Virus record (IMG/VR): IMGVR_UViG_3300046809_000224
Location: 1 to 64,000 of that record
Source: a virus
DNA length: 64,000 bases
Direction: 5' to 3' (one strand)
Of this stretch, positions 1 through 64,000 are shown in pieces. Every line of letters starts with the position of its first letter. Position 1 is the first letter of the stretch. The position numbers and the translations under genes are program-made. The notes beneath the pieces are model-generated. The model saw only the letters and a list, made by a program, of their open reading frames with translations. It was not told where the DNA came from and searched no databases.

Positions 1-309
1 TTTCCGTTTCAGTACACGTTCGCCTTCGTCAATATCGGGTTCTTCAACGATGGTGGCGTTCTGTGGATGACTGCTCCGCTCAATTATCCGACTAGCCCGA
101 CAGGTTTAGCAGCGGGTTCCGTTTGGTACAACGGCGGCACCGTCTCTGTGATCCCGGGCATCACCCCTGATCCCCTGGCGCCGCCAGTCTATTTCGGAAC
201 ACTTACCGCTTCAGGACTCCTGGCGCTTGGCGGCGGAAATCTGCCTCTTACCAATCCGGGCTCAACCGGTCAACTCTGGAACAACGGCGGCGTCATCTCG
301 ATCGCCTGA
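1..309 (+). CDS. Tail-fibre-associated protein, 5' end outside window
   Basis: The reading frame is open from the first base, so the start lies outside the window; an internal Met is at base 67. The visible 102 residues are Gly/Asn/Thr-rich and low in charge, as in phage fibre proteins. Two related motifs occur, SVWYNGG and QLWNNGG, the second followed by the C-terminal VISIA. The same W-NNGG ending recurs in the protein at 1038-1253, which suggests a modular C-terminal strand or knob. It sits first in a run of closely spaced fibre genes. The exact role is not recognised. Confidence 0.7.
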   Translation, partial: FPFQYTFAFVNIGFFNDGGVLWMTAPLNYPTSPTGLAAGSVWYNGGTVSVIPGITPDPLAPPVYFGTLTASGLLALGGGNLPLTNPGSTGQLWNNGGVISIA

Positions 310-314
310 CGACA

Positions 315-1037
315 ATGACAATTTTCACGTTCGCGAACAACGTCAACACGACGTTGGCAGGACCGGTCTCGTCCAGCGCTACCACGATAACGCTATCGAA
401 TACCGCGAACCTGCCGGCATCGATTCCTTCTGGACAGGTACTGGTAATCACGCTGAATGACGTCGCTACGCGCCAGAACTATGAGGTGGTGTATGCGACA
501 GCGAGGACCGGATCGACATTAACCGTATTGCGCGGCCAGGAAGGCACGGCAGCGCTTTCGTGGTTGACAGGAGACTACGCCTACAGCCCTCCGACCGCGG
601 GACAGCAATCGTCCTTTGGACAACTGGCGGCAACCAATACATGGTCGGGTCCAAACACGTTCAGTGATCCTGTAGCTGTAGCGGCTGCTTCCTCCGCTGG
701 GCAAGCGGTGAATCTTGGCCAGTTCTCTGCGGACACCACTGGAACAGGTCACCTTGTAATCCCGTGCTCCGTCGCAGGCGCTCTTGTCCCGCTAGTCTTT
801 CAGTGGGGACAGGCCGTCACTAACGCCTCCGGGATTGCCACTCTAACGCTCGATTTGCCGTTCCCAAATGCATTGCTGTCCGGGGTCGCAAACTACGTGA
901 ACAACGGCACAACGGTTACCAACAACCAAGCCTCTTTCTCCAATTCATCAACGAGATTCAACCTGGTGGCCGTAGTTGCGAACAACGGCTCCCCGGTCAA
1001 CCTCGCCCAGGTCAACTTCATGGCGATCGGATATTAA
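315..1037 (+). CDS. Putative tail/fibre structural protein
   Basis: A 240-residue, Thr/Ser/Asn/Ala-rich protein with almost no charged residues, typical of beta-structured phage appendage proteins. The N-terminal 95 residues (FANNVNTTL, a valine-rich centre and VVYATARTGSTLTVLRGQEG) resemble a module often found at the start of phage tail proteins. The C-terminal half has alternating hydrophobic and Asn/Ser residues. It starts 6 bases after the previous gene and its stop directly abuts the next start. Function beyond virion appendage is inferred. Confidence 0.7.
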   Translation: MTIFTFANNVNTTLAGPVSSSATTITLSNTANLPASIPSGQVLVITLNDVATRQNYEVVYATARTGSTLTVLRGQEGTAALSWLTGDYAYSPPTAGQQSSFGQLAATNTWSGPNTFSDPVAVAAASSAGQAVNLGQFSADTTGTGHLVIPCSVAGALVPLVFQWGQAVTNASGIATLTLDLPFPNALLSGVANYVNNGTTVTNNQASFSNSSTRFNLVAVVANNGSPVNLAQVNFMAIGY

Positions 1038-1253
1038 ATGAATCAGGTGTTTGGATTACCTCAACCACTTACCGGTAGCGAGACGGTGACCATCAGGCAA
1101 ACACAGAACGGACAATCCGCCCTCTGCACGATGCCGCTTTCTTCCCTTCTTACGGTCATCACCCTCACCGCTCTCGCTTCCGGCCTGCCGACAACTCGTC
1201 CCTCCGCCTCTGGCGTCGTCTGGAACAACGGCGGCGTAGTCTCAATCTCCTGA
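1038..1253 (+). CDS. Small fibre-associated protein with W-NNGG C-terminus
   Basis: A 71-residue protein whose ATG follows the preceding stop without a gap, so translation is probably coupled. The N-terminal part (GSETVTIRQTQNGQ) resembles short trimeric fibre strands. It ends in VVWNNGGVVSIS, nearly the same ending as the truncated protein at the left edge. It may be a short fibre tip or chaperone-like segment; this is inference from position and the shared motif. Confidence 0.6.
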   Translation: MNQVFGLPQPLTGSETVTIRQTQNGQSALCTMPLSSLLTVITLTALASGLPTTRPSASGVVWNNGGVVSIS

Positions 1254-1263
1254 TTCGAAAACA

Positions 1264-3012
1264 ATGAAGAAAATCCTGATTGCGGCGCTTTTGGCGCCGC
1301 TGGCGGCGCTCGCCCAGACGTACCCTTCTCCCACATTCAACAGCGTCACGCTTCAAAACCCGCTGACGCCGGTCAACGGTGGCACTGGCGTCGCCAACTC
1401 CGGAACGATTACGCTCGGCGGCAATTTCTCGACGACCGGTGGCAATCCGCTCGTACTGAATACGACCGGATCCACCAATATCACGCTGCCGACGAGCGGA
1501 ACCCTGCTCAACAGCTCCAGCGGCGCGACTGCCGGCGCAAACAGCAATATCACCTCGCTTTCCGGGCTCACGACGCCGCTTTCCGTGTCTCAGGGCGGAA
1601 CTGGTTCGTCAACGGCCACCGGCTCTGGCTCGGCAGTTCTCGCGACGAGCCCCACGCTGGTAACGCCCAATCTCGGTACGCCGTCCGCAGTGACGCTGAC
1701 GAATGCCACCGGTCTTCCAGTGTCGACCGGCATCTCCGGTCTCGGAACCGGCGTGGCGGCGGCTCTCACCAATGCGGTGACGGGCAGTGGAAGTCCCGTT
1801 CTGGCAACCTCGCCCACGCTTTCCAATGCCATCGTCGGCACACAATCTGTCGGCAACAACAGCACGCTCGCCGCTAGTACGGGGTTTGTCGCTGCTCACT
1901 CCCCTTGCCCGTCTATCCTGGACTTCGGCGGCAACAAGAGCGGGACGGTCGACAACAGTTCAGCATTTACCGCTGCGCTTTCAGCCAGTCCGACCGGTCG
2001 AGTTTGCGTCTACTTCCCGGCCGGCAAGTATCTGTTCTCGAGCACCATCAATTACACGTTCCCGAACAACACATCGAGCATCACGATTGTTGGCGCCGGC
2101 TCGGACGTGACTGAGCTCACGTTCACGCTGGCAGGATTCCCTGGCATTGCTGTGAACTATCTGGGGCCGCTGAACAGTGCCCACATCCGCGACATGTCCA
2201 TCACGTCGCAGAACGCTGGTGGCGGCACGGCCGGCATCTACCTGAACCAGACGCAAACAACGATTGCCAATCCGGCTAACACCGCGCTCACGGACATCAC
2301 CAACGTCACGATCCGCGGTTCAGACGGCTATGAGGGCACGAACTATTTCAGCGAAGGCGTGCTGGTCAATAGTGTCTCGAACATCAACTTCATCAACGAT
2401 TTCTTCGCAGGCGGTTCAAGCGTACAGGGTGTTGGTGTGCAGCTTGGCGCATCGAGCACGGCGTTGGGTGTTGTCTACAACTTCTTCGGCGTGACCTTCG
2501 ATGGGTACGGCAATGGGATCTATTACGGCGCGTACATCCAGGGCGTAAGCGTCATGTCCAGTAACTTCCTGGACGTGAACGGGATTGTCGCCCCCGGCGG
2601 AAACCTCCCGGGTCTCGATCAGCTGTATGTTGGCGGATCCCAGTTCAATTGCATCAGCAACGGGATTTTGCTTCAGTCGCCGATGAATGCAGTGATGCTG
2701 ATCGGAAACTTCTTCCTCGTCCCGTCGAACGGAGTTGGCATACAGCTGCAGAACTATTCGCAGTTCAGCATCCTTGGCAACACTTTCAACCCAGCTGTTT
2801 TGCCCATCACCAATGCCACGAGCATCGTCATTGGCCCATACACCGCATCGGCGGGCATCATTTCTGGCAACCAGTCATACAAGATGACGCTGGCGGTCAA
2901 CTTGCAGTCGGGATCCCAGTTCGTCAACGTGCAATCGAACTCGTATTCGGGCAATACGACGAACGTGCTCAACAATGGCACGAACAATACGGTCGGCGGC
3001 GGTTCGCAGTAA
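1264..3012 (+). CDS. Tail spike with predicted beta-helix (pectate-lyase-like) body
   Basis: 582 residues. It opens with a signal-peptide-like stretch (MKKILIAALLAPLAALAQ), unusual for a virion protein. Residues about 25-190 are Gly/Thr-rich with a repeated GSGS-VLATSPTL unit. From about 215 the pattern FGGNKSGTVDNSSAFTAAL and FPAGKYLF is the usual beginning of a right-handed parallel beta-helix in phage spikes that bind or degrade surface polysaccharide. The remainder is rich in Asn and short hydrophobic strands ending in NNGTNNTVGGGSQ. It is the last gene of the fibre group. Depolymerase activity is possible but no catalytic residues were assigned. Confidence 0.75.
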   Translation: MKKILIAALLAPLAALAQTYPSPTFNSVTLQNPLTPVNGGTGVANSGTITLGGNFSTTGGNPLVLNTTGSTNITLPTSGTLLNSSSGATAGANSNITSLSGLTTPLSVSQGGTGSSTATGSGSAVLATSPTLVTPNLGTPSAVTLTNATGLPVSTGISGLGTGVAAALTNAVTGSGSPVLATSPTLSNAIVGTQSVGNNSTLAASTGFVAAHSPCPSILDFGGNKSGTVDNSSAFTAALSASPTGRVCVYFPAGKYLFSSTINYTFPNNTSSITIVGAGSDVTELTFTLAGFPGIAVNYLGPLNSAHIRDMSITSQNAGGGTAGIYLNQTQTTIANPANTALTDITNVTIRGSDGYEGTNYFSEGVLVNSVSNINFINDFFAGGSSVQGVGVQLGASSTALGVVYNFFGVTFDGYGNGIYYGAYIQGVSVMSSNFLDVNGIVAPGGNLPGLDQLYVGGSQFNCISNGILLQSPMNAVMLIGNFFLVPSNGVGIQLQNYSQFSILGNTFNPAVLPITNATSIVIGPYTASAGIISGNQSYKMTLAVNLQSGSQFVNVQSNSYSGNTTNVLNNGTNNTVGGGSQ

Positions 3013-3018
3013 TGTGAA

Positions 3019-3040
3019 GAAGTGGCTCATTGGCCACTTC
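3019..3040. terminator. Hairpin between convergent genes
   Basis: An 8-bp perfect stem (GAAGTGGC / GCCACTTC) with a 6-base loop lies between the ends of the rightward spike gene and the leftward DUF2142 gene. It lacks a strong U tract on either side, so termination is likely but unproven. Confidence 0.5.
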
Positions 3041-3068
3041 CAGATCAACGTCGCCTTTCTTCAGCGTG

Positions 3069-4385
3069 CTATAGGTAGTATGTCCAAAGCAGCGTCGATG
3101 CGGTAATCGCGGTGGTAAACGCCACGAATGCGCCGCACGCGGCCAGCCGCCATTCGCCGCGCGGTGTGCCGAGCGCGTAAGCACTTAGGATAGCCGGCCC
3201 GATGAAATATCGGCCTTGGACGCCCAAGATGAATTCGGCCGGCTGATCTGTCCACGTCACGAGCATCGCGAAGAACGTCAGCACAATGGCTATGATTGCG
3301 CAGCCGATCAACAATGCCCTATGCGCAATGGGAGCGCGCCCCACCGATAGCGCCATTGCGGCGACGAGCCCGATCCCACAAACCGGATAGGCGAACTCTG
3401 GAAGCGGGCGATCCAGCCACCCGAGGACGCCGACGAAACTGTGCCAGTAGAAGTAATGGTAGACATGATCGCGCATCGTGTGGGCAAACACCGCAAGGAA
3501 TTGAAGCGGATGCCGCACATACATCGCGATTGCCTGTCCGGTGGTGACTGAGCGCGGCATGCGCATGTCCACGATGTGCGCAGCTACGTATATCCACGCA
3601 AGCGCACCACCTGCGACAGCGACCGCCGCTCCTAGCCATCGCCAGTCCTTTCGCACAAAAAACACAGCGAGCGGCAGCCCGAGCACCGGTAGCAACTGTG
3701 GGCGTGCCGTGACGACCATGAACGTCGACAGCAGAAGCATGACTGCGTGCCACGCGTGGAACGGTCGCCCACGCACCGAGCCGAGCATGAACAGGCTGGA
3801 GGCCAAAATCAGCCAAGCGAAAGACAGGCCGTCCGCTGACGCGCTAGCGATCTGGAACATCGTCATCGGTAACGCGAGCACGCAAACAAGCAATGCATTC
3901 GGTGGCCAGACTGAAAACGCTACGGCGATTATGGAGGCTATCGTCACTAGCGCAGCGGCCCGCGCCAAGCGATAAGATGCGCCGATTGGCAAATCTAGCG
4001 CTTCGCCGATTCGCAACCCAATGGCCTGCGGGAAATATCCCAAAGGGAAATATGGAGCCGCGCCCGCCATGTCAATGAAGATCTCCTGATGGGTCCACCT
4101 GACCGCTGCGGTGTCTCGTGCGAGTTGGGCTGAGAACCGTGCTTTTGGCTTCGCAATCAAAGCCTGAGAAAATTTCAGTTCGTACTGGTGCAGGCCGATA
4201 TCTATCTCACCGCCTGTCGAGTGTCCGTCGACGTTGTGGGCGCTCGAGAGATGGGCTAGGAGATAGGCCCGGTTTATGTGATCGTGCTCATCAGGGGACT
4301 GCAGAGGCGGAATGAGGGACGAAAGAGTGCTGCCTATGGTTACGACGGCGAAGAACACAATCGCCCACTGCTGGATTAAGCGCAT
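3069..4385 (-). CDS. DUF2142-family polytopic membrane protein
   Basis: About 438 residues with many hydrophobic segments. After the first membrane helix comes PPLQSPDEHDHINRAYLLAH, the conserved acidic loop of the DUF2142 family, which resembles GT-C glycosyltransferases. Several more helices follow with short basic loops. Such proteins are found near polysaccharide genes, and in phages they could change host surface glycans; that role is inferred. The ATG at 4385 was chosen because it has a GGGAAA element upstream and avoids overlap with the microprotein at 4441-4611; an ATG at 4403 is the alternative. It is the last gene of the leftward cassette. Confidence 0.7.
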   Translation of the reverse strand: MRLIQQWAIVFFAVVTIGSTLSSLIPPLQSPDEHDHINRAYLLAHLSSAHNVDGHSTGGEIDIGLHQYELKFSQALIAKPKARFSAQLARDTAAVRWTHQEIFIDMAGAAPYFPLGYFPQAIGLRIGEALDLPIGASYRLARAAALVTIASIIAVAFSVWPPNALLVCVLALPMTMFQIASASADGLSFAWLILASSLFMLGSVRGRPFHAWHAVMLLLSTFMVVTARPQLLPVLGLPLAVFFVRKDWRWLGAAVAVAGGALAWIYVAAHIVDMRMPRSVTTGQAIAMYVRHPLQFLAVFAHTMRDHVYHYFYWHSFVGVLGWLDRPLPEFAYPVCGIGLVAAMALSVGRAPIAHRALLIGCAIIAIVLTFFAMLVTWTDQPAEFILGVQGRYFIGPAILSAYALGTPRGEWRLAACGAFVAFTTAITASTLLWTYYL

Positions 4386-4440
4386 ATTCTGTATTTCCCA
4401 CATTATTACGCGCCGAATCCAGAGACCCGACACTCTTATG

Positions 4441-4611
4441 CTATTTGCCAGTTTTAGTGCGCGCAAGGGACAATAGCCAGCCAAAGAAGCCTAGGCGGGT
4501 GTTACGCTTGGGTTGCGATCCGGGCATATCGCAGCCCATCCTCGGCCCCACGCCCTCGCATACGTACTTGCCCACATATCCGCAGTAGCGACATTTCTTC
4601 ACGTTGTCCAT
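4441..4611 (-). CDS. Cys-rich zinc-ribbon-like microprotein
   Basis: A 56-residue frame with a clear GGGGA ribosome binding site 7 bases before its ATG. It begins MDNVKKCRYCGYVGKYVC, giving Cys7, Cys10 and Cys18 with a fourth at 27, compatible with a small metal-binding ribbon, and ends with a hydrophobic stretch (LGFFGWLLSLA) and a basic tail. It lies between the methyltransferase and the DUF2142 gene in the same direction. No family is recognised. The combination suggests a small membrane-associated partner of one of its neighbours. Confidence 0.55.
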   Translation of the reverse strand: MDNVKKCRYCGYVGKYVCEGVGPRMGCDMPGSQPKRNTRLGFFGWLLSLARTKTGK

Positions 4612-4703
4612 GCGTATTCCCCAATGTCATAGCGGCGGCATCTGGCAACCGACCAGCCAAGTTGATTCCTAGCGCGGCAAATGTGCAACGGCGGTCCAAC
4701 GGC

Positions 4704-5639
4704 TTATGCAGGATATGCAGTGGTCACGATCGACATGGGATCGGCGTCCCACTGCAGACTGGTGTCTCCAATCTTGCGGATCAGGCAAACGCTCATCAGA
4801 TATCCCGTTTCCTTCGAAAGGAAAGTTGCTGGATTGTTGATCTGCGTTTCAGGGATGATCGTCGCAGGCTCGGCGTGCTCACTGGCTATAACTTCGAAAC
4901 CGCTGTAGCGGTTAAAGATGCCATGCCAACCGAACTTGGAAAACCGATAGAAGTCCCACGGCGCATCGTGAACAGGCCAAGCCTGATGTGAATGGATAAA
5001 CGCGATACCGCCTTGCTTCATCACCGCATTCAGTTCGACCGCCGCCTTCCACGGCATGAGCAGGTGCTCAAACGTCGATATGGAAAACACGAAATCGAAA
5101 TGGTTCGCCGGTAGGTGGCGGGACATGAAATGCGCGTCCCCGACGACGTCCACATTGTCGCCGGAGGCAATGTCAAACCCCGTGTACTTGGCGTTCGATG
5201 GCACTCGATCGGTTTTTGCGTTTCCGCTGCGCTTGCGCGAACCGACCTCAAGAACGGTCGGCTCCGAAGCTTCATTCATCAACCTGAAAAACTCAAGTTC
5301 CGCAGCCGATGCCTCGCGCCGCTGGTATTCGTATTGGATGCGGGCAGGATCGCTGACGAGGTACTCACGGTCGCCATCGTCCAGTAAAAGTTGAACGGAT
5401 CCATACCAGTCGGATCGGGTCGGCTTCACCTCACATGTCAAGCGGAATCCCCATTTTTCGGCAGCATCACCAAACGGGGCAATCAGATCTGGGCGAAGGA
5501 CCGTTTCTACTTTGGGAATGAAGCGTTCCCCATCAATAACGACCTGAATGCCGCCGCCTGGATGTCCGAAGCCGGAAAACCAACCTTCGCATAGAACTTT
5601 CGATTGAAAGGTGCGAAGTCGATCAATTGCATGTTTCAC
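4704..5639 (-). CDS. SAM-dependent methyltransferase (class I, methyltransferase-11-like)
   Basis: About 311 residues from a GTG at 5639, preceded by AGAGG and by a TAGAAT -10-like element at 5683-5688. An upstream ATG at 5774 would overlap the previous gene. The C-terminal 190 residues hold a Rossmann-type core: TVLEVGSRKRSG (motif I region), GDNVDVVGDAH, then HFDFVFSISTFEHL and a late PWDFYRFSKFGW segment. This pattern is common in methyltransferases of O-antigen or surface-glycan clusters. The N-terminal 100 residues are unassigned. The substrate is unknown; a glycan next to a DUF2142 protein is the natural guess. Confidence 0.75.
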   Translation of the reverse strand: MKHAIDRLRTFQSKVLCEGWFSGFGHPGGGIQVVIDGERFIPKVETVLRPDLIAPFGDAAEKWGFRLTCEVKPTRSDWYGSVQLLLDDGDREYLVSDPARIQYEYQRREASAAELEFFRLMNEASEPTVLEVGSRKRSGNAKTDRVPSNAKYTGFDIASGDNVDVVGDAHFMSRHLPANHFDFVFSISTFEHLLMPWKAAVELNAVMKQGGIAFIHSHQAWPVHDAPWDFYRFSKFGWHGIFNRYSGFEVIASEHAEPATIIPETQINNPATFLSKETGYLMSVCLIRKIGDTSLQWDADPMSIVTTAYPA

Positions 5640-5727
5640 TGTTTGTCTGCCTCTGGTTATCACAGCATCCCTCAGGCGTTGGATTCTAGCCCATAACCCG
5701 TGGTTTATCGACAGCGCACTCGGCCCC

Positions 5728-6513
5728 TCAGCGCGACGGCACGTTAGAAGCATCTCCCATGGCGTCGACGACAAGCGGCGCGATGACTATGAGTTCCTGT
5801 CGGGATTTGAACGTCTGTAATTCTTCGTCTTGCAATGTGCATGTCGCGTCCATATGCGATCGCCAATCAGGCAACAACGAAATTGCGGCATAGTTATCAA
5901 TCACTGGCACGTCGTAAGTTGCACCAGCCACTTTGATGGCGGCGACGTACTCGGCCGTGAACGGATGATCGCTGTCGCACGTTGGCGACGGAGTCTCAAG
6001 AACTGGTCTTCTGCCTGCGTCGCGCACGGTCTGAATGGCTTGTGCGAGGTAACCGGAGAAATCGGATACTGTTTCGCCGCCGTATTGCTCGTTCAGGCCG
6101 TAGCTAATCACGACGATGGTCGATTGCGTCGACGCAAGTCGCTGAGCAAATGGAGCCCCGCCGCCGTCCATGCCGTCGAGCAGGTTCATCAGGCTCGCGG
6201 CACGCCCGCCCGTCGCGCGGTTTGCGACCGTTATGCCGATATCGTTAAATTGCTTCTGCAGCGCGTCTTGAAGGCTTGCCGATGCGGGCTTAACGATAGT
6301 CGGCATTCCGAGTGCTCCGTAGTCAGAGAGACCCATCGCCACGTCATCACCGAATACGTCGATCGGAACGACGGGCGCCGATGCGGGGGATGCGGGCAGG
6401 ATCGGCGCTGGAATAACAGGCTTGGCAGCTACCGTGTCAGCGGGGTTCCCACTTCCACCACACGCTGCCAAACAAGCGGTCAGGGCTGCGATTAGCCCTC
6501 TTCTCCATCGGAC
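5728..6513 (-). CDS. SGNH/GDSL-hydrolase-like lipoprotein, start and active site degenerate
   Basis: The frame encodes a lipoprotein signal (RWRRGLIAALTACLAAC) with an LAAC lipobox, a Pro/Ala-rich linker, and a 200-residue domain with SGNH-like blocks: FGDDVAMG at the position of GDS, NRATGGRAAS, and SYGLNEQYG at the position of GxND. The nucleophilic Ser is Asp here and no DxxH is visible near the C-terminus, so it may be inactive. No ATG, GTG or TTG lies just upstream in frame. The listed start is the Val codon before the signal; an ATC overlapping the previous stop follows a GGAGAAGAGG element. It may be a decaying gene. Confidence 0.5.
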   Translation of the reverse strand, partial: VRWRRGLIAALTACLAACGGSGNPADTVAAKPVIPAPILPASPASAPVVPIDVFGDDVAMGLSDYGALGMPTIVKPASASLQDALQKQFNDIGITVANRATGGRAASLMNLLDGMDGGGAPFAQRLASTQSTIVVISYGLNEQYGGETVSDFSGYLAQAIQTVRDAGRRPVLETPSPTCDSDHPFTAEYVAAIKVAGATYDVPVIDNYAAISLLPDWRSHMDATCTLQDEELQTFKSRQELIVIAPLVVDAMGDASNVPSR

Positions 6514-6773
6514 GCCTGCCGCACGTGTGCGCCGAACGTCTCCATGAACTGCAGCACACGATTGAATTCTTCTTCCGTCAAAGCCATGCGAGCCGCGCCG
6601 ACGAACGCAACGTGCGGTCCCATCTTCCGCGGTTCCTTGCCGCCCGTATATTTGCGCCACTGCTGATCGCTCCCCAGCCAGAACGCCTCGGCCATCTCCT
6701 TCCCGGTCGCATTGCGACGGCGCTTGAGCTCCGCCAGGTCTTCTGTCGATGGTTCGTTGAATTGGATTGGCAT
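6492..6773 (-). CDS. Small predicted helix-turn-helix DNA-binding protein
   Basis: 93 residues, first gene of the leftward cassette. The segment DLAELKRRRNATGKEMAEAF followed by QWRKYTGGKEPRKMG has the spacing of an XRE-type helix-turn-helix (scaffold helix, turn, recognition helix with W-R-Y), followed by an acidic C-terminal helix. The ATG is preceded by AGAAGA. It lies about 100 bp downstream of a good promoter whose spacer contains the palindrome CCCTAGGG, so autoregulation is plausible. It was called by pattern only. Confidence 0.6.
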   Translation of the reverse strand: MPIQFNEPSTEDLAELKRRRNATGKEMAEAFWLGSDQQWRKYTGGKEPRKMGPHVAFVGAARMALTEEEFNRVLQFMETFGAHVRQASDGEEG

Positions 6774-6875
6774 GTCTTCTGGGCAGTGCGCGTTCGACGC
6801 GCGTGCGAAAGCTGATTTTCATTGGATCGTCCTATCGGGTTGTTCGGGTCGCGCGGTGCGCTACCTCTGGAACGT

Positions 6876-6905
6876 ATATTAGCCCCCTAGGGTTTATCCC
6901 GTCAA
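6876..6905 (-). promoter_or_regulatory. Promoter of the leftward conversion cassette
   Basis: Reading leftward: TTGACG, an 18-base spacer, then TAATAT. The spacer contains the 8-bp palindrome CCCTAGGG, a possible operator for the downstream HTH protein. No phage early or late promoter is needed for this cassette, as expected of genes expressed in the lysogen. Confidence 0.6.
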
Positions 6906-6934
6906 GTGCCTGAGTGTGAAATTTTTGCGGCAAT

Positions 6935-6965
6935 GAAAAAGCCGCCGAGCTTTCGCAGGGCGGCT
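6935..6965 (-). terminator. Intrinsic terminator after the toxin-antitoxin operon
   Basis: In the leftward direction GCCGCC, a 12-base loop and GGCGGC are followed by five T residues. It separates the toxin-antitoxin-membrane operon from the next leftward promoter. Confidence 0.75.
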
Positions 6966-7023
6966 GTCTTACGCCGATCGCGCCGATGATACCGTAGGCA
7001 TTGAGATGTCGATTCAGAAATCC

Positions 7024-7278
7024 TTATTCTTCATCGGGACTCGCTTTCCGATCGTAGCTGTCACTTTGCGATTCGGATATCAAGCGGAACTTGCGTCGCC
7101 TCTCGAATTGATCCCGCACGCGATCGCTAGATCGGACCACGGCAGCCAACGACTCAAGCAACTCTCCTTCTCTCTCTGACAGCCGCCTGATCTCCCGTCG
7201 CTGCAGGATCAATACAGCAAGCAGTGCAATGACCAATGCTACGAGGGCGATGTAAACGGCCATCATGGTAGTCGACAC
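7024..7278 (-). CDS. Small single-pass membrane protein with coiled coil
   Basis: 84 residues: residues 5-26 are a continuous hydrophobic helix, followed by a basic stop-transfer (QRREIRR) and a Leu/Glu/Arg-rich helix likely to form a coiled coil, then a polar tail. It starts 2 bases beyond the antitoxin stop behind GAGGGTG, so it is co-translated with the toxin-antitoxin pair. The topology resembles an inner-membrane spanin, but orientation and operon argue for a role tied to the TA module. No family is recognised. Confidence 0.65.
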   Translation of the reverse strand: MSTTMMAVYIALVALVIALLAVLILQRREIRRLSEREGELLESLAAVVRSSDRVRDQFERRRKFRLISESQSDSYDRKASPDEE

Positions 7279-7280
7279 CC

Positions 7281-7577
7281 TCAGCTTGCATGCTCAGGCG
7301 TCACGCTTAATCTTACGCCCAGCGCATGAAGCACCTTAAGTACGGTGTCATACCGCGGCTTGGCTCCTGGCGCCAGCGCTTTGTACAGGCTCTCGCGCCC
7401 TAAGCCGGCATCGGCCGCAACCTTGGCCATACCGCGCGCCTTGGCGACATCGGCGATTGCCGCAAGCAGAAGTTCGGGATCGCCTTCCTCAAGCACGGCA
7501 TTGATGTATTCGGAGATCGTTTCCTCGCTATCGAGGTAGTCCGATGCGTCGAACCGAGAGACTTTGATCTGATTCAT
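7281..7577 (-). CDS. higA: Antitoxin of a HigBA-type module (addiction-module antidote family)
   Basis: 98 residues with the family pattern YLDSEETISEYINA near the N-terminus, then EEGDPELLLAAIADVAKARG and an XRE helix-turn-helix (MAKVAADAGLGRESLYKAL, PRYDTVLKVLHALG). This is the downstream-antidote type in which the toxin gene comes first. It would neutralise the toxin and repress the shared promoter, which carries a palindrome. It lies 25 bp after the toxin gene. Confidence 0.85.
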   Translation of the reverse strand: MNQIKVSRFDASDYLDSEETISEYINAVLEEGDPELLLAAIADVAKARGMAKVAADAGLGRESLYKALAPGAKPRYDTVLKVLHALGVRLSVTPEHAS

Positions 7578-7602
7578 TTCTCACTCCTATGAGAAAGGGC
7601 TA

Positions 7603-7899
7603 TCAGCCCTGTATCTGCTTCCACATCGCTTTGGCGCGCTGGATATCAGCTTTTTGCGTGGACTTGTCGCCACCACACAGCAGCAGATAAACGACGCGAC
7701 CTTCGCGAGCGAAGTAAACGCGATAGCCGGGGCCGAAGTCGATCTTCAGTTCCGACACACCATCAACCAGCACCTTGTATTCACCGAAGTTGCCCAGCTC
7801 CGCACGACGGATGCGAGCGACGATCTTCGCGCGCGCCTTGAGGTCGTTCAGGCCGCTGAGCCATTCGCTGAATTCGTAGGTTTGGTTGATCGTGTTCAT
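7603..7899 (-). CDS. higB: Toxin of a HigB/RelE-ParE-type module
   Basis: 98 residues from the ATG at 7899; this start was chosen because promoter and operator lie directly before it. Family features are FSEWLSGLNDLKARAKIVARIRRAELG, then SELKIDFGPGYRVYF and a C-terminal VYLLLCGGDKSTQ with a terminal basic helix. Members are ribosome-dependent mRNA endonucleases. It is first in a three-gene leftward operon in the lysis region, consistent with expression in the lysogen for phage stabilisation or defence. Confidence 0.85.
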   Translation of the reverse strand: MNTINQTYEFSEWLSGLNDLKARAKIVARIRRAELGNFGEYKVLVDGVSELKIDFGPGYRVYFAREGRVVYLLLCGGDKSTQKADIQRAKAMWKQIQG

Positions 7900-7906
7900 G
7901 TGAGAT

Positions 7907-7934
7907 ATTGTATCCGAACGGATACGGAAAGCAA
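7907..7934 (-). promoter_or_regulatory. Toxin-antitoxin promoter with embedded operator
   Basis: Leftward TTGCTT, 16 bases, TACAAT, ending 8 bp before the toxin start codon. The perfect palindrome GTATCCG-AA-CGGATAC (7910-7925) fills the spacer and overlaps the -10, so binding by the antitoxin would block polymerase. Confidence 0.75.
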
Positions 7935-7955
7935 GCATTTTATAACACGACCAAC

Positions 7956-7980
7956 AGCCACCTTCCGGTGGCTTTTTTAT
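7956..7980 (+). terminator. Intrinsic terminator before the lysis genes
   Basis: GCCACC, loop TTCC, GGTGGC and a run of six T. It ends rightward transcription just upstream of the holin-like gene; late genes here would need antiterminated polymerase or readthrough. Confidence 0.8.
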
Positions 7981-7993
7981 TTCCGGGGCTCCC

Positions 7994-8296
7994 TTGAACC
8001 ATCCACATCCGCACGGCGGCGATCGCATCACCGCCCTGGAGCAGCGCATGAGCACGATCGAACAACAGGCCTATGACTGGCGCGCCGAACTATCCGCGAA
8101 CACAGAAGCGACGTTGCGCGTCGAGTCGAATACGAAAGAACTAGTCGAGTTGCTGAAGCTTGCCAAAGGCGGCATCGGCTTCTTCACGGCGACCGGTCGC
8201 GTGCTTCGCAAGCTGGTGGTGTGGTTCGGCCCGTTCATCGCGTTTGCGGCGGCCGTCTGGGGTCTCATGCATGGCAAGTGGCCGGGGCAAGGATGA
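7994..8296 (+). CDS. Putative holin / membrane-anchored lysis protein
   Basis: About 100 residues from a TTG (an ATG at 8048 is the alternative). The N-terminal half is polar and helical (ALEQRMSTIEQQAYDWRAEL). Near the C-terminus lies a hydrophobic helix (VVWFGPFIAFAAAVWGLM) and a short tail, the architecture of XhlA-type holin-like proteins. Its stop overlaps the endolysin start (ATGA), a classical lysis cassette arrangement. Confidence 0.65.
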   Translation: MNHPHPHGGDRITALEQRMSTIEQQAYDWRAELSANTEATLRVESNTKELVELLKLAKGGIGFFTATGRVLRKLVVWFGPFIAFAAAVWGLMHGKWPGQG

Positions 8297-8739
8297 ACGT
8301 CGCCCTTCTCGAGGCCGAACTGCGCCGCGACGAAGGCGTCAGGTATTCGATCTACCTCGACAGCCTGGGCGTGCCGACGGTTGGTTGTGGCCACAACGTA
8401 AAAGTCTCGCCGTTGCCCGCTGGCTGGTCCTGTCCGCTCACCGACGGTCAGGTTGATCAACTGCTCTCGCGCGACATTGCAACCACTCTCGTAAAGCTCG
8501 ACAAAGCCCTGCCGTGGTGGCGCTCGCTTGATGAAGTGCGCCAGCGCGTCGTCGCTAACATGTGCTTCAACCTCGGCATCGGCGGCCTGCTCGGCTTCAA
8601 GAACACGTTGGCAGCGATGCAGCGCGGATCGTATGCCGTCGCTGCGGCCGGAATGCTTAGTTCCAAGTGGGCCGGTCAAGTCGGTGCACGCGCCAAGCGG
8701 CTCGCGCAGGCGATGGAGTCTGGAACCATGCCGACCTGA
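8293..8739 (+). CDS. Endolysin, T4-type lysozyme (GH24)
   Basis: 148 residues from the ATG overlapping the holin-like stop. The catalytic triad spacing of T4 lysozyme is present: Glu14 (RDEGVR), Asp23 (IYLDS) and Thr29 (GVPTVGCGH). Later motifs VANMCFNLGIGGLLGFK and a C-terminal RAKRLAQAMESG are typical. There is no N-terminal signal anchor, so export depends on the holin. It cleaves the MurNAc-GlcNAc bond of peptidoglycan at lysis. Confidence 0.92.
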   Translation: MNVALLEAELRRDEGVRYSIYLDSLGVPTVGCGHNVKVSPLPAGWSCPLTDGQVDQLLSRDIATTLVKLDKALPWWRSLDEVRQRVVANMCFNLGIGGLLGFKNTLAAMQRGSYAVAAAGMLSSKWAGQVGARAKRLAQAMESGTMPT

Positions 8740-8838
8740 ATATCTCTCTGGCGCATATTTTAATTTTATTCGTCTCCCGAATATTATCCCCCGCGATCAC
8801 TTCGCAGGGTATAACCCTTGCCCGCGGGCCTTCCGTCA

Positions 8839-10593
8839 ATGGCGCAAACAGTCGTCACACTCACGGTTAGTGGATCGGGAAACTGGACGCCTCCGGCCAA
8901 CTGCTCGTCCATCGACCTCCTTGAAACCTGGGGCGCGTCTGGTGGCGCATCTGGCGATGAGAACTTCGGGGCTGGTGGGGCCGGTGCTGGCGCATATTCA
9001 GCCATCAGCAACCTGCCCGTTACTGCGGGGACGCCGATACCGTACAACATCGGAGCGGCGGGAACCTCCGGTGACGGTGTAAGCGGAACGGCCGGCGGGG
9101 ACACATGGTTTGGTAGCGCCGTCGCTGCGTCAGCAAATGTCCTTGCCAAAGGCGGTAGTCCTGGCTCAGATGGCTGGTCTGCGGGTGCTCTTGGTGGGCT
9201 GGGTGGGCAGGCCTCCGCGGGCATCGGAACAGTCAAATTCTCTGGTGGCAATGGCGGAAAGGGAAACGTCAACCCGGCTGGCACTGGCGGTCCCGGAGGT
9301 GGTGGTGGCGGTGCCGCTGGCCCACACGGCAACGGCGTCAACGGTGCGGATGCTGCTGTAAGCGTCACAGGCGCGCAGGGTGGCGCAGGAGACAATGGTT
9401 CTGGCGGTGCGGCGGGGAATGGTGGCGGCACAACCGGTAATGGCTCCGCAGGCGCGGCCAACGCAAACGGGGGCGGAGGTGGTGGAGGCGGATCCGGTCG
9501 TGATAACGGCGTCGCATCGTCAGGTGGTGCGGGTGGCTTTCCAGGTGGTGCACCGGGTGGCGGGTCGAACATTGGAGGATCGTCTGGCGGACTACCAGCT
9601 GGAGGCCAGATACGCATCACCTACACGCCGGCATCGGCTGGCGTAACAGGAGCGGGCGCATCTACGCAGGCGACCAACGCTTCCTCGGCGGCCGGCTCTA
9701 TCGCCGCTTCCGGAGTAGCAGCCACCACGCAGCGCGTCAATGCCTCGACCGCTTCGGGAAGCGTTGCAATCTCCGGTTCCGCGTCTCGCACTCAGCAGGC
9801 GAACACCGATGCGGGGGCGGGCTCAGTCTCGATTGCGGGCACCGCGGCAAGCACGCAGGCCGCAAACACCTCTGCCAGCGTTGGAAAGCTTTCGGCACTC
9901 GGCACTGCAGCATCAACCCAGGCTGGCAATGCATCGGCTGCTTCGGGCCTCGCCAAGATTTCTGGCTCAGGCGCATCGACTCAGCCGACGAACAGCAGCG
10001 CCGCATCTGGCGCATCTGCTATTTCCGGAGCGGGGACAAGCACTCAGGCTTCAAACGCTTCGAGCGCAGCCGGCACCACCGGCAGCACTATCGGCGGGAC
10101 AGGTTCCAGCGCTCAGTCTCCGAATGCATCGGCCGCAGTGGGCGCCTTGTCGATTGCTGGCATAGCCTCGCCAGCGCAAAAGCCAGCGTCATCGGCCGCA
10201 TCGGGCAATCTCAGCATCGCCGGATCGGGGGCTTCCTATGCGGCGCCGAATCTCGATGCAGGGTCCGGTCTCGTCGGGATCATTGCAACCGGCGCATCGA
10301 CTCAGGCGCACGACATCTCAGGCGCATCGGGAAGCACCGCGCCTCCCGTTGTGGGCGCGGGAAGCGGCATTCAGCAATCAGACACATCGTCGGCCGCTGG
10401 GCACATTGGCGCGCAGTCCTATCCCGTTGATCCTAATTTCTACGTTCAGATTCCCGCTCGCGCTGTCTGCGTGTCATGTCTCAAACATGACTTCTACGTC
10501 GCTGGCCCGCACCGGGATTTCTTCGTTCAATCGCCGGGGCGCATGTTCTGCGTCACTGCCCCTTCACGATCCTTCTACGTGCAGTGCAAATAA
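8839..10593 (+). CDS. Glycine-rich fibre protein with tandem STQ-N repeats
   Basis: About 584 residues from the ATG at 8839; a TTG at 8818 is an alternative. Residues 1-50 (VSGSGNWTPPANCSSIDLLETWGASGG) form the glycine-rich N-terminal domain seen in many phage tail proteins. A Gly-rich segment with poly-Gly runs extends to about 250. From about 275 to 520 there are roughly ten degenerate repeats of about 20 residues built on G-ASTQ-N-SAASG-ISG. The C-terminus repeats an aromatic motif (FYVQIPAR, DFYVAGPHRDFFVQSP, SFYVQCK). It is likely an adhesive fibre or spike tip. Confidence 0.75.
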   Translation: MAQTVVTLTVSGSGNWTPPANCSSIDLLETWGASGGASGDENFGAGGAGAGAYSAISNLPVTAGTPIPYNIGAAGTSGDGVSGTAGGDTWFGSAVAASANVLAKGGSPGSDGWSAGALGGLGGQASAGIGTVKFSGGNGGKGNVNPAGTGGPGGGGGGAAGPHGNGVNGADAAVSVTGAQGGAGDNGSGGAAGNGGGTTGNGSAGAANANGGGGGGGGSGRDNGVASSGGAGGFPGGAPGGGSNIGGSSGGLPAGGQIRITYTPASAGVTGAGASTQATNASSAAGSIAASGVAATTQRVNASTASGSVAISGSASRTQQANTDAGAGSVSIAGTAASTQAANTSASVGKLSALGTAASTQAGNASAASGLAKISGSGASTQPTNSSAASGASAISGAGTSTQASNASSAAGTTGSTIGGTGSSAQSPNASAAVGALSIAGIASPAQKPASSAASGNLSIAGSGASYAAPNLDAGSGLVGIIATGASTQAHDISGASGSTAPPVVGAGSGIQQSDTSSAAGHIGAQSYPVDPNFYVQIPARAVCVSCLKHDFYVAGPHRDFFVQSPGRMFCVTAPSRSFYVQCK

Positions 10594-10946
10594 TGATTCC
10601 AATCTCCCTGCAATTCGACTGGAAGGACCCGCGTGAAACCGCAGTGCTCACCTTCGATGCGACGCTCATGCTCGCGAGCGGAGAAACGCTGACGGGCACG
10701 CCTACGGCCCAGATCACGACAGTCACAGGCACAGATGCAACGCCGTCGCTGGTGCTGTCTGGCGTGATCGTCAACTCCGCCCCGCTGTCCGTCGCTGGCA
10801 AGACCATCGCAGTCGGGAGTGCCGTTCAGGCTGTCGCATCTGGCGGCAACTTCTCAAGCGCGTATCTGATCGCGATCACCTGCACCACTTCGAACCCGAA
10901 CAAGACGCTCGTCCTGAAAGCGACGTTACCTCTAGCTGCGCAGTAA
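10593..10946 (+). CDS. Fibre-tail adaptor-like protein
   Basis: 117 residues from the ATG in a TAATG overlap with the previous stop. The order DWKDPRETAVLTFD, a Gly-rich middle with SLVLSG, and an alternating C-terminus fits the phage fibre-tail adaptor family, which joins fibres to the tail or mediates domain exchange. It follows the Gly-rich fibre gene, which supports this. A terminator lies just downstream. Confidence 0.55.
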   Translation: MIPISLQFDWKDPRETAVLTFDATLMLASGETLTGTPTAQITTVTGTDATPSLVLSGVIVNSAPLSVAGKTIAVGSAVQAVASGGNFSSAYLIAITCTTSNPNKTLVLKATLPLAAQ

Positions 10947-10965
10947 TCCCAGCCCACTACCGAAC

Positions 10966-10990
10966 AAGCCCTCCATGTGAGGGCTTTTTT
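10966..10990 (+). terminator. Intrinsic terminator after the fibre adaptor
   Basis: AGCCCTC, loop CATGT, GAGGGCT followed by T residues, placed 20 bp after the adaptor stop and before a new ribosome binding site. Confidence 0.85.
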
Positions 10991-11008
10991 ATTCCCGAAG
11001 GAATTTAG

Positions 11009-11422
11009 ATGGCATCAAACCTCAAGTACAGCGCCGTCCTGAAGAACGCGCAGCAGGCGGCTATTCGAACGAGTTTGGGCGCAAGCGCGCTCATCAACAT
11101 CTATAGCGGCACGCAGCCGGCGAGCCCTGATACCGCGATCACATCGCAGGTCTTGCTCGCGACGCTTACGTGCAGCGCCACCTTTGGCACTGAATCCGGA
11201 GGCGTCGAAACGCTGAACGCCATCGCCGCCGGCACTGGTACGGCAGGAGCTGGATCGGGCGGCACGCTCGCCACCTGGTTCCGCATGACAACTTCGGGCG
11301 GCACCGCGCACGTGGACGGCACCGTTGGCACGTCTGGTTGTGATTTGAATCTTGGCTCGGCCACGATTTCGACGGGCGTGCAGGTGTCGGTGTCGTCGTG
11401 GACCATTGCGAACGCAAACTAG
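11009..11422 (+). CDS. Putative virion structural protein
   Basis: 137 residues beginning MASNLKYSAVLKNAQQAAI, then a Gly/Ala/Thr-rich body with IYSGTQPASPDTAI and a C-terminal VQVSVSSWTIANAN. This resembles a phage virion protein type with a beta-sandwich found near fibre genes. A GAAGGAA ribosome site precedes the ATG. Its exact virion position is unknown. Confidence 0.6.
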   Translation: MASNLKYSAVLKNAQQAAIRTSLGASALINIYSGTQPASPDTAITSQVLLATLTCSATFGTESGGVETLNAIAAGTGTAGAGSGGTLATWFRMTTSGGTAHVDGTVGTSGCDLNLGSATISTGVQVSVSSWTIANAN

Positions 11423-11423
11423 T

Positions 11424-11789
11424 ATGCCGATCCTCAAACACCTAGTCGATGCTGCCAAGGGCAAGCATCCGATCACTACTGCGCGCTCGGGTCACTGGCC
11501 TACGGTGCGCAAGCAGCATTTGGCGCTCCATCCGGTTTGTGAAGTCTGCGGAGGCTCCGAGAAATTGGAAGTCCATCATCGCCGCCCCTTCCATTTGCAT
11601 CCCGATCTCGAGCTAGATCCGTCCAATCTGGTGACGCTCTGCGAATCGAAAAAGAGTGGCGTCAATTGCCATCTCTGGTTCGGCCATCTCGGGAATTTCC
11701 GCAGTTTCAACGTCGACGTCCTGCTCGACGCCGCCATCTGGCTCGGCAAGCTCAAGAGCCGCCCTTTATCCGACAAGGAGCAAGAGTGA
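11424..11789 (+). CDS. HNH endonuclease
   Basis: 121 residues from an ATG one base after the previous stop. The zinc-binding CEVCG pair, the VHHRRPFHLHP motif with the conserved double His, and NLVTLCESKKSGVNCHLWFGH with the final Cys and His define an HNH nuclease. Phages often keep such genes beside terminase for packaging; here it lies far from terminase, next to lysis genes, so it may be a free-standing homing or accessory nuclease. Confidence 0.85.
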   Translation: MPILKHLVDAAKGKHPITTARSGHWPTVRKQHLALHPVCEVCGGSEKLEVHHRRPFHLHPDLELDPSNLVTLCESKKSGVNCHLWFGHLGNFRSFNVDVLLDAAIWLGKLKSRPLSDKEQE

Positions 11790-12001
11790 ACCTGTCCAAC
11801 ATCTCTCCAGTAACGCAAAAGCTGCTTGTAGGCGGTGTTCTGTTCGCGGCCTGGTCGTATCTCGTCTATACGGGCAAAGTCCCGGCGACGGATTACGTCG
11901 AAAACATCAAGATTGGCCTTGGCGGTCTCGGCCTCTATCACGTCGTGACCAACTCGGGCACGAAGAAGGCCGACGACTCACCGACGCCGCCCGCGGCATG
12001 A
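11786..12001 (+). CDS. Small holin-like membrane protein
   Basis: 71 residues from a GTG with an ideal AAGGAG five bases upstream, overlapping the HNH stop. It has two hydrophobic segments (LLVGGVLFAAWSYLVY and IGLGGLGLYHVV) separated by a short polar loop, and a charged C-terminus. It is followed by overlapping lipoprotein genes, so it may belong to a second envelope or lysis group. No family assignment. Confidence 0.6.
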   Translation: MNLSNISPVTQKLLVGGVLFAAWSYLVYTGKVPATDYVENIKIGLGGLGLYHVVTNSGTKKADDSPTPPAA

Positions 12002-12303
12002 AATCCGCCCTGCTGGTGCTATGCCTAACCGGCTGTGCTGGCCAAGCCGCCTACTCGGTCAAGCCGTTCTATGAGCCCAGCTTGCAACGCATGGTCTGTT
12101 GCGAGGCCGTTGCGCTCAACTCCAAAGACATCAGCGCCCTCTCCTTTGACCTGACGACCACCGCTGATGGTGTAGTGACGGTCCACTTCAACGAGACCGG
12201 CGTAGGCGCTACCGCACCCGTTACAGCCCAAGGCGCCGTCATCTCCAACGTCGCAAACGCAGCCGGCCAAGCTGCCGCGGCTATCGTCAAACTCACTCCC
12301 TAG
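11998..12303 (+). CDS. Small phage lipoprotein
   Basis: 101 residues starting inside the previous stop (ATGA). MKSALLVLCLTGC is a short lipoprotein signal with an LTGC lipobox. The mature part is Val/Thr-rich and probably beta-structured, with a Cys pair (MVCCEA). It may act at the outer membrane as an outer spanin or exclusion factor; there is no inner-spanin gene with the classical overlap. Confidence 0.6.
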   Translation: MKSALLVLCLTGCAGQAAYSVKPFYEPSLQRMVCCEAVALNSKDISALSFDLTTTADGVVTVHFNETGVGATAPVTAQGAVISNVANAAGQAAAAIVKLTP

Positions 12304-12313
12304 GATCATCGAA

Positions 12314-12766
12314 ATGAAGAAGATCATGCTGCTCGCGGCAGGCCTTGTCGCGCTCTCGCTGACCGCCTGCAACGGCTCCGCCCCTACCCTGACGTTTGCT
12401 CAACAGGTAAGCATCGCCTGTGGCGCCGCCAACGGCGAAATCGCAATCCTGAAGGGCGACGGCGTATTCACTGGTGGCGCGGAAAAGACGCTGACCGATA
12501 CCGTTCAACCCGCAGTCGACAAGGCATGCTCTGCCGGTGCGTCGGTTGCCAAGCCGGACCTTCAGCCGGTCGTGAATGCGACGCTGCCGCTCATCAAGTC
12601 ACTGGTGGACTCGTCGTCGCTGTCACCTGACAAGATCAAGGCCGCCGACGCTGCGATTGATACGGGCGTGCTGGCGTTCAACATTGCGATCAGCCTTGCG
12701 CCTGTCGGGACGGCTACCGCTCCGGTCGCCGCGTCCACGCCTCTTGCCGGTGCGCCGCTGCAATGA
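12314..12766 (+). CDS. Phage lipoprotein, helical
   Basis: 150 residues. MKKIMLLAAGLVALSLTAC is a lipoprotein signal with an LTAC lipobox. The mature part has two further Cys (SIACGAANG and DKACSAG), is predicted mostly helical, and ends in an Ala/Pro-rich tail. It is the second lipoprotein in a row. Role unknown; candidates are lysis or lysogenic exclusion. Confidence 0.6.
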   Translation: MKKIMLLAAGLVALSLTACNGSAPTLTFAQQVSIACGAANGEIAILKGDGVFTGGAEKTLTDTVQPAVDKACSAGASVAKPDLQPVVNATLPLIKSLVDSSSLSPDKIKAADAAIDTGVLAFNIAISLAPVGTATAPVAASTPLAGAPLQ

Positions 12767-13131
12767 AAGCCAAGATCATTCGCGACAGCGAAGGGTTGTT
12801 CTACGGCATCAAGTGGTTGTGCCCCGGGTGCGCTTCTGTTGGCCGGATAGGGGTTCACATCTTGCCGGTGAGTTGGTTGCCGCCTAGGGAGTCGGTGGAG
12901 TCGCCGCACGTAGCCGGAAAGCCGCACTGGTCGTTTAACGGCGACATGGAGCGCCCAGTCTTTGGGCCGAGCGTTCTTAGTCAATGGGATGAAGGCCCGG
13001 ATCGTAGCCACAAGGTTTGCCACTCCTTCGTAGGCTGCAACGGCGCGCAGCCGGGGCAAATCATCTTCCTCGGCGATTGCACTCACAAACTCGCAGGCCA
13101 GACAGTCGATCTTCCGGAGATTGACCAATGA
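12763..13131 (+). CDS. DUF6527-type protein
   Basis: 122 residues, overlapping its neighbours by ATGA at both ends. The order of motifs is characteristic: WLCPGC near the start, HWSFNGDMERPVFGPS in the middle, CHSFVGC, and a C-terminal GDCTHKLAG with DLPEI. The conserved Cys and His suggest metal binding. The family is common in phages of Gram-negative bacteria and its biochemical role is unknown. Confidence 0.7.
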   Translation: MKAKIIRDSEGLFYGIKWLCPGCASVGRIGVHILPVSWLPPRESVESPHVAGKPHWSFNGDMERPVFGPSVLSQWDEGPDRSHKVCHSFVGCNGAQPGQIIFLGDCTHKLAGQTVDLPEIDQ

Positions 13132-13517
13132 GCGCGTTTCTGTCCGGCCTCGAAGTCGAGCTAGTTAGCGATGCCACGAACAGCGGGCGCGGCACTTGGC
13201 GACTCACTGCACCACTGGTGTATCAGTCTGACGTGGCGCAGCAGACGTTCACCGTGCCCAAGGGAAGTCTCACGGATTTTGCTTCGGTACCGCGCATCGC
13301 CGTTGCCTTCCTGCTAACGGGCGATACGGCCCATGAAGCCTCTGCTCTGCACGACTGGCTGTACGGATCTCACGTCGTACCGCGGAGCGTGGCAGACGCT
13401 GTTCTGCGCGAGGCGGCGCTGGTTTCCGGCGTGCCGGTATGGCGAGCATTTCTGCTTTGGGCCGGCGTTCGCATTGGTGGCGGTGGCTCCCATTGGAACG
13501 GACCCGCAACCGCTTGA
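13128..13517 (+). CDS. DUF1353 family protein
   Basis: 129 residues with family hallmarks: FTVPKGSLTDFASVPRI, HEASALHDWLYGS, and a C-terminal hydrophobic VWRAFLLWAGVRIGG. DUF1353 proteins are widespread beside phage lysis genes and have no established function. It is the last rightward gene before the attachment region and overlaps the previous stop. Confidence 0.85.
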   Translation: MSAFLSGLEVELVSDATNSGRGTWRLTAPLVYQSDVAQQTFTVPKGSLTDFASVPRIAVAFLLTGDTAHEASALHDWLYGSHVVPRSVADAVLREAALVSGVPVWRAFLLWAGVRIGGGGSHWNGPATA

Positions 13518-13529
13518 CCTGCTGTACCC

Positions 13530-13553
13530 CGTCCGAGGCTTCGGTCTCGGACG
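13530..13553. terminator. Hairpin between convergent DUF1353 and ligase genes
   Basis: Stem CGTCCGAG / CTCGGACG with an 8-base loop, between two converging genes. There is no long T tract on either side, so it may be a weak or Rho-assisted bidirectional terminator. Confidence 0.5.
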
Positions 13554-13588
13554 CACCCCTCTTTAGCCTGCCCCTCGCAGCGCGTCAA

Positions 13589-14218
13589 TTACTTCCTACC
13601 CCATCCCAAAGCAGCCGGCCGTCCATATCCGGCGAACTTGATCTTAAGCCAATCCCTCGATCGGCCCCGCTGATACGTTGAGTCCATCCGCTTGGCGACC
13701 ATGCCTTCCAAACCTAGCTCCTGGACGTGCTCAAAGACGAGCTTTCCTTCGTCCTCAATCCCGCTCGCATAGATCAGCGTACCGGTATTATCAAATGATT
13801 TTCGAAGATGTAGCTTGCGTTCAGTGAGTGGCAGAGCGCGTATGTCGGCGCCGTCGATGGATAAAGCGTCGAACACGTACAGCCTGGCCGGATCAGACTT
13901 CGCCGCGGCGCGGACATTCTTCGGCGTTTTCGTGACGGCACGCTGGCGAAGCCTGTCAAAGTCTGATCGCCCGGTGTCATCGTCGACGGTCAGCTCGGCA
14001 TCCCATACGAAGTCTCCCGGTACACTTTCGACCGCCCGCACGACCTCTGGAAACGAACCGTTGAACAGATTGCCATTGCGACTCCAAAGCTTCACGTCGT
14101 CGCTCGCTTTCACGATCAGGCATCGAAACCCGTCGTACTTGAGCTCGAACAGCCAGTCAGGATCGGAGAATGGTCGCGGGTGGAGCGTAGCCAGCATCAA
14201 ATTCGACGCGTCAATCAC
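13589..14218 (-). CDS. ATP-dependent DNA ligase, adenylation-domain type
   Basis: 209 residues from a GTG that overlaps the preceding stop; an ATG 21 bases further on is an alternative. Nucleotidyltransferase motifs are in order: motif I LKYDGFR with the adenylated Lys near residue 27, WDAEL (motif III region), LEGMVAKR (motif IV) and DWLKIK (motif V). It resembles the LigD-type catalytic domain and lacks a separate OB-fold, so it may be minimal. It is the last gene of a leftward operon behind a LexA-type site. Confidence 0.85.
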   Translation of the reverse strand: MIDASNLMLATLHPRPFSDPDWLFELKYDGFRCLIVKASDDVKLWSRNGNLFNGSFPEVVRAVESVPGDFVWDAELTVDDDTGRSDFDRLRQRAVTKTPKNVRAAAKSDPARLYVFDALSIDGADIRALPLTERKLHLRKSFDNTGTLIYASGIEDEGKLVFEHVQELGLEGMVAKRMDSTYQRGRSRDWLKIKFAGYGRPAALGWGRK

Positions 14219-14399
14219 GGTAGCGAGACGTCCAAGCCCACGCAAGCGCCAGCTTCGCCCATGCGTCGTCTTTTGGGCAGCCCGTCACGTCACACAGGTG
14301 CTCGAAGTCCTCGGCAAGAGTATGTCCGTGCTCGTTGCGCTTGGTCGGATCAGGCAGCACGACTTCTAGAATCGCTTCAGGGTTGCGGTACTCGAACAT
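14211..14399 (-). CDS. Small protein upstream of the ligase
   Basis: 62 residues from the ATG at 14399, chosen for its very strong GGAGGTG site. It contains YRNPEAILEVVLPD, an acidic helix with Cys (LAEDFEHLCDVTGC) and a Trp-rich end (ALAWAWTSRYRD). The stop overlaps the ligase GTG by 8 bases, indicating translational coupling. No family is recognised. Confidence 0.65.
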   Translation of the reverse strand: MFEYRNPEAILEVVLPDPTKRNEHGHTLAEDFEHLCDVTGCPKDDAWAKLALAWAWTSRYRD

Positions 14400-14403
14400 G
14401 GCG

Positions 14404-14616
14404 TCACCTCCTTGTCCGCTCACCAGCAGAAATCGGACCTTCGTCGTCGGCGCCTATGGCGCGAATCCACCCGGAACATCCGCGCTCCGGATTGGCGCGA
14501 ACCTGTTTGAGTCCGTCACGCAAGCAAAGAGCGTGAGACCCGCCCGCGACATCGCCTCCCCAGCGCTCGCAGAGACGGCAGTGTCGGTCGGTAGTTGGAC
14601 TGTCAAAGAGACCCAT
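14404..14616 (-). CDS. Small Cys-rich protein, first gene of ligase operon
   Basis: 70 residues with HCRLCERWGGD, HALCLRDGLK and RGCSGW, i.e. four Cys and a His spaced as in a small zinc-binding domain. It is the first gene after the LexA-type box and lies 4 bases before the next gene. The function is unknown; co-regulation with ligase suggests a DNA-transaction role. Confidence 0.6.
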   Translation of the reverse strand: MGLFDSPTTDRHCRLCERWGGDVAGGSHALCLRDGLKQVRANPERGCSGWIRAIGADDEGPISAGERTRR

Positions 14617-14623
14617 AGCTCGA

Positions 14624-14643
14624 TACTGTGTTTCCGTACAGTA
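14624..14643 (-). promoter_or_regulatory. LexA-type SOS box and ligase operon promoter
   Basis: A 20-bp site TACTGT-N8-ACAGTA with perfect six-base arms matches the proteobacterial LexA operator (CTGT-N8-ACAG). It lies 8 bp upstream of the first ATG and overlaps a TATACT -10-like element at its upstream edge. The operon would be repressed by host LexA and induced on DNA damage. Confidence 0.75.
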
Positions 14644-14677
14644 TAGCGAGATTCACGGAGTCATGAGAATTCTGAAA

Positions 14678-14697
14678 TTAGCAGAAAAAGACACACC
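14678..14697 (+). repeat. Integrase arm-type repeat, left copy
   Basis: TTAGCAGAAAAAGACACACC, repeated with one mismatch at 14907-14926 in the same orientation. The two copies bracket the tRNA fragment, as arm sites of tyrosine integrases do. Confidence 0.65.
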
Positions 14698-14746
14698 AAC
14701 GATTTCAGGTATCTCTATCGAAAACCTTGAAACCCTTACTGGTGGC

Positions 14747-14799
14747 TGGTGCCGGGGACCGGACTTGAACCGGCAAGCCGTTAGGCGGCGGATTTTAAG
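14747..14799 (-). other. attP: attP core: 3' fragment of tRNA-Leu(TAA)
   Basis: Read leftward, this is the last 53 bases of a tRNA-Leu: anticodon loop with TTAAAA, variable arm, TTCAAGTC T-loop, acceptor CCCCGGC, discriminator A and CCA. Homology stops at the anticodon loop: the 5' anticodon stem does not pair, so the tRNA is incomplete. This is the identity block used when a phage integrates at a tRNA 3' end and restores the gene. The integrase gene is adjacent. Confidence 0.8.
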
Positions 14800-14906
14800 T
14801 ATTGCTTCACTGTTCGTTTACACAGGCTTTAGGCTTGCCTGTCACGGTAAATCAAGGGTTTGCGGCTGTGCAAATGCTGTATATGTGAACAGTGGGTAGC
14901 GATGTT

Positions 14907-14926
14907 TTAGCAGAAAAAGGCACACC
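14907..14926 (+). repeat. Integrase arm-type repeat, right copy
   Basis: TTAGCAGAAAAAGGCACACC, the second copy of the direct repeat flanking the attachment core, just downstream of the integrase stop. Confidence 0.65.
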
Positions 14927-14928
14927 CT

Positions 14929-15921
14929 CTATCGCTTCTTGCCGATCTCGCTGATAGCGCTCGCAAGCTTGTCTGTGACCAGATGAGAATAGCGCTTCGT
15001 CGACACAACCGACTTGTGCCCGAGGACGCCGCCGACCGTGAACAAGTCGATTCCTGCGTTGATCATTTCCGACGCGGCACCGTGGCGCAGGTCATGAAAT
15101 TTTGTCTCTGGATGGCCAGCCAATTCGCGCGCTTTCATCCACTCGGTCTCGAACTGCTTCACTGTGACCGTGAACCGAACCCGGCGCGCTAGTACGGCGA
15201 TGCGCGGGTGAATTGGCACGATACGCGGTCGACCATTCTTTGTGTCCGCCAGCGAGAACCCCTGCCGCGTCACTTTGGCCTTCATTATCTCACCGCGCCG
15301 CATGCCCGAGTAAAACGCTATGCGGATGGCCGCGCGAACCTGGCGATTCGTACAGGCGCGCGCGATCTCCAGCATCTCCTCTCGTTGAGGATAATGATGG
15401 CGCTCGTTGTTAACCGGGGGGATGACCATCCGAGACGTCTGGTCAACGTCCAGGCGGCCGACCTTGTGGGCATACTTGATAGCTGCCCGGATGTACGCGA
15501 GGATGTTCCGGATAGCGCCGTCGGTCAGTGGACGCTTCGGGCGCCCGTTGCGGTCCTTGCTGGCCCGGAGATAACCGACAAACCCCTTCGACCAATTGTG
15601 CAGGTCAGTCGCGTCTTGATGCGAGTATTCCGGGCCCCACTTTTCCAGGATCTGGATTCGCTTCGTGGCGTCCTTCCAATCCCCGCTCTTGTCGGCCACG
15701 TGTGTGCTCACGCACTCGCCAATAGTTACGACCACCTTCCTTGTTCCGCTGGCGAGCGCGTAAATCTCCGCTTCCCACTTCCTCGCTAACTCATCTGCTT
15801 CCTTGGCAGATATTCCCGGAGGGAGAAGCTTGGTTTTTCGAACCTGCTCACCCTCGACGACACGCTTGAACGTCCAGCGGAGGCGCTTGCGGCCGGCCTT
15901 TGTAATGGTTTGGATTGACAT
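14929..15921 (-). CDS. int: Tyrosine-recombinase integrase
   Basis: 330 residues. It has an N-terminal arm-binding and core-binding region with KWGPEYSHQDATDLH and a C-terminal catalytic domain with Arg208 (FYSGMRRGEI), Lys228 (TKNGR), His276 and Arg279 (HDLRH), His302 (LGHKS) and the nucleophile Tyr311 (KRYSHL). Residue numbers are hand counts. Its 3' end faces the tRNA-Leu fragment, the usual order int-attP. It integrates and, with the excisionase, excises the phage. Confidence 0.95.
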   Translation of the reverse strand: MSIQTITKAGRKRLRWTFKRVVEGEQVRKTKLLPPGISAKEADELARKWEAEIYALASGTRKVVVTIGECVSTHVADKSGDWKDATKRIQILEKWGPEYSHQDATDLHNWSKGFVGYLRASKDRNGRPKRPLTDGAIRNILAYIRAAIKYAHKVGRLDVDQTSRMVIPPVNNERHHYPQREEMLEIARACTNRQVRAAIRIAFYSGMRRGEIMKAKVTRQGFSLADTKNGRPRIVPIHPRIAVLARRVRFTVTVKQFETEWMKARELAGHPETKFHDLRHGAASEMINAGIDLFTVGGVLGHKSVVSTKRYSHLVTDKLASAISEIGKKR

Positions 15922-16094
15922 GATGCGAGGAAGTCGTAGAGAGAATCAAGATCGTAGACATACGTCTTGTGGCCAAGGCGATAGCGCTTGATGTGCGTCC
16001 CGCCCCGGTCGATTCTGCTGATTGATGCGTATGGCACGCCGAGGATGGCGGCGGCCTCCTTCGCGCTCACGCGCTTTCCTTCGGCGATACCCAT
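15786..16094 (-). CDS. xis: Putative excisionase / AlpA-like regulator
   Basis: 102 residues. KRVSAKEAAAILGVPYASISRID is a winged-helix DNA-binding helix-turn-helix of the MerR/excisionase type, followed by the wing segment KRYRLGHKTYVYDLDSLYDFL. It sits directly upstream of integrase and overlaps it by about 135 bases in another frame; the overlapping tail is Ser/Arg-rich and probably unstructured. GGGAGG precedes the ATG. Confidence 0.7.
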   Translation of the reverse strand: MGIAEGKRVSAKEAAAILGVPYASISRIDRGGTHIKRYRLGHKTYVYDLDSLYDFLASCQSKPLQRPAASASAGRSSVSSRVSRFEKPSFSLREYLPRKQMS

Positions 16095-16146
16095 TCAACC
16101 TCCCAATCCTTATGTGTTGTTTCAATCACGCGTTGTGCTTCTTTCA

Positions 16147-16389
16147 TCATGCTGCCCGTTTCTCCGCTGCAAAAACATCCTGAAGCGCCTTGATCGCATC
16201 GGCATACAGGCGATCCTTCCAGCGGCGTCCGGCGTAGTTACCTCGCCTGCTCGGTGGTGCCATCCCCAATTCAAAGCTTCGGGCCTTTTCGCTCACGGTC
16301 ACCGCGCCGTGTCCCGGCCATTCGATGACGACGCCATAGCAGCCGATCTCTTCGCGCGTCCAGCCTTCCGGCAATGTTGGATCGCTCAT
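16147..16389 (-). CDS. Small early protein
   Basis: 80 residues. TLPEGWTREEIGCYGVVIEWPGHGAVTV forms a probable beta-rich N-terminus, followed by YAGRRWKDRLYADAIKALQDVFAAE, a C-terminal helix. The type is common in Burkholderia-like phages but has no function. It is in the leftward early operon and overlaps the upstream gene by ATGA. Confidence 0.65.
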   Translation of the reverse strand: MSDPTLPEGWTREEIGCYGVVIEWPGHGAVTVSEKARSFELGMAPPSRRGNYAGRRWKDRLYADAIKALQDVFAAEKRAA

Positions 16390-16523
16390 CCCACCACCTC
16401 CCCTTCCTCCAACTTCTCGAGCGCCTCAAGCGCCAGTCGCAGGGCGAATTCCGTGCGTGGACGGTCTGCGTTATTGGCAATCGCCCATCGGAGTTCGTCC
16501 TTTAGCGTTTCGATTTCTGTCAT
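16386..16523 (-). CDS. Small helical early protein
   Basis: A 45-residue frame beginning MTEIETLKDELRWAIANNA and ending in a Leu/Glu-rich helix (LEALEKLEEGEVVG). It starts inside the stop of the 118-residue protein and ends inside the start of the 80-residue protein (ATGA at both ends), which is strong evidence for a real coupled gene despite its size. Predicted all-helical; function unknown. Confidence 0.65.
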   Translation of the reverse strand: MTEIETLKDELRWAIANNADRPRTEFALRLALEALEKLEEGEVVG

Positions 16524-16876
16524 GGGGAGCCTTTTGCGATTTCTTCCTCAATTTCTCGATCGATGCTACGGAGCTTCCGTGCGCACTCGGTTTCCACCTC
16601 ATAGCGGAGCGCTTTGAGCGCCAGCAGCTTCGTGCTGTATAGCCAGCGCGCACCCTGCGAGGTAGTGCGATTCGTCTGGCCTCGACCATGGTTTATGGAA
16701 CTTGAACACGCCGGCTCTATGCGCCCATAAGACATGCCGCCGACGTGCAGAAAACCAGTGGAGAGTTCATTCCCCTTCGGCGGCGCAACATCTGGTGCTA
16801 CGGGTGCCGTGCGCCTCAGGGCGCATTCAGTCAATGCCGCTTCAAGCGTTTCGCGCTCTTTTTTGTTCATCGCCAT
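16520..16876 (-). CDS. Early protein of unknown function
   Basis: 118 residues, Lys/Glu-rich at both ends (MNKKERETLEAALTECALRR; IDREIEEEIAKG), with a polar, Gly-containing centre that may be disordered. Overlaps at both ends place it in the leftward operon. No recognisable domain. Confidence 0.6.
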   Translation of the reverse strand: MAMNKKERETLEAALTECALRRTAPVAPDVAPPKGNELSTGFLHVGGMSYGRIEPACSSSINHGRGQTNRTTSQGARWLYSTKLLALKALRYEVETECARKLRSIDREIEEEIAKGSP

Positions 16877-17070
16877 GTTTTCGGCTCCCTAACCACATTA
16901 ATTCCCGCCGCAGACAGCGCCACGGCAACCTTGTCCTGCGAGTCGTCGGCCATCATCTGCGCAAACTTGCTGCAAAGGTCATGCACCTGATACGTCGTAG
17001 GCTGCTTTGCCAGCGAGAAGGAGCGGTGCGATTCGTCGAATGCTCGGCGGCTGTTGGTGTGGTTCATCAT
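16867..17070 (-). CDS. Small early protein
   Basis: 67 residues with a basic start (MMNHTNSRRAFDESHRS) and a helical part (VHDLCSKFAQMMADDSQDKVAVALSAAGI). It overlaps the genes on both sides by a few bases. No family recognised. Confidence 0.6.
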   Translation of the reverse strand: MMNHTNSRRAFDESHRSFSLAKQPTTYQVHDLCSKFAQMMADDSQDKVAVALSAAGINVVREPKTWR

Positions 17071-17348
17071 GGTCCCACGTTGATTGCAAACACCCTCACC
17101 GGCTCAGGCCCGAAGTGCGGGTGCAGGATGGTTCGTTCGACGTAGCCGCGCCACGGCTTGAGAATGCGGCGGTCCCAATCGTCGGCCTTCGGGTAGCCGA
17201 GCGTCAGGACGATTCGACCGTAGTGGCGATTCACCAGGCGCTTCGTCCAGTACTCATTCACAAGCCGATACTCTTCCGGCTTGTCACCGCGCTTGATGGC
17301 GTGGAAGTATTCGGCCTTGAGCGGCAAAACCAAGGTTGGCAGATTCAT
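17067..17348 (-). CDS. ASCH-domain protein
   Basis: 93 residues from the ATG at 17348. LPLKAEYFHAIKRGDKPEEYRL is the conserved ASCH beginning (hydrophobic strand, Lys, G-K-x-E-x-R), followed by IVLTLGYPKADD and a C-terminal strand. ASCH is a PUA-like beta-barrel that binds RNA or modified nucleosides. A second, longer ASCH-like protein is at 20952-21626. It overlaps neighbours by four bases. Confidence 0.75.
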   Translation of the reverse strand: MNLPTLVLPLKAEYFHAIKRGDKPEEYRLVNEYWTKRLVNRHYGRIVLTLGYPKADDWDRRILKPWRGYVERTILHPHFGPEPVRVFAINVGP

Positions 17349-17650
17349 CGGCTCGCCTCGAACATGTCGATCGTCTTCGTGTCGCGCTCGGGCTCGGGCT
17401 GTAGATTGGCGATGATGTGGCTCAAGCGCGTGCTGCCGTCGCCACCATATGGCAGGCACTGGCCGTCCCAGCCGACCTTCGCAAGGTCCGCCTCGCTTGT
17501 CATCGCAGTAGCTGCCGAATACTTGATCTGATCGCCCAAGGCATCGCCGAATATCTCGCGCTTCTCGTGTTCCGCGACTACACGGGCATGCTGCTCGTTA
17601 TCCGCCATCACAACGGCAGTCAGGCTGATCGTTAGTGCATACGGTTTCAT
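17345..17650 (-). CDS. Early protein of unknown function
   Basis: 101 residues from the ATG at 17650 with AAGGAGTG just upstream. MKPYALTISLTAVVMADNEQHARVVAEHEKREIFGDALG suggests a beta-alpha start, followed by a polar region. No domain recognised. It is directly downstream of the HNH-AP2 gene. Confidence 0.6.
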   Translation of the reverse strand: MKPYALTISLTAVVMADNEQHARVVAEHEKREIFGDALGDQIKYSAATAMTSEADLAKVGWDGQCLPYGGDGSTRLSHIIANLQPEPERDTKTIDMFEASR

Positions 17651-17651
17651 T

Positions 17652-18197
17652 TCACTCCTTTTTAGAAAGAGCGCGGATAGCCTCGGCGCATTTGTCCGCG
17701 CCGTCAGACTCTCCAGCCACATAGCTATCTGGCGGCATGCCGTGATTGGCGAACTCGCCATGAAGTTCCTCTCGCTTACGGACGGCCACGATGTTCGCCT
17801 CTTCCGGGGTATTGAACGAACCCAGGTAATACTGCTTCCTATTGAAATTCACTAATGCGCAGTACTTGCCTTTACGCTCGATAACACCCTTGTAACCGGT
17901 TGGATTGTTTCTCAGCAATCCTTTGTTGAGTCCGTTTTGTCCGCTTGTGCATACCCGTAGATTTGCGCGTCGATTGTCGAGCGTGTCCCCGTTGATATGG
18001 TCCACCTGCAATTTTTCGCCCTTATTAAGTCCGAACAAAAATCTGTGCAGATAGAGCATGAGCCGGTTATTCGTGGCAACCGTCACTTTCCTGCACGCGT
18101 ACCCCTTGTTGAAGTACCACTTCATGGCCGACAGAGCCTCAAAATCTTCGTCGTCTACGATTGCAACCTTGCCCTGGGTAAGAGGAATGCTCTTCAT
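17652..18197 (-). CDS. HNH homing endonuclease with AP2-type DNA-binding domain
   Basis: 181 residues. An N-terminal beta domain (WYFNKGYACR) precedes an HNH core with VDHINGDTLDNRRANLRV, the NxxxN and HIN motifs of phage homing nucleases. TGYKGVIERKGKYCALVNFNRKQYYLGSFNTPEEA is an AP2/ERF DNA-binding fold. The C-terminus resembles unrelated small early proteins, so it may have been captured. Likely a mobile free-standing nuclease. Confidence 0.88.
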   Translation of the reverse strand: MKSIPLTQGKVAIVDDEDFEALSAMKWYFNKGYACRKVTVATNNRLMLYLHRFLFGLNKGEKLQVDHINGDTLDNRRANLRVCTSGQNGLNKGLLRNNPTGYKGVIERKGKYCALVNFNRKQYYLGSFNTPEEANIVAVRKREELHGEFANHGMPPDSYVAGESDGADKCAEAIRALSKKE

Positions 18198-19142
18198 TTA
18201 TTTCTCTCCCGCTTTCTGTGACAGAGCGGCCGGAAGCGGCTTCCAATCACCGTCCTCGGGCTTGCCAAACGACAGGCCCGGTGTGAACACAAGGTTCTCG
18301 GTATATCGATCTTCGCAGCGATTCGCGCGAATCCACGATAATGGCCAGCACACTTCCCCGAATTCCCGCTTTCCGACGATGCGATATTTCATCTGCGTGC
18401 CATCATCGTGCAAGGCAACTCCGTCTCGATCACAGTCGGCGCCGTACTCAATGTTGTCGCCCTTGTATAGAAAGAAGAAACGTGACCCGACCTTCACGCC
18501 TAGTTCGCCCAGGTCGTTGACGATCCACTGCGGCTGCCACGCATCCCGCCCGTCTCCATTCTCAAGAGCGGCGGTGGGAGCGGTGGCATTCAACCGCTGC
18601 TCAAGCTGATAGTCAGTCAGCCATTCGGTTGTGTATCCGTCCAGCGTTCCATCAGGGTCCGGCGACAGACAGTCACCATCAGCACCGCTGTAGTTTTCGC
18701 CATTCCAAGTCCACAACGAAAGTCCCTCGCCGTCATAGTTGCGGTCGCGGATCAGAGCGAACTTGTGCGCCACCGCCTCTTTCCCTGCTGCCGCGAGTAG
18801 AGCGTCGCGCTCGGACTCAAGGGCGGTTAGGCGGGCGTTGAGCCGTTCGTTTTCCTCGGTTAGCAGCGCGTTTGCCTGTCGCTCAGATGCGAGCACTTCG
18901 GGCGACGACTCGGCGAGCGCCTTCTCTGCCAACCCTTGACGAATCGACGCGTCACGGATCGTCGCGTCGGCGAGAGACCGGGCGGCGTTAGCCTGCTTGC
19001 GAATCGCTGCTTCCAACTCGGCAATGCGGGCGGCTTGCTGCTCGATCAGGTCGGCGGCTTCCGTGGCAATCGACGGGACAGAAGGGATCGGAGCGCGCGT
19101 CTCGTGAAACAGGCGCAGCCGCTTAATCAGGTCTTCAACCAT
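18198..19142 (-). CDS. Ea22-like composite early protein with duplicated module
   Basis: 314 residues from the ATG at 19142 (GGAGA upstream). Residues about 25-120 are a coiled coil (LIEQQAARIAELEAAI; TEENERLNARLTALES). Residues about 127-184 contain RDRNYDGEGLSLWTWNGENYS and LDGYTTEWLTDYQLEQ, which recur in the rightward protein at 38983-39315. The C-terminal 110 residues are Trp/Asp-rich. Such mosaic proteins occur in lambdoid accessory early regions; role unknown. Confidence 0.65.
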   Translation of the reverse strand: MVEDLIKRLRLFHETRAPIPSVPSIATEAADLIEQQAARIAELEAAIRKQANAARSLADATIRDASIRQGLAEKALAESSPEVLASERQANALLTEENERLNARLTALESERDALLAAAGKEAVAHKFALIRDRNYDGEGLSLWTWNGENYSGADGDCLSPDPDGTLDGYTTEWLTDYQLEQRLNATAPTAALENGDGRDAWQPQWIVNDLGELGVKVGSRFFFLYKGDNIEYGADCDRDGVALHDDGTQMKYRIVGKREFGEVCWPLSWIRANRCEDRYTENLVFTPGLSFGKPEDGDWKPLPAALSQKAGEK

Positions 19143-19377
19143 TATTTGTCTCCTTGGCGAGGGCGCGGATAAAATCAACGCAATCGAGCACCGTCACTGG
19201 CGATAGAAACTGCGGACTCTTGTAATCGTCCGCAAGCGCCTTAGCACATCCCTCAAGCGCCGCGCGGTGGGATGCTTGCTCGATGGCGCGGGCGAAGTCG
19301 ATTAACGCCGACTCACTAGCATCCAGATCGAAGCCTGTCGTTTCCAGATGCATGCGCTTGATGTCGTCGTCAGTCAT
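19135..19377 (-). CDS. Small acidic early protein
   Basis: 80 residues: DIKRMHLETTGFDLDASESALIDFARAIEQA and a C-terminal helical segment with two Cys. It overlaps both neighbours. The N-terminal motif is seen in small phage early proteins, but function is unknown. Confidence 0.6.
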   Translation of the reverse strand: MTDDDIKRMHLETTGFDLDASESALIDFARAIEQASHRAALEGCAKALADDYKSPQFLSPVTVLDCVDFIRALAKETNNG

Positions 19378-20245
19378 GGCCGGCTCCGCTTGCAGGTTGC
19401 GCAGCGGTCAGATGGTTGCCAATCGCGTCAATAAGCTCCGTCTGCGCCGGGTGACCGTATTCGCTCGCATGCTGCTCAAGGTGATACTTGGCTTGACGCA
19501 AAAGTGTCAGCGCTACCTGTGTCTGTGCTGGTTGCGGGGCGGCGTAGACGATGCGCGTTGCGAAGCATGCCGGGTATTTCGCCATGTGGTCGTGCGCGTC
19601 TTTGCTGCAATCCGCCCACACGTCCTTATTCGCATGGATATTTTCTCGACACTGATAGATCGGCTCCGCTGCCACCTTTTCGGCGGTGAGAGCGGCGCGC
19701 ATTTCGTCCATGCTTGCCATGTCGAACATGCCCGGAAATGCTACTGCTGCATCGTCTTCATCTACCTGCGGTGGAATCCACTTGATGCCAGCGGCGTTGC
19801 ATTTGGCGATGATCTGTGCATCCGTCAACGATTCATGCGGTGCTGTCGTGCTGGCTATGAAGTCATAAGCCTCGATTGCCCATGCGTTCAGCCGGTCAAC
19901 ATCATCCGGGCCGTAATTGCTCATGTTCAATTCGATGTAATCGGCCAGCAGCGCTTCCCGCTCCCCAATCGCCCCATTTGCGGCGTCCTCACCGATATGC
20001 TGAGCGCGGCGGTTCCACCCGGCAATTGCCGATTGCTTGTGAAGACCATTCACCGCGTCAAAGCAACCCATCCGGTTGTTTGCGTAGCCGCGCTTTCCGT
20101 CAACGCCGCACACGGTGCACCGGACTAATGCAGCCCAGCGCGTAGCGTCCACTTCCTCGTATTCCTGCAACTCTGCTGCCCCGCCACAGAACGGGCACGG
20201 CTTCAGTTCCTCACCGCTCGGCTGAGTGTGATTTGTCGTGGTCAT
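19370..20245 (-). CDS. Lar-like restriction-alleviation/zinc-ribbon fusion protein
   Basis: 291 residues from the ATG at 20245. The N-terminal 70 residues have ELKPCPFCGGAAEL and VRCTVCGVDG, the paired zinc knuckles of the Lar restriction-alleviation family, ending in AIAGWNRRA, the family's C-terminal signature. The remaining 220 residues are a mosaic of helical segments with HANKDVWADCSKDAHD. If Lar-like, it would modulate host type I restriction; only the zinc domain supports this. Confidence 0.65.
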   Translation of the reverse strand: MTTTNHTQPSGEELKPCPFCGGAAELQEYEEVDATRWAALVRCTVCGVDGKRGYANNRMGCFDAVNGLHKQSAIAGWNRRAQHIGEDAANGAIGEREALLADYIELNMSNYGPDDVDRLNAWAIEAYDFIASTTAPHESLTDAQIIAKCNAAGIKWIPPQVDEDDAAVAFPGMFDMASMDEMRAALTAEKVAAEPIYQCRENIHANKDVWADCSKDAHDHMAKYPACFATRIVYAAPQPAQTQVALTLLRQAKYHLEQHASEYGHPAQTELIDAIGNHLTAAQPASGAGHD

Positions 20246-20955
20246 TTGCTGTCCTTTGCGCGAGCGAGTGTGTGGCGTGCGCGGCTCTGAACCCAATCTG
20301 CGAACTCCGTGTCATCTGCAAATGTCTCGTGGTCGAACCGCTTGGCATTGACGATGTTTTGCAGTTCCTTCACCGCCTCGTCTGCTTGCTCGGCGTCACC
20401 GCACGATTGCGCGGGAGCGGCGTATCCAATCTGCTCATACGCCTTGGCAATGACCTCGTGTGCCTTACCGCGGGCCTTGGAATCAGCCAGGGTCGAAGGC
20501 GTTTTTGTGAAGTGCTGCACCATCATTTGCAGCGTGTCGAGCAATTCACGTGTCAAGGCGTCCGCCGATTGCGCGGGAGCGGTGGGAAGGGGGCCAGTAA
20601 CGCCAGCCAGCTCCCACGTCTCAGTCCTCAGACGGTGCTCGATTTCCTCGCAGGCAAGATCAAAGACTGACTCGGCTTGCGTTGGGATTGCCGTACCTGA
20701 TTTCGAGAACCCTTGCTGCCGAACGGCGGCCACGATATGCAAGGCGCGCCGCTGCTCAAGCGCCACCGCGAGGTCAATCACGTCATCGGCCGTCACGGCA
20801 GGCTTGCTTGCAAGCAGGGCGCGTTGAGCCCACTTGACGGCCTTGGTGAAGCTCTTCAGGTTGCACGGGCAATATGGGTTGTCGGTGCTGAACGTGTCGC
20901 GCCAGCCTTTCTCGATCTGCTCATTGGTAAGCACTGCGTCTGTATCGGTATTCAT
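20242..20955 (-). CDS. Early protein of unknown function
   Basis: 237 residues. LTNEQIEKGWRDTFSTDNPYCPCNLKSFTKAVKWAQRALLA is a motif found in several phage early proteins of mosaic type. The rest is helical with a Gly/Pro-containing linker. It overlaps both neighbours by ATGA. No enzymatic motif seen. Confidence 0.55.
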   Translation of the reverse strand: MNTDTDAVLTNEQIEKGWRDTFSTDNPYCPCNLKSFTKAVKWAQRALLASKPAVTADDVIDLAVALEQRRALHIVAAVRQQGFSKSGTAIPTQAESVFDLACEEIEHRLRTETWELAGVTGPLPTAPAQSADALTRELLDTLQMMVQHFTKTPSTLADSKARGKAHEVIAKAYEQIGYAAPAQSCGDAEQADEAVKELQNIVNAKRFDHETFADDTEFADWVQSRARHTLARAKDSK

Positions 20956-21626
20956 GTCGGGTTCCTTGCGGGTGGGTCAGAACAGATGCGCTTGAATTCG
21001 ACGACCCAGACCCACGGGTTGTCTGCCCATGCGGCGCCAGCGGCTGGCTTTAGGCCATCCCAAAGACACATGTAAAGTTCGCGGGGCGTCAGGGTCTCGT
21101 CGGCGTCGGGCACGTGACGAAGGAAGTCGATCCCTTCAGCTTCGGCGTCCGCGTCGCTGCAGTCCTGCAGACGCTCAACACGCACGCCGGTGACTTCGAG
21201 CGTGACGCGAGACGCCCAGCGCGGCATGTGGATGGACGGCGTCCAGACCAGCGTTTCATCCGGCCGCGATGCGCGAAACCAGCAGTTCGCCGCCTTATGG
21301 TTTTCCGGGTTGGCGCGCTCTTCGCGATAGCTCGGCAGGTCCGATCCGCTACCCGGGCCGACGTATAAAAACGTCTCGCGCACCCACAGACGATCGCCAG
21401 GCTTACCGTATGGGCAACGGATGTGCTTGCTAATAACGCTCTCAGAACTACCCCACGCCCATTCGCCGGTCGGTTCGTCGGCGCCGCGCGCGTCATCCGT
21501 GCCGCGAAATTGAAAAATGTGATGCGCTCCTGTCGGCTTCACGATGCGGCGCGTCTGCGTCTTGCTGCCGTCGAGCAGAGCGCGCACCATCGGGCCGCTG
21601 AACAGGATCGGACGTTCTTTGCTCAT
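20952..21626 (-). CDS. ASCH-like phage protein
   Basis: 224 residues from the ATG at 21626. RPILFSGPMVRALLDGSKTQTRRIVKP is the standard opening of this phage family, with the K-T-Q-T-R-R motif of an ASCH/PUA-like fold. Further motifs CPYGKPGDRLWVRETF, MPRWASRVTLEVTGVRVERLQD and NPWVWVVEFKR are conserved in the same family. It probably binds RNA or nucleotides; the biological role is not established. Confidence 0.8.
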   Translation of the reverse strand: MSKERPILFSGPMVRALLDGSKTQTRRIVKPTGAHHIFQFRGTDDARGADEPTGEWAWGSSESVISKHIRCPYGKPGDRLWVRETFLYVGPGSGSDLPSYREERANPENHKAANCWFRASRPDETLVWTPSIHMPRWASRVTLEVTGVRVERLQDCSDADAEAEGIDFLRHVPDADETLTPRELYMCLWDGLKPAAGAAWADNPWVWVVEFKRICSDPPARNPT

Positions 21627-21733
21627 ATTCCCTCGCCGGCATAGCCGAACTGTTGATAGAAAAGTCGTGACTTCGCATGGCGCTCGAAAGCGCCTACGAT
21701 TGATTGTTGGGGGCCGCTGCATCGCGTTTTCAT
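21623..21733 (-). CDS. Very small early protein
   Basis: A 36-residue frame (MKTRCSGPQQSIVGAFER to FGYAGEGI) ending in an ATGA overlap with the ASCH-like gene. It fills most of the gap after the SSB gene. The ribosome site is weak, so expression may depend on coupling. A stem GGCGCT / AGCGCC (21677-21692) lies inside it. Confidence 0.4.
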   Translation of the reverse strand: MKTRCSGPQQSIVGAFERHAKSRLFYQQFGYAGEGI

Positions 21734-21779
21734 CGGGAACCGCTTGCGCCTATCCGATGCGATGCTGCGGCGGTAGTCG

Positions 21780-22208
21780 TCAGAAAGGCGCGTCGTCGTT
21801 CATGTCGTCAAAGCCACCGCCAGCCGGCGCACGTTGCGGAGCGGGACGTTGTTGTTGCGGCTTCGGTGCGGGCGCTTGCTGCTGCGGCTGCCCGCCACCA
21901 GCCAAATCAATCGCAGTGATACGGCCCGCTAGCTTCACGCCTTCCGTGCCGTCCGCCTTTTTGAACGTCTCGACGTGTGCGTCCTCGATTGCGACGGTCA
22001 CGAGCGATCCTTTCGTGAGGTACGGTGCCAACACTTCAGCACGCTTTCCCCACAGTGCGCCGTCAACCCATTGCGTAGGCTTCTTGCCGTCGTCGCCCTT
22101 GCGACCGTAACTGAACGCCAGCGATACGCTTGCAACGGCATCGCCGCCCGTTGTATTGCGCACCTCAACATCGCGGCCAACGCGGGCCAATCCGAAAATT
22201 TGAATCAT
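21780..22208 (-). CDS. ssb: Single-stranded DNA-binding protein (recombination-operon copy)
   Basis: 142 residues with an OB-fold (IFGLARVGRDVEVRNTTGGDAVASV, then QWVDGALWGKRAEVLAPYLTKGS) and a Gln/Pro-rich linker. The acidic tail DDMNDDAPF is the protein-docking tip. It lies downstream of the exonuclease and ERF genes, matching a role in phage recombination. It diverges from the second SSB at 35104-35550. Confidence 0.9.
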   Translation of the reverse strand: MIQIFGLARVGRDVEVRNTTGGDAVASVSLAFSYGRKGDDGKKPTQWVDGALWGKRAEVLAPYLTKGSLVTVAIEDAHVETFKKADGTEGVKLAGRITAIDLAGGGQPQQQAPAPKPQQQRPAPQRAPAGGGFDDMNDDAPF

Positions 22209-22226
22209 GATTCGCTCTTGTGTAAG

Positions 22227-22874
22227 TTAAGCGGCCATCGCCGCGATTTGCTTGTGAGTTGCATCGACTTCGAACAGGAACTGTCGAAGCTCTGCCTCGT
22301 ACTCTTTGATCAGTGCTTCGTCGCGCTCCCAGCGAAACACGAATAGCTGGAGCTTCTCGGGCATCTCAGGATCGAACGAGACGAAGTCGACAAACTCCGC
22401 GCCGGTGATCAGCATGTTGTGCAGGACCTGGTTGACGTAAGTCGGTGGCACGCGGTTTTCGGTCAGGTACTTGAAGTGCGTTTTGCTTTTCGGGCACTTC
22501 GCCTCCCAAATGCCGAACCTGCCTTCGTCTTCGAGAAAGCCATCGACGCTACAGCCGGCCATCATGTCTTCCCGATAGACAAAGCCGCTTTCCTGAACCG
22601 TGATACCGGTTTGGATCTCATATCGCATCCGGGCAAATGGCTCCTGTTCATGGCCGCGTTCGGTGTCGTCGTTTGAAAACTCGTCGGCGCACGGCTTGCA
22701 CAGCAGGCGCTCAAGCGCTAGCTGGACGCGGTAGTCGGCGCGCGTTGCAGCTTCGCCTGATTTAACCTTGGCAGTGACCGCGGAGGCCTTTGAACCGGTC
22801 GCCCTGCCCGAACGATCCGCGAACCATTCTGGCGTCCCCTGGGGATGCTCCGATACGATGAAATTCCGCTTCAT
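22227..22874 (-). CDS. YqaJ/lambda-exonuclease-type recombination nuclease
   Basis: 215 residues. GTPEWFADRSGRATGSKAS is the family start; the PD-(D/E)xK core shows CSVDGFLED and IWEAKCPK, giving the Asp, Glu and Lys of the active site. VNQVLHNMLITGAEFVDFVSF follows as usual. It resects DNA ends 5' to 3' so that the annealing protein can load. It overlaps the ERF gene by ATGA. Confidence 0.9.
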   Translation of the reverse strand: MKRNFIVSEHPQGTPEWFADRSGRATGSKASAVTAKVKSGEAATRADYRVQLALERLLCKPCADEFSNDDTERGHEQEPFARMRYEIQTGITVQESGFVYREDMMAGCSVDGFLEDEGRFGIWEAKCPKSKTHFKYLTENRVPPTYVNQVLHNMLITGAEFVDFVSFDPEMPEKLQLFVFRWERDEALIKEYEAELRQFLFEVDATHKQIAAMAA

Positions 22875-23656
22875 TGCGTGCTCCTTTCGATCTCGGCCTT
22901 TTTCTTGTCGGCCATCGTTTTGAACTGGTTCCAGCTCGCGACGTCGCTAATGGTTTCGAAGGCGGCCCCGGCCAGCGCACGGGTCTTGCGAACGTCTTCC
23001 ACCGTCTCCGCAGAATTAAGCGCTGCCTCCCACTTCATCCAGACGTCATCTGCGTTGACCTTGGCAAACCCTTGCGCGTCATCGTCCATTCCCTTCGTCG
23101 CAACGCCGGTAGCGGCTAGAAGGGTGTAGCGCTGCAGGTAACTGACCGTCGACGCAACCTGCTGAATGGCGTTCTTCTTGCCGCTGCTGTCGGGCATAGC
23201 CTCCATCGTGACTTTCTCGCTATGGCCCAGCACGTGCGTAATCACGCAGTCAACCGTGATCCGATCGCCTTCCTGGCTGACATCCCATCGGTGCGAGAGT
23301 TGATGTTTCGCCATGGCGGGACAGACAACCGCGGTCACATCGGATAGTTCGGCGTGCATGTACTTTGTTCCGCTGAACTCGACCGTCTTCTTTTTAAAGA
23401 TTTCCAGCGGTTCCGATTTGAAGGCGGTCATGGCGGCGACGTATGCCTTGCGGGCTTCGTTGGTCTCCCATCGCTCCTGGAGCGCCATCAGCTTTTCCAG
23501 CTTCTCAAGGTCGGCCCCGCTCTCAACTGCGATACGCAGCAGGTCTGCAGGCGTGGCGCTAACGACCGCGCGTTGCTGCTGCACGGCGGGCGGCTTGGCG
23601 GCGGCTGCCGGTGCCACGTCAATATCGGTAATGTCGGCCATGGTGGCTACTGTCAT
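22871..23656 (-). CDS. erf: ERF-family single-strand annealing recombinase
   Basis: 261 residues. KAYVAAMTAFKSEPLEIFKKK, HAELSDVTAVVCPAMAKHQLSHRW and STVSYLQRYTLLAATGVAT are diagnostic ERF motifs. A flexible Ala/Pro-rich N-terminus precedes them. It anneals complementary strands and could circularise the genome or repair forks. It is translationally coupled to the exonuclease downstream and to the coiled-coil protein upstream. Confidence 0.92.
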   Translation of the reverse strand: MTVATMADITDIDVAPAAAAKPPAVQQQRAVVSATPADLLRIAVESGADLEKLEKLMALQERWETNEARKAYVAAMTAFKSEPLEIFKKKTVEFSGTKYMHAELSDVTAVVCPAMAKHQLSHRWDVSQEGDRITVDCVITHVLGHSEKVTMEAMPDSSGKKNAIQQVASTVSYLQRYTLLAATGVATKGMDDDAQGFAKVNADDVWMKWEAALNSAETVEDVRKTRALAGAAFETISDVASWNQFKTMADKKKAEIERSTQ

Positions 23657-24894
23657 GCTGCTTTCTCCAATTGATTTGCGGCGACGTTCTCGGCAGCCAG
23701 TTGCTCATCGGCTGCGGCATAGTCGAATTTCTTCATCCACTGCATGACGTCGCCAACGGTGACGCGGTAGTGAGCAGCTAACGTCTTGACCATCTCGACG
23801 TCTCCAGGCCCGTTCTTTTCAAACTCAACGCGCTGGCGCTCTGCCTCAGCAGCTTCGGCGGCGACACGCTGCGCTTCCTGCTCCGCAAAGATGCGATCCG
23901 CTTCCGCCCGGGCGATTCGTGCCGCCTCGGCTTCTGCCGCCTCACGCTTGGCGCGCTCTTCAGCTTCAATCGCTGCCAGCCGCTCGCGCTCTACCCGCTC
24001 CTGCTCTGCCCTTGCCGCTGCAATCTCCGCCTGCTGACGGTCGATCTCGGCCTGTTGCGCCGCCATCCGCGCTTCGTGCTCCGCCTGTTGCTGGCGCATC
24101 GCTTCAGCGGCACGCTCTTGCGCTGCTCGTTGCTCGGCTTCGACGCGTTCACGTTCCGCCCGGTCTTTCGCTTCCTGCTCGGCGCGGGCCTCAGCCGCCT
24201 TGCGCTCCTGCTCGGCGAGCTCGGCGCGATGCCGTTCAAGCGCCTCACGTTCTGCGGCGATTCGGGCCTGCTCTGACTCATGCTCTTTCTGCGCCGCGAA
24301 CATCTCCCAAAGCTTGTGAATCGCAGCGAGCTTCGCAACCTCTGCTTCGCCTGAGAACTCCATGAAGCTGTCGAGCACGATCTCGACGGCCTCTAGACTC
24401 TCAATCGCCGCGCCAATCGTCTCGGATGACTTTCCAACCAGCATTGACGGGATGGCTTGTAATTCGGCGATTCGCTGGCGGATGGCCGTGATTCGCGCCG
24501 ACTCGGCCAGCGCCTTCGCGATCTTCTCGTCGTCCTTGCGCTTTTCTTCCGCCTTGATCGCAGCATCGAAGCGCGATTCGAACGGCTCGATCTCGGCCTC
24601 GATTTCCTTCTGGCGCGTGTCCAGCAACTTGCCGATTTCCAGAATCGGCGCCTTGCGCTCCTTGCGGGCCTTCTCGCTCGCCACACGGATCTCGCGGAAC
24701 GTCGCCCGGTGCTTCACTGCCACCGCCATACCGGCTGTCGTCGTCACATCGAACTCTGCCGCGGCGGCCAGCGTCTTGGCATCGGCCAGGCGTTTGGCGA
24801 ACGGCTCGAACACAAGCTCAACGTACTTCGTCGGCTCGATCGTGATCAGTTGTTGCGGCTGCTCGGCAACCGTCAGTTGTGTTGTGTCGCTCAT
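23653..24894 (-). CDS. Long coiled-coil protein of the recombination operon
   Basis: 413 residues from the ATG at 24894. Residues 1-195 include KYVELVFEPFAKRLADAKTLAAAAEF and IRVASEKARKERKAPI, similar to DUF1351-like phage proteins found beside recombinases. Residues about 200-360 are almost continuous Ala/Glu/Arg/Gln heptads, and the last 50 residues (MVKTLAAHYRVTVGDVMQWMKKF) form a small globular end. It may scaffold the exonuclease-annealase-SSB complex; this is inferred from position. Confidence 0.6.
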   Translation of the reverse strand: MSDTTQLTVAEQPQQLITIEPTKYVELVFEPFAKRLADAKTLAAAAEFDVTTTAGMAVAVKHRATFREIRVASEKARKERKAPILEIGKLLDTRQKEIEAEIEPFESRFDAAIKAEEKRKDDEKIAKALAESARITAIRQRIAELQAIPSMLVGKSSETIGAAIESLEAVEIVLDSFMEFSGEAEVAKLAAIHKLWEMFAAQKEHESEQARIAAEREALERHRAELAEQERKAAEARAEQEAKDRAERERVEAEQRAAQERAAEAMRQQQAEHEARMAAQQAEIDRQQAEIAAARAEQERVERERLAAIEAEERAKREAAEAEAARIARAEADRIFAEQEAQRVAAEAAEAERQRVEFEKNGPGDVEMVKTLAAHYRVTVGDVMQWMKKFDYAAADEQLAAENVAANQLEKAA

Positions 24895-25082
24895 GCTGCC
24901 CTCAGTTGTTGTTCTTGCCATGCTGCAAACCTCGCCTCGTACACATCGAAGTACCCGGCGAACGTTTCGCGCAGCTTTGCTTTGTTGACTGGATCGGCCA
25001 TCAGATAGCAATGGGCGAGTGACTGGACGAAGGAGCCGCCCTGCTTCTCCATGACGTGGATGGCGTTGTCGTAGTGGGTCAT
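24891..25082 (-). CDS. Small early protein
   Basis: 63 residues (YDNAIHVMEKQGGSFVQSLAHC; FAGYFDVYEARFAAWQEQQ). The pattern is frequent in phage early operons. Overlaps with both neighbours show coupling. Function unknown. Confidence 0.65.
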   Translation of the reverse strand: MTHYDNAIHVMEKQGGSFVQSLAHCYLMADPVNKAKLRETFAGYFDVYEARFAAWQEQQLRAA

Positions 25083-25567
25083 GCGATCTCCTTAGCGCGC
25101 GCAATAGCCCTGCGGCGCATGTTTTCGATGTCTCGCGGATTGGCGAGGTGCGGCGTCTTACCCCATGAACAACATTGCAACCACCAACTGTTCAGCCGAT
25201 GCGGCGCACCGCCGACCACTACTCCACCGTCACGACCTCCCTGGACAGCGTGGAGTGTCGGAACTTGCCCGCAATAGAGGCAGGCGCAATGCTCAAGGCC
25301 CTCTATTCCGATGAGCTTTTGCTCGTAGTTCTTGATGGCCTTGTGCTCGACCGTCTCGCGCCATTGCAGGCCATCCGGCACGCTTACCCTGTAGCCGTCC
25401 CAATAGTCGAATACCGGAGAAAGCACGCTGCTATAACCAGCACCGCGCATCCGCATGTGAGCGGCGACGATTACAATCTCGCCCGGCAACGCAAGGCTAG
25501 GAACGCGCCATTCATATGCGCCTTCGGTCCCGGGCCGTCGCTCGGCGTAGTCGATCCATCCGCTCAT
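25079..25567 (-). CDS. Early protein with Cys pairs
   Basis: 162 residues starting GWIDYAERRPGTEGAYEWRVPS, a motif of small phage proteins (often annotated DUF551-like). It continues with HCACLYCGQVPTLHAVQ, which may bind metal, and a basic C-terminal helix. Overlaps on both sides. Role unknown. Confidence 0.6.
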   Translation of the reverse strand: MSGWIDYAERRPGTEGAYEWRVPSLALPGEIVIVAAHMRMRGAGYSSVLSPVFDYWDGYRVSVPDGLQWRETVEHKAIKNYEQKLIGIEGLEHCACLYCGQVPTLHAVQGGRDGGVVVGGAPHRLNSWWLQCCSWGKTPHLANPRDIENMRRRAIARAKEIA

Positions 25568-25752
25568 GCCGCACCCCGTATCGTTCCCATCTGAACAAAC
25601 TGGCGAGCGACGCTCGGCGGAATGTAGGCGCCGGAGATACGCACACGCGGCGTCAGGCGAGCGCGCTGCTCAAGCCATTTGCGCCGTTGCTCGCGATTAA
25701 AATGCGACCCGTACTGGCGAAGCGACTTGCGGAGAGAGAAAAGCTGTTTCAT
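25564..25752 (-). CDS. Small basic early protein
   Basis: 62 residues with many Arg (FSLRKSLRQYGSHFNREQRRKWLEQRARL), probably nucleic-acid binding and helical. It overlaps the previous gene by ATGA. No family recognised. Confidence 0.6.
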   Translation of the reverse strand: MKQLFSLRKSLRQYGSHFNREQRRKWLEQRARLTPRVRISGAYIPPSVARQFVQMGTIRGAA

Positions 25753-25758
25753 GTGCCC

Positions 25759-25947
25759 TCAGCTCGTGAGTGTGTGGACAGCCAGCAGCACCACTGCAAC
25801 GACGATCGCGCCGCAGGAGACGCCGGCAATGAGTTCGTGTGTCTTGGCGGTCGCTCGCAAAAGATCGTTGTCGTTCGCGAGTCGGCGAAGTCCCTCGTCA
25901 GAAATGCAGACGGTGTAATCCTCGGTTTGCTCGTAGGTGGCGCTCAT
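25759..25947 (-). CDS. Single-pass membrane microprotein
   Basis: 62 residues from the ATG at 25947. A polar N-terminal half (EDYTVCISDEGLRRLANDNDLLRATAKTHE) is followed by a hydrophobic helix (LIAGVSCGAIVVAVVLLAV). The start overlaps the previous stop. Orientation and role are unknown. Confidence 0.65.
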   Translation of the reverse strand: MSATYEQTEDYTVCISDEGLRRLANDNDLLRATAKTHELIAGVSCGAIVVAVVLLAVHTLTS

Positions 25948-26213
25948 GATTCCTCCTCTTCTTCTTCCGGCTGCTCGTCCAGAACCTCGGCCTCGCACTG
26001 CGGGCAGACTTCGCGCACGTCTTTGTGCACTTCCTTGCTGCCCCAGTACTCGTATGCGCCTATGCCAAAGTCGACTTTCACCGTCTGGACATTGCATTGG
26101 CACTCAGGGCAATAGCCGTACTTCGTGTCCGGCTCATAGTCCGGCTCGTATGTGTCGTAGTCGCGCAGCGGCGCGATTTGCCTGTAGACCTCGGCATTGA
26201 AATGTTTGCCCAC
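25944..26213 (-). CDS. Zinc-ribbon early protein
   Basis: About 89 residues from the GTG at 26213, selected because GAGGAG lies 8 bases upstream. YGYCPECQCNV and VCPQCEAEV are two CxxC knuckles typical of a zinc ribbon; the C-terminus is poly-Glu. It is the first gene after the structured element at 26245-26316. Confidence 0.65.
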   Translation of the reverse strand: MGKHFNAEVYRQIAPLRDYDTYEPDYEPDTKYGYCPECQCNVQTVKVDFGIGAYEYWGSKEVHKDVREVCPQCEAEVLDEQPEEEEEES

Positions 26214-26244
26214 GGTAGGACTCCTCAATTCTGTTGAAGGTTAA

Positions 26245-26316
26245 GCCCTGGCGAGTAGCGTGCCGGTCCCCGGTTATCCGGCGTTCTTGCAGTGGGAATG
26301 CGCTACTCGTCAGGGC
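26245..26316. ncRNA. Long-stem structured element, possible small RNA or leader
   Basis: 16-base arms (GCCCTGGCGAGTAGCG and CGCTACTCGTCAGGGC) pair with a single mismatch around a 40-base interior that holds a second stem (GCCGG / CCGGC). The 72-base length and two-level fold are not explained by coding. On the leftward transcript it lies about 30 bases before the ribosome site of the zinc-ribbon gene, so it may protect the mRNA, cause attenuation, or be processed. Confidence 0.5.
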
Positions 26317-26551
26317 GCCGGTCTTTCCCGGCTGTCAGCGTGTTAAGAGGCTCGCAACTCTCGGTCTTTCCCGGCTGGCAGAGGCTTCGGGCCGCTCAGA
26401 TGAGCCACGATACTTCGCCTCGGTTGCCGTCTCTCCGGCTGTCGCACCACTCCTTGTGCCCACTACAGGCCCGGCAGGTGTCGCGTTGAGTTCGTTGCGG
26501 CGTCTCACCGCTGCGGCTTATAGCTGCTAAGAGCGGCCGTCGCTTCGATAT
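26317..26551. repeat. Intergenic region with repeated CGGTCTTTCCCGGCTG
   Basis: The 16-base unit occurs at 26319-26334 and 26362-26377 (43-base spacing); a degenerate third copy is near 26428. No frame in the region has a credible start and protein character. It interrupts an otherwise tightly packed leftward operon, so it is probably regulatory or a remnant of an inserted element. Confidence 0.5.
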
Positions 26552-26683
26552 TCAGTCAAGCGGCCCAAACACCGCCTCACGAAAGCGCAACCACGCTTCC
26601 TCATCCCTTTCCCGCTGCGCCGCCATCTGCTCGTCAAGCCATGCGCGGGTGATCTCTACCCATGCGTCAAGTTCCGTTTTCAT
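26552..26683 (-). CDS. Small helical early protein
   Basis: A 43-residue frame (ELDAWVEITRAWLDEQMAAQ; EEAWLRFREAVFGPLD), Trp- and acid-rich. GAGGGTG precedes the ATG, which overlaps the stop of the acyl-carrier-like gene. Coupling supports a real gene; function unknown. Confidence 0.6.
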   Translation of the reverse strand: MKTELDAWVEITRAWLDEQMAAQRERDEEAWLRFREAVFGPLD

Positions 26684-26928
26684 TTCACCCTCGCCGTCAC
26701 GCAGTCAACAATGTCTCGCGCCGTCCTGAGCGCGTTCATTGCGTCGTCATCGATCTCAAACCCGAACTCGTCTTCGACAGTCATCGTGATTTCGAGCAGA
26801 TCAAGATCGTCCATGCCGTACTCGACGGCCATCTGAGCGTCGAGATTCAAGCTGGCCGGCGTCGTGGCGAACTGCTCGGCGACGATGTGCCGCACCCGCT
26901 CCTCAACATTCCTCACTGCGGTTTCCAT
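26680..26928 (-). CDS. Acyl-carrier-protein-like protein lacking the phosphopantetheine serine
   Basis: 82 residues from the ATG with GGAGGGAAG upstream. Length, helix pattern and motifs follow bacterial ACP: VEERVRHIVAEQF (helix I), LNLDAQMAVEYGMDDLDLLEITMTVEDEFGFEI (DSL region, helix II), then ARDIVDCVTARV (helix IV). In ACP the helix II start is DSL with the modified Ser; here it is Asp41 (DDL), so no 4'-phosphopantetheine can be attached. It might be an acidic decoy or adaptor for an ACP partner. Confidence 0.75.
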   Translation of the reverse strand: METAVRNVEERVRHIVAEQFATTPASLNLDAQMAVEYGMDDLDLLEITMTVEDEFGFEIDDDAMNALRTARDIVDCVTARVK

Positions 26929-27038
26929 GCTTCCCTCCGCTTGGGTTCGCGGTTGCGGCGCTCGTCGGCACCGCGCACAAATAAAATGAGCACGATGTTC
27001 GCGATCAGGATGATGGTTATCCAGTGGTAGGTGTTCAT
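26913..27038 (-). CDS. Single-pass membrane microprotein
   Basis: 41 residues: MNTYHWITIILIANIVLILFV is a membrane helix, followed by a strongly basic tail (RGADERRNREPKRREAW). Its end overlaps the start of the ACP-like gene and its start overlaps the upstream gene stop. The tight packing argues for expression; role unknown. Confidence 0.6.
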   Translation of the reverse strand: MNTYHWITIILIANIVLILFVRGADERRNREPKRREAWKPQ

Positions 27039-27289
27039 TTGGCCTCCAGAAGGGCGCGACCTTCATCCATAAACTTGAGAATGTCAGCGGCGTTGTTCAT
27101 CGCGGTCCAATACAGCTTTTCTAGCATCGTGTCCGTCAGCGCTTTCGGCTGGCTGGCGGGCTTGGTGTCGACTTGCGTGAACATCGCGTCATGCCATGCG
27201 ATCTGCCAGGTGAACCAATCGACGTTTATTCCGGCTTCGCGCTGCTGCTCGAAGCCTTCACGGCATGCATGCGGGTTAATGGTTTCCAT
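27035..27289 (-). CDS. Small early protein
   Basis: 84 residues from the ATG at 27289 (a GTG 9 bases upstream is possible). It has INPHACREGFEQQ, DWFTWQIAWHDAMF and a C-terminal helix DTMLEKLYWTAMNNAADIL. The type appears in several Burkholderia-like phages. Function unknown. Confidence 0.6.
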   Translation of the reverse strand: METINPHACREGFEQQREAGINVDWFTWQIAWHDAMFTQVDTKPASQPKALTDTMLEKLYWTAMNNAADILKFMDEGRALLEAK

Positions 27290-27291
27290 GG

Positions 27292-27444
27292 TCAGCACCA
27301 GGCAATCAGATCAAGTTGGACATACTCCGAATCCAGCACCCTGCCCGTCCGCGTTACCCGGTCGATCCGGTAGAGGAAACCAAGGTGCGGGATCGCCTGC
27401 GTCGCTATCTCCATGATGCGGTGGACTGCTCTTTGAGGGGTCAT
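27292..27444 (-). CDS. Small early protein
   Basis: A 50-residue frame (MTPQRAVHRIMEIATQAI; FLYRIDRVTRTGRVLD; VQLDLIAWC). It begins inside the stop of the 107-residue gene and ends two bases before the next ATG. It is short but well framed by its neighbours. Function unknown. Confidence 0.6.
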   Translation of the reverse strand: MTPQRAVHRIMEIATQAIPHLGFLYRIDRVTRTGRVLDSEYVQLDLIAWC

Positions 27445-27764
27445 GGTTGGGTCCCGGTGGCTTTGGCGAGTGCTTCACGCGCAACCTCGCATGCCATGCC
27501 AATCAGGGCCATTAGCTCAACCGGGCTTCCGTGATCACATGCCTCAACTAATTCCCGGCATGCGTCAAAAAGATCCGGGGCGGCTTGAAACAAGCGAGCC
27601 ACCGCCTCAGCCTCGCCTTGTGAGCAATCAGGTCCGCGCTGCACGCTGGCATAGATGCGGTTGCAAAATTGCTCCTCGCCCTTGCTCCAGCCTGCGTGCT
27701 GAAGCGCATAAATCGTCGAGCCGGTTCGCAGATATGGCCCCGGCGTATGCTTGATCTCGCTCAT
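27441..27764 (-). CDS. Conserved small phage protein, first gene of leftward operon
   Basis: 107 residues starting MSEIKHTPGPYLRTGSTIYAL and continuing with NRIYASVQRG, AEAVARLFQAAPDLFDACRELVEACD. The N-terminal HTPGPW/Y motif with a C-terminal helix is a well-known small phage family of unknown function. It is the promoter-proximal gene of the leftward early operon. Confidence 0.75.
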   Translation of the reverse strand: MSEIKHTPGPYLRTGSTIYALQHAGWSKGEEQFCNRIYASVQRGPDCSQGEAEAVARLFQAAPDLFDACRELVEACDHGSPVELMALIGMACEVAREALAKATGTQP

Positions 27765-28261
27765 GTCACTCTCCCAGCGCCGTAGCGCTAAGTTGTACTA
27801 ACGTGCGATCGCAGAACGCGGCACGCGGGTTGTTTGATTAGCCGCCTAGCGGGCGGCATTCCGTATCGCTATGGCCTGGTGGCCCTTGGTGGTATGCAGT
27901 GTTCGGGTGTGGCGACTGGACCGTCGGTGCACCGCACCGATATTCTTTCCGCGCCTTAAGCCGGCCTTAGTTCACCCAGCCGACATCCAATCGCCACGCC
28001 TGAAAACTGCCTCCGCACGGCTCCGGTCTGTTTCCCGTCACCGTGCGGTTTTGATCTGTCGCAGCGTTCCTCAGACTTCTGTCCGGTAGCCATACATCGG
28101 CCTAGCGCGGTTGGTCTGTGCTGCGTAACGGCCGATTCGATCAGGCCGGCAGAGCGAGTCCCGAAGGAGGCTCTGCGTATTCGGTTTTTAAAGATCGCAA
28201 CTCGCTGTCACCGAGTTGTGCGCCGTTGCGCGGTGTTGCGGTAGTGCTTGGTATGGAGAGA
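27765..28261 (-). promoter_or_regulatory. Long structured leader of the leftward operon
   Basis: About 490 bases without a supportable gene between the leftward promoter and the first gene. Visible stems: GCCGCC / GGCGGC (27841-27857), CCGCACGG / CCGTGCGG (28013-28048), ATCGGCC / GGCCGAT (28096-28136), GCAGAGC / GCTCTGC (28149-28176). A 16-base sequence at 27791-27806 recurs at 34090-34105. It may be an attenuator, an antitermination site (nut/put-like) or an independent RNA. Confidence 0.45.
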
Positions 28262-28290
28262 ATCATAGATCAATTTGATTTGCTTTGCAA
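28262..28290 (-). promoter_or_regulatory. Leftward early promoter (PL-like) with operators
   Basis: Leftward TTGCAA, 17 bases, TATGAT. The -35 lies within the perfect 18-bp palindrome TTTGCTTTG / CAAAGCAAA (28279-28296), and ATCAA-T-TTGAT (28269-28279) sits in the spacer. The TTGAT half-site is shared with the rightward operators, so repressor control is likely. Confidence 0.6.
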
Positions 28291-28334
28291 AGCAAAACTT
28301 CATAAAAAGATTTGCTTGCACTGCAAAAATGTTT

Positions 28335-28358
28335 CTATCGGCTCGATAGGTCCGATAG
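28335..28358. repeat. Overlapping inverted repeats CTATCG / CGATAG
   Basis: CTATCGG-CTCGATAGGT-CCGATAG gives 7-bp arms, with an internal CGATAG allowing an alternative pairing. It is flanked by AAAAAGATTT copies (28304, 28362). It lies between the leftward promoter and the 28425 gene and is probably a regulatory site. Confidence 0.45.
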
Positions 28359-28424
28359 AGCAAAAAGATTTAACAATCCGCTTCATTCGCCGCCTAGACT
28401 TCAGCGGTAGACAGGGAGAGCGCA

Positions 28425-28625
28425 ATGACAGCTGAAGACGTGATTACCGTGTTCGAGCGGCTGAACATTGAGGGCCGGGCGGACGTGCCAATAGATGACG
28501 CGTGTGCCGGCTTCGCGGGGTGGCTGGCGGAGAACTGGGAGATATTTGAGGGGGATGACCTGGCGCTGCTGACGTCGGTCGGCGCTACGTTGTGGCGGGA
28601 GGGGTTTGCGCAGAGGCGGAAATGA
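28425..28625 (+). CDS. Small protein of the immunity region
   Basis: 66 residues: MTAEDVITVFERLNIEGRADVPID, an acidic Trp-rich middle (FAGWLAENWEIFEGDDL) and VGATLWREGFAQRRK. GGGAGAG precedes the ATG. It is transcribed rightward towards the convergent repressor gene, so it is outside both main early operons and could modulate the switch. No family recognised. Confidence 0.6.
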   Translation: MTAEDVITVFERLNIEGRADVPIDDACAGFAGWLAENWEIFEGDDLALLTSVGATLWREGFAQRRK

Positions 28626-28652
28626 AAAAGCCTGGCGCACGGCCAGGCTCCT
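28626..28652 (-). terminator. Repressor gene terminator
   Basis: Leftward AGCCTGG, 7-base loop, CCAGGCT and five T. It lies 35 bp after the repressor stop and may also slow rightward transcription from the 28425 gene. Confidence 0.75.
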
Positions 28653-28686
28653 TCGACATACCCCGTTTTGTGGTTTTTAGCGGTTA

Positions 28687-29445
28687 CTAGTTGCCGCCGG
28701 CCAGGCCTGAGCCTGAGCGGTAGATCACCTCGCCGGCAATCTGCAGGCTCTCCAGCTGGTCTGCATGAATCACCTTGTCCGGGAACTCCGGATTGTATGA
28801 GTGCAGCCTGAGCGCCCCTTCCGGCTCTTTGAATATCTGCTTGACCAAGGGCTCGTCCTCAAAGACAACTGCGTAGATCAGACCGTCTTTCACCCGGGTC
28901 TTGCTCGAGCAGATCATCATCATGTCGCGGTTGAACAGGTATGGCTCCATGCTGCGGCCGTGTACCTGGGCGAGCTTGCAATCTTGCGGTCGTACTCCCA
29001 AGGCGCGGAAAAAACCAAGGTCAAACGGAAGCGCCTTCTTCTGCCTTACTTCCCACTGAATCACGCCAGTCCCCGCCGAAAAACGATAGTCAAACCGGTC
29101 AATCCAGACCCGATCCTCATCGATCTCAAGATCCTCCGGCGCCTCCCAGGTGACTACATTACCTTGGTCGTCGGGAAGCAAACGCTTAATCAAGGCATCT
29201 GGTTGACTTGTTTTTGCCACATCGTTTTGCTCTGAACTGTGCTGTACGTCTAGCCACCCTTCAGGCCGCGCAAAGGCTGACTCGATCCGCCTGGCCAGCT
29301 TATCGCCAATGTTGCGAGTGGGCGCAGGCCCCATAACCTGGTTGACCTGCTGCGTGCTGCTGTCGATCCTGCGGGCGAACTCCGCCGGCCCGTCCGTCAT
29401 CAACGAACGTGCGTTCTCCAGCCTGATTTCCTTGACTGTTTTCAT
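28687..29445 (-). CDS. cI: CI-type repressor with S24 peptidase domain
   Basis: About 252 residues; starts at 29472 or 29481 would lengthen it. The N-terminal 65 residues are an XRE helix-turn-helix (EFARRIDSSTQQVNQVMG). The C-terminal S24/LexA-like domain has VHGRSMEPYLFNRD with the Ser nucleophile and DEPLVKQIFK with the Lys. It maintains lysogeny and should self-cleave under RecA activation. It is divergent from the Cro-like gene across paired operators. Confidence 0.9.
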   Translation of the reverse strand: MKTVKEIRLENARSLMTDGPAEFARRIDSSTQQVNQVMGPAPTRNIGDKLARRIESAFARPEGWLDVQHSSEQNDVAKTSQPDALIKRLLPDDQGNVVTWEAPEDLEIDEDRVWIDRFDYRFSAGTGVIQWEVRQKKALPFDLGFFRALGVRPQDCKLAQVHGRSMEPYLFNRDMMMICSSKTRVKDGLIYAVVFEDEPLVKQIFKEPEGALRLHSYNPEFPDKVIHADQLESLQIAGEVIYRSGSGLAGGN

Positions 29446-29473
29446 GGGCCGAATGATGGGCGCATCAATCATT

Positions 29474-29545
29474 TTGATCAACGTGCAAAAAGATTTGCTT
29501 TAGCACATCAAACCACTTGATGTGTATATCGTTTTGATCTATATT
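29474..29545. promoter_or_regulatory. Operator region and rightward promoter (PR-like)
   Basis: Rightward TTGATG, 17 bases, TATATT (29517-29545). Its -35 is one arm of a perfect inverted repeat CACATCAA-ACCAC-TTGATGTG (29504-29524). Further half-sites: TTGATCAA (29474-29481), TTTTGATCTA (29532-29541) and TTTGATTTA (29556-29564). This is the expected OR arrangement: repressor bound at the main site would occlude PR. Confidence 0.8.
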
Positions 29546-29575
29546 GGCTACACACTTTGATTTATTGGTAGCCAC

Positions 29576-29869
29576 ATGGATCTCCGAACGTACTTCCAGA
29601 CGACGAAGCCTGCCGAGCGCGAAGAGTTCGCGAATGCCGTCGGCGCCAAGGTCGATTACCTGTACCTCTGCTCTCGCGGAACGCGAAAACCCGGACCGGA
29701 GTTGTGCAAGCGCATTGTCGCTCATGACGCCAGGTTCACGCTTGGAGAGCTCAGGCCGGACATCTGGGGTGATGGCATTGAGGCCATCGCATCCATCGAC
29801 GACACCCAACCGCCCGTAGGTGTGCGGGGATCGGCTAGAAAAACCAAAGACAGCAAAAAGCAGCACTAG
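29576..29869 (+). CDS. cro: Cro-like regulator
   Basis: 97 residues. MDLRTYFQTTKPAEREEFANAVGAKVDYLYLCSRGTRKPG is a YdaS/Cro-type helix-turn-helix in which the recognition segment is KVDYLYLCSRG. The C-terminus is polar. It is the first gene after PR and divergent from the repressor, the usual position of Cro. Confidence 0.85.
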   Translation: MDLRTYFQTTKPAEREEFANAVGAKVDYLYLCSRGTRKPGPELCKRIVAHDARFTLGELRPDIWGDGIEAIASIDDTQPPVGVRGSARKTKDSKKQH

Positions 29870-29935
29870 GGGCGACATAGACGTAACAGGGTTCACCGAA
29901 GCATGGGGGCGTTTTTTCATAAGTTGTAGAGCCTG

Positions 29936-29966
29936 AATGGCGGCATGAACTGTCGCCATTTTCTCC
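29936..29966 (+). terminator. Possible early terminator (tR1-like)
   Basis: AATGGCG, 11-base loop, CGCCATT followed by TTCTCC. The T run is short, so it may be partial, as lambda tR1 is. It lies between the Cro-like gene and the next regulator. Confidence 0.4.
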
Positions 29967-30021
29967 AGTATGGACCGTCAACGCCTCGCAAGAGGCACAA
30001 ACCATAGGAAAGGTGAACAAC

Positions 30022-30405
30022 ATGCAGCAACGTGAAATGCCCATGCACGGCGAGGTAAAGAAAGTGAAAGCAGCCCCTAACGAGCTAGTGAATATGTGTG
30101 ATGACGAACTCGATGCTGTGCGTCTCTGCATCCAGCTTTCCAAGTTCACACACGACTACGTTGGCAAGCAACTGTCGATCGACAAGGGATATATGTCGCG
30201 CTTACTGCAAGGCAATGCCGGCGCACTGATGCAGAAACGCGTCGCGCTGATGAAGTTGTGCGGCACGTATGCGCCGGTCCAGTTCGAATGCGCTGAGCTT
30301 GGTCTTGTGCCGGTGCCGCGTGACGAATACGAGCGGTTGTTGGCTATGGCGGCTGAACTTGATGCCATCAAGGGCGCCGGCTTTATGGGATTGGTGGCCG
30401 CATGA
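30022..30405 (+). CDS. Putative early regulator (CII-position)
   Basis: 127 residues from the ATG at 30022; a GTG at 30013 is possible. The region LVNMCDDELDAVRLCIQLSKFTHDYVGKQLSIDKGYMSRLLQGNAG has helix-turn-helix character (YVGKQLSIDKGYMSRLL). It is the second gene after PR, where CII-like activators sit. CII itself is not recognisable. Confidence 0.6.
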   Translation: MQQREMPMHGEVKKVKAAPNELVNMCDDELDAVRLCIQLSKFTHDYVGKQLSIDKGYMSRLLQGNAGALMQKRVALMKLCGTYAPVQFECAELGLVPVPRDEYERLLAMAAELDAIKGAGFMGLVAA

Positions 30406-30575
30406 ACCTCCACAAACGCAACGAATTTCAGCGCGCCCAATGGCAGGCATATCAGGCCAGCCAGAGCGTCTCGCTGATTGACCGCCTGATGGCATCGCCA
30501 GTCACGTTCGGCGTCTGCCTGTCGGTGCTGTGTGTGCTGCCGGTGGTGGCCGTGATTGTTTGTCTTAGGGGGTGA
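30402..30575 (+). CDS. Single-pass membrane microprotein
   Basis: A 57-residue frame in an ATGA overlap with the previous gene. A polar N-terminus (RNEFQRAQWQAYQASQSVSL) leads to a hydrophobic C-terminal helix (FGVCLSVLCVLPVVAVIVCL). The C-tail orientation suggests an inner-membrane anchor. Function unknown. Confidence 0.6.
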   Translation: MNLHKRNEFQRAQWQAYQASQSVSLIDRLMASPVTFGVCLSVLCVLPVVAVIVCLRG

Positions 30576-30576
30576 G

Positions 30577-30747
30577 ATGAAACGAGACCTTCTGAATCGG
30601 GAACCGGCCAAGTGGCGCGACCAGGACGCATTGGCCCAGAAGATCGGGCAGACGCGCAAGAAGGCCGAGAAGCATCAGCTCGTCACCCTTCTGTGTGATT
30701 CGCTCGCGCGGATGACTGAGAAGCCGAAGCATCGGAGGCCGCTGTGA
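30577..30747 (+). CDS. Small early protein
   Basis: 56 residues from the ATG with GGGGG/GAG upstream: MKRDLLNREPAKWRDQDALAQKI then a basic helix. The stop overlaps the next GTG. It resembles small phage early proteins near replication genes; no function known. Confidence 0.6.
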   Translation: MKRDLLNREPAKWRDQDALAQKIGQTRKKAEKHQLVTLLCDSLARMTEKPKHRRPL

Positions 30748-30986
30748 GCGCCCGCGGAGTTCGTCGGGTGTCCAGTGCTGAATTGCGCATTAACAGGGCG
30801 CTGGATTCGTTGGTTAAGAGCCTGCCGGTCGACGTCTTCCCGATTGCCGATCCGGACCTCGCTGCGCTTTCGGAACTGCTGCATCGCATGACTGTGTGCC
30901 AAGAGGATACGCCTGCAACGCGCATGGCCGGCGAAGCTATCCGCAGGCTGCGGGCTTATTTGTTGAAAGTTGGAAAGCAAAGATGA
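30744..30986 (+). CDS. Small helical early protein
   Basis: 80 residues from a GTG overlapping the previous stop. It contains RVSSAELRINRALDSLVKSL and a C-terminal helical part MAGEAIRRLRAYLLKVGK. Likely all-helical, with no recognised domain. Confidence 0.55.
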   Translation: MSARGVRRVSSAELRINRALDSLVKSLPVDVFPIADPDLAALSELLHRMTVCQEDTPATRMAGEAIRRLRAYLLKVGKQR

Positions 30987-31090
30987 GGACCGCGCTCAAG
31001 AGATCGCTGATGTGGCTTGTATGCCGCGCTATGTGGCTCAAGCCGGTGGTCGATTGGGCATTCAAGGTGTTTGACCTGAAGGGGCTGTGA
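30983..31090 (+). CDS. Very small amphipathic protein
   Basis: A 35-residue frame (MRTALKRSLMWLVCRAMWLK; DWAFKVFDLKGL) in ATGA overlap with the previous gene and directly abutting the replication gene start. It is rich in Trp, Leu and Lys, so probably membrane-peripheral. It could also act as a coupling leader for the next gene. Confidence 0.45.
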   Translation: MRTALKRSLMWLVCRAMWLKPVVDWAFKVFDLKGL

Positions 31091-31783
31091 GTGGCCGGGG
31101 ATTGGATAAAGATGAGAATCGCTTTGGCGGATGATCCCGCCGTCATATCTATAGCTGCGCGCTTGTCTGTCGACGAGTTCACTGTTGTCGGTATGTTGCA
31201 CCACTTGTGGGGGTGGGCCGATACGCAGTCACGCGATGGTCACGCTCCCGGCGTGACAAATGTCTGGATAGATCGGTACGTTCGTCACGTTGGTTTCGCC
31301 GAAGCGATGGTTTCTGTTGGGTGGCTGAAGATCGACTCGGCCGGCGTGACGTTCCCGAACTTTGACAGACACAACGGCGAAAGCGCCAAGGCACGCGGGT
31401 TAGCAGCCGAAAGAAAGAGAAATCAGAGAAGCAAAGTCACGGAAGAAGATGGACAAATGTCACGGTCAGAGCGTGACATAAACGTGACCAGAGAAGAGAA
31501 GAGAAGAGAAGAAAAGAAAGAGAGTGCTCCGAACGCTTCGCGTCCGAAATCTCGCAAAACGGCGATACCTGATGACTTTGGAATCAGCGACCGTGTTGCG
31601 GCGTGGGCGGCGGAAGACGGATACGAATTCCTTGACGAGCACTTGGCGTCCTTCAGACGGAAAGTCGCGGCGAATGGATACAAGTATGTCGACTGGGATT
31701 CAGCCTTCATGGAAGCGATCAGAAGCGACTGGGCGAAGATCAACAACAGGCCGAAAGGCAATACGTCGGGGTTGGTACTGTGA
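31091..31783 (+). CDS. Replication initiator (lambda O-like position)
   Basis: 230 residues from a GTG abutting the previous stop. The N-terminal 100 residues form a winged-helix-like domain (DEFTVVGMLHHLWGWAD; WIDRYVRHVGFAEAMVSVGWL; FPNFDRHNG). The middle is a charged Glu/Arg linker (EEKRREEKKE), and the C-terminal domain has GYKYVDWDSAFMEAIRSDWAK, the DnaT/DnaD-type helicase-loading end. An iteron-like array lies within the gene, as in lambda O. Confidence 0.75.
   Translation: MAGDWIKMRIALADDPAVISIAARLSVDEFTVVGMLHHLWGWADTQSRDGHAPGVTNVWIDRYVRHVGFAEAMVSVGWLKIDSAGVTFPNFDRHNGESAKARGLAAERKRNQRSKVTEEDGQMSRSERDINVTREEKRREEKKESAPNASRPKSRKTAIPDDFGISDRVAAWAAEDGYEFLDEHLASFRRKVAANGYKYVDWDSAFMEAIRSDWAKINNRPKGNTSGLVL
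31228..31525. other. Putative replication origin within the initiator gene
   Basis: Nine copies of GTCACG or its complement CGTGAC occur in 261 bp: 31228, 31239, 31251, 31284, 31344, 31436, 31459, 31471 and 31483. Two pair as GTCACGC-TCCCG-GCGTGAC (31239-31257). A purine-only AGAGAAG tract (31489-31525) follows. Iterons plus an easily melted tract inside the initiator gene mirror lambda ori. Confidence 0.65.
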
Positions 31784-33513
31784 AAAGCTTCAGTGATTTC
31801 GGAATCGACTTGGGCAACAAGAGCGGCGTTGAGGTCAAGACGACCTGCCCGCAGTGCTCGTCGTCGCGCAAGAAAAAGAACTATCCGTGTCTGAACGTCA
31901 ACACGGAACAGGGCGTATGGAATTGCTGGCATTGCGGCTGGAGCGGCACGCTCAAGGGCGGCGAATGGCAGAAGCCGGAAGTCCGTAAGGTCTACACGAA
32001 GCCTGCATTCGTCACGCCGGCGCAAGTGCCGGATGGCACCGTCGCGTGGTTCAAGACTAGAGGCATCGATGCGGCGGCGCTCGAGCGCAACAAAGTCACG
32101 AAAGGCAATACCTACTTCCCGCAGATCGAAGAAGAGCGGGACTGCATCATGTTCCCGTACTTCCGCGGCGAGGAAGTGGTGAACATCAAGTACCGCTCGA
32201 AAGACAAAATGTTCCGCATGGCGTCCGGCGCCGAGCGAATCTTGTACGGCATCAACGACATCGATCCTGAAGGCCTTATTTGGGTTGAGGGCGAAATCGA
32301 CAAGCTGTCAGTCGAGATGGCGGGCCTGACGAGCTGCGTGTCTGTTCCAGATGGCGCGCCCGCTGCCGACTCGAAGTCGTACAGCAACAAATTCGACTTT
32401 CTCACCGAGAAGGCCCTGGAAGACGTGAAGGTGCACATCATCGCCGTCGACAACGACGAGCCGGGCGTACGCCTGCAGGAAGAGTTAGTGCGCCGGCTCG
32501 GTCGCGAGAAGTGTCTGATCGTAGTCTGGCCGGAAAACTGCAAGGACGCCAACGAGGTCTTGCTGACGCACGGCCCCGACGTCCTGCTGGATTGCATCAA
32601 GAATGCTCGAGCCCTTCCCATTGAAGGGACGTACAGCGTCAACGACATCATCGAGTCGATTTTCAACGACTACGAATACGGCCCCGAGCGCGGTGTGTCG
32701 ACGAGTTGGTCGGAAATGGATGATACGTACCGCGTCATGACGGGGGAATGGACGCTCGTAACGGGCATTCCTGGGCACGGCAAGTCTGAGTGGCTAGATG
32801 CCCTTGCCCTGAACCTCGCGAACCACTACGGGTGGAATTTCGACATCTTCTCTCCGGAGAATCAGCCGCTCAAGTATCACGTCGAGAAGATGGCGGAAAA
32901 ATTTGTCGGCAAGCCGTTCATGGAAGGGTTTACGGATCGTATGTCCTTCAAGGAAATGAGCGAAGCGCTGAAGTTCATCAACGATCACTTTCATTTCATG
33001 CTGCCCGACTACCCCACTGTCGACGGTTTGCTTGAAATCTCGCAGCAACTGGTTTTTCGCCACGGTATCCAGGGGTTGATTATCGATCCGTGGAATGAAA
33101 TTAACCCGGCCCGCGACGGCAACGTTACTGAAACGGACTACATCAGCCAGGCGCTGACGAAGATCCGGACGTTCGCCCGCCGCAATCAGGTTCACGTATG
33201 GCTAGTCGCTCACCCGACGAAGCTGCAGAAGGATAAGACGACCGGCGCATATCCGGTTCCGACGCCGTATGACGTCAGCGGCTCGGCTCACTGGAGAAAC
33301 AAGGCGGACAACTGCATCACGGTTTATCGCGACGTTGTACAGGCGGGATCGCCAGTCCAGGTTCATGTCCAGAAGGTCCGGAAAAAGACGAACGGCAAGG
33401 TTGGAATGGTCGAGTTCGATTACGACCATATCTGCGGCAGATACAAGCCGTACAAAAAGAGCGTCTTGCCGAACACGTATTCGATGACCAACCGTAGGAA
33501 GGAGGCAGCGTGA
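31780..33513 (+). CDS. Primase-helicase (T7 gp4/Twinkle-type)
   Basis: 577 residues from a GTG overlapping the initiator stop. There is an N-terminal zinc domain (Cys23, Cys26, Cys49, Cys52), a TOPRIM region with IWVEGEIDKLSVEMAG and VDNDEPG, and a RecA-like helicase domain with Walker A GIPGHGKS at about 328-335, HFHFMLPDYPTVDGL and LIIDPWNEI (Walker B). It would unwind and prime at the phage fork, loaded by the upstream protein. Confidence 0.9.
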   Translation: MKSFSDFGIDLGNKSGVEVKTTCPQCSSSRKKKNYPCLNVNTEQGVWNCWHCGWSGTLKGGEWQKPEVRKVYTKPAFVTPAQVPDGTVAWFKTRGIDAAALERNKVTKGNTYFPQIEEERDCIMFPYFRGEEVVNIKYRSKDKMFRMASGAERILYGINDIDPEGLIWVEGEIDKLSVEMAGLTSCVSVPDGAPAADSKSYSNKFDFLTEKALEDVKVHIIAVDNDEPGVRLQEELVRRLGREKCLIVVWPENCKDANEVLLTHGPDVLLDCIKNARALPIEGTYSVNDIIESIFNDYEYGPERGVSTSWSEMDDTYRVMTGEWTLVTGIPGHGKSEWLDALALNLANHYGWNFDIFSPENQPLKYHVEKMAEKFVGKPFMEGFTDRMSFKEMSEALKFINDHFHFMLPDYPTVDGLLEISQQLVFRHGIQGLIIDPWNEINPARDGNVTETDYISQALTKIRTFARRNQVHVWLVAHPTKLQKDKTTGAYPVPTPYDVSGSAHWRNKADNCITVYRDVVQAGSPVQVHVQKVRKKTNGKVGMVEFDYDHICGRYKPYKKSVLPNTYSMTNRRKEAA

Positions 33514-33881
33514 ATACAGACGAATTGATTGCAGATATCCGCGCGACGTTTCCCGGCGTTGCCGCAATGAAACGCGAGTCGTGTGCAGGCGGCGAACGCT
33601 GGATGATTGGTGCCGAGCAAGCGACGCCATTTCCAGATGGCCTATCGGTCTTCTGCGGCTGCGCCGGATGTTTCGAGTCTGGCACGCATGACGGCGGAGT
33701 TCACTCAGGTTTTGCTAAGTGGATCGAGAACCGGAGCTTCTATCTCGAGCGAGAAGACGAATTCTGGTTTGTGCCCACGGGCTTGCCTGTCGCAGAAGAG
33801 ATCGCCGAATGGCACGCAGCATATGCAATCGCACACGCCAAGGGGCCAGTCGACCCAAATGATGACGGGTTGCCCTTCTGA
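33510..33881 (+). CDS. Early protein of unknown function
   Basis: 123 residues from a GTG overlapping the helicase stop. It has ATFPGVAAMKRESCAGGERWMIG, VFCGCAGCFESG (a possible metal or redox Cys cluster) and a C-terminal acidic part. No family recognised. Confidence 0.6.
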   Translation: MNTDELIADIRATFPGVAAMKRESCAGGERWMIGAEQATPFPDGLSVFCGCAGCFESGTHDGGVHSGFAKWIENRSFYLEREDEFWFVPTGLPVAEEIAEWHAAYAIAHAKGPVDPNDDGLPF

Positions 33882-34048
33882 TGATCCACGACCCGGTGAG
33901 ACTGCAGGAAGTGATCGAAGAAATATCCGAGTGGCCGACGAAACAGCATCGCGTCCAATACATCGAGGCGATAAGCAAAGAGTTCGGGCCAGAGGCGGCG
34001 CAACAGATACGGGACGGCCTGAGGTTGTGGGCCGAGAGAAACAAGTAA
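33881..34048 (+). CDS. Small early protein
   Basis: A 55-residue frame in a TGATG overlap with the preceding gene: MIHDPVRLQEVIEEISEW, YIEAISKEFGPEAAQQ and WAERNK. Helical and charged; the context argues for a real coupled gene. Function unknown. Confidence 0.6.
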   Translation: MIHDPVRLQEVIEEISEWPTKQHRVQYIEAISKEFGPEAAQQIRDGLRLWAERNK

Positions 34049-34059
34049 GGGGTGGCGAG

Positions 34060-34119
34060 ATGAGTGAAATAACTGAAAGACGCGTAGGTAGTTGTACTAA
34101 CGTGCTGGAGGTCGTATGA
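34060..34119 (+). CDS. Possible 19-residue peptide upstream of the 34116 gene
   Basis: MSEITERRVGSCTNVLEVV, with GGGGTGGCGAG before the ATG and its stop overlapping the next ATG. It may be a coupling leader. The 16-base sequence spanning SCTNV (34090-34105) recurs in the leader of the leftward operon. Confidence 0.35.
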   Translation: MSEITERRVGSCTNVLEVV

Positions 34120-34610
34120 GCCGCAGCCAGAAGTCTAGAAAGAAGTACGACCCCAACCGCCGACTGAATCGTTGCGCCGCAATCATGGAACGCGCCATCG
34201 CCCGCATGCCGATTCGAGAGGATGCAAAGCGAGACATCGAGATCGCGGCACACATCGCATTAGATCGGCTGCTCAAGGGCGCTGACAAAGACTCGCTTTA
34301 CGTTCTCGCGAGCGCTATTGACGTCGCGCATGAACTGGCCGTTAAGGACGTCGGCGCTGACTACCTCGCTGAGATCGAAGCCGGCATGGCCGCCATCGTG
34401 CGCGCAAAGAAGCACGGAGATCTGACTGGCGTCTGGAAGTTGTTCGGAGACGACGCTGACCGCGTCAGTACCGCCCTCGCCGTTCACGACGCCCAACTCG
34501 AGGTCGCGAGCCGCGAGTTGGTGGTCGACACGATCAACACCGTCACCGCTCGAGTCGAGGGCGGTTCGAAGGAAACCGAATTCGAAGAAATGATGTTGCA
34601 AGCGGCATAA
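34116..34610 (+). CDS. Helical early protein
   Basis: 164 residues with a basic start (MSRSQKSRKKYDPNRRLNRC) and a long helical body (AAIMERAIARMPIREDAKRD; YLAEIEAGMAAIVRAKKHG; LVVDTINTVTARVEGG). The type is conserved in related Burkholderia-like phages; function unknown. Confidence 0.65.
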   Translation: MSRSQKSRKKYDPNRRLNRCAAIMERAIARMPIREDAKRDIEIAAHIALDRLLKGADKDSLYVLASAIDVAHELAVKDVGADYLAEIEAGMAAIVRAKKHGDLTGVWKLFGDDADRVSTALAVHDAQLEVASRELVVDTINTVTARVEGGSKETEFEEMMLQAA

Positions 34611-34630
34611 CCAAACATACGGAGTGAAAA

Positions 34631-35101
34631 ATGGCATCGGAGAAGCAAATGGCCCGGTGGCTGAGACATTCGACAGTCCGCGAGAACGGCTGCATCGAAT
34701 ACAACGGCAACGTTAATCGAGATGGGTACGCTCCAGTCCGACATCAGGGTACTAGGCAGTATCTGCACAGAATTTCGTTTGAGCATTACAAGCACAAGTT
34801 GGACGACGGAATTTGCGCGCTACATAGCTGCGATAACCGTCGTTGCTGGAATGCGGAACATCTGTTTGCTGGGACGCGCACGGTCAATAACGAAGACAAG
34901 GTCAAGAAAGGTCGTCAAGCGAAAGGATCGGAGCACGGATTGAGGGGCGCCGAACACCCGTTGGCGAGGCTTTCTACCCAGGATGTGCGGAATGTTAGGG
35001 CGCTGTATTCGGATGGCGAGAAACAGCGCGTGATAGCAGAAAAGTACGGGATCAGCCAGCCGGCTGTATCCGCGATCGTTAATCATAAAAGGTGGGCGTA
35101 A
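34631..35101 (+). CDS. HNH homing endonuclease
   Basis: 156 residues: [35 protein letters not shown] (HNH core with Cys and His ligands), then [14 protein letters not shown] (NUMOD-like) and a C-terminal helix-turn-helix ([23 protein letters not shown]). A free-standing phage homing endonuclease; third HNH gene in the window. Confidence 0.88.
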
Positions 35102-35103
35102 TC

Positions 35104-35550
35104 ATGGCTTCAGTTAATCGCGTAACTCTCCTCGGCAATCTCGGTGCAGATCCGGAAGTGCGTTATCTGCCCAGTGGCGACGCGGTGGCGAACATTCGCC
35201 TCGCAACGACCGACCGTTACAAGGACAAGACGTCCGGTGAAATGAAGGAAGCCACCGAATGGCACCGGGTGTCGTTCTTCGGACGCCTCGCCGAGATCGT
35301 CTCCGAATACCTGAAGAAGGGATCGACGGTCTACATCGAAGGAAAGATCCGCACACGCAAATACCAGGCGCAGGACGGCACCGACCGTTATTCGACTGAC
35401 ATCGTTGCAGACCAGATGCAGATGCTCGGTGGCCGCGCCGAAGGTGGTGAGCGTCCGCAGCAACGCCGTCAGGAGTCCGCCAAGCCTGCAGAGAACCGTG
35501 CGCCGGCCGGTGGCGGGTTCGAGCAGATGGACGACGACATCCCATTCTAG
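35104..35550 (+). CDS. ssb: Single-stranded DNA-binding protein (replication-operon copy)
   Basis: 148 residues, close to classical bacterial [23 protein letters not shown], then [39 protein letters not shown], and the tip MDDDIPF. It lies among replication genes. A divergent second SSB is in the leftward recombination operon. Confidence 0.93.
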
Positions 35551-35559
35551 GAGGAAGTC

Positions 35560-36138
35560 ATGGGAGCCAGAAAGTGGTCCGACGAGGAGATCGCCATTGC
35601 TCGAGGCATCCTCGCGAGCGGCAAGACCGTAAAGGCGATGGCGCATCTGCTACCCGGCCGCCCTATCGGCGGAATCAAATGCATGGTCACGAAGCTTGCC
35701 GGCGACGACAAGAAGAAGCGCGGCGACACGCAATGGCTGTGGCCGGCGATGGAACGGGAGCTTAAACAGAGTCCCGGACAGACCATTGAGGAACTGCGCA
35801 TCAAATTCGGCTGCTCGCATAAACACGCATGCGATGTCATTCGTTCGCGGCACGGCTCTGATGTCTATGTCTCGGACTGGAAGACCTATATCGGCCATCA
35901 CATCGAAAGATGGTCGCTGGGAACTGGTCCGGACGCACCGAAGCCGCCGCGTCAGTCGATCGAGGAACGTCGACGTCTTGGAAGACTTGCGTATCGGATG
36001 CGAACTGCAAAGCGGAATCCGTTCGAAAACATGTTGATGCAGCTTCAGGGTGAGATAGCCAAGGTCGGGGCAAATGATTCGGGCCGCGTCTACATTCACC
36101 TGACCGACTCACCCGACGAAATGGAGATCGCAGCATGA
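35560..36138 (+). CDS. DNA-binding early protein (SANT/Myb-like)
   Basis: 192 residues. ARKWSDEEIAIARGILASGKTVKAMAHLLPGRPIGGIKCMV has Trp-D-E-E spacing and a second helix like Myb/SANT modules. A second HTH-like part (TIEELRIKFGCSHKHACDVI) and a basic middle follow. A regulator or replication accessory protein; partner unknown. Confidence 0.6.
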   Translation: MGARKWSDEEIAIARGILASGKTVKAMAHLLPGRPIGGIKCMVTKLAGDDKKKRGDTQWLWPAMERELKQSPGQTIEELRIKFGCSHKHACDVIRSRHGSDVYVSDWKTYIGHHIERWSLGTGPDAPKPPRQSIEERRRLGRLAYRMRTAKRNPFENMLMQLQGEIAKVGANDSGRVYIHLTDSPDEMEIAA

Positions 36139-36416
36139 ACTGCAAACCTGGTGATCTGGCGATCGTTATCAAAGCAAGCAGGGAATCCAACATCGGAAAG
36201 ATCGTAAGGGTGCTTCGTCTCTATTCCCGCGAAGAAAAAGGAGTCGCATGGGAGGTTGAGTGCGAAACCGTTGTCGAAGTGGTCGGAATTTTTAATCAGC
36301 GTCCTGCACGGCGTAATCCTGAAAAAGCTCTCATCGCATGGGATGACTGGCTTCGTCCGATCAGCGGCGTCCCCGTCAACGACGAAGTAACCGACGACAT
36401 CAAGGAGCCAGCATGA
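36135..36416 (+). CDS. Small beta-rich early protein (KOW-like)
   Basis: 93 residues. CKPGDLAIVIKASRESNIGKIVRVLRLYSRE resembles a small SH3/KOW barrel (G-D-x-A followed by GKIVRV). The C-terminal WDDWLRPI segment is typical of short phage SH3-like proteins. It overlaps both neighbours. Function unknown. Confidence 0.6.
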   Translation: MNCKPGDLAIVIKASRESNIGKIVRVLRLYSREEKGVAWEVECETVVEVVGIFNQRPARRNPEKALIAWDDWLRPISGVPVNDEVTDDIKEPA

Positions 36417-36592
36417 ACACCCTACCCGAACCCTCGCAACTAGTCGCGGGCATGAGCCACAAAGAAATGCTCGAGATTATGGCTGCGAACAACATTTTCT
36501 GTGGCCATGACCGCTTCGCCCGAATCCTGATGGATGCGCAGCGTCGAGCCATTGCGGCGCAGAGCGAAGTGAATGAGGAGAAGACGGTATGA
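36413..36592 (+). CDS. Small early protein
   Basis: A 59-residue frame, ATGA-overlapped at both ends: MNTLPEPSQLVAGMSHKEML, EIMAANNIFCGHDRF, DAQRRAIAAQSEVN. Predicted helical; unknown role. Confidence 0.6.
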   Translation: MNTLPEPSQLVAGMSHKEMLEIMAANNIFCGHDRFARILMDAQRRAIAAQSEVNEEKTV

Positions 36593-36918
36593 CCATGTTC
36601 GAAACCACACGCCGGATTTATATCAGCGGGCCCATGTCGGGAATCGATCGCCTCAACTTCCCGCTCTTTAACCGCACTGCGGTGCGTCTGCGGAACATGC
36701 GATGGGAGGTCGTCAACCCAGTCGAGATCAATCCAGACCCAGAAGCCAAATGGCTTGATTGCATTGCAGCCGATTTGAAGGCGATGGACGGCTGCACGGC
36801 GATCTGTTTGTTGCCGGGCTGGACAAATTCGTTTGGCGCCAAGATCGAGCGCCTGGCTGCCGACAAGCTTGGGCTGGAAATTTACAACTTAGCCGATCTT
36901 ATTCCGGAGGCAGCATGA
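36589..36918 (+). CDS. DUF4406 protein (nucleoside-deoxyribosyltransferase-like)
   Basis: 109 residues. RRIYISGPMSGIDRLNFPLFN, WEVVNPVEINPD, CIAADLKAMDGCTAICLLPGW and SFGAKIERLAADKLGL match DUF4406, related to nucleoside 2-deoxyribosyltransferases. It precedes a dNMP kinase in ATGA overlap, suggesting nucleotide metabolism. Substrate not known. Confidence 0.8.
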   Translation: MTMFETTRRIYISGPMSGIDRLNFPLFNRTAVRLRNMRWEVVNPVEINPDPEAKWLDCIAADLKAMDGCTAICLLPGWTNSFGAKIERLAADKLGLEIYNLADLIPEAA

Positions 36919-37502
36919 GAGACCTTCCCAACATCATCGCCCTGGTTGGCAACGCAGGCGCCGGCAAGTCGACCGTCGCCGAATACCTGATGGAAGTTCA
37001 TCGCTACAAGCTGGTGAAGTTCGCCGGCCCGCTCAAGACCATGCTTCGGGCGATCGGTCTTGACGAAGAGGAAATCGAAGGCTCGCGCAAGGAGGTGCCT
37101 TGCGACCTGCTGTGCGGAAAGACGCCACGGCACGCGATGGTCACGCTCGGAACTGAATGGGGCCGCGACCATATCGGCGCAAACTTCTGGGCGGGTCTGT
37201 GGCAGGAAGAAGTCGCGGCGCACATCAACTCAGGACATGTGGTCGTGGTCGACGATTGCCGTTTCCCGAACGAGCTCGAAGCCGTCAGGAAAATGGGTGG
37301 CATCGCCTGGCTCATTACGCGCCCGGATCACGCAGGTTCGTCCATCCCGACGCACCGCAGCGAAGGCGCCCTGTCGCACCACTATAGCCAGATGCGCCAC
37401 ATCATCAACGATAGCGACGTCACGGCGCTGCACTTGCAAGTGTTCGACGCGTTGCGGGCTGAGTTGAATGCCGAGTATCTGGCGCATGAGGTGAAGGCGT
37501 GA
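36915..37502 (+). CDS. Deoxynucleoside monophosphate kinase
   Basis: 195 residues from the ATG overlapping the DUF4406 stop. Walker A GNAGAGKST is at residues 12-20; KFAGPLKTML, GKTPRHAMVTLGTEWGRDHIG (LID/NMP region) and VVVDDCRFPNELEAV follow the T4 gp1-type dNMP kinase. It phosphorylates dNMPs for phage DNA synthesis, possibly including unusual bases. Confidence 0.85.
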   Translation: MRDLPNIIALVGNAGAGKSTVAEYLMEVHRYKLVKFAGPLKTMLRAIGLDEEEIEGSRKEVPCDLLCGKTPRHAMVTLGTEWGRDHIGANFWAGLWQEEVAAHINSGHVVVVDDCRFPNELEAVRKMGGIAWLITRPDHAGSSIPTHRSEGALSHHYSQMRHIINDSDVTALHLQVFDALRAELNAEYLAHEVKA

Positions 37503-37837
37503 GCGAACCACAACAACTTCGCGTCTACCGCATCGAGGCGATCGGTTTAGATCCCATCACGGTCTACGTTGAGCAGTTCCGCCCGGGCGCCGCCCGCATG
37601 GTGGTCCAGTGCTATGCGCGAGCATGGACAGGATTCTGGGGCTCGCATGGCACGGAAGCCCCGCTGGAATCGTTTGTTGCTTCAAGCGATGCCGAGTATG
37701 TCGCGAACGGGCTTGTGTGGGGAACCAATGACCTGATTCTCAAGCGCCGCGAGAAAGACAACTACGCGTATGTCACAAGGATTGTGCGGGCGATTCAGGC
37801 GGAGTTTAGACGTGTCTCGTTGGAGGTCGCAGCATGA
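37499..37837 (+). CDS. Early protein of unknown function
   Basis: 112 residues from a GTG overlapping the kinase stop. RVYRIEAIGLDPITVYVEQFRPGAARMVVQCYARAWTGFWGSHG is a beta-rich start typical of a small phage family found beside NinB. A C-terminal helix follows. No known role. Confidence 0.65.
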   Translation: MSEPQQLRVYRIEAIGLDPITVYVEQFRPGAARMVVQCYARAWTGFWGSHGTEAPLESFVASSDAEYVANGLVWGTNDLILKRREKDNYAYVTRIVRAIQAEFRRVSLEVAA

Positions 37838-38247
37838 CCGCCGCCCTATACAGAGAGTTCACGCTAAAGAACGGCGGCGTCTGGAATGCCGTCGTAGCCT
37901 TCATCAAGGCGAATGCACCCACATTCGCCGACAAGGGGGAGCCGTTGCGTCTGATCGTCACCGCCGAGGAGCGGCAGAGAAACGCTCAGCAAAACCGCTT
38001 TTACTGGGGCGCCGTGCTCAAGCAGGTCAGCGAGTCAGCATGGGTCGACGGAAGGCAATACGACAAAGACACGTGGCACGAATTCTTCGCGCGCAAGTAT
38101 GGCGTGCTCGACGAGCTCACCCTGCCCGATGGCGAAATCATTACGCGCCGGAAGTCGACGACGCAGATGAGCGTTGGGGAGTTTTCGGAATATCTCGATG
38201 CCGTGCAGAGCTATGCGGGCGAAACGCTGGGGGTGACGTTCGAATGA
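37834..38247 (+). CDS. ninB: NinB-like recombination protein
   Basis: 137 residues. RLIVTAEERQRNAQQNRFYWGAVLKQVSESAWVDGRQYDKDTWHEFFARKYG is the NinB signature (QNR-FW followed by a W helix), and TTQMSVGEFSEYLDAVQSYA ends it. NinB binds ssDNA and acts in recombination and fork repair. It lies upstream of NinG, as in lambdoid nin regions. Confidence 0.88.
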   Translation: MTAALYREFTLKNGGVWNAVVAFIKANAPTFADKGEPLRLIVTAEERQRNAQQNRFYWGAVLKQVSESAWVDGRQYDKDTWHEFFARKYGVLDELTLPDGEIITRRKSTTQMSVGEFSEYLDAVQSYAGETLGVTFE

Positions 38248-38375
38248 AACACAGCCAAGTTTTCACCATTTGCGCGGCTGTCTACATCTCTCCGCACGTT
38301 TCGCCGGCAGCGGGAATATGTCTTGGCATCTATTTCGGAGTGTGGGCGATTTATCACGTGTGGAGGGAATCTTGA
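38244..38375 (+). CDS. Single-pass membrane microprotein
   Basis: A 43-residue frame in ATGA overlap with ninB. VYISPHVSPAAGICLGIYFGVWAIYHVW is a weakly hydrophobic segment able to span the membrane. The stop overlaps the TTG start of ninG. Function unknown. Confidence 0.55.
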   Translation: MKHSQVFTICAAVYISPHVSPAAGICLGIYFGVWAIYHVWRES

Positions 38376-38983
38376 TCCGCACTTCAATCCCGGTGAAGAA
38401 GGCACTAAAGCCTCGCCGCTGCCGATCTTGTGGCAACTCCTTTCAACCGATCAGCAGCATGTCCAAGGCGTGCTCGGTCAACTGTGCTCTTGATCTGGTT
38501 CGCCAAGCCAACGCTCGCAAGGAAGCCCGAGCCAAGCGCGAGGAACGGGTAGCAACGCGGGTGGCGAAGGAGAAGGCAAAGACCCGCGGCACACATTTGA
38601 AGGAATTGCAGGCAGCGTTCAATGCATTCATCAGAGCGCGGGATGCGAATGAGCCTTGCATCTCCTGTGACCGACCGGCGACTTGGGATGGTCAATGGCA
38701 CGCATCGCACTATCGCTCGGTCGGATCGACGCCGGAATTGCGCTTCAACGAATTTAACGTGCACCGGAGCTGCAGTATCTGCAACAACTTTTTGAGCGGC
38801 AACATCGGTTCATATCGCCCGCGACTTATCGCGAAGATCGGATTGGAGAAGGTCGAATGGATCGAGGGCGACCATCCCCCGCAAAAGCTCACCATCCCGG
38901 AGATCATCGAATTGAAGGCTCAGTACCGGGCGAAGGCCCGAGAGATCAAGAAGGCAACGACTAACGAATTGGAGGCGGCGTAA
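38372..38983 (+). CDS. ninG: NinG (Rap) recombination nuclease
   Basis: 203 residues from a TTG with GGAGGG upstream, overlapping the previous stop. CRSCGNSFQPISSMSKACSVNC is the zinc cluster; KELQAAFNAFIRARDANEPCISCDRPATWDGQWHASHYRS is the HNH-like NinG core, and SGNIGSYRPRLIAKIGLEKVEWIEG follows. Rap cleaves branched DNA in phage recombination. Confidence 0.9.
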   Translation: MIRTSIPVKKALKPRRCRSCGNSFQPISSMSKACSVNCALDLVRQANARKEARAKREERVATRVAKEKAKTRGTHLKELQAAFNAFIRARDANEPCISCDRPATWDGQWHASHYRSVGSTPELRFNEFNVHRSCSICNNFLSGNIGSYRPRLIAKIGLEKVEWIEGDHPPQKLTIPEIIELKAQYRAKAREIKKATTNELEAA

Positions 38984-39315
38984 TGGTCAAGAGATACGGC
39001 ACGAGCAGCATGGAATGCGAGAACGGCATATACGTTTTGCATGCGGAGTATGAAAAGGTTCTGGCGGAGTGTGAGCGGCTTCGGGCGGCGCTCGATTCCG
39101 GAACCCCGGCACAGCAATTCGCACTGGTCGTCGACCGCAACTATGAGGGCGAAGGAATTTCACTTGCCACTTGGAACGGTGAGAACTACAGCTTTCCAGA
39201 TGGCGATTGCTACGAACGTCGTGGCGACACATTGGATGGCTACGAAGCCGAGTGGCTGACGGACCATCAACTCGAACAACTCGTCAGGACGGGGCGCGCA
39301 AAGGAGAAAGCATGA
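38983..39315 (+). CDS. Early protein sharing a module with the Ea22-like protein
   Basis: 110 residues. Residues about 46-100 (VDRNYEGEGISLATWNGENYS; LDGYEAEWLTDHQLEQL) closely match the 18198-19142 protein on the other strand at protein and DNA level. Its first 40 residues are a short coiled coil. The duplicated module suggests shuffling between the two early operons. Confidence 0.65.
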   Translation: MVKRYGTSSMECENGIYVLHAEYEKVLAECERLRAALDSGTPAQQFALVVDRNYEGEGISLATWNGENYSFPDGDCYERRGDTLDGYEAEWLTDHQLEQLVRTGRAKEKA

Positions 39316-39533
39316 AAACAGTCGCGCTCTGCGTCGCCTTCTACGGCCTAGGCGTATTCAACTGCGCCGTGTTTGCTGCGGTGTACCTACTCCACCGCCC
39401 GCGGTATGTGGCGCCGACGATGCATAACAGGAAGTGGAGGGATAGAGCCATCTGCGAAGCAGCACCGCCTTTGGATCGCGAAGACGCTGGCATTCAATAC
39501 CGATTCATGGGCGCGACCGGACTTGAAGATTGA
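39312..39533 (+). CDS. Membrane-anchored small protein
   Basis: 73 residues from the ATG at 39312 (overlap with previous stop). MKTVALCVAFYGLGVFNCAV begins a membrane helix or signal, followed by a polar cytoplasmic or periplasmic part. It is the last gene before the promoter region of the Q-like gene. Role unknown. Confidence 0.55.
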   Translation: MKTVALCVAFYGLGVFNCAVFAAVYLLHRPRYVAPTMHNRKWRDRAICEAAPPLDREDAGIQYRFMGATGLED

Positions 39534-39565
39534 TCGCAAAACGGGTGATTGACAGATCGCTCCGT

Positions 39566-39595
39566 TTGTAGTCCTTAATGTCGCAATGGTATAAT
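39566..39595 (+). promoter_or_regulatory. Promoter upstream of the Q-like gene
   Basis: TTGTAG, 18 bases, TATAAT. A perfect TTGACA at 39549-39554 lies just upstream but is spaced too far for the same -10. Independent expression of the antiterminator gene is possible. Confidence 0.5.
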
Positions 39596-39652
39596 CGACG
39601 CAATAGGTTGTGTCGGTTTTGGTGGTTCTAACTACATCGTGTGCGGGGTTCT

Positions 39653-40189
39653 ATGACAAGTTTCAGTGGTTTCCGTAGACGCGAGGCGCGAGCCATCAAC
39701 TCGGGCAATCTTCGCTGGTCTGATCGAGAGTCAACCGATGCCGATTTCATCGCGGCACGTGGCCTATCAGGAGAACCGCTCGGTGCATTGCTTGAGCGTC
39801 TGAAGTGGGGCAACGATCACCGCGCCTACGCCCGTTGCGTACATCTTCTCGGCGAGCGTTTCTATGCTCGCAAGAAGCGCAACGTGGTGAAGGCTCTCTG
39901 CCACACAGCGATCCGAGAGTGGCTCGACGAGAATTGTCGGAAGTGCGGTGGTCGCGGGCTGGAGACGGACAAATTCCGCAACATGACGTCCTGCACAAAG
40001 TGCAACGGAACTGGTCTGCATCAATACGAGGACTACGAGCGCGCCCACATGGCTAATCTGGCCGCCGGTTCGTGGAAGAAGTATGAGCGTGACTATGAAA
40101 CTGTTCTCGAATGCCTTCGTGGCGCCGTGTCCTCGCATACGGTCGGCGCGATGAAAGCGTTTGGGGCATTTGATGAGGTGGCGGCATGA
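39653..40189 (+). CDS. Putative late antitermination protein (Q-like)
   Basis: About 178 residues (a GTG at 39641 is possible). The central zinc motif CRKCGGRGL...SCTKCNGTGL, with paired CxxCxGxG, follows WLDENCRKC, as in the phage-82-type Q antiterminators. N-terminal GNLRWSDRESTDADFIAARG and a basic helix match. It sits just before the late promoter-leader-terminator, where Q belongs. Confidence 0.65.
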   Translation: MTSFSGFRRREARAINSGNLRWSDRESTDADFIAARGLSGEPLGALLERLKWGNDHRAYARCVHLLGERFYARKKRNVVKALCHTAIREWLDENCRKCGGRGLETDKFRNMTSCTKCNGTGLHQYEDYERAHMANLAAGSWKKYERDYETVLECLRGAVSSHTVGAMKAFGAFDEVAA

Positions 40190-40434
40190 ACGACAATGAA
40201 ACAGAGGCCTGTTCTTCGTGTGGGTTAACGGTGGGCGAGACGAGGCTCCTTGTTTCCCTCAGAGATGGACAGACAGAGATCCCATACCCGAATGACGACA
40301 TCCTTCGCCTCGTCGGCTGGGAAAAGTCTGACGGAGGCGGGATGCCGCGCATGCAAGCAATTAGCCGGTACAACGCCATAGCCTCGTTCGTTCTGGATGG
40401 AGTCGCATCGTCGTTTCCTGGAGTAAAAGCATGA
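40186..40434 (+). CDS. Small protein with CxxC
   Basis: 82 residues, overlapping both neighbours. EACSSCGLTVGETRLLVSLRDG has one CxxC; the C-terminal half is helical (AISRYNAIASFVLDGV). It may support antitermination or be unrelated. No family recognised. Confidence 0.55.
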   Translation: MNDNETEACSSCGLTVGETRLLVSLRDGQTEIPYPNDDILRLVGWEKSDGGGMPRMQAISRYNAIASFVLDGVASSFPGVKA

Positions 40435-40703
40435 TCAGTCGAGAAGAGTTTGAGTCTCACTGGGTGAGCGATGTTCCGCAGATGTATCGCGCGTCGGCGC
40501 TTGAGGAATTGAGGGCGAACCGCAGCGATGAGTTCGGCTATGGACGCGACGAATTGCGGTGGGCTTGGGACGCATGGCAGGAGTCCCGTCGCGTCGCCCT
40601 TCAGGAAATCGGATCGATCCTTATGGACCAGTCCATCCCTCATCTGGCTGTCCGCATGAATGACGCCATGAAACTGATCGATCAAACAGTTTTGCAGGCG
40701 TGA
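40431..40703 (+). CDS. Small acidic protein
   Basis: 90 residues: MISREEFESHWVSDVPQMYRA, DEFGYGRDELRWAWDAWQESR, and a C-terminal helix. The W-x-A-W-Q motif is frequent in phage small early proteins. The last gene before the late promoter; role unknown. Confidence 0.6.
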   Translation: MISREEFESHWVSDVPQMYRASALEELRANRSDEFGYGRDELRWAWDAWQESRRVALQEIGSILMDQSIPHLAVRMNDAMKLIDQTVLQA

Positions 40704-40712
40704 AAATAGTTG

Positions 40713-40741
40713 TTGTAAACCCTTGCGTTCTTTCGTACACT
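40713..40741 (+). promoter_or_regulatory. Late promoter (PR'-like)
   Basis: TTGTAA, 17 bases, TACACT, directly after the last Q-region gene. Start of transcription is expected near 40748. The Q-binding/pause site would overlap here. Confidence 0.65.
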
Positions 40742-40747
40742 GTGGAC

Positions 40748-40920
40748 TTAGAGCAAGTAAATGACGTTTAGCCCGAGCCGGAATCGGATAGCGCAGACAG
40801 CCGCGAGTCCCCGGAAACCAGCAGACGCCCTCGACATATAACGCTCCCAAAGATGTTTGATGGGATCGTGCGCTCAAAAATTCCCAAAGCCCTGCCCTAA
40901 CCCGGCGGGGCTTTTTCGTT
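40748..40920 (+). ncRNA. Late leader RNA ending at an intrinsic terminator
   Basis: From the promoter to a strong terminator (AGCCCTGCC, 7-base loop, GGCGGGGCT with one G-T pair, then T; 40886-40920) is about 170 bases, without a gene. This equals the lambda 6S leader arrangement: without Q, transcription stops here; with Q it continues to the late genes. Confidence 0.65.
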
Positions 40921-40930
40921 TCTGGTCGCC

Positions 40931-41203
40931 ATGAAATTCCCCGAACCCCAAGAGTCCCGCGCTTATGGGAACCCGGAGGATGTCTATGCAGCCAAGCAAG
41001 CGGCAGAAGCTAACCGCGCCAGACGTGCGGCAGAGGCTGAGGCAAATGAGCCGATGGCCAGACGTCGAACGTTGACTGTCCGCAAGGGCTGGCATGCGCG
41101 CAAAGCCGCAGAACAACTTTTCGACTTCCCCGCTGGGGCCGGTGCAGTGTCGGCCGTCCCGTGCCCCACTCCCTCTGCAATGAGGGTCGAGCTGGTCGAC
41201 TGA
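40931..41203 (+). CDS. Small basic protein after the leader terminator
   Basis: 90 residues, Ala/Arg-rich (AAKQAAEANRARRAAEAEANE; RRRTLTVRKGWHARKAAEQLF). A weak ribosome site and low-complexity sequence make it uncertain. It is the first frame of the late operon. No function known. Confidence 0.45.
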   Translation: MKFPEPQESRAYGNPEDVYAAKQAAEANRARRAAEAEANEPMARRRTLTVRKGWHARKAAEQLFDFPAGAGAVSAVPCPTPSAMRVELVD

Positions 41204-41221
41204 CGCCAGCGAGAATTTGAT

Positions 41222-41344
41222 ATGAACGCACAAGAGTTAATCGACAGCCTGGAGTTGGATCTGGAGCGCATGCGCGCCATCGATCCGGCGCTCAGGGCTT
41301 CGATGATCGCGCGGCTGGATGAGTTGCGTAAGGCAATGAAGTGA
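41222..41344 (+). CDS. Small helical protein
   Basis: A 40-residue frame: MNAQELIDSLELDLERMRAI; MIARLDELRKAMK. Regular heptads suggest a short coiled coil. Its stop overlaps a GTG start, indicating coupling. Function unknown. Confidence 0.5.
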   Translation: MNAQELIDSLELDLERMRAIDPALRASMIARLDELRKAMK

Positions 41345-41487
41345 CTGGCCTCCTGGAAAGCCTCACCTTTGGACCAATGCTCGCAGCAACATGGCACCTC
41401 GCATGCGCGCACGCACTCACCGGCTACACAGAATGGCTGATAGACGTTTGCGAGCCGTTCGCTGCTGGTGGTGTGCTAGAGAGTTGA
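41341..41487 (+). CDS. Small protein of the late leader region
   Basis: A 48-residue frame from a GTG overlapping the previous stop: TGLLESLTFGPMLAATWHLA, GYTEWLIDVCEPFAAGGVL. Moderately hydrophobic. Coupling is the main support. Function unknown. Confidence 0.45.
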   Translation: MTGLLESLTFGPMLAATWHLACAHALTGYTEWLIDVCEPFAAGGVLES

Positions 41488-41968
41488 TTGACGGCCGGCG
41501 TTGTTGCAGGCCGGAAGACAAGTTGGACTGATCCCCCGCTCCGCCGCCAGCTACGGTCGGCGTAGCAGTTTGATACGGGTGGTGGGGCACCAAAAGCGCC
41601 GATAGTACTAGGGTCTCGTCCACCCCTGCGGCACAACGGACGGCTTTCATGCAGGCGCACTAAGCGCGGATACAGCAAGCCATGGCCTTCTGCGACACGC
41701 GGTGGGTTGATCCGGCCGGATTTGGGACTGCTCCGGGAGTGCGCCGCCATGAGGGTGACAGCCGCAATCGACCATTGATGTCCGCAGCGATCCCAGAACA
41801 ATCCGCACACCGTGCGGGCGCCGGGTAGAGGACATTGCCGCAATGATGTGGCTCACTAGATTGCGCCGCCGCTTATGCAGATGGCAACCCGCAAACGGAT
41901 GGGGCTCTGCCTGCTAGTCGCGGACTCCCTCACCCATTCTCCTCGCTAGTAGCTTCCCCTGGCTACTC
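41488..41968. other. 480-base stretch without a supportable gene
   Basis: The + strand holds only short frames with poor starts (48 residues at 41682-41828, 24 at 41843). Long frames on the other strand lack protein character. A stem CCGCAC / GTGCGG is visible in the sequence near 41803-41817. It may be untranslated RNA, a decayed gene or spacer. Confidence 0.4.
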
Positions 41969-41992
41969 TGCCGTCTTCGGACGGCTTTTTTA
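41969..41992 (+). terminator. Intrinsic terminator with UUCG loop
   Basis: GCCGTC, loop TTCG, GACGGC and six T. A very stable hairpin directly before the 42006 gene; it ends transcripts through the gene-poor stretch unless antiterminated. Confidence 0.88.
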
Positions 41993-42005
41993 TTTGGTGC
42001 GACCG

Positions 42006-42218
42006 ATGGCAACGCGAAAGAAAGCCGAACCCGTCGAGCGCACAGATATTTGCAAGGCATGCCGCTTCGCGCACTACGACCGCGCCGAAGGGCTGCACTG
42101 CAGACGGTATCCACCCGTCCACGTCTATGACGTCGCGACAGGCGTAACAGCCGTTCAGTGGCCGGAAGTCGATTCCGACATGTACTGCGGCGAGTTCAAA
42201 GCACAATTAAGCTCATAA
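42006..42218 (+). CDS. Small Cys-rich protein
   Basis: 70 residues from the ATG at 42006. ERTDICKACRFAHYDRAEGLHCRRYPP and a late DMYCGEF give four Cys in a metal-binding arrangement. Similar small proteins occur before phage terminases. Role unknown. Confidence 0.65.
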   Translation: MATRKKAEPVERTDICKACRFAHYDRAEGLHCRRYPPVHVYDVATGVTAVQWPEVDSDMYCGEFKAQLSS

Positions 42219-42228
42219 GGGGAAGGCA

Positions 42229-43401
42229 GTGGCACGACAATTTGACCCGCGTTTGCGAGAATTTGCCGATGCCCGGGAAATTTCCTTCCTCGAAGCCGTC
42301 GAGAAACACGGTAAGCCCACGCACGCAGCGAAAGCGCTTGGCATCCATCACAGCGTTCTGATTCGCGCTCTGGAGAATCTGGAGAGGCGGGCAGCGAAGA
42401 TGGGGTATGCGCCGGCGCATGATATGACGCACACGGTTCCTGATGGATTCCGCGTCAAGGGTACGTCGACGGCCTACACGGCTGACGGCATTGCCATTCA
42501 GTGGGTCAAGACTGAGCGGGACGGCAACCGGGCGGAAGAGATCGCCCGCGAGGCTATCGCCGTCCTGACTGAGTCCGTGCAAGGTCTCGCGCCTCTCACT
42601 GCTGCGCCGGCCTATTCGCAGCCTGACATTCTGGCCGTCTACCCTTTTGGGGATCCGCATGTCGGCCTGTACACCTGGGCCAAGGAATGCGGCAACGACT
42701 TCGATCTGGAGATCGGCCGCAAGCTCACGCTCGGCGCAGTTGACCGCTTGGTGGCATCGGCGCCCGCCGCAGAGACAGCGATTCTGCTGCTTCTCGGCGA
42801 CGTGTACCACATGAACGATCAGACAAACCAGACTCCGGCGCACCGGCATCAGCTCGATGTCGACTCGCGCTTCGTCAAGGTCTTGCAGGTTGGCATCGAG
42901 ACATACCGGCACGCGATACTCCGCGCCCTACAGAAACACAAGCGCGTGATCGTCAAGGCAGTGCCTGGCAATCACGATCCGCAGGCAATCTGGGCGCTCG
43001 CGTTCACGCTGGCTGCCTACTTCTCGAGCGAGCCGCGGGTTGAGGTCGATCTAGGCCCTTCGAAGTTCTGGTACTTCAAGTTCGGCAAAGTGCTGATTGG
43101 GTCCACGCATGGTGATACAGCCAAGCACGAACAACTCGGCGGCATCATGGCATGTGACCGCGCAGAGGACTGGGGCGCAACGAAGCATCGGTACTGGTAC
43201 ACCGGCCACGTGCATTCCAAGGGCGTGAAGGAACTACCTGGCGTCGTCTGTGAGTCGTTCCGGACGCTCGCCGCACAGGATGCCTACGCCGCCGGCCATG
43301 GCTACCGTGCTGGCCGGGACATGTGCTGCATCGTTCATCACCGCGAACATGGCGAGATCGAGCGGCATCGTTGCGATGTGGGAATGTTGGAGGCCGCATG
43401 A
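42229..43401 (+). CDS. Calcineurin-like metallophosphoesterase with N-terminal HTH
   Basis: 390 residues from a GTG with GGGGAAGG upstream. Residues 10-45 (FLEAVEKHGKPTHAAKALGIHHSVLIRAL) are a helix-turn-helix. The phosphoesterase motifs are FGDPHVG (about 140), LLGDVYH (189), GNHDP (247) and GHVHSKG (325), with metal-binding Asp/His/Asn. It may act as a nuclease in packaging or repair; it lies just before the terminase genes. Confidence 0.88.
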   Translation: MARQFDPRLREFADAREISFLEAVEKHGKPTHAAKALGIHHSVLIRALENLERRAAKMGYAPAHDMTHTVPDGFRVKGTSTAYTADGIAIQWVKTERDGNRAEEIAREAIAVLTESVQGLAPLTAAPAYSQPDILAVYPFGDPHVGLYTWAKECGNDFDLEIGRKLTLGAVDRLVASAPAAETAILLLLGDVYHMNDQTNQTPAHRHQLDVDSRFVKVLQVGIETYRHAILRALQKHKRVIVKAVPGNHDPQAIWALAFTLAAYFSSEPRVEVDLGPSKFWYFKFGKVLIGSTHGDTAKHEQLGGIMACDRAEDWGATKHRYWYTGHVHSKGVKELPGVVCESFRTLAAQDAYAAGHGYRAGRDMCCIVHHREHGEIERHRCDVGMLEAA

Positions 43402-43694
43402 CTGAAGCCGAAACCGAAATGCTGGCCCTTCTGCGTGATCTAGTGCGCGCGACAAAGCACATGGCCGATCTCGTAACCGAGATGTCGGCGCGCCTTGAAA
43501 GAAACACTCAGGTTCGCGTACATTTGAATGGCGAAGTACCGACGCAGCCGATTGTGTGGCCGACGCCGCTCGATCGACCGAAGCTCAATTGTGGCAAGTG
43601 CGGAATCGCCTTGGGAGATGTGATGAGCTATTGCTGCCCACAGGCCGATTGCCCTTGCGGCTTGGGCGGGTTCTCATGCAAGGCAGCCGCATGA
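43398..43694 (+). CDS. Small Cys-rich protein
   Basis: 98 residues from the ATG at 43398, in overlap. An N-terminal coiled coil (TEMLALLRDLVRATKHMADL) is followed by a Cys cluster (NCGKCGIALG; CCPQADCPCGLGG). Probably metal-binding. It lies between the phosphoesterase and terminase. Confidence 0.6.
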   Translation: MTEAETEMLALLRDLVRATKHMADLVTEMSARLERNTQVRVHLNGEVPTQPIVWPTPLDRPKLNCGKCGIALGDVMSYCCPQADCPCGLGGFSCKAAA

Positions 43695-43768
43695 TCTCCC
43701 CCGCCACCCTATCCCTCGCCTACTGCATCCTGCTCGCGGCGATTGTGATTGTGCCGCCGAGATATTGA
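43691..43768 (+). CDS. Hydrophobic microprotein
   Basis: A 25-residue frame in ATGA overlap: MISPATLSLAYCILLAAIVI with a short PPRY tail, a single membrane helix. Coupling supports translation; no function known. Confidence 0.45.
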   Translation: MISPATLSLAYCILLAAIVIVPPRY

Positions 43769-43780
43769 ACTGAGACCGGA

Positions 43781-44140
43781 ATGACCTATCCCAACACTCA
43801 GAACGCCAGCGCAGGCGCAATCCCCGTCTACATCGTCTCGCAACCAACCAGCGGGCCGTGGCCGAACAGCCAGAGCAAGGCAAACGGCGCGATCCCGGTT
43901 GTATTCGTCGCGCAGCCTGGTTCGGGTCCATGGCCCAACGACCAGTCCAAGGCGGCCGGAGCAATCCCAGTTCGCGTCGTGAGCGCACCGACAGGCAACG
44001 GGCCGTTCTCGGACGATCAGGGTGCAAACACGGGCGCGATTCCCGTCTGGGACGCAACGAGTTTGCCCGCGCACGCAGCGACGTATCCGAATGCGCAGAA
44101 CAAGGCCGGTGGGGCCATTCCCGTATGGCGGGTGAATTGA
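43781..44140 (+). CDS. Five-repeat GAIPV protein
   Basis: 119 residues composed almost wholly of five repeats of about 24-26 residues, each with PN-Q--A-GAIPV--V--P--GPW. The repeat periodicity suggests a beta-solenoid or fibrous domain. It lies directly upstream of terminase and could be a virion decoration or fibre-like protein. No family recognised. Confidence 0.6.
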   Translation: MTYPNTQNASAGAIPVYIVSQPTSGPWPNSQSKANGAIPVVFVAQPGSGPWPNDQSKAAGAIPVRVVSAPTGNGPFSDDQGANTGAIPVWDATSLPAHAATYPNAQNKAGGAIPVWRVN

Positions 44141-44192
44141 GGCAGAAGTCTCAACCACTCGCTCTGGCAAAAGTTGAATTAACCTAAACACT

Positions 44193-44879
44193 ATGGCGCA
44201 AGAAAGAAAAGCCGCGCCGGACTGGGAAAGGATCGAAGCCGACTATCGCGCGGGCGTGCTATCCCTTCGGGAAATGGCGGCAACCCACGGAATCACCGAA
44301 GGGGCTATTCGCAAGCGTGCAAAGCGCGACGAATGGGTGCGCGACCTCGCCGCAAAGGTGCAGGCAAAGGCCGACGCACTGGTACGCAAAGAGGAAGTAC
44401 GCAGCGCGGTACGCGCGGAAAGTGCGTACTCAGAGCGCGATATTGTGGAAGCAGGAGCTGAGGCGATTGCCCGCATTCGTTTGGCGCATCGGAGTGACAT
44501 ATCCCGGTCCCGTGCGCTGGCTATGTCCCTCCTCGGTGAACTGGAAACGCAGACCGCCAACCTCGAATTATTCGAGCAGCTTGGCGATATTCTCCGTTCC
44601 GACGACGAGCGCGGTCAGGATAGGCGCAACGACATCTATCAGAAAGTCATCTCTAGCGCTGGCCGGATTGATGGGATGAAGAAGCTGTCCGATACGCTGA
44701 AAACGCTAATCGGGTTGGAGCGCGAGGCATACGGCCTGGTGGAGGCGCAAAAGGTTGAGCTAACCGGCAAGAACGGTGGCCCGATAGAAACGCGGCGCGC
44801 CCAGGAAATGACTGATGACGAACTCGCCGCTTTCCTTACAGCAGGCGGCGCAGGAACTATGGATCCGCCGCAGGGCTAG
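44193..44879 (+). CDS. terS: Terminase small subunit
   Basis: 228 residues. YRAGVLSLREMAATHGITEGAIRKRAKRDEW is the DNA-binding helix-turn-helix of terminase small subunits, followed by a long helical oligomerisation part and an acidic end (ARRAQEMTDDELAAFL). It recognises the packaging site. It overlaps the large subunit gene by 65 bases. Confidence 0.88.
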   Translation: MAQERKAAPDWERIEADYRAGVLSLREMAATHGITEGAIRKRAKRDEWVRDLAAKVQAKADALVRKEEVRSAVRAESAYSERDIVEAGAEAIARIRLAHRSDISRSRALAMSLLGELETQTANLELFEQLGDILRSDDERGQDRRNDIYQKVISSAGRIDGMKKLSDTLKTLIGLEREAYGLVEAQKVELTGKNGGPIETRRAQEMTDDELAAFLTAGGAGTMDPPQG

Positions 44880-46359
44880 AGAGGACGTACTCTCTTACGC
44901 TCAGGCCATTGAAATCCCCGGCAAGCCAGCCGGCGAAGACCCTGATACGGAGTTCTTCGAGCCCATCGAATCGTCGATGGCGCAGCACCACCGGCTCATT
45001 CTCGAGACGATGGAGCGGGTCAGCAAGACGCCACACGGCCGGGCGATGTTCTTTATGCCGCCTGGTTCGGCGAAGTCGACGTATGCATCGGTGGTGTTTC
45101 CCTCCCGCTATCTCGGTGCGGAGAAGAATCGCAAGGTCATTCTCGCCAGCTACGGTGATGACCTCGCGCGCAAGATGGGCCGCCGCACCCGCTCGATCAT
45201 CAAGCAGAAGCGGTTCAAGGGAATCTTCAATTGCGAGCTGACGACTGAATCGTCTGCTGCGCAAGAGTTCTCTCTAACGAACGGTAGCGAATATATCGCG
45301 ACCGGCATTCTCGGTGGCGTCACGGGTAACCGCGCCAACGGCATCATCATTGATGACCCGGTGAAAGGCCGCGAACAGGCCGACTCGCCGACGATCCGCG
45401 ACAAGACTTGGGATGCGTATAACGATGACCTCAAGACTCGCCTGATCCCCGGCGGCTGGGTCGTCATCATCCAGACTCGCTGGCACGAAGACGACCTCGC
45501 CGGCCGCATCCTTCCGGAAGACTGGAAAGGCGAAAGCGGCCCGATCATGTGCCGCGACGGCAACGTCTGGGAAGTCGTCTGTCTGCAGGCGCGCTGCGAA
45601 GTCCAGAACGATCCGCTCGGTCGAAAAATCGGCGAATACCTCTGGCCGCAATGGTTCACGGAAAAGCACTGGGCGCAGTTTCAGAACAACGTCCGCACGT
45701 GGGCATCGCTCTATCAGCAGTTGCCGCGTCCGCTTGAAGGAACGCTGTTCAAGGTCGAAAACATGCTGGTCGACGGCGCTCCGGTGCCGTGGCCGCAGCG
45801 CTGCGATTATGTGTTCGCCGTCCTCGACTCCGCTCTCAAGGCGGGCGACAAGAACGATGGCACGGGCGTGACCTACTTCGCCCGCAATCGCCACATCGGG
45901 CACAAGCTGATCATTCTCGATTGGGACATAACCCAGATCGAGAGCGACCTGATCGCCGAGTGGTTTCCACACGTAATGTCGCGAGTCGAGGAACTGGCGA
46001 GGCTATGCGGCGCACGCATGGGCAGTGCCGGGAGTTTTGTTGAGGACAAGGGTAGCGGTATCACCCTGCTTCAGCGCGCGGCACGTAGCGCATGGCCGGC
46101 TCAGGCTATCGACAGCAAGTTGACCTCAATGAGCAAAGACGCCCGCGGCACAGGCGTGTCCGATTTTGTCCATAGCGGCGACGTGAAGATCAGTGAGCAC
46201 GCCTACAACAAGATCGTTGAGTACAAGGGCCGCTCGCAAAACCACTTCCTTAGCCAGTTCTTTGGCTATCGACTCGGCATTCCAAATCAGGCTGACGACC
46301 TCTACGACACGGGCGTCTACGGCATCGCAATCGGCCTCGGCGACAGCGATGGTCTGTAA
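44815..46359 (+). CDS. terL: Terminase large subunit
   Basis: 514 residues. The N-terminal ATPase has Walker A MPPGSAKST (about 81-89) and Walker B GIIIDDP (about 177-183), with the GGWVVIIQTRWHEDDLAG coupling motif. The C-terminal RNase-H-like nuclease begins YVFAVLDSALKAG with the first Asp, followed by GVTYFA. It packages DNA into the prohead. Confidence 0.95.
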   Translation: MTNSPLSLQQAAQELWIRRRAREDVLSYAQAIEIPGKPAGEDPDTEFFEPIESSMAQHHRLILETMERVSKTPHGRAMFFMPPGSAKSTYASVVFPSRYLGAEKNRKVILASYGDDLARKMGRRTRSIIKQKRFKGIFNCELTTESSAAQEFSLTNGSEYIATGILGGVTGNRANGIIIDDPVKGREQADSPTIRDKTWDAYNDDLKTRLIPGGWVVIIQTRWHEDDLAGRILPEDWKGESGPIMCRDGNVWEVVCLQARCEVQNDPLGRKIGEYLWPQWFTEKHWAQFQNNVRTWASLYQQLPRPLEGTLFKVENMLVDGAPVPWPQRCDYVFAVLDSALKAGDKNDGTGVTYFARNRHIGHKLIILDWDITQIESDLIAEWFPHVMSRVEELARLCGARMGSAGSFVEDKGSGITLLQRAARSAWPAQAIDSKLTSMSKDARGTGVSDFVHSGDVKISEHAYNKIVEYKGRSQNHFLSQFFGYRLGIPNQADDLYDTGVYGIAIGLGDSDGL

Positions 46360-46377
46360 ATAATCCACGGTAACCAA

Positions 46378-47792
46378 ATGGCTGAAATCACAATCGAAGG
46401 CTCCAAGCTGTCCTCGAGCCTGGTCGATCTGCTGATGGCTGACGACTTGGTGCCGGGCGCAGAGCCGGGTTATCAGCTGTGCAAGCAGATATACGCGTTC
46501 CATCCCTTGGGTGGAAAGATCGTCGACCAGCCGATCCAGTTGGCGATGAGTCAGCCGCGCAAGATTTCGATTCCCAATAGCCCGGAAGAGCCGGTGCGGG
46601 ATGCGTTCGTGCGTAAGTGGCGCGAGATCAACGCCGACAGCTACATCGCGAACACGGCGCGTCTCGGAAAAATCTACGGCGCATCGGCGATTGTCTGCGG
46701 TGCGAAAGACGTCGACACTACGTCACCCATCGATCTGAGCAAGATCTCCGCCCAGCAGTTCTACTTCAACGCGCTCGACCCGCTGAACACCGCGGGATCG
46801 TTGGTGCTGAATCAGGACCCCAACGCGCCGGACTTTCAGAAGCCGACGATGATCACGGCTGCCGGACAGGAATATCACCCTTCTCGCACCTGCGTCTGGT
46901 TCAACGAAGCGCCGCTTTACATCGAGTACACGAGCTCGGCATTCGGCTATACAGGGCGCTCCGTCTTCCAGCGCGCTCTCTTCCCGTTGAAGTCATTCGT
47001 GCAGACGATGATTGCCGACGATATGGTCTCGCGCAAAGTCGGCGTGCTTGTCGCCAAGATGAAGCCGGCGGGATCGATCGCCGACAGAGCGATGGCAGTT
47101 TTGCAAGGGATCAAGCGCAACGTCGTCAAGGAAGCGCAGACGAACAACGTCATCAATATTGCGACGGACGAAGCGATCGAGACGCTGAACCTGCTCAATG
47201 CAGACGGAGCGCTCACGACGTCTCGCAAGAACATTCTCGAGAACATTGCCGCGGCTGTACCGCAGCCAGCGAAGATGCTTAATTCCGAATCGTATGCGGA
47301 AGGGTTCGGCGAAGGGACTGAGGACGCGAAGGAAATCGTCCGGTACATCGACAACGAGCGGCTGAAGATGCAGCCGCTTTACGATTTCTTCGACAACATC
47401 GTCATGCACCTGGCATGGACGCCTGAGTTCTTCGCGACGATCCAGAAGACGATCCCGGAATACAAAAAGCTCACATACGAGCAGGCTTTCTATCAGTGGA
47501 AGAACGCGTTCACTGCTGAATGGCCGTCTTTGCTTGTCGAGCCGGAATCGAAGCTGGTTGAGGTTGAGGATGTCAAGCTCAAAAGCATCATCGCGGCGCT
47601 CGAAGTCCTGAGGCCGGACCTCGACCCGGACAACCTGGCACGTCTGATCGAGTGGGCGGCCAACAACATCAACGAATCGAAGCACCTGTTTTCGAATCCT
47701 CTCGTGCTGGACTACGATGATTTAAAGAACTACGTTCCACCTACGCCAGACAAAGAACCCAACGAGCCGGCGCCCTTCTCGCGCGAATCCTG

Positions 47793-47793
<1 letters not shown>
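46378..47793 (+). CDS. Portal protein (DUF1073 family)
   Basis: 471 residues: LCKQIYAFHPLGGKIVDQPI, ANTARLGKIYGASAIVCGAKD, FQRALFPLKSFVQTMIADDM and ESYAEGFGEGTEDAKEIVRYIDNERLKMQPLYDFFDNI are characteristic of DUF1073-type portals. It forms the dodecameric vertex ring for DNA entry. Starts 18 bases after terL. Confidence 0.88.
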
Positions 47794-50553
<2,760 letters not shown>

Positions 50554-50574
50554 CTGCAGTAGTCGCTAACACGA

Positions 50575-50599
50575 GGCCCGCCACTGAGCGGGCTTTTTT
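50575..50599 (+). terminator. Intrinsic terminator before head structural genes
   Basis: GCCCGC, loop CACTGA, GCGGGC followed by six T. It may balance scaffold against capsid transcription. Confidence 0.88.
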
Positions 50600-50618
50600 C
50601 ATTTCAGGATAGGAAAAC

Positions 50619-51503
50619 ATGGCACTCAATACGCCTTTCTACCCGTACGCGACTACGAATGCTCAAGGTTCGTTCTCGGTACAAAGCGCTGGCTACGTTC
50701 AGGGCGTCTATCAGGACGCTCCGGCCACGCGCTACTCGCTCGCAGTCGGCACTGTCTCCGCAAGCGCAACTCGCCCGATGTGGGGCGGCATGGCCATCTC
50801 CGAGAGCATCGCTCCCGCATCGGGATATGACCGCACCCTCGGCGGCACGATCGTCGAGGCGTCGGCTGTTGCGAACATCACCGGCTTCACGGTTTTCAAC
50901 AACGCCTATGCGTGGGTTGGTTCGCCGTCGAGCCCAGTTCCGACCGCTGGTGCTGCTGGCATGTCGGTGCCGTTCTTCCGTCTTGGCTCGGGTATTGCGA
51001 TTCCGGTCGCCATGGACCCGTCGCTCGTGTCGCTGGACGGCAGCCTGATCACCAGCCAGGTGTCGTGGGACTTCAACAACCAGGTTCTGCAGCCGTATGA
51101 CGCAGCAACGGCGACCTACTCGGTCACCTCTGCAACGTCGTCGTACTCGAACGGCGTGTACACGATCGCTATCGTGATGGCTGCGGCCTCGCCGGTTGCT
51201 GGCGTGGGCGACTTCATCAACATCAGCGGCGTGACCGGCACGGGCGCATCGCTCGTGAACGGCAACCAGACCGTTTCGGCATTCACCGACAACCAGCACT
51301 TCTCGATCCAGATCACCGCTGGCTCGGGTTCGATCGCGACGGGCGCGCTGTCGGGCACGATCGTACTCAACTACGGCACGGGTGCACTCCCCGTCAAGAT
51401 CCTGGACATCAACGCTGGCAACAGCATGACTGTCTCCTACAACGCAACCACCGGCGCAGCTACCTGGAATCGTCAAGGTTACGCGGCCCTTATCCAGCTC
51501 TAA
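50619..51503 (+). CDS. Head decoration protein with Ig-like insert
   Basis: 294 residues starting ALNTPFYPYATTNAQGSFSVQSAGYVQG, with DAPATRYSLAVGTVSASATRPMWGGMAISE, a decoration-type beta-tulip pattern. Residues about 165-255 (YSNGVYTIAIVMAAASPVAG; ASLVNGNQTVSAFTDNQHFS) look like an inserted Ig-like domain, similar in style to the sheath protein. Located between scaffold and capsid genes. Confidence 0.7.
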   Translation: MALNTPFYPYATTNAQGSFSVQSAGYVQGVYQDAPATRYSLAVGTVSASATRPMWGGMAISESIAPASGYDRTLGGTIVEASAVANITGFTVFNNAYAWVGSPSSPVPTAGAAGMSVPFFRLGSGIAIPVAMDPSLVSLDGSLITSQVSWDFNNQVLQPYDAATATYSVTSATSSYSNGVYTIAIVMAAASPVAGVGDFINISGVTGTGASLVNGNQTVSAFTDNQHFSIQITAGSGSIATGALSGTIVLNYGTGALPVKILDINAGNSMTVSYNATTGAATWNRQGYAALIQL

Positions 51504-51512
51504 GGACAAAAA

Positions 51513-52532
51513 ATGGCCAATATCGTACCGGCACAAATCCGGGTCAACCCGTCGTATGTGGTTCCCGAACTCCTCCTGCAATACCAACAGGCATCGGGTG
51601 CTTTCGACACGATCGCAACCGGCGATCCGCTCGTCCGTCTTGGCGAGGGCGATCTCGCCGTCTACATCAAGCGTCTCGACGTCCGCACGCAGGTCCAGAC
51701 CGGCCAGTTCGTTGCCAATGCGTTGCCGAGCTGCACGGTGGTCTACAACGAAATCAGCACGCCGACGTACATGATCCGTTCGCGCGCTGAGTATGACCAC
51801 CACGACACGGCTGCTCTCGGCCGCGTTGGCGCGTCGACCGTCGAGGCGCACCGTCTGGCAATGCGTCAGGGCACGTTCCAGCAACAGCGGAATCTGCTGC
51901 TGTATGGCGCGAACCCGGCAAACGGCGAAGGTCTGCTCAACGCGAACGGCGCGACGGCACTGAACCTGCCGGCTGACCCGAACGGCAACACGTCGATCTC
52001 GACGTATGACAACGGCGCGTTGGCGTTCTTCCTCGCACAGCAGATCGCTGCGATCAAGACGCGCACGATGACGGTTGGCGTCCCGGCACGATTCACGGTG
52101 CTGACGACCCAGCGCATCATGCAGGCGATCAGCTACTACGGCATCGTGCAACTCACGCAGTTCCAGCGTGAAGGCGCAGGCTCGAAGTCGATCCGCGGCC
52201 TCGTGGATGACGTCGCCGGCTGGAACAAGGACGAGATCACCTGGACTTGCGATGACACGCTCATCGGCAAGGGCGCAGGCGGTACCGACCTGATCATCAT
52301 TTCCATGCCGGAAGTGAAGAAGAACCGCGTGAACAAGATCAACACGAACGTGTTTGCCGAACTCACGCCGGGCCTCGACGCATGCTCGCTTCAGCTTGTC
52401 GACCGTGCTGCTCCGACCGAAATCATCGCCCCGCTCCCCGCTGGTGCTGTTGACGTTGTGTCGGAACTGCGCTCGACGTCGGGCTGGGCGCCGCGTCCGG
52501 AAGCCATCACGCTGGTTAGCGCTGGCTTCTAA
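51513..52532 (+). CDS. Major capsid protein (DUF2184, HK97-like fold)
   Basis: 339 residues. YQQASGAFDTIATGDPLVRL, EYDHHDTAALGRVGASTVEAHRLAMRQG, RNLLLYGANPANGEGLLNANG, and the C-terminal RVNKINTNVFAELTPGL match DUF2184 capsid proteins. It is the shell subunit, expected in hundreds of copies. Confidence 0.88.
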   Translation: MANIVPAQIRVNPSYVVPELLLQYQQASGAFDTIATGDPLVRLGEGDLAVYIKRLDVRTQVQTGQFVANALPSCTVVYNEISTPTYMIRSRAEYDHHDTAALGRVGASTVEAHRLAMRQGTFQQQRNLLLYGANPANGEGLLNANGATALNLPADPNGNTSISTYDNGALAFFLAQQIAAIKTRTMTVGVPARFTVLTTQRIMQAISYYGIVQLTQFQREGAGSKSIRGLVDDVAGWNKDEITWTCDDTLIGKGAGGTDLIIISMPEVKKNRVNKINTNVFAELTPGLDACSLQLVDRAAPTEIIAPLPAGAVDVVSELRSTSGWAPRPEAITLVSAGF

Positions 52533-52628
52533 ACGGTCAGCTCGCGGATAGGTTGCGCAACTGACAAGCACGCCCCCTGTCGTGTTTCCGCGGGCTCCAA
52601 TACAGGGACTTAACTAACAGGGAATACC

Positions 52629-53144
52629 ATGCCGTTATTCGTCGCAAATCTGACCAAACACAATTTCCAGTTGCACTTCTGGACCGAGCGCACGCAGCGC
52701 CCGATCTTCGTGGAAATCCCTCCCGGCCAGCAGAAGAGCATCTATCCCGAAGGCTCTCGCGCCGACCACGAAAGCATCGTGAATCAGCACAAGATGTACG
52801 GCATGCTGCCGGTATCGGAAATCGATCGCGCCAAAGGATTCGTCGGCCAGTGCTATCAGTTCGATACGCCAATCCCGCTGGACCGTCTCTATAACACGAT
52901 GACGAACAACGAGGATGTGCTGTATGACGAAGCGGCCGAGCGCCGGAAGGAAGCCGCAGCCTCGTCCGATGACTTGATGCGCAAGGCAGCGCAGGAAACC
53001 GATTCGAAGATCGCATCTTTCGAGGTCGAGATTGAAGAGGTCGACCAGAAAGGCGTCGAGTCTCAGGTTCATGAAGTCATCACGGTCGGCGAAGAAAAGC
53101 CGCAACAGTCTGAACGTCGCCGCGGTCGCCCGCGTCGTAGCTAA
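52629..53144 (+). CDS. Head-associated structural protein
   Basis: 171 residues. FVANLTKHNFQLHFWTERTQRPIFVEIPPGQQKSIY is a beta-rich N-terminus; DDLMRKAAQETDSKIASFEVEI and a basic tail RRRGRPRRS follow. Found right after the capsid in related phages. Possible completion or core protein. Confidence 0.6.
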   Translation: MPLFVANLTKHNFQLHFWTERTQRPIFVEIPPGQQKSIYPEGSRADHESIVNQHKMYGMLPVSEIDRAKGFVGQCYQFDTPIPLDRLYNTMTNNEDVLYDEAAERRKEAAASSDDLMRKAAQETDSKIASFEVEIEEVDQKGVESQVHEVITVGEEKPQQSERRRGRPRRS

Positions 53145-53152
53145 GAGGCAAT

Positions 53153-53656
53153 ATGTGCACGCCCTGCTTTCCACCGCTTCCCGGCATGGGCGTGCTTGCC
53201 CCATGGCAGACCAAGTCCGCGCCGAACACAACTGATCTGTACACTTTCCTGACGACGGTCGCGGGAGTTCCGACTGCCGCGCTACCTTCCAGTAGTCCAT
53301 ACATCGCGTGGGCACTGAGCTACGCCGAAGAAAAGACGCTTCTGGTGCTTTACGCCATTGGGCAGGACTATTACTGCTTTGCCGTCTATTGCCTGGCAAC
53401 GTCCTTCCTGCTGAACTGGTGCCCTGATCAGCCGGGCCAGACGTTCTTTGCGCAGGCCCGCTCCGACATGAAGCTCACCAGCTTCACGCCCGGCGTCGTC
53501 AATTCCGCGGCGGATCAGGGGACGTCTGATTCGCTGTTATCCCCGGACTTTCTCAAGGGCCTCACGCTCGGCCAACTGCAGGCGCTCCGTGATCCATATG
53601 GACGGCAATGGCTGGCCATGCAACAGGATCTTGGCGCCATCTGGGGCATCAGTTGA
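53153..53656 (+). CDS. Head-tail connector-like protein
   Basis: 167 residues with a small N-terminal CTPCFPPLPG segment, then IAWALSYAEEKTLLVLYAIGQDYYCFAVYCLATSFLLNWCPD (helical) and FLKGLTLGQLQALRDPYGRQWLAMQQDLGAIWG. Position after the capsid genes supports a connector/adaptor role. Not certain. Confidence 0.55.
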   Translation: MCTPCFPPLPGMGVLAPWQTKSAPNTTDLYTFLTTVAGVPTAALPSSSPYIAWALSYAEEKTLLVLYAIGQDYYCFAVYCLATSFLLNWCPDQPGQTFFAQARSDMKLTSFTPGVVNSAADQGTSDSLLSPDFLKGLTLGQLQALRDPYGRQWLAMQQDLGAIWGIS

Positions 53657-53664
53657 GGTAAATC

Positions 53665-54219
53665 ATGGCAGCGAGAGACTTTGCCACTCCGATGGCTGAG
53701 GGTGGCGGAAGTTATTCGCCTGTGCACGTCGGCACTACGACCGCGCCACCTGGCCGGATCACGTTGCACCTCGGCGTGATCGACGTCCCGTACGTAGACG
53801 GCGGTGGATCGAAGGGAAAGAAAGGCAAGAAAAGCGCCTCTACGAAGACGACCGGCGAGGTCGCCGAAATCCTCGAAGAGAAGTACGGCGTGTTGGACAC
53901 GTTTGCTTTTGCGCGTCTGCCGGACATCGCTAAAGCACTGGAGCATTCCATTGCCGGACAGCTTGAAACCATGATGATGGGCGGCCATCCCTCGGGCAAC
54001 CCGTTTGCCGGCGCCGAGTCATCGATCACCATGATGATGAAAAACTTCATCTCGATGCAGGAAATCGAGCACATGGGGGTCGAGGGAGTTCCGACGCAGG
54101 CCGCACTGAATGGCGTCAATCACCGCCTGAAGCATCCATACGCCAAGGGCAATCCCCGGCGCCCTTCTTTCATCGACACATCGCTCTACTGGTCAACGCT
54201 CACCGCGTGGTTTGATTAA
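53665..54219 (+). CDS. Head-tail joining protein
   Basis: 184 residues: YSPVHVGTTTAPPGRITLHLGVIDVPY, a Lys/Gly-rich loop (GSKGKKGKKSASTK), then helices with EVAEILEEKYGVLDTFAFARL. The stop overlaps the next start. The likely role is joining or tail-completion. Confidence 0.55.
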   Translation: MAARDFATPMAEGGGSYSPVHVGTTTAPPGRITLHLGVIDVPYVDGGGSKGKKGKKSASTKTTGEVAEILEEKYGVLDTFAFARLPDIAKALEHSIAGQLETMMMGGHPSGNPFAGAESSITMMMKNFISMQEIEHMGVEGVPTQAALNGVNHRLKHPYAKGNPRRPSFIDTSLYWSTLTAWFD

Positions 54220-55166
54220 TGCCAACTATCGCCGAATCGCTAGGATCGCAAAGCCAGTTGGCGAGTACGTTGGCGGCCGGCGTCGACCAGATATCGCAAA
54301 GCCAGTCGGTCACGTTCACCCGGTATAGCCAGTCGATTCTCGCGACTGACGGGTATGTGTTCTGGGTCAACACCGGGGTCACGCAAACAGTCCAAGGGTC
54401 TTTGCACCTTGTGACGGATCAACAACAGAACGAAGACGAAACGATTGACGTCAACCGGATCATCTTCACTGCCCTCAGCCAGATAGACGTTTTCAACACC
54501 GCGGCGCCTACCGATCTGTTCATTGGGACTATCGACGGCATCCGGTTCTCGTTCAACGCACGGGGATCGCTTTACAAGCAAGCCAACCTGTACCACTACG
54601 TTGGCAACGCCGTTTATCCGGCGCTCGCTTCGCAGTTAATCGATAGCGCGGCTGACCTGCCGACCGGGCCGATCGTATCCAACAGCCTGCCGATCTGGCT
54701 GGCGCAGGGCACACCAGCGCTTCCTGTTTATCCGTCGTATCTGGTGCCGGCGAACGTCGTCCCGCCCTATGTTGTGGCGCACGTCGAGCCCGATGCTACG
54801 GAAGCACCTTCGTTCCCGATCTATGTGTGGCCGGGCACGACCGTACCGAATTCCGGTGCGTCGCCTTTGCATGACATGCCGAGTTCACAACTCGCCAAGG
54901 ATCGCGTTCGCCTGACTCTGTACGGCCTCACGAATCAGCAGGCGATCCAGTTCTATGCGTCGCTGATTGACTACTCGTTGAACACCGACAACTTCGGATT
55001 TGGCAATTCGCCGGTGCTGAAAGACGCCAAGCGCACCCAGTCCGAGTTGAGCGTTATCGCGATGAAAAAGACGCTCGACATTGACGCCTGGTACTTCCAG
55101 ACGACGTCCGATGCGATCGCGCGCCGATTGATTCTCTCGGCTGGTTTCTCCTCCATCACCACCTAG
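54219..55166 (+). CDS. Tail/connector structural protein
   Basis: 315 residues, Ser/Thr/Gln/Asn-rich with few charges: ESLGSQSQLASTLAAGVDQISQSQSVTFTRYSQ; SPLHDMPSSQLAKDRVRLTLYGLTNQQAIQFYASLIDYSL. In related phages this position holds a tail-terminator or collar gene. Called by position. Confidence 0.5.
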   Translation: MPTIAESLGSQSQLASTLAAGVDQISQSQSVTFTRYSQSILATDGYVFWVNTGVTQTVQGSLHLVTDQQQNEDETIDVNRIIFTALSQIDVFNTAAPTDLFIGTIDGIRFSFNARGSLYKQANLYHYVGNAVYPALASQLIDSAADLPTGPIVSNSLPIWLAQGTPALPVYPSYLVPANVVPPYVVAHVEPDATEAPSFPIYVWPGTTVPNSGASPLHDMPSSQLAKDRVRLTLYGLTNQQAIQFYASLIDYSLNTDNFGFGNSPVLKDAKRTQSELSVIAMKKTLDIDAWYFQTTSDAIARRLILSAGFSSITT

Positions 55167-55189
55167 CGGGGCACCCCGACTAGTCATTC

Positions 55190-55214
55190 CACCCCGCCGC
55201 GAGCGGGGTTTTTC
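55190..55214 (+). terminator. Intrinsic terminator before the tail genes
   Basis: CCCCGC, loop CGCGA, GCGGGG and five T. It lies between the connector gene and the 124-residue protein. Confidence 0.88.
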
Positions 55215-55230
55215 TTTTCAGGAGCTTTAA

Positions 55231-55605
55231 ATGCCCCAGGCCCCGCTTCAAGCAAACGTAGCACTCAACGCAGCAAACAAGAGTTCGCAACTCCAGATGG
55301 ATGCGAGCGGAAATCTGCTCGTCGGCAATGGTTCGGCCAACAAGCTCAACGTTACCGCCATCAATCTCGTGAAGGCCGGTGCAGGTCGGGTTTGCAAAGT
55401 CACGGTTGTCGCCGCCGCCACCGCCGGCAACTTTGCTGTGTACGACGTCGCCACCACCGGTGCCGCTGCGACCGCCAACGCAATTCTCAAATACACCGCT
55501 TCGTGGCCGGCGGTCGGCACCGTCATCAACCTTGATTTCCCTTGCGCGGCAGGCATCGTCGTAGATCCGGGTACGGGTGGCCAGGTCGCCGTTTCGTTCG
55601 ATTAA
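55231..55605 (+). CDS. Small virion protein before the sheath
   Basis: 124 residues, Ala/Gly/Val-rich: SQLQMDASGNLLVGNGSANKLNVTAI, VTVVAAATAGNFAVYDVATTG, IVVDPGTGGQVAVSF. A predicted single beta-sandwich, like cement or decoration proteins. Role inferred. Confidence 0.55.
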   Translation: MPQAPLQANVALNAANKSSQLQMDASGNLLVGNGSANKLNVTAINLVKAGAGRVCKVTVVAAATAGNFAVYDVATTGAAATANAILKYTASWPAVGTVINLDFPCAAGIVVDPGTGGQVAVSFD

Positions 55606-55620
55606 TAGAGGTCCGCCCAC

Positions 55621-56946
55621 ATGGCAACCACAATCACACCGACTATCGTAACGGTCAATACGACCGTCACGCGCGCGCCGACCGTCTCCCAACTGCAGCA
55701 AAGTGGTACGATTGTGTCGGCGGGCGGTACTACTCTCGCAAGCGGAACGTATCAGTATTGCGGCTCTCTATCCGCCGTGCAGGCAATCCTCGCCACGCCC
55801 CTCGCGCTGACCGGCATGGTCTGGTCGAGCGGCACGGTGACCGCTACCACCGCAGCCACCATCGGTTTGGCAACAGGCCAGACGTTCACGACAACTATTG
55901 CTGGTGCGACGCCTGCCGCTTATAACGGCACTTACACCGCGACGGTTGCTAGCGCCAACACTTTCACGTTCGCTCTTGCCGCCAATCCCGGCACCCAGAC
56001 CGTTCCGGGCACCTACCTGCCGTCGAACGCGGGCTTTATCAGCAACTCGGCGACGACGTTCTTCGCGCAGGGTAATTCGGTTGGCGTCTACGTGCTGGAA
56101 CTGGGTGCGCAGACCACCGCAGCGTCGGCAATCACTGCCCTGCAAACGTGGATCACGGCAAACAGCAATCCGCAAGTCTTCTACGCATACCTGCTGCCGG
56201 CCGCGTGGGATGCCGCATCGTCCGCCGCCCTGAATACGATGACGGCGAACTACGAGAGCCCAAGCGGTCAGACGTATTTCTTTGTCACCACGACCGTTGC
56301 GAACCTGCCGAACTACGCCAATAACAAGGCGGTGTATGCGCAGGTCCCGAGCCCGACTAAGGCGTCGACCGAGCATCAACTGTCGGTGGACTTCTACAAC
56401 TGGCTCGCCAATAAGCCGGGCTCGGCCAGTCCGCTGGCGCCGATGTCGTATCGCTATGCTTTCGGCGTGACTCCTTGGTCGCAGGTCGGCAACCAGACCA
56501 GCATCAATACGATTCTGACCAACTACGGCAACCTGATTCTGACGGGCGCTGAGGGCGGCATTTCCACTGCGTGCGTTTTCAAGGGCACGACGATGGACGG
56601 CGAACAGGCTGCCTGGTGGTATGGCATCGACTGGTTCCGCATTCAGGTCAAGCAGGCGCTCGCCGCGGCAATCATCAACGGCTCGAACAGCAACCCACCG
56701 CTGCTCTATGACCAGAACGGCATTAACACGCTGCTCGCCGTTGCTCAGAACGTGGCGAATTCGGCTGTCAAGTTCGGCTGTGCGCTGAGCGCGGTTGTGA
56801 CCGCAGTCCCGTTCGCGACTTACACCACGGACAACCCGAACGATTACAACGCAGGCATCTACAACGGCTTCGCGGCGACGGTGGTTGGTCAGAATGCATT
56901 TTTGACCCTGACTTTCAATCTCGACGCTACGCAGTTCGTTGCTTAA
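55621..56946 (+). CDS. Contractile tail sheath protein
   Basis: 441 residues. QLQQSGTIVSAGGTTLASGTYQYCGS, then an inserted beta domain (ATIGLATGQTFTTTIAGATPAAYNGTYTATVASANT) at about 75-140, and the sheath core VFYAYLLPAAWDAASSAAL, GITAFGVTPWSQ-like GVTPWSQVGNQ, WWYGIDWFRIQVKQALAAAIING and DYNAGIYNGFAATVVGQNAF. Marks a myovirus. The insert probably decorates the tail surface. Confidence 0.85.
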   Translation: MATTITPTIVTVNTTVTRAPTVSQLQQSGTIVSAGGTTLASGTYQYCGSLSAVQAILATPLALTGMVWSSGTVTATTAATIGLATGQTFTTTIAGATPAAYNGTYTATVASANTFTFALAANPGTQTVPGTYLPSNAGFISNSATTFFAQGNSVGVYVLELGAQTTAASAITALQTWITANSNPQVFYAYLLPAAWDAASSAALNTMTANYESPSGQTYFFVTTTVANLPNYANNKAVYAQVPSPTKASTEHQLSVDFYNWLANKPGSASPLAPMSYRYAFGVTPWSQVGNQTSINTILTNYGNLILTGAEGGISTACVFKGTTMDGEQAAWWYGIDWFRIQVKQALAAAIINGSNSNPPLLYDQNGINTLLAVAQNVANSAVKFGCALSAVVTAVPFATYTTDNPNDYNAGIYNGFAATVVGQNAFLTLTFNLDATQFVA

Positions 56947-56955
56947 GGACGCACC

Positions 56956-57399
56956 ATGGCAAATCCCTATCTCAATGCGGGTCCGCTAAACCGCGTCCGA
57001 TGCTCCGTCGTAGTGGCGGCCTTTCCCACGTTGAACATCACGGCCCAGTACATGGGCAAGTCGTTCGCGCACATCGAATTTGAAGGCGATTTCGTGCCTC
57101 AGATCGAAACCGCAACCGGCGTCGTGAACTCGCCGGAGCCATACGTCATGGCCAGCATCACCGTGGGGCTGCTGCGGTCCCAGGCCTTGGCAGCGAGCTG
57201 GCTCGCGCAGGCACAGGACACAGGCATTCTTGGCGACGTGACGATTCACAGCGACACGTCTGCATGGCCGGCGATCACGCTGAACGACACGGCCATCCGC
57301 TCGATTTCGCCTGGTGCGTTCGACGGCACCGATCCTGTTGTCCGGCTAACGCTCCGAGGCACCTACAACATCAACAGCTCGCTCTGGTCCTTCACTTGA
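56956..57399 (+). CDS. Tail tube protein
   Basis: 147 residues: MANPYLNAGPLNRVRCSVVV, FAHIEFEGDFVPQIETATGVVNSPEPYVMASITVGLLRSQALAASWLAQAQ, and a C-terminal Thr/Leu-rich strand. Size and position directly after the sheath identify the tube subunit. Confidence 0.82.
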   Translation: MANPYLNAGPLNRVRCSVVVAAFPTLNITAQYMGKSFAHIEFEGDFVPQIETATGVVNSPEPYVMASITVGLLRSQALAASWLAQAQDTGILGDVTIHSDTSAWPAITLNDTAIRSISPGAFDGTDPVVRLTLRGTYNINSSLWSFT

Positions 57400-57488
57400 C
57401 CATCACGCCACGGCTAGGGACGCGACCCGAAAGCCAGCACCTTACTGGTTGCCGTGGCACCTCATAAGGCTCAGTTAAAGGGATTGAG

Positions 57489-58151
57489 ATGAAGATCGAC
57501 GAACGGCGGAATCTGGTTCTACCCGTCGTGACAGATAAGGTCACGAAGAAAGTCATAAAGCAGGTCGACGGAAAAGACGTGCCCGAGGAAGTAACGGAAG
57601 ATGTGGTCCGTATTTATGCCTTCCACACTCCCGTCTCCCGCGCCATCTTCGAGCAGCATTACCGTGTTCTCGCTGCCACCAAGGCTTCGCTGTCAAGCAA
57701 GGGTGCGCACTACCTGATGGGCGCTGGCCCGCGGATCGCGGCGCTGACCCTGAAAGACGAAGGGCGAAAAGAGGCGGCTAGTTTGGGCATGGTCGACGAG
57801 CGAGGGAATGTTCACGACGAGTCCACCGATGCACTCTTCGCTGAGTTCAAGCGTCTCACGACCGTTCTTTGCCCGAGCCCGACCGGCTGGGACATGCTAC
57901 CCGTAGAGACGGCCATCTCGAGCGGAAAGATCGACGCCGAGGATTGGGAGGAAACGGTCGCCGCCGTCACTTTTTTTACCTGTCACTATGCGATGGCGAA
58001 AAAGGCGGATCGCGAGACGGCAGCGAAGGGAACAGCATCCTTTCTGGGTGCGTCGATCACGTCATCCACGCCTACGGAATTCATCGCCTCTTTGCCGACA
58101 TTGACGCAGGCCGCGCCTACGACAAAGACACCATCGTCGATTCCATCCTGA
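57489..58151 (+). CDS. Tail assembly chaperone, short form
   Basis: 220 residues: an N-terminal Lys/Glu-rich part (KKVIKQVDGKDVPEEVTED), YAFHTPVSRAIFEQHYRVLAATKASL, and CPSPTGWDMLPVETAI. Between tube and tape measure genes, the typical place of the G-type chaperone. A T7 slippery site at 57971-57977 allows a -1 shift into the extended form. Confidence 0.82.
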   Translation: MKIDERRNLVLPVVTDKVTKKVIKQVDGKDVPEEVTEDVVRIYAFHTPVSRAIFEQHYRVLAATKASLSSKGAHYLMGAGPRIAALTLKDEGRKEAASLGMVDERGNVHDESTDALFAEFKRLTTVLCPSPTGWDMLPVETAISSGKIDAEDWEETVAAVTFFTCHYAMAKKADRETAAKGTASFLGASITSSTPTEFIASLPTLTQAAPTTKTPSSIPS

Positions 58152-58267
58152 ACTACATCGCCACTGAGGGATTCGGCGAGGTGTTTGAGCGGTACGACAG
58201 CCCATATCGAACAGCGCAGCAGTTCCGTCATCGGTATCTGATCGAGGCGCTCAAGAGGCCAGCATGA
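57489..58267 (+). CDS. Tail assembly chaperone, frameshifted long form (GT-like)
   Basis: At ACT-TTT-TTT-ACC the zero-frame codons give the heptamer T-TTT-TTT, which permits a -1 slip of two tRNAs. Continuing at TAC, the -1 frame is open to the stop overlapping the tape measure start and reads DHVIHAYGIHRLFADIDAG, NYIATEGFGEVFERYDS and RHRYLIEALKRPA, a well-formed helical domain. 163 + 96 = 259 residues. This is the gpG/gpGT arrangement of tailed phages. Confidence 0.72.
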
Positions 58268-59883
58268 CGCAAAAAGCAATCGTCGATATTGAGCTTAACG
58301 ACTCGCAGTTTCGCGAGTTCCACGCCCTCTTTAGCGACTACCAGAAGAAGCTGGAAGCGATGCCCGAGGACTGGGCAAAGGTCACCGGTTCGATTGACGA
58401 TGCCGGCGTCGGAATGGCGGACTTCTCAAAGTCGTCGAAACTCTCGAAAGAATTCCTGATGATTGCGGCCATTCAGGCGAACGCGATCACTCAAGGCCTA
58501 CAAAAGGCAACCGGCGCGCAGGACAAGTTCAACACCAAGACGAAAGACGGCGCCCTCCAGATGGGCCGCATGGCCAAGTTTTCTAAGGAAGTCCATAAAG
58601 ACATCTCGAAGATGAGTGGCGTGCTCCTGAAACTGGGGGCTATTGGCGGTTCGTTGCTGTCATTCCCGGCCGCCGTCTTTGCGTCGACCAATGCGCTCGC
58701 GGGGCAGAATCTTCAGGCTCGTGGACTAGGCCTTCGCATCGGCCAGACCCAGGCGTTTGGCGCGAATTTTGAAAAGTTTGGTCTCGGCTCGTCCGACCTC
58801 GGAAATGTTTCGAATGCCCAAGGCGACGTCAGCAAATGGCGCGCTTTCATGGCCGCCGGTCTGACGCCAGATCAGATCCAGAACGAGGACGCGGAGAAAC
58901 TGACGTATGACTTCGCCCGGGCGGCCAGTGGTAAGTTCCGCGAATGGCAGAAGTCCGGCATGCCAGCTGCCTCCATGGCACAAGCATACGGTTTCACGGA
59001 CCTACTTTCGCTTCAGCAACTTCGTACCGGCGCCAGTTATAGCGACTCGGACTGGATGAAGGCTCAGCAGAAGGAAATCGCTGATGCGAAGCGCAACGAG
59101 GTCGATCAAGGCACAGCCGATCAGGCGTCCGACGTAAAGGCCGCGCTGAAGTCGGACTGGGCGCAGGTCATGAACGAGTTCAACGGGCAGTTGGCTCAAA
59201 TGGCGCCTGAGTTGAAGACGATGGGTGACGCAGCGGCGGCAGCCGCCGTCAATCTCCTGAAAGTCGCCGGGCCGGAGGCGAAGGCCGTCATCGACGCGTT
59301 GCAGGGCCCTCCAGTGTCACGCACTGACGCTGCTAAGGGCGGGGTTGTTGGCGGGCTGGCGACGGCAGGTTATTGGTTGCGCGACAAGATTCCCGGGCTG
59401 CGAAACGTTTTCTCGGATTCGGGCTCGGACTCTTTCGGGACGTTAGGCGCACCGACGATGGCCGGCATCATCGATGCTCAGTACACGGTTGAGTCTGCGC
59501 GCGGCAAGAAGTTGCTGTCGCCCAAAGGCGCAATGGGCCCGATGCAGTTCATGCCCGACACGTGGAAGCAATGGGGCCATGGCGACGTCAACAACCTCAA
59601 AGATTCCCAGGACGCAGCGCAACGATATGACGCATTCCTTCTGAAACGCTACGGCGGAGACGTGAGGAAAGCCCTCGCTGCCTACAACTGGGGCATGGGC
59701 AACTTGGACAAGGACGTCGCGAAGAACGGGGAAAACTGGGAATCGCATGCGCCGCGAGAGACTCGCGACTATATCGCCAAAATCACGCAACTGATGCTTC
59801 GACAAGGCCAGAACGTCAGCATCAACATCACCAACTCGACGCCCGCCCGTGTCGCGACTTCAATGAACGCAGCGCAGCACTGA
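58264..59883 (+). CDS. Tape measure protein with lytic transglycosylase domain
   Basis: 539 residues. N-terminal helices (FSDYQKKLEAMPEDWAKVTGS), hydrophobic patches (VLLKLGAIGGSLLSFPAAVF), then from about 390 an SLT-type domain with VESARGKK (catalytic Glu), SPKGAMGPMQFMPDTWKQWG and AAYNWGMGNLDK. It spans the tail and helps DNA penetrate peptidoglycan. It is short for a myovirus, implying a short tail. Confidence 0.85.
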   Translation: MTQKAIVDIELNDSQFREFHALFSDYQKKLEAMPEDWAKVTGSIDDAGVGMADFSKSSKLSKEFLMIAAIQANAITQGLQKATGAQDKFNTKTKDGALQMGRMAKFSKEVHKDISKMSGVLLKLGAIGGSLLSFPAAVFASTNALAGQNLQARGLGLRIGQTQAFGANFEKFGLGSSDLGNVSNAQGDVSKWRAFMAAGLTPDQIQNEDAEKLTYDFARAASGKFREWQKSGMPAASMAQAYGFTDLLSLQQLRTGASYSDSDWMKAQQKEIADAKRNEVDQGTADQASDVKAALKSDWAQVMNEFNGQLAQMAPELKTMGDAAAAAAVNLLKVAGPEAKAVIDALQGPPVSRTDAAKGGVVGGLATAGYWLRDKIPGLRNVFSDSGSDSFGTLGAPTMAGIIDAQYTVESARGKKLLSPKGAMGPMQFMPDTWKQWGHGDVNNLKDSQDAAQRYDAFLLKRYGGDVRKALAAYNWGMGNLDKDVAKNGENWESHAPRETRDYIAKITQLMLRQGQNVSINITNSTPARVATSMNAAQH

Positions 59884-59884
59884 T

Positions 59885-60625
59885 ATGGCAATCTCCGACG
59901 CATTCCGGTCCACCTACGACCTCGCTTTCCAGCGCAGCCCCATCATTCTGGTTGGGGGGATCGCGTCGAACACTCTAGGCGGCATGCTCCCGATCATTGC
60001 GTTGGGCGGCCAGGCGCTTGGCGCGCTGCAGGGCGCATTGACGAGTGGTAGCCTCTCCACCGACGACTTCTTCGCAACCTATGTGCCGATTCCTGGCTCG
60101 ACGCTGATCAGTCAGCAGATTGCGACATATCCATTTGCCAATCAGGCGGTGGCGGCGAATTCAACTATCCAGCAGCCGTTGACGATCTCGCTCCGAATGA
60201 TCGCGCCGGTGAAGGACACTGCGGGATATCTGACGAAACTTGCGATATGGACATCGCTGCAGAGTTCGCTGGTTGCACATAACGCAGCCGGCGGCCGGTA
60301 TCACGTCGCAACGCCATGGCGTATCTACACCGATTGTCTGTTGCAAAGCATTTCGGACACGACAGGTGGGGACGGAAAGCAGCAGCAGATCATGGCTCAG
60401 TGGGATTTCGTGCAACCGCTCGTCACCCAGATGCGGGCCGATAGCGCATACAACTCGTTGATGAGCAAGCTGTCGTCGGGAGCGCAGGTAACGCCCTCGG
60501 CCACGGCTGGCACATCCATCTGGTCTAGCGCGGCGACTGCTGTAGGCACTGCGGCGCAAAACGCAGTGTCCAACGTCACAAGTCTGACTGGCGTGGTCAA
60601 TCAATACCTCTCGGCGCCGCTATGA
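59885..60625 (+). CDS. Tail/baseplate structural protein
   Basis: 246 residues: AISDAFRSTYDLAFQRSPIILVGGIA, then a Gly/Ala-rich central part and TKLAIWTSLQSSLVAHNAAGGRYHVATPWRIYTDCLLQSI. It lies between tape measure and hub genes. A LysM- or gp53-type role is possible; not assigned. Confidence 0.6.
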   Translation: MAISDAFRSTYDLAFQRSPIILVGGIASNTLGGMLPIIALGGQALGALQGALTSGSLSTDDFFATYVPIPGSTLISQQIATYPFANQAVAANSTIQQPLTISLRMIAPVKDTAGYLTKLAIWTSLQSSLVAHNAAGGRYHVATPWRIYTDCLLQSISDTTGGDGKQQQIMAQWDFVQPLVTQMRADSAYNSLMSKLSSGAQVTPSATAGTSIWSSAATAVGTAAQNAVSNVTSLTGVVNQYLSAPL

Positions 60626-60903
60626 GCACTACGCTGATCGCATTTTCGCCGAATAACTCGGCATCGCCGCCCTTCTCAACCACGGTCACGCTCGACAACG
60701 TCAGTTACCAACTCATCGTTACCTGGAACATTGCGGGGCAGCGTTGGTTTGCATCATTGCAGGATCAATCCGGCACTGCGATATGGTCCGGGGCGCTGGT
60801 AGGCTCTCCACTCGGCTACGACATCCTGCTGGCGCCGGGCATCTTCACGTCAAGCACGCTGCTGTACCGGGCGGACACCGGGAACTTCGAGGTTAGTTCG
60901 TGA
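60622..60903 (+). CDS. Baseplate plug/hub-associated protein
   Basis: 93 residues in overlap on both sides. FSTTVTLDNVSYQLIVTWNIAGQRWFASLQDQSG and GYDILLAPG are typical of small phage baseplate proteins (DUF6983-like). It is predicted all-beta. It closes or caps the tube. Confidence 0.65.
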   Translation: MSTTLIAFSPNNSASPPFSTTVTLDNVSYQLIVTWNIAGQRWFASLQDQSGTAIWSGALVGSPLGYDILLAPGIFTSSTLLYRADTGNFEVSS

Positions 60904-61859
60904 GCCGATACTACTCCCTGACGATTACGCCGGCAGGCAGCACGACGCCGTTCAGGACGTACACCTCGCATCCGAAAAATATTTACGATCCCGCAGCGCT
61001 GAACATAGAGTACGACGCGCTGATAGGCCCGTATGGCACGCCGAGCGGCGCGTCAACTGTTACGGTGTACGGCATCCCGCTTCAGGATCTGACGCAGGCA
61101 CAGCAGTTCGCGGGCATGACGCTCGAGCTTAAGGCGGGCATGCGAACTGGGCTGCCGCTGGTTAATCCCGCCCAGTCGGGCACGATTCTCAAAGGCCCCA
61201 TTTTCCAGTCGTTCGGCAACTGGGAGGGCGTAGACCAAACGCTCGACTTCGTTGTAATCCCGGGCGTCTACACAGTGGACAATCCAGGCAACATCCTGCT
61301 CGACTGGAGCGCTGGTATGTCTCTCGCGGACGCGCTGAAGCAGACGTTTTCCGTAGCGTACCCGGGCTTTCAGGTGTCGATGAACATCGGCGGTGATTTC
61401 GTGCAAAGCCACGACGAGCCGCATATTTGCGGGACGTTGGATCAACTGGCGCAGGTCGTCGGCGATATCACCGAGGGAGTGTTCGATAATCGCGTGACGA
61501 TCGGAATTCAGGCGGGCGAGATTGTTATTTACGACAGCACTTATAAGCCCGGCCCAATCCAGTTGAATTTCAATGACTTCGTGGGCCAGCCGACGTGGAT
61601 TGGTGTGAACACGATCCAGACGAAAATGGTCGCGCGCGCCGACTTGCAGATGGGCGCCATCGTCAAGATGCCGGAAGGTCTTCAAAACGCGCCCGGGTAC
61701 ATCAAGACGACTGCAGCGGCCTATCCCTCAAGCATCAAGTATCAAACGACGTTCCAGAACAATTTCATCATCAACGAATTGCGCCAGATCGGTAACTTCC
61801 GGTCAGCGGACGCGGCACAATGGTCAACGATAGCGAACTGCATCGTCCTTCCGAGCTAA
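60900..61859 (+). CDS. Baseplate hub protein (gpD / gp27-like)
   Basis: 319 residues from a GTG-adjacent overlap: SLTITPAGSTTPFRTYTSHPK, LNIEYDALIGPYGTPSGASTVTVYGIPLQDLTQAQQFAGMTLELKAGM, and GISLADALKQTF-like MSLADALKQTFSVAYPGF. Follows the hub module before the spike. Assigned by order and fold pattern. Confidence 0.65.
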   Translation: MSRYYSLTITPAGSTTPFRTYTSHPKNIYDPAALNIEYDALIGPYGTPSGASTVTVYGIPLQDLTQAQQFAGMTLELKAGMRTGLPLVNPAQSGTILKGPIFQSFGNWEGVDQTLDFVVIPGVYTVDNPGNILLDWSAGMSLADALKQTFSVAYPGFQVSMNIGGDFVQSHDEPHICGTLDQLAQVVGDITEGVFDNRVTIGIQAGEIVIYDSTYKPGPIQLNFNDFVGQPTWIGVNTIQTKMVARADLQMGAIVKMPEGLQNAPGYIKTTAAAYPSSIKYQTTFQNNFIINELRQIGNFRSADAAQWSTIANCIVLPS

Positions 61860-61862
61860 GCG

Positions 61863-62516
61863 ATGTCAGAGAACTACGCCAAACTGTGGGTTCAGCGGAG
61901 CGCCAACCAGACCGCGATTAACCGCGCCCAACAGGCGATTGAGAATCTTGGCCGGGCATTGCCTTGCCGTGTCGTCAAGGTTAGCGGAGCGATAGTCACC
62001 GTAGCATTTGAGGTCAACTCCGCTCCATATACGCTGCCCAACATCACCATCCCTAAGGCGGAAAGTCCGTGGATCAGGATGCCGACGCAGGTGGGCGACA
62101 AGGGCGTCACGATGCCTGCGGATGCTTATCTCGGCGGAGTATCCGGGCTGGGCGGTGGCGTCGCAACGCTGACGAGGCCCGGCAATCTGAGTGCTCTCGT
62201 TTTTGTGCCGATCAGCAATTCCGGCTCTGGGCCAGATGATCCCAACGCCGCGCAGATCGAAGGCCCGAACGGAGCAATCGTCCGTACTTCTGATGGAGTA
62301 TCTTCGGCAGTTGTCAGCGAAACGGGCGTCACCCTGACATTTGGAACCACGTCACTGGTCGTCAATGCGGCTGGAATTACGATGACCTTCGGTACGCAGA
62401 CCATCGTTCTTAACGGGTCTGGCCTGCAGATCAACGGCGAGAGCTACGAGAACCACACACATGGCTATTTCCCGGGAACTGGAGCCAAGGTTCAAACGGA
62501 CCCGCCGATCAACTAG
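61863..62516 (+). CDS. Baseplate spike (Gp138-like, gpV type)
   Basis: 217 residues. An N-terminal OB-like domain (LPCRVVKVSGAIVTVAFEVNSAPYTLPNI), then a repetitive beta-prism (TSLVVNAAGITMTFGTQTIVLNGSGLQI) and HTHGYFPGTGAKVQTDPP, the metal-binding tip of Gp138-type spikes. It pierces the outer membrane. Its stop overlaps a leftward stop (CTAG). Confidence 0.85.
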   Translation: MSENYAKLWVQRSANQTAINRAQQAIENLGRALPCRVVKVSGAIVTVAFEVNSAPYTLPNITIPKAESPWIRMPTQVGDKGVTMPADAYLGGVSGLGGGVATLTRPGNLSALVFVPISNSGSGPDDPNAAQIEGPNGAIVRTSDGVSSAVVSETGVTLTFGTTSLVVNAAGITMTFGTQTIVLNGSGLQINGESYENHTHGYFPGTGAKVQTDPPIN

Positions 62517-62845
62517 CGGCGCGTGTATGAACCCTTCAGTCCGTCGTACCGGTCCTGCCACATGCTGAACTTGTGCATGTAATCGACGGTGCCGTTGCTC
62601 CAATGTACTGTGATGTAGCAGTCGATTCGATACAGACCGGGGTAGTACTCGTACGCCGGCGTTCCGACTGCCGTCTCAATAGACTGGATTCGGGCAGCAT
62701 TCGGTCCGAGGTCCAGAAGATAAGGGATGTTCGCCATCTCCATGTCGTGTGCGAGCGGAGCCTGGCAGTTTTGCGGGATGCCAGACAGGTCGGCCGCATT
62801 GGCATGCACTGCAGACATTGCAAGCAGAATCACGAGTTTGCGCAT
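62513..62845 (-). CDS. Secreted small protein of the leftward accessory cassette
   Basis: 110 residues with a signal peptide (MRKLVILLAMSAVHANA-ADL). The mature part of about 91 residues has two Cys and IDCYITVHWSNGTVDYMHKF. It is second in a two-gene leftward operon (TAATG overlap), inserted between the spike and wedge genes. Periplasmic phage accessory proteins often act in superinfection exclusion; not proven here. Confidence 0.6.
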   Translation of the reverse strand: MRKLVILLAMSAVHANAADLSGIPQNCQAPLAHDMEMANIPYLLDLGPNAARIQSIETAVGTPAYEYYPGLYRIDCYITVHWSNGTVDYMHKFSMWQDRYDGLKGSYTRR

Positions 62846-63492
62846 TATTCGCTTTCCTTTTTAAGTACCCCGAAGTCGTCGGGATTGAACCTCGGACATA
62901 CGTCGCAGTGTCGCGCTACGCCTTCCGCCTGAATTTGATTCGATACAGATGCGGGATGTCCGCGCTGAGGCCGGAACCACTGCAGCATATGTCGACAAGG
63001 GAATACGAAAGCCCCCTTTTCTGAGGCCGCTTCGTAGTGCCTGAAGTTCGGCGCGATATGGTCGAATGTCCGATAAGGTGCCAACGGATTGAATGGGTCG
63101 TCCACCATCCGGAAGCAGTGCGCCCTGTGGTCTCGAGCAGCGCACGAATCGGCGAAGCATTTCAGTACCGCCTCGATCTGGAACGCGGGCTCCATTTCGC
63201 CAATGACCATGCGCCCCTGCGCATAGAAATGCGTGCCCCGCCAGCCTCGAACGTAGTGAATCAGGTCCATCGCCTGAGTGGCGCCATCAAACGTCTTAGC
63301 GAATCCCGCGACATGAATCTTGAGAGTCTCCAGGTCTCGCTCTGCGAATAGCGTCGCGCGCCTGGCCACTTCCAACGCCCACGGAAATGCCTCCGATCGA
63401 CTTCGCAGGAACAGAACGAGCACCAGATAGTCGCGCGACTTCCTCAGCAGATTGTCGTGCGCAAAGAAACTTGGTGAGTAGGTATCTGGCAT
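62845..63492 (-). CDS. Unknown accessory protein of the leftward cassette
   Basis: 215 residues from the ATG at 63492. SRDYLVLVLFLRSRSEAFPWALEVARRATLF is a long helix; VARHCDVCPRFNPDDFG contains a CxxC near the C-terminus, and RGWRGTHFYAQGRMVIGEMEPA lies in the middle. It has its own direction and could be expressed from the lysogen. No family recognised. Confidence 0.5.
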   Translation of the reverse strand: MPDTYSPSFFAHDNLLRKSRDYLVLVLFLRSRSEAFPWALEVARRATLFAERDLETLKIHVAGFAKTFDGATQAMDLIHYVRGWRGTHFYAQGRMVIGEMEPAFQIEAVLKCFADSCAARDHRAHCFRMVDDPFNPLAPYRTFDHIAPNFRHYEAASEKGAFVFPCRHMLQWFRPQRGHPASVSNQIQAEGVARHCDVCPRFNPDDFGVLKKESE

Positions 63493-63516
63493 AGATAAAT
63501 TGAAATGGTCAAGTAA

Positions 63517-63921
63517 ATGCGCACATATGGGCGAATCCTGAACGAGGACGGTTCGAAAACATGGGTTGTGGTCGAGACCGATGCGAACGGATACAACGAC
63601 AACGTTTATCTGACCACTCTCGCGCAATGTCTGAAACTGAATCTTGGCGAGAGTCCGATCTACGCGAACTACGGTATTCCTCAATACCAGACGATCGTGA
63701 CGCAGGTCTTGCCTGATTACTACGTCATGCAGACGCAGACGCAGTTCTCGCAGTACTTCGCGTCACTCACGATTAACCGGGTGCAGGGCTCGTTTCCGCC
63801 CGTCTACAACGTCAGTGCGGTATGCCACAGCGGCGCAATTCTGACTCCATACGTGGATTCATCGATCAACGCCCCGCAACTCGACAGCACATTCATTCTC
63901 AATCAATCGGCCCTCGCATGA
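63517..63921 (+). CDS. Baseplate wedge protein
   Basis: 134 residues: YGRILNEDGSKTWVVVETDANG, CLKLNLGESPIYANYGIPQYQTIVTQVLPDYYVMQTQTQFSQYF, a type found beside baseplate J genes in Bcep-like myoviruses. Expression resumes rightward after the accessory cassette. Confidence 0.72.
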   Translation: MRTYGRILNEDGSKTWVVVETDANGYNDNVYLTTLAQCLKLNLGESPIYANYGIPQYQTIVTQVLPDYYVMQTQTQFSQYFASLTINRVQGSFPPVYNVSAVCHSGAILTPYVDSSINAPQLDSTFILNQSALA

Positions 63922-64000
63922 TTCGACGCATTCTCTTCCTGCTCGCGTTTATTTGTTCGACGGCCAACGCACAGTTTACGCCCGGTCAGATTCTGACGGC
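63918..64000 (+). CDS. Start of a further tail/baseplate protein, cut by the window end
   Basis: 27 residues visible: MIRRILFLLAFICSTANAQ, a signal-peptide-like start, then FTPGQILT, a motif common at the start of phage fibre proteins. It overlaps the wedge stop (ATGA). Likely the beginning of the next baseplate or fibre gene. Confidence 0.6.
   Translation, partial: MIRRILFLLAFICSTANAQFTPGQILT

Follow-up and report, generated by a model that had tools for sequence, protein, structure and literature searches.

The window, a 64,000-nucleotide stretch of DNA belonging to a 67,433-base virus record, contains at 14678–14926 what is very probably (about 0.93 for site identity, host target and crossover position taken jointly, as judged from sequence comparisons) the complete, intact and unintegrated attachment site (attP) of a temperate phage with a tyrosine integrase. 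An attP of the tRNA type is a kind already known; what is new is that conserved boxes of the LexA type, CTGT-N8-ACAG, occupy fixed positions within it. Within the open-access literature, as searched and judged by title and abstract, no paper describing LexA on attachment sites or recombination complexes was found. The site provides a firm prediction of host and integration site for an uncultured phage, its integrase family spans four tRNA targets, and its architecture poses the testable question of whether a master DNA-damage repressor could control a recombination site by sitting on the site itself, and not via genes.

The attachment site and its host target

A previous sequence-only reading had described this region as a complete attP, with a tRNA-Leu(TAA) fragment between 20-base direct repeats differing at one position and with one repeat next to the integrase stop. 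Both elements held on closer analysis, the two repeats being identical at 19 of 20 positions (Table 1) and the stop codon of the PF00589 integrase lying 2 bp past the end of the nearer one, with the integrase gene (int) convergent to attP. Pairs of 20-mers with at least 19/20 identity within 300 bp occur at one place besides attP in the 64-kb window and at none in 20 shuffles; that other pair, at 26319, is a short direct repeat whose 20-mers, identical at 19/20 positions, lie 43 bp apart. ARAGORN does not report any complete tRNA for the window, in line with the block being a fragment, and a scan of the attP region against Rfam gave no matches, half a tRNA falling under the threshold. Since attP is intact, the sequenced molecule was not joined to host DNA at this site. 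The arms are presumably bound by the N-terminal domain of the integrase.

Table 1. Features of the attP region and related genes in the window (strand as assigned; a point marks features given no strand)
Feature	Position	Strand	Description
Box C	14626–14641	.	CTGTGTTTCCGTACAG; outside the arms; overlaps a predicted minus-strand promoter, upstream of an ORF of ~70 aa (start ~14616)
P' arm-type repeat (far from int)	14678–14697	+	TTAGCAGAAAAAGACACACC; motif GCAGAAAAANNCACACC conserved in relatives at the end with the rebuilt tRNA
attP core	14747–14799	-	3' 53 bases of tRNA-Leu(TAA), from anticodon loop to CCA; identical in complete tRNA-Leu(TAA) of four Paraburkholderia genomes
Anticodon loop, 7 nt	14793–14799	-	Predicted strand-exchange (overlap) region; left edge of phage/host identity; attL/attR of G008 and G002
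Phage-side core half-site	14800–14809	+	Separates the loop from box B by 10 bp; spacing from the alignment of relatives and Bordetella phage IFTN2; putative role
Box B	14810–14825	.	CTGTTCGTTTACACAG; CTGT-N8-ACAG, LexA-box motif
Box A	14877–14892	.	CTGTATATGTGAACAG; LexA-box motif
P arm-type repeat (near int)	14907–14926	+	TTAGCAGAAAAAGGCACACC
Tyrosine integrase, 330 aa	14929–15921	-	Pfam PF00589, E = 3.4e-17; phrog_1
Excisionase-like HTH protein, 102 aa	15786–16094	-	phrog_66, E = 4.9e-5; HTH_17 below its cut-off; conservation
cI-like S24 repressor	28687–29481		

The 144 genomes of the genus Paraburkholderia were then compared with the core. The 53-mer is found exactly in four of them (G030, G095, G106 and G126), and in 53 when up to three mismatches are allowed, and in all four exact cases ARAGORN identifies a complete tRNA-Leu(TAA), in agreement with the tRNA-Leu target that had been proposed. 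Identity between phage and host covers 54–56 bp, starting one base 5' of the anticodon loop, and in the window it extends up to 14800 (54 bp). The nearby arm is absent in three of these four genomes; in G126 an arm of the family lies 104 bp downstream of the loop, and its site must for this reason be regarded as occupied or as a remnant, with a 3' half supplied by a phage. From sequence matching, the host of the phage is predicted to be Paraburkholderia or a close relative. A search by DNA for the nearest named phages found none.

Integrated relatives, crossover and orientation

Relatives of the integrase, 61–95% identical to it, were gathered from viral contigs and Burkholderiaceae genomes. 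Free or unresolved attPs of these relatives display the arm motif on both sides of the core, and nine complete prophages, each on a single contig with an arm at each end, encode integrases 61–78% identical to that of the window. They are found at a tRNA annotated as Met/CAT (G002, 55.8 kb, in Paraburkholderia franconis CNPSo 3157), at tRNA-Leu(TAA) (G003, about 46 kb; G015, 45.3 kb), at selC (SeC; G004, 44.8 kb; G008, 57.0 kb; G025, 45.4 kb; G128, 48.4 kb) and at tRNA-Lys (G226, 42.9 kb; G257, 53.9 kb). Four tRNA targets are thus used across the integrase family: Leu(TAA), selC, the one annotated Met(CAT) and Lys. Slightly off-motif arms are those of G003 at its tRNA end and one arm each in G226 and G257. 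The tRNA that ARAGORN calls Met(CAT) (at loci L038, L045 and L104) is 88 nt long and has a long variable arm, features unusual for a CAT anticodon.

In every one of the nine prophages, a complete tRNA stands beside the arm lacking boxes, and a truncated tRNA beside the arm that carries them. One arm with a complete tRNA and the other with a truncated one are the attL and attR products that the sequence-only reading predicted, and its assignment of the arm sites is likewise borne out at the sequence level, as the motif that flanks the core on both sides in attP is split between the two prophage ends when the relatives are integrated. Comparison of these ends shows that on insertion the host tRNA is rebuilt with the 3' half supplied by the phage, the other end keeping the truncated tRNA.

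Two prophages locate the exchange more closely. In G008, attL reads CCGGG-TTTGAAG-TCC and attR CCGGA-TTTGAAG-GCC, with a mismatch immediately on either side of the 7-nt loop, and in G002 the sequence common to attL and attR around the loop is reduced to GGCGGATTATGAGTCC, both flanks being different. Strand exchange therefore takes place within the anticodon loop or directly next to it in these relatives, where it had been anticipated, and by analogy the crossover in the window is predicted at 14793–14799. A separate observation concerns G025, in which near-identical boxed arms are located at 243783 (L283) and 250057 (L289) of contig C2, 6.3 kb apart, the inner one being joined to sequence other than tRNA, as if derived from secondary-site insertion or duplication.

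The mutual orientation of arms, boxes and tRNA is invariant across relatives. Nonetheless, the orientation of this module relative to int varies, int abutting the boxed arm in some members (including the window and L006) and the unboxed arm in others (L012, L019 and L023). On an integrase tree with 19 scored rows, four orientation changes are needed, at least two of them forced by well-supported branches, so that at least two inversions of the attP module relative to int, and probably about four, have occurred. In prophages of the window type, int appears at the end with the truncated tRNA, and in those of the other type beside the rebuilt tRNA.

Conserved boxes in the P arm

Boxes A and B, together with the third box at 14626 and the variable orientation of the module, go beyond what the earlier reading had noticed. 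Four perfect CTGT-N8-ACAG palindromes are present in the window against 0.5 expected, and three of these cluster at attP in a span of 270 bp (14626, 14810 and 14877). Boxes A and B both lie between the core and the right arm (14907–14926), with box-to-arm distances of 33 and 100 bp, and the layout of the P arm is common to 26 family members, with 10 bp separating the loop from box B, ~51 bp the two boxes from each other, and ~17 bp box A from the arm.

All 26 relatives, which cover the four tRNA targets, show at most one half-site mismatch per box. Box A is perfect in 24 and has one mismatch in two, while the corresponding numbers for box B are 15 and 11, many selC phages having a half-site mismatch (mostly TCAG) in the latter. 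Median pairwise identity reaches 100% for the half-sites of box A and 87.5% for those of box B, versus 44.6% for the rest of the arm, and 16 lineages less than 70% identical to each other are alike in this conservation. Of 22 opposite, unboxed arms, 21 have no perfect box in the 230 bp that follow; the remaining one is that of the window, with box C. An IHF-like sequence between the boxes of the window, ATCAANNNNTTR, is not kept in the family according to the alignment of relatives. A scan of viral sequences for paired boxes yielded 52 stretches, and those that could be recognised are members of the same integrase family.

Candidate proteins at the boxes and comparison with known systems

In 10 of 10 host genomes examined, CTGT-N8-ACAG is present twice in the lexA promoter and once in the recA promoter, a host lexA promoter box reading CTGTATGTATGAACAG. 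The motif is the SOS box of the beta/gamma-proteobacterial type, and LexA of E. coli binds this core too. LexA is favoured as the protein bound because both half-sites and their spacing equal this host box, and binding of boxes A and B by host LexA is predicted with somewhat better than even confidence. With a LexA matrix built from the host lexA and recA boxes, median scores are 13.7 and 13.3 for the boxes versus 5.8 for random spacers; set against other CTGT-N8-ACAG occurrences, an impure control that includes contigs chosen for paired boxes, box A is weakly favoured (p = 0.01) and box B not at all (p = 0.15). Considering that, in spacers and flanks, box A resembles LexA sites weakly and box B does not, and that an excisionase-like gene is conserved, a serious rival is that the boxes, within the same attP, are sites of the recombination directionality factor of the phage itself, namely the excisionase-like HTH protein. 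Nearly every family member for which sufficient sequence is available has the gene of this protein upstream of int, and in the window the gene overlaps the int start (15921) by ~135 bp in another frame, an overlap kept in nearly all relatives. In lambda, excisionase sites lie between core and arm, as the boxes do here; their fixed spacing to both elements also fits an accessory protein coded by the phage, and a tRNA-Lys outgroup (integrases ~37% identical) is devoid of boxes, L047 giving no above-chance match to the excisionase. However, the motif reproduces the half-sites and spacing of the box in host lexA and recA promoters, an unlikely accident; excisionase sites are usually direct repeats, unlike these symmetric, dimer-type ones, and a third copy, box C, is placed at a promoter outside attP. 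Binding by the excisionase-like protein is, on balance, rather unlikely.

The same identity with the host LexA box, and the overlap of box C with the predicted promoter of a small ORF, would also suit an SOS-regulated promoter inside attP, reading toward int or flanking genes, with the boxes as its ordinary LexA operators. Promoter prediction, positive at box C, detects nothing promoter-like at either box A or box B, int is convergent to attP, and inversion of the module makes the boxes face different genes while their distances to arm and core stay constant, which renders this explanation quite improbable. Still less credit is given to the boxes being operators of the cI-like repressor, even though the phage encodes one of the S24 type, as its divergent control region is devoid of CTGT-N8-ACAG even at one mismatch; the motif being absent there, this candidate was rejected. 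That region instead shows two ATCAA-N5-TTGAT palindromes adjoining the repressor gene (29464–29478 and 29507–29521), which are probable phage repressor operators. Least credible of all is that the tRNA-like block with its repeats arose by chance or is a degenerate relic instead of a working attP, since all the elements (int, the excisionase-like gene, core, arms and boxes) are intact and correspond to those of nine integrated relatives, and the same attP recurs on a contig whose integrase is identical.

If LexA is indeed the protein at boxes A and B, it would act there as part of the recombination complex or as a competitor to it. We tentatively propose, at a little under even odds, that host LexA might serve the recombination complex of this family both as a structural part and as a regulator, placed at two fixed boxes by the crossover core, so that its RecA-driven cleavage might license excision with no transcriptional step. 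It is to a similar degree conceivable that intact LexA is required for integration or maintenance, and that its destruction in the SOS response favours excision. An undamaged host would then be needed for integration and stable lysogeny, and the boxes would couple DNA damage to excision by a second, direct route, beside the cI-like S24 repressor.

In phage lambda the tyrosine integrase has both core-type and arm-type sites, and there are accessory sites for IHF, Xis and Fis. Its attP and intasome share with the window the 7-nt overlap, arm repeats flanking the core and sites, or predicted sites, of accessory proteins between core and P arm. In contrast to lambda, the core of the window is a tRNA anticodon loop, each side has one recognisable arm repeat, the two being in direct orientation, conserved LexA-box palindromes stand where lambda has accessory sites, and relatives differ in how the attP module is oriented relative to int. 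Integrases of prophages and islands that target tRNA genes at the anticodon-loop sublocation, for instance in selC, similarly have an attP holding the 3' part of the tRNA and rebuild the gene, the fixed LexA-box architecture being what distinguishes the present family. Integron integrase promoters are controlled by LexA. LexA-regulated antirepressors of prophages have also been described (PMC3121763). These mobile elements likewise couple the SOS response to mobility via host LexA, but there LexA acts on gene transcription, whereas here the boxes are inside a recombination site and lack a predicted promoter. For the Burkholderia selC phage PhiE067, an attP of 19 bp is reported (PMC7266877).

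No record in the phage collection has an integrase at least 60% identical to that of the window, the best rows being Bordetella avium phages (38–41%). One of them, vB_BaM-IFTN2 (OM293951; integrase 38% identical), has a core resembling tRNA-Cys and, at the place of box B, a perfect CTGT-N8-ACAG whose distance from the anticodon loop is exactly 10 bp; it differs in having a single box and other arms. Neither phage IFTN8 nor the tRNA-Lys outgroup has a box at this place, and a relative of IFTN2 (L302) has one with one mismatch.

Box C also has its own surroundings. The minus-strand ORF of ~70 aa behind it was not assigned to a family, and further downstream on the same strand a protein with an ATP-dependent DNA ligase domain is encoded (13589–14245); box C, this ORF and the ligase-domain gene possibly form an SOS-controlled repair operon. 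Prophage G003 has a box resembling box C beyond its P' arm.

What the first reader, a model, noticed from the sequence alone, without database searches (positions are those of the whole stretch)
31228..31525. Iteron-like array and purine tract inside the replication-initiator gene
Nine GTCACG/CGTGAC sites in 261 bp, two of them forming an inverted repeat, followed by an AGAGAAG purine tract. Uniform random composition predicts about 0.1 such sites here. The layout copies lambda ori in gene O, yet the motif differs and the initiator is not clearly O-like.
Basis: partly seen in the sequence, partly recalled or inferred. Interest (0 to 1): 0.8.

Follow-up and report, generated by a model that had tools for sequence, protein, structure and literature searches.

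The report
Replication origin inside phage initiator gene
The DNA inside this phage gene very probably doubles as the start site for copying the phage genome: it carries a precisely spaced set of binding sites for the very protein the gene encodes, next to an easily opened purine tract, and the same layout with differing site sequences recurs in many related phages.

Summary
Nine GTCACG/CGTGAC sites lie in 31228-31488; the next-densest 261-bp stretch of the window holds two. Synonymous recoding gives about 2 (0 of 20,000 permutations reached 9). The sites fall in all three codon phases, so selection acts on DNA, not on the peptide. They are conserved at synonymous positions in relatives.

The gene (31091-31783) encodes a phage replication initiator (PHROG 2509; no Pfam family): a winged-helix N-domain, a basic helix, and a C-domain resembling the DnaT ssDNA-binding domain. 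A helicase or helicase-loader gene usually follows.

Across 141 divergent relatives the layout recurs. Iterons of the form GCG-n(1-3)-AC lie on an 11-bp ladder, with converging pairs 14 bp apart. The last copy usually abuts a homopurine tract, (AGAGA)n, found in 135 of 141. The iteron centre differs by clade (TG, TT, G, TCT, CA, CC). Four residues on one face of the basic helix track the centre, which suggests a recognition code.

Most likely this is the phage's replication origin, bound by its own product, working like lambda O/ori, SPP1 gp38/oriL or pSK41 RepA. It belongs to none of those families by the tests run. Binding and origin activity are inferred, not shown.

The parts
31091..31783 (+). 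Initiator gene, 230 aa, GTG start; contains the whole array
   Evidence: PHROG 2509 'replication initiation protein' E 4e-61; no Pfam or NCBIfam family; relatives include epsilon15, TL-2011b and phage Rac YdaU
31091..31378 (+). Codes residues 1-96: predicted winged-helix DNA-binding domain
   Evidence: AlphaFold2 model md6aab979aaf5; best structural matches CAP-type, RepA_N and DnaD winged helices at Z 4.3-5.1, a middling level
31379..31447 (+). Codes basic helix 97-119 (AKxR..R..R); residues 101, 105, 109, 112 track the iteron centre across clades
   Evidence: helix model confidence about 64-73
31550..31753 (+). Codes residues 154-221: C-domain resembling the DnaT ssDNA-binding domain
   Evidence: 6aeq Z 4.6, rmsd 3.5, 67 aligned; relative L008 matches Pfam DnaT E 5e-11
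31228..31233 (-). Iteron 1 (array I)
31239..31244 (-). Iteron 2 (array I), 11 bp after iteron 1
31252..31257 (+). Iteron 3 (array I), converging with iteron 2, cores 14 bp apart
   Evidence: position conserved in classes A, B and D
31284..31289 (-). Iteron 4, isolated site in N-domain coding
   Evidence: less conserved
31345..31350 (+). Iteron 5, isolated site in N-domain coding
   Evidence: less conserved
31436..31441 (-). Iteron 6 (array II), at -54 from the tract
31459..31464 (-). Iteron 7 (array II), at -31 from the tract
   Evidence: position kept in 25 of 27 class-A genes
31472..31477 (+). Iteron 8 (array II), converging with iteron 7, cores 14 bp apart
   Evidence: position kept in 24 of 27 class-A genes
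31483..31488 (+). Iteron 9 (array II), 11 bp after iteron 8, one base before the tract
   Evidence: position kept in 20 of 27 class-A genes
31490..31524 (+). Homopurine tract AGAGAAGAGAAGAGAAGAGAAGAAAAGAAAGAGAG; proposed unwinding and loading element
   Evidence: tract found in 135 of 141 relatives; run of 14 or more in 94% against 6.5% when recoded with own codon usage; local A+T peak 0.62 against 0.40-0.45
31780..33513 (+). Adjacent primase-helicase gene (TOPRIM + DnaB C-domain), likely loaded at the origin
   Evidence: Pfam DnaB_C E 1e-8, Toprim_2 E 8e-8; PHROG 239 DNA primase/helicase E 5e-93

Best explanation
The stretch 31228-31524 is the phage's replication origin, embedded in the coding sequence of its initiator. 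The gene product binds the GCGTGAC iterons through its winged-helix domain and basic helix. Bound molecules sit on one helical face (11-bp ladder) in converging groups, forming a nucleoprotein complex that strains or opens the adjoining homopurine tract (31490-31524). The exposed strand is taken by the DnaT-like C-domain, and the helicase encoded next door (31780-33513) is loaded there. Shown by sequence comparison: the array, its spacing, the tract, their conservation at DNA level and the domain layout. Inferred: binding, melting, helicase loading and origin activity.
For: Excess of sites over a protein-preserving null, in all codon phases. Near relatives: 0 of 54 site bases changed against 43/361 (L002) and 50/361 (L004) elsewhere; third positions of unchanged codons 0/16 against 32/106 (Fisher P 0.0006-0.005). 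Clade motif at 12-16 sites per kb in the gene against 0.3-0.7 per kb in flanks, in five classes. Same-strand spacing 11 bp (12 in class E) and converging spacing 14 bp (15 in class E), not multiples of 3 in most classes. The site-plus-tract module is read in different frames (VTREEKRREE or LPEKRREE) in different genes. The N-domain array lies at gene positions 138-201 in classes A and D but 55-106 in class C, with the same geometry. Homopurine tract beyond codon choice. Initiator annotation, winged-helix and DnaT-like domains, helicase or loader as next gene in most loci tested.
Against: No binding or replication data for any member were found. Structural matches to known initiators are only middling (Z below 5.2). 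In about a quarter of relatives the top 6-mer is not significant on its own (p over 0.05 in 26%), though many of these still show the module by eye. The window's GC-skew minimum is at 28098, some 3 kb away. The model's first 6 residues are poorly predicted.
Confidence: 0.87

Rival explanations
1. The sites are operators: the protein, or another regulator, binds them to autoregulate transcription, and replication starts elsewhere.
For: Array I lies near the 5' end of the gene; many initiators autoregulate. Temperate-phage context with a CI-like repressor at 28687-29481.
Against: The clade motif is at background level outside the gene, promoter side included. Array II sits over 300 bp inside the gene and is locked one base from a purine tract. 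Switching of the motif together with helix residues fits the gene's own product.
Confidence: 0.07
2. The repeats and purine tract are by-products of peptide selection (a charged REEKR linker and repeated VT/SR/RD residues), without DNA function.
For: The linker nearly always reads as charged REEKRREE-like peptide.
Against: Sites occur in three codon phases and encode different residues. Synonymous positions inside sites are nearly frozen. Recoding with the genes' own codon usage loses the tract; AGA is only 7% of Arg codons elsewhere in the same genes. The tract lies in different frames in different genes.
Confidence: 0.02
3. The purine tract is a translational signal (internal ribosome-binding site or frameshift site), separate from the iterons.
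For: Purine-rich tracts can act as Shine-Dalgarno sequences (general knowledge).
Against: No in-frame ATG/GTG lies 2-13 nt after the tract in any of 135 relatives, and one in any frame in only 6. The tract is spaced precisely from the iterons.
Confidence: 0.02
4. A variant of the best explanation: the array is the origin, but the purine tract acts by R-loop formation: purine-rich mRNA re-anneals to the pyrimidine strand and primes or opens the origin, so initiation needs transcription.
For: The purine strand is the coding strand in every relative with a tract; purine RNA on pyrimidine DNA is a stable hybrid and lambda needs transcriptional activation (general knowledge).
Against: No direct evidence. 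The tight one- or two-base link to the last iteron fits melting driven by the bound protein as well.
Confidence: 0.2

Closest known systems
Bacteriophage lambda O protein and ori-lambda (and Stx-phage O)
   Same: Origin in the middle of the initiator gene; iterons followed by an easily melted tract needed for unwinding (PMC7466680).
   Different: Lambda and Stx origins carry 4-6 iterons next to an AT-rich tract (PMC7466680). Here short 7-bp elements lie on an 11-bp ladder in two arrays, next to a homopurine tract with G every few bases. No lambda O family match was found for this protein.
SPP1 gp38 (replisome organizer) and oriL
   Same: Direct repeats bound by gp38 lie within gene 38, with an AT-rich unwinding element; loader and DnaB-type helicase are encoded by the phage (PMC6316719).
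   Different: No sequence link found here. The model resembles viral proteins annotated 'replisome organizer' only by fold search.
RepA_N plasmid initiators (pSK41 RepA; PLE RepA)
   Same: pSK41 Rep: winged-helix N-domain binding Rep boxes inside rep, a linker encoded by the origin DNA, and domains structurally like DnaD (PMC5703833).
   Different: No sequence match to solved structures; fold match only Z 4.7-4.9. Here the C-domain resembles DnaT in some members and varies among relatives.
Bacillus subtilis oriC unwinding region (DnaA-trios and DnaD recognition element)
   Same: A strand-specific single-strand element lies beside the initiator's double-strand boxes and is proposed to direct helicase loading (PMC10201434).
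   Different: Chromosomal, DnaA-based; the motif differs. The comparison is by role only.
Escherichia phage Rac (strain 442/2) YdaU and Salmonella phage epsilon15 replication initiation protein
   Same: Members of the same family by sequence; both genes carry arrays of this kind, class D and class C.
   Different: Annotated without an origin in the records read. E. coli K-12 YdaU has another N-domain, annotated DUF1376, and lacks this motif.

Membership tests
PHROG 2509 phage replication initiation proteins | Profile match over the N-domain and linker | tested here: met
   E 4e-61, residues 1-151
Intragenic iteron origin (functional kind, not a homology family) | Repeated, evenly spaced sites inside the initiator's own gene, conserved at DNA level | tested here: met
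Intragenic iteron origin (functional kind, not a homology family) | Adjacent unwinding element | tested here: inconclusive
   Homopurine tract with local A+T peak; melting not testable here
Intragenic iteron origin (functional kind, not a homology family) | The gene product binds the sites and the fragment replicates autonomously | not testable with these tools
   Needs footprinting and plasmid assay
Lambda O family | Sequence match to lambda O | tested here: not met
   No such match among the Pfam and PHROG families listed at E up to 1
RepA_N (PF06970) | RepA_N profile match | tested here: not met
   No Pfam match for the window protein, and no RepA_N match in any of 54 aligned members
RepA_N (PF06970) | RepA_N-like winged-helix fold | tested here: inconclusive
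   4pql, 5kbj, 4pt7 at Z 4.8-4.9, a level shared with other winged helices
DnaT-like C-domain | DnaT ssDNA-binding domain in the C-terminal part | tested here: inconclusive
   Fold match 6aeq Z 4.6; no Pfam match for the window, but DnaT PF17948 E 5e-11 in relative L008
DUF1376 / E. coli K-12 YdaU | DUF1376 profile match | tested here: not met
   No match at E up to 1

The most novel reading that the evidence does not exclude
This is a widespread, so far undescribed class of phage origin in which iteron and initiator switch specificity together. The iteron is GCG-n(1-3)-AC; its variable centre is read by residues 101, 105, 109 and 112 of the basic helix (for example V109/T105 with TT, D/E105 with G, W112/K105 with TCT). 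The near-invariant homopurine tract is a single-strand loading element that works with any C-domain and helicase. Replication specificity groups could then be predicted from sequence.
Probability: 0.35. Interest if true: 0.78.

Novelty: new variant of a known kind. Interest (0 to 1): 0.63.

Why it matters
Origins are known experimentally for few phages. This layout pins down a probable origin to the base in a large, Pfam-less initiator family found in phages and prophages of Pseudomonas, Burkholderiales, enterobacteria, Planctomycetes and Verrucomicrobia. It offers natural experiments in how an initiator and its many binding sites change together inside one reading frame, and a testable recognition code. 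The near-invariant purine tract, independent of host and helicase partner, bears on the open question of how origins open and load helicase on a chosen strand.

Tried and rejected
Nucleotide search of phages for the locus found only one short stretch in the helicase gene. Profile search of solved structures: nothing. Foldseek against PDB gave no match with E under 0.28. I hoped E. coli K-12 oriJ in Rac would be a tested member: PMC3945230 calls oriJ an active origin, but K-12 YdaU has a different N-domain and no such motif, so it is not evidence for this family. Text search for the tract or the REEKRREEK peptide found no phage paper; the library holds open-access papers only, so absence there is weak. 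Internal ribosome site rejected. The N-domain tree, with site columns removed, is poorly resolved, so the number of independent motif switches (28 changes at best fit, 6 the minimum) is uncertain. The residue-centre correlation has only about four supported independent pairs, sign test p 0.125. Families absent from the fold search are not read as evidence of absence.

Full report
Observation. No other 261-bp stretch of the window holds more than two. Permuting synonymous codons within the gene gives a mean of 2.1 and a maximum of 7 in 20,000 trials; drawing codons from the phage's own usage gives a maximum of 8. The sites lie in all three codon phases and encode VT, SR, HA, HV and RD, so a repeated peptide cannot explain them. 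The purine tract is 31490-31524, one base after the last site.

The gene. 31091-31783 encodes 230 residues that match PHROG 2509, 'replication initiation protein' (E 4e-61), and no Pfam or NCBIfam family. Relatives include the initiators of Salmonella phage epsilon15, Escherichia phage TL-2011b and phage Rac of strain 442/2. The predicted structure (mean pLDDT 83.6) has a winged-helix N-domain (residues 16-87), a basic helix (97-119) and a C-domain. Fold comparison gives middling matches only: CAP-type winged helices Z 5.1, RepA_N initiators 4.7-4.9, DnaD N-domain 4.3, and the DnaT ssDNA-binding domain on residues 154-221 at Z 4.6. Viral predicted structures that match at E under 1e-3 include a replisome organizer, a primosomal protein fragment and DUF1376 proteins. 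The next gene is a TOPRIM/DnaB-type primase-helicase. Among 48 relatives tested, 30 have a DnaB C-domain gene next, 7 an IstB/DnaC-like loader and 4 a lambda-P gene.

Conservation in near relatives. In L002 and L004 (94% and 91% identical over the first 150 residues) none of the 54 site bases changed, against 43 and 50 of 361 others. Third positions in unchanged codons show 0 of 16 changes inside sites against 32 of 106 and 31 of 103 outside (Fisher P 0.0006 to 0.005). At 61-67% identity, third positions inside sites differ at 0-1 of 12-13 against about half or more elsewhere.

The family. Four further scans of viral contigs and one of bacterial genomes gave 462 loci and 295 distinct genes; 141 representatives differ by more than 15% in the N-domain. 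Most carry their own over-represented motif, which differs by clade: GCGTGAC (the window's class A), TTGTGAC (B), GCGGAC (C), GCGTTAC (D), CGTCTAC (E), and rarer GCGCAAC, GCGCCAC and GCGTCAC. Written as GCG-n-AC, the centre is TG, G, TT, TCT, CA, CC or TC. Motif density is 12-16 per kb in the gene up to the tract and 0.3-0.7 per kb in the flanks.

Geometry. Same-strand sites are 11 bp apart or at multiples close to it; converging pairs are 14 bp apart, core to core. In class E both spacings are one longer, 12 and 15. In classes A, B and C plus-strand copies end 1 and 12 bases before the tract and the first minus-strand copy begins 31 bases before it; class D is the same or one base further. 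A second array with the same geometry lies inside the N-domain coding, at gene nucleotides 138-201 in classes A and D but 55-106 in class C. The same DNA module thus sits at different codons and in different frames. The site-plus-tract junction reads ...VTREEKRREE in one frame and ...LPEKRREE in another.

The tract. A purine tract follows the array in 135 of 141 representatives, median 24 bases, usually (AGAGA)n. Recoding each gene with its own codon usage leaves a run of 14 or more in 6.5% of trials against 94% observed. It is the local A+T peak (0.62 and 0.53 in successive 25-base bins, against 0.40-0.45). It is kept although C-domain families are shuffled across motif classes and helicase partners differ. 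Some members have (AGA)n or GGAAGA variants, so homopurine character is more constant than the five-base period.

A possible recognition code. Among residues not overlapped by sites, the four best predictors of the iteron centre are 112, 105, 101 and 109, on one face of the basic helix. V109 occurs in 35 of 38 TT genes and none of 94 others; T105 in 32 of 38 and none of 94; D or E105 in 41 of 41 G genes; W112 in 7 of 7 TCT genes and none of 125 others, including the long-branch L460; S112 in 7 of 7 TTGTGAC-type genes, one of them verrucomicrobial. The classes of the rarer types were assigned by eye. This is a lead: shared ancestry explains part of it, and only about four independent contrasts are supported (p 0.125).

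Mechanism and standing. The parts match a known kind of device: an initiator whose gene contains its own binding sites beside an unwinding element, as in lambda and Stx-phage O (PMC7466680), SPP1 gp38/oriL (PMC6316719) and pSK41 RepA (PMC5703833). The window works like these but is not a member of their families by the tests run. New here are the family, the iteron architecture, its clade switching and the homopurine tract. The single-strand elements beside DnaA boxes in Bacillus subtilis (PMC10201434) are the closest idea for what the tract may do. Binding, melting and origin activity are inferred.

Noticed in passing
L041, L043, L046, L064 (initiator genes from 3001, 3001, 3001 and 1952): Four relatives carry an HNH endonuclease domain (Pfam HNH_5 E 1e-7 to 1e-11) inserted between the N-domain and the purine tract, so a nuclease-like domain sits inside the origin gene.
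   Followed up: partly
L464:1228-2016 and L465:3620-4477: YdaU of phage Rac in strain 442/2 and of E. coli K-12 share the C-domain but have different N-domains. The K-12 gene has its own repeats (TGTTCAAACA and its complement), which suggests the same trick with another initiator domain and perhaps the location of oriJ.
   Followed up: partly
141 representatives, after the tract: C-domain families are shuffled across motif classes (the largest cluster holds five of the classes), pointing to recombination at or near the purine tract.
   Followed up: partly
window 28098: The cumulative GC-skew minimum of the window lies at 28098, about 3 kb before the proposed origin, near the repressor gene.
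   Followed up: no
window 34631-35101: A small HNH endonuclease-like gene (HNH_3 E 4e-5) lies between the helicase and the SSB gene (35092-35550) in the replication module.
   Followed up: no
L042, linker near gene nt 386: One relative has AGAGCAGAG-type repeats in place of the usual iterons and tract (AGAGCA six times), an odd variant.
   Followed up: no
plasmid records CP088505.1, NC_015459.1, NZ_CP091089.1: Three plasmid records encode relatives of the initiator and may be phage-plasmids.
   Followed up: no
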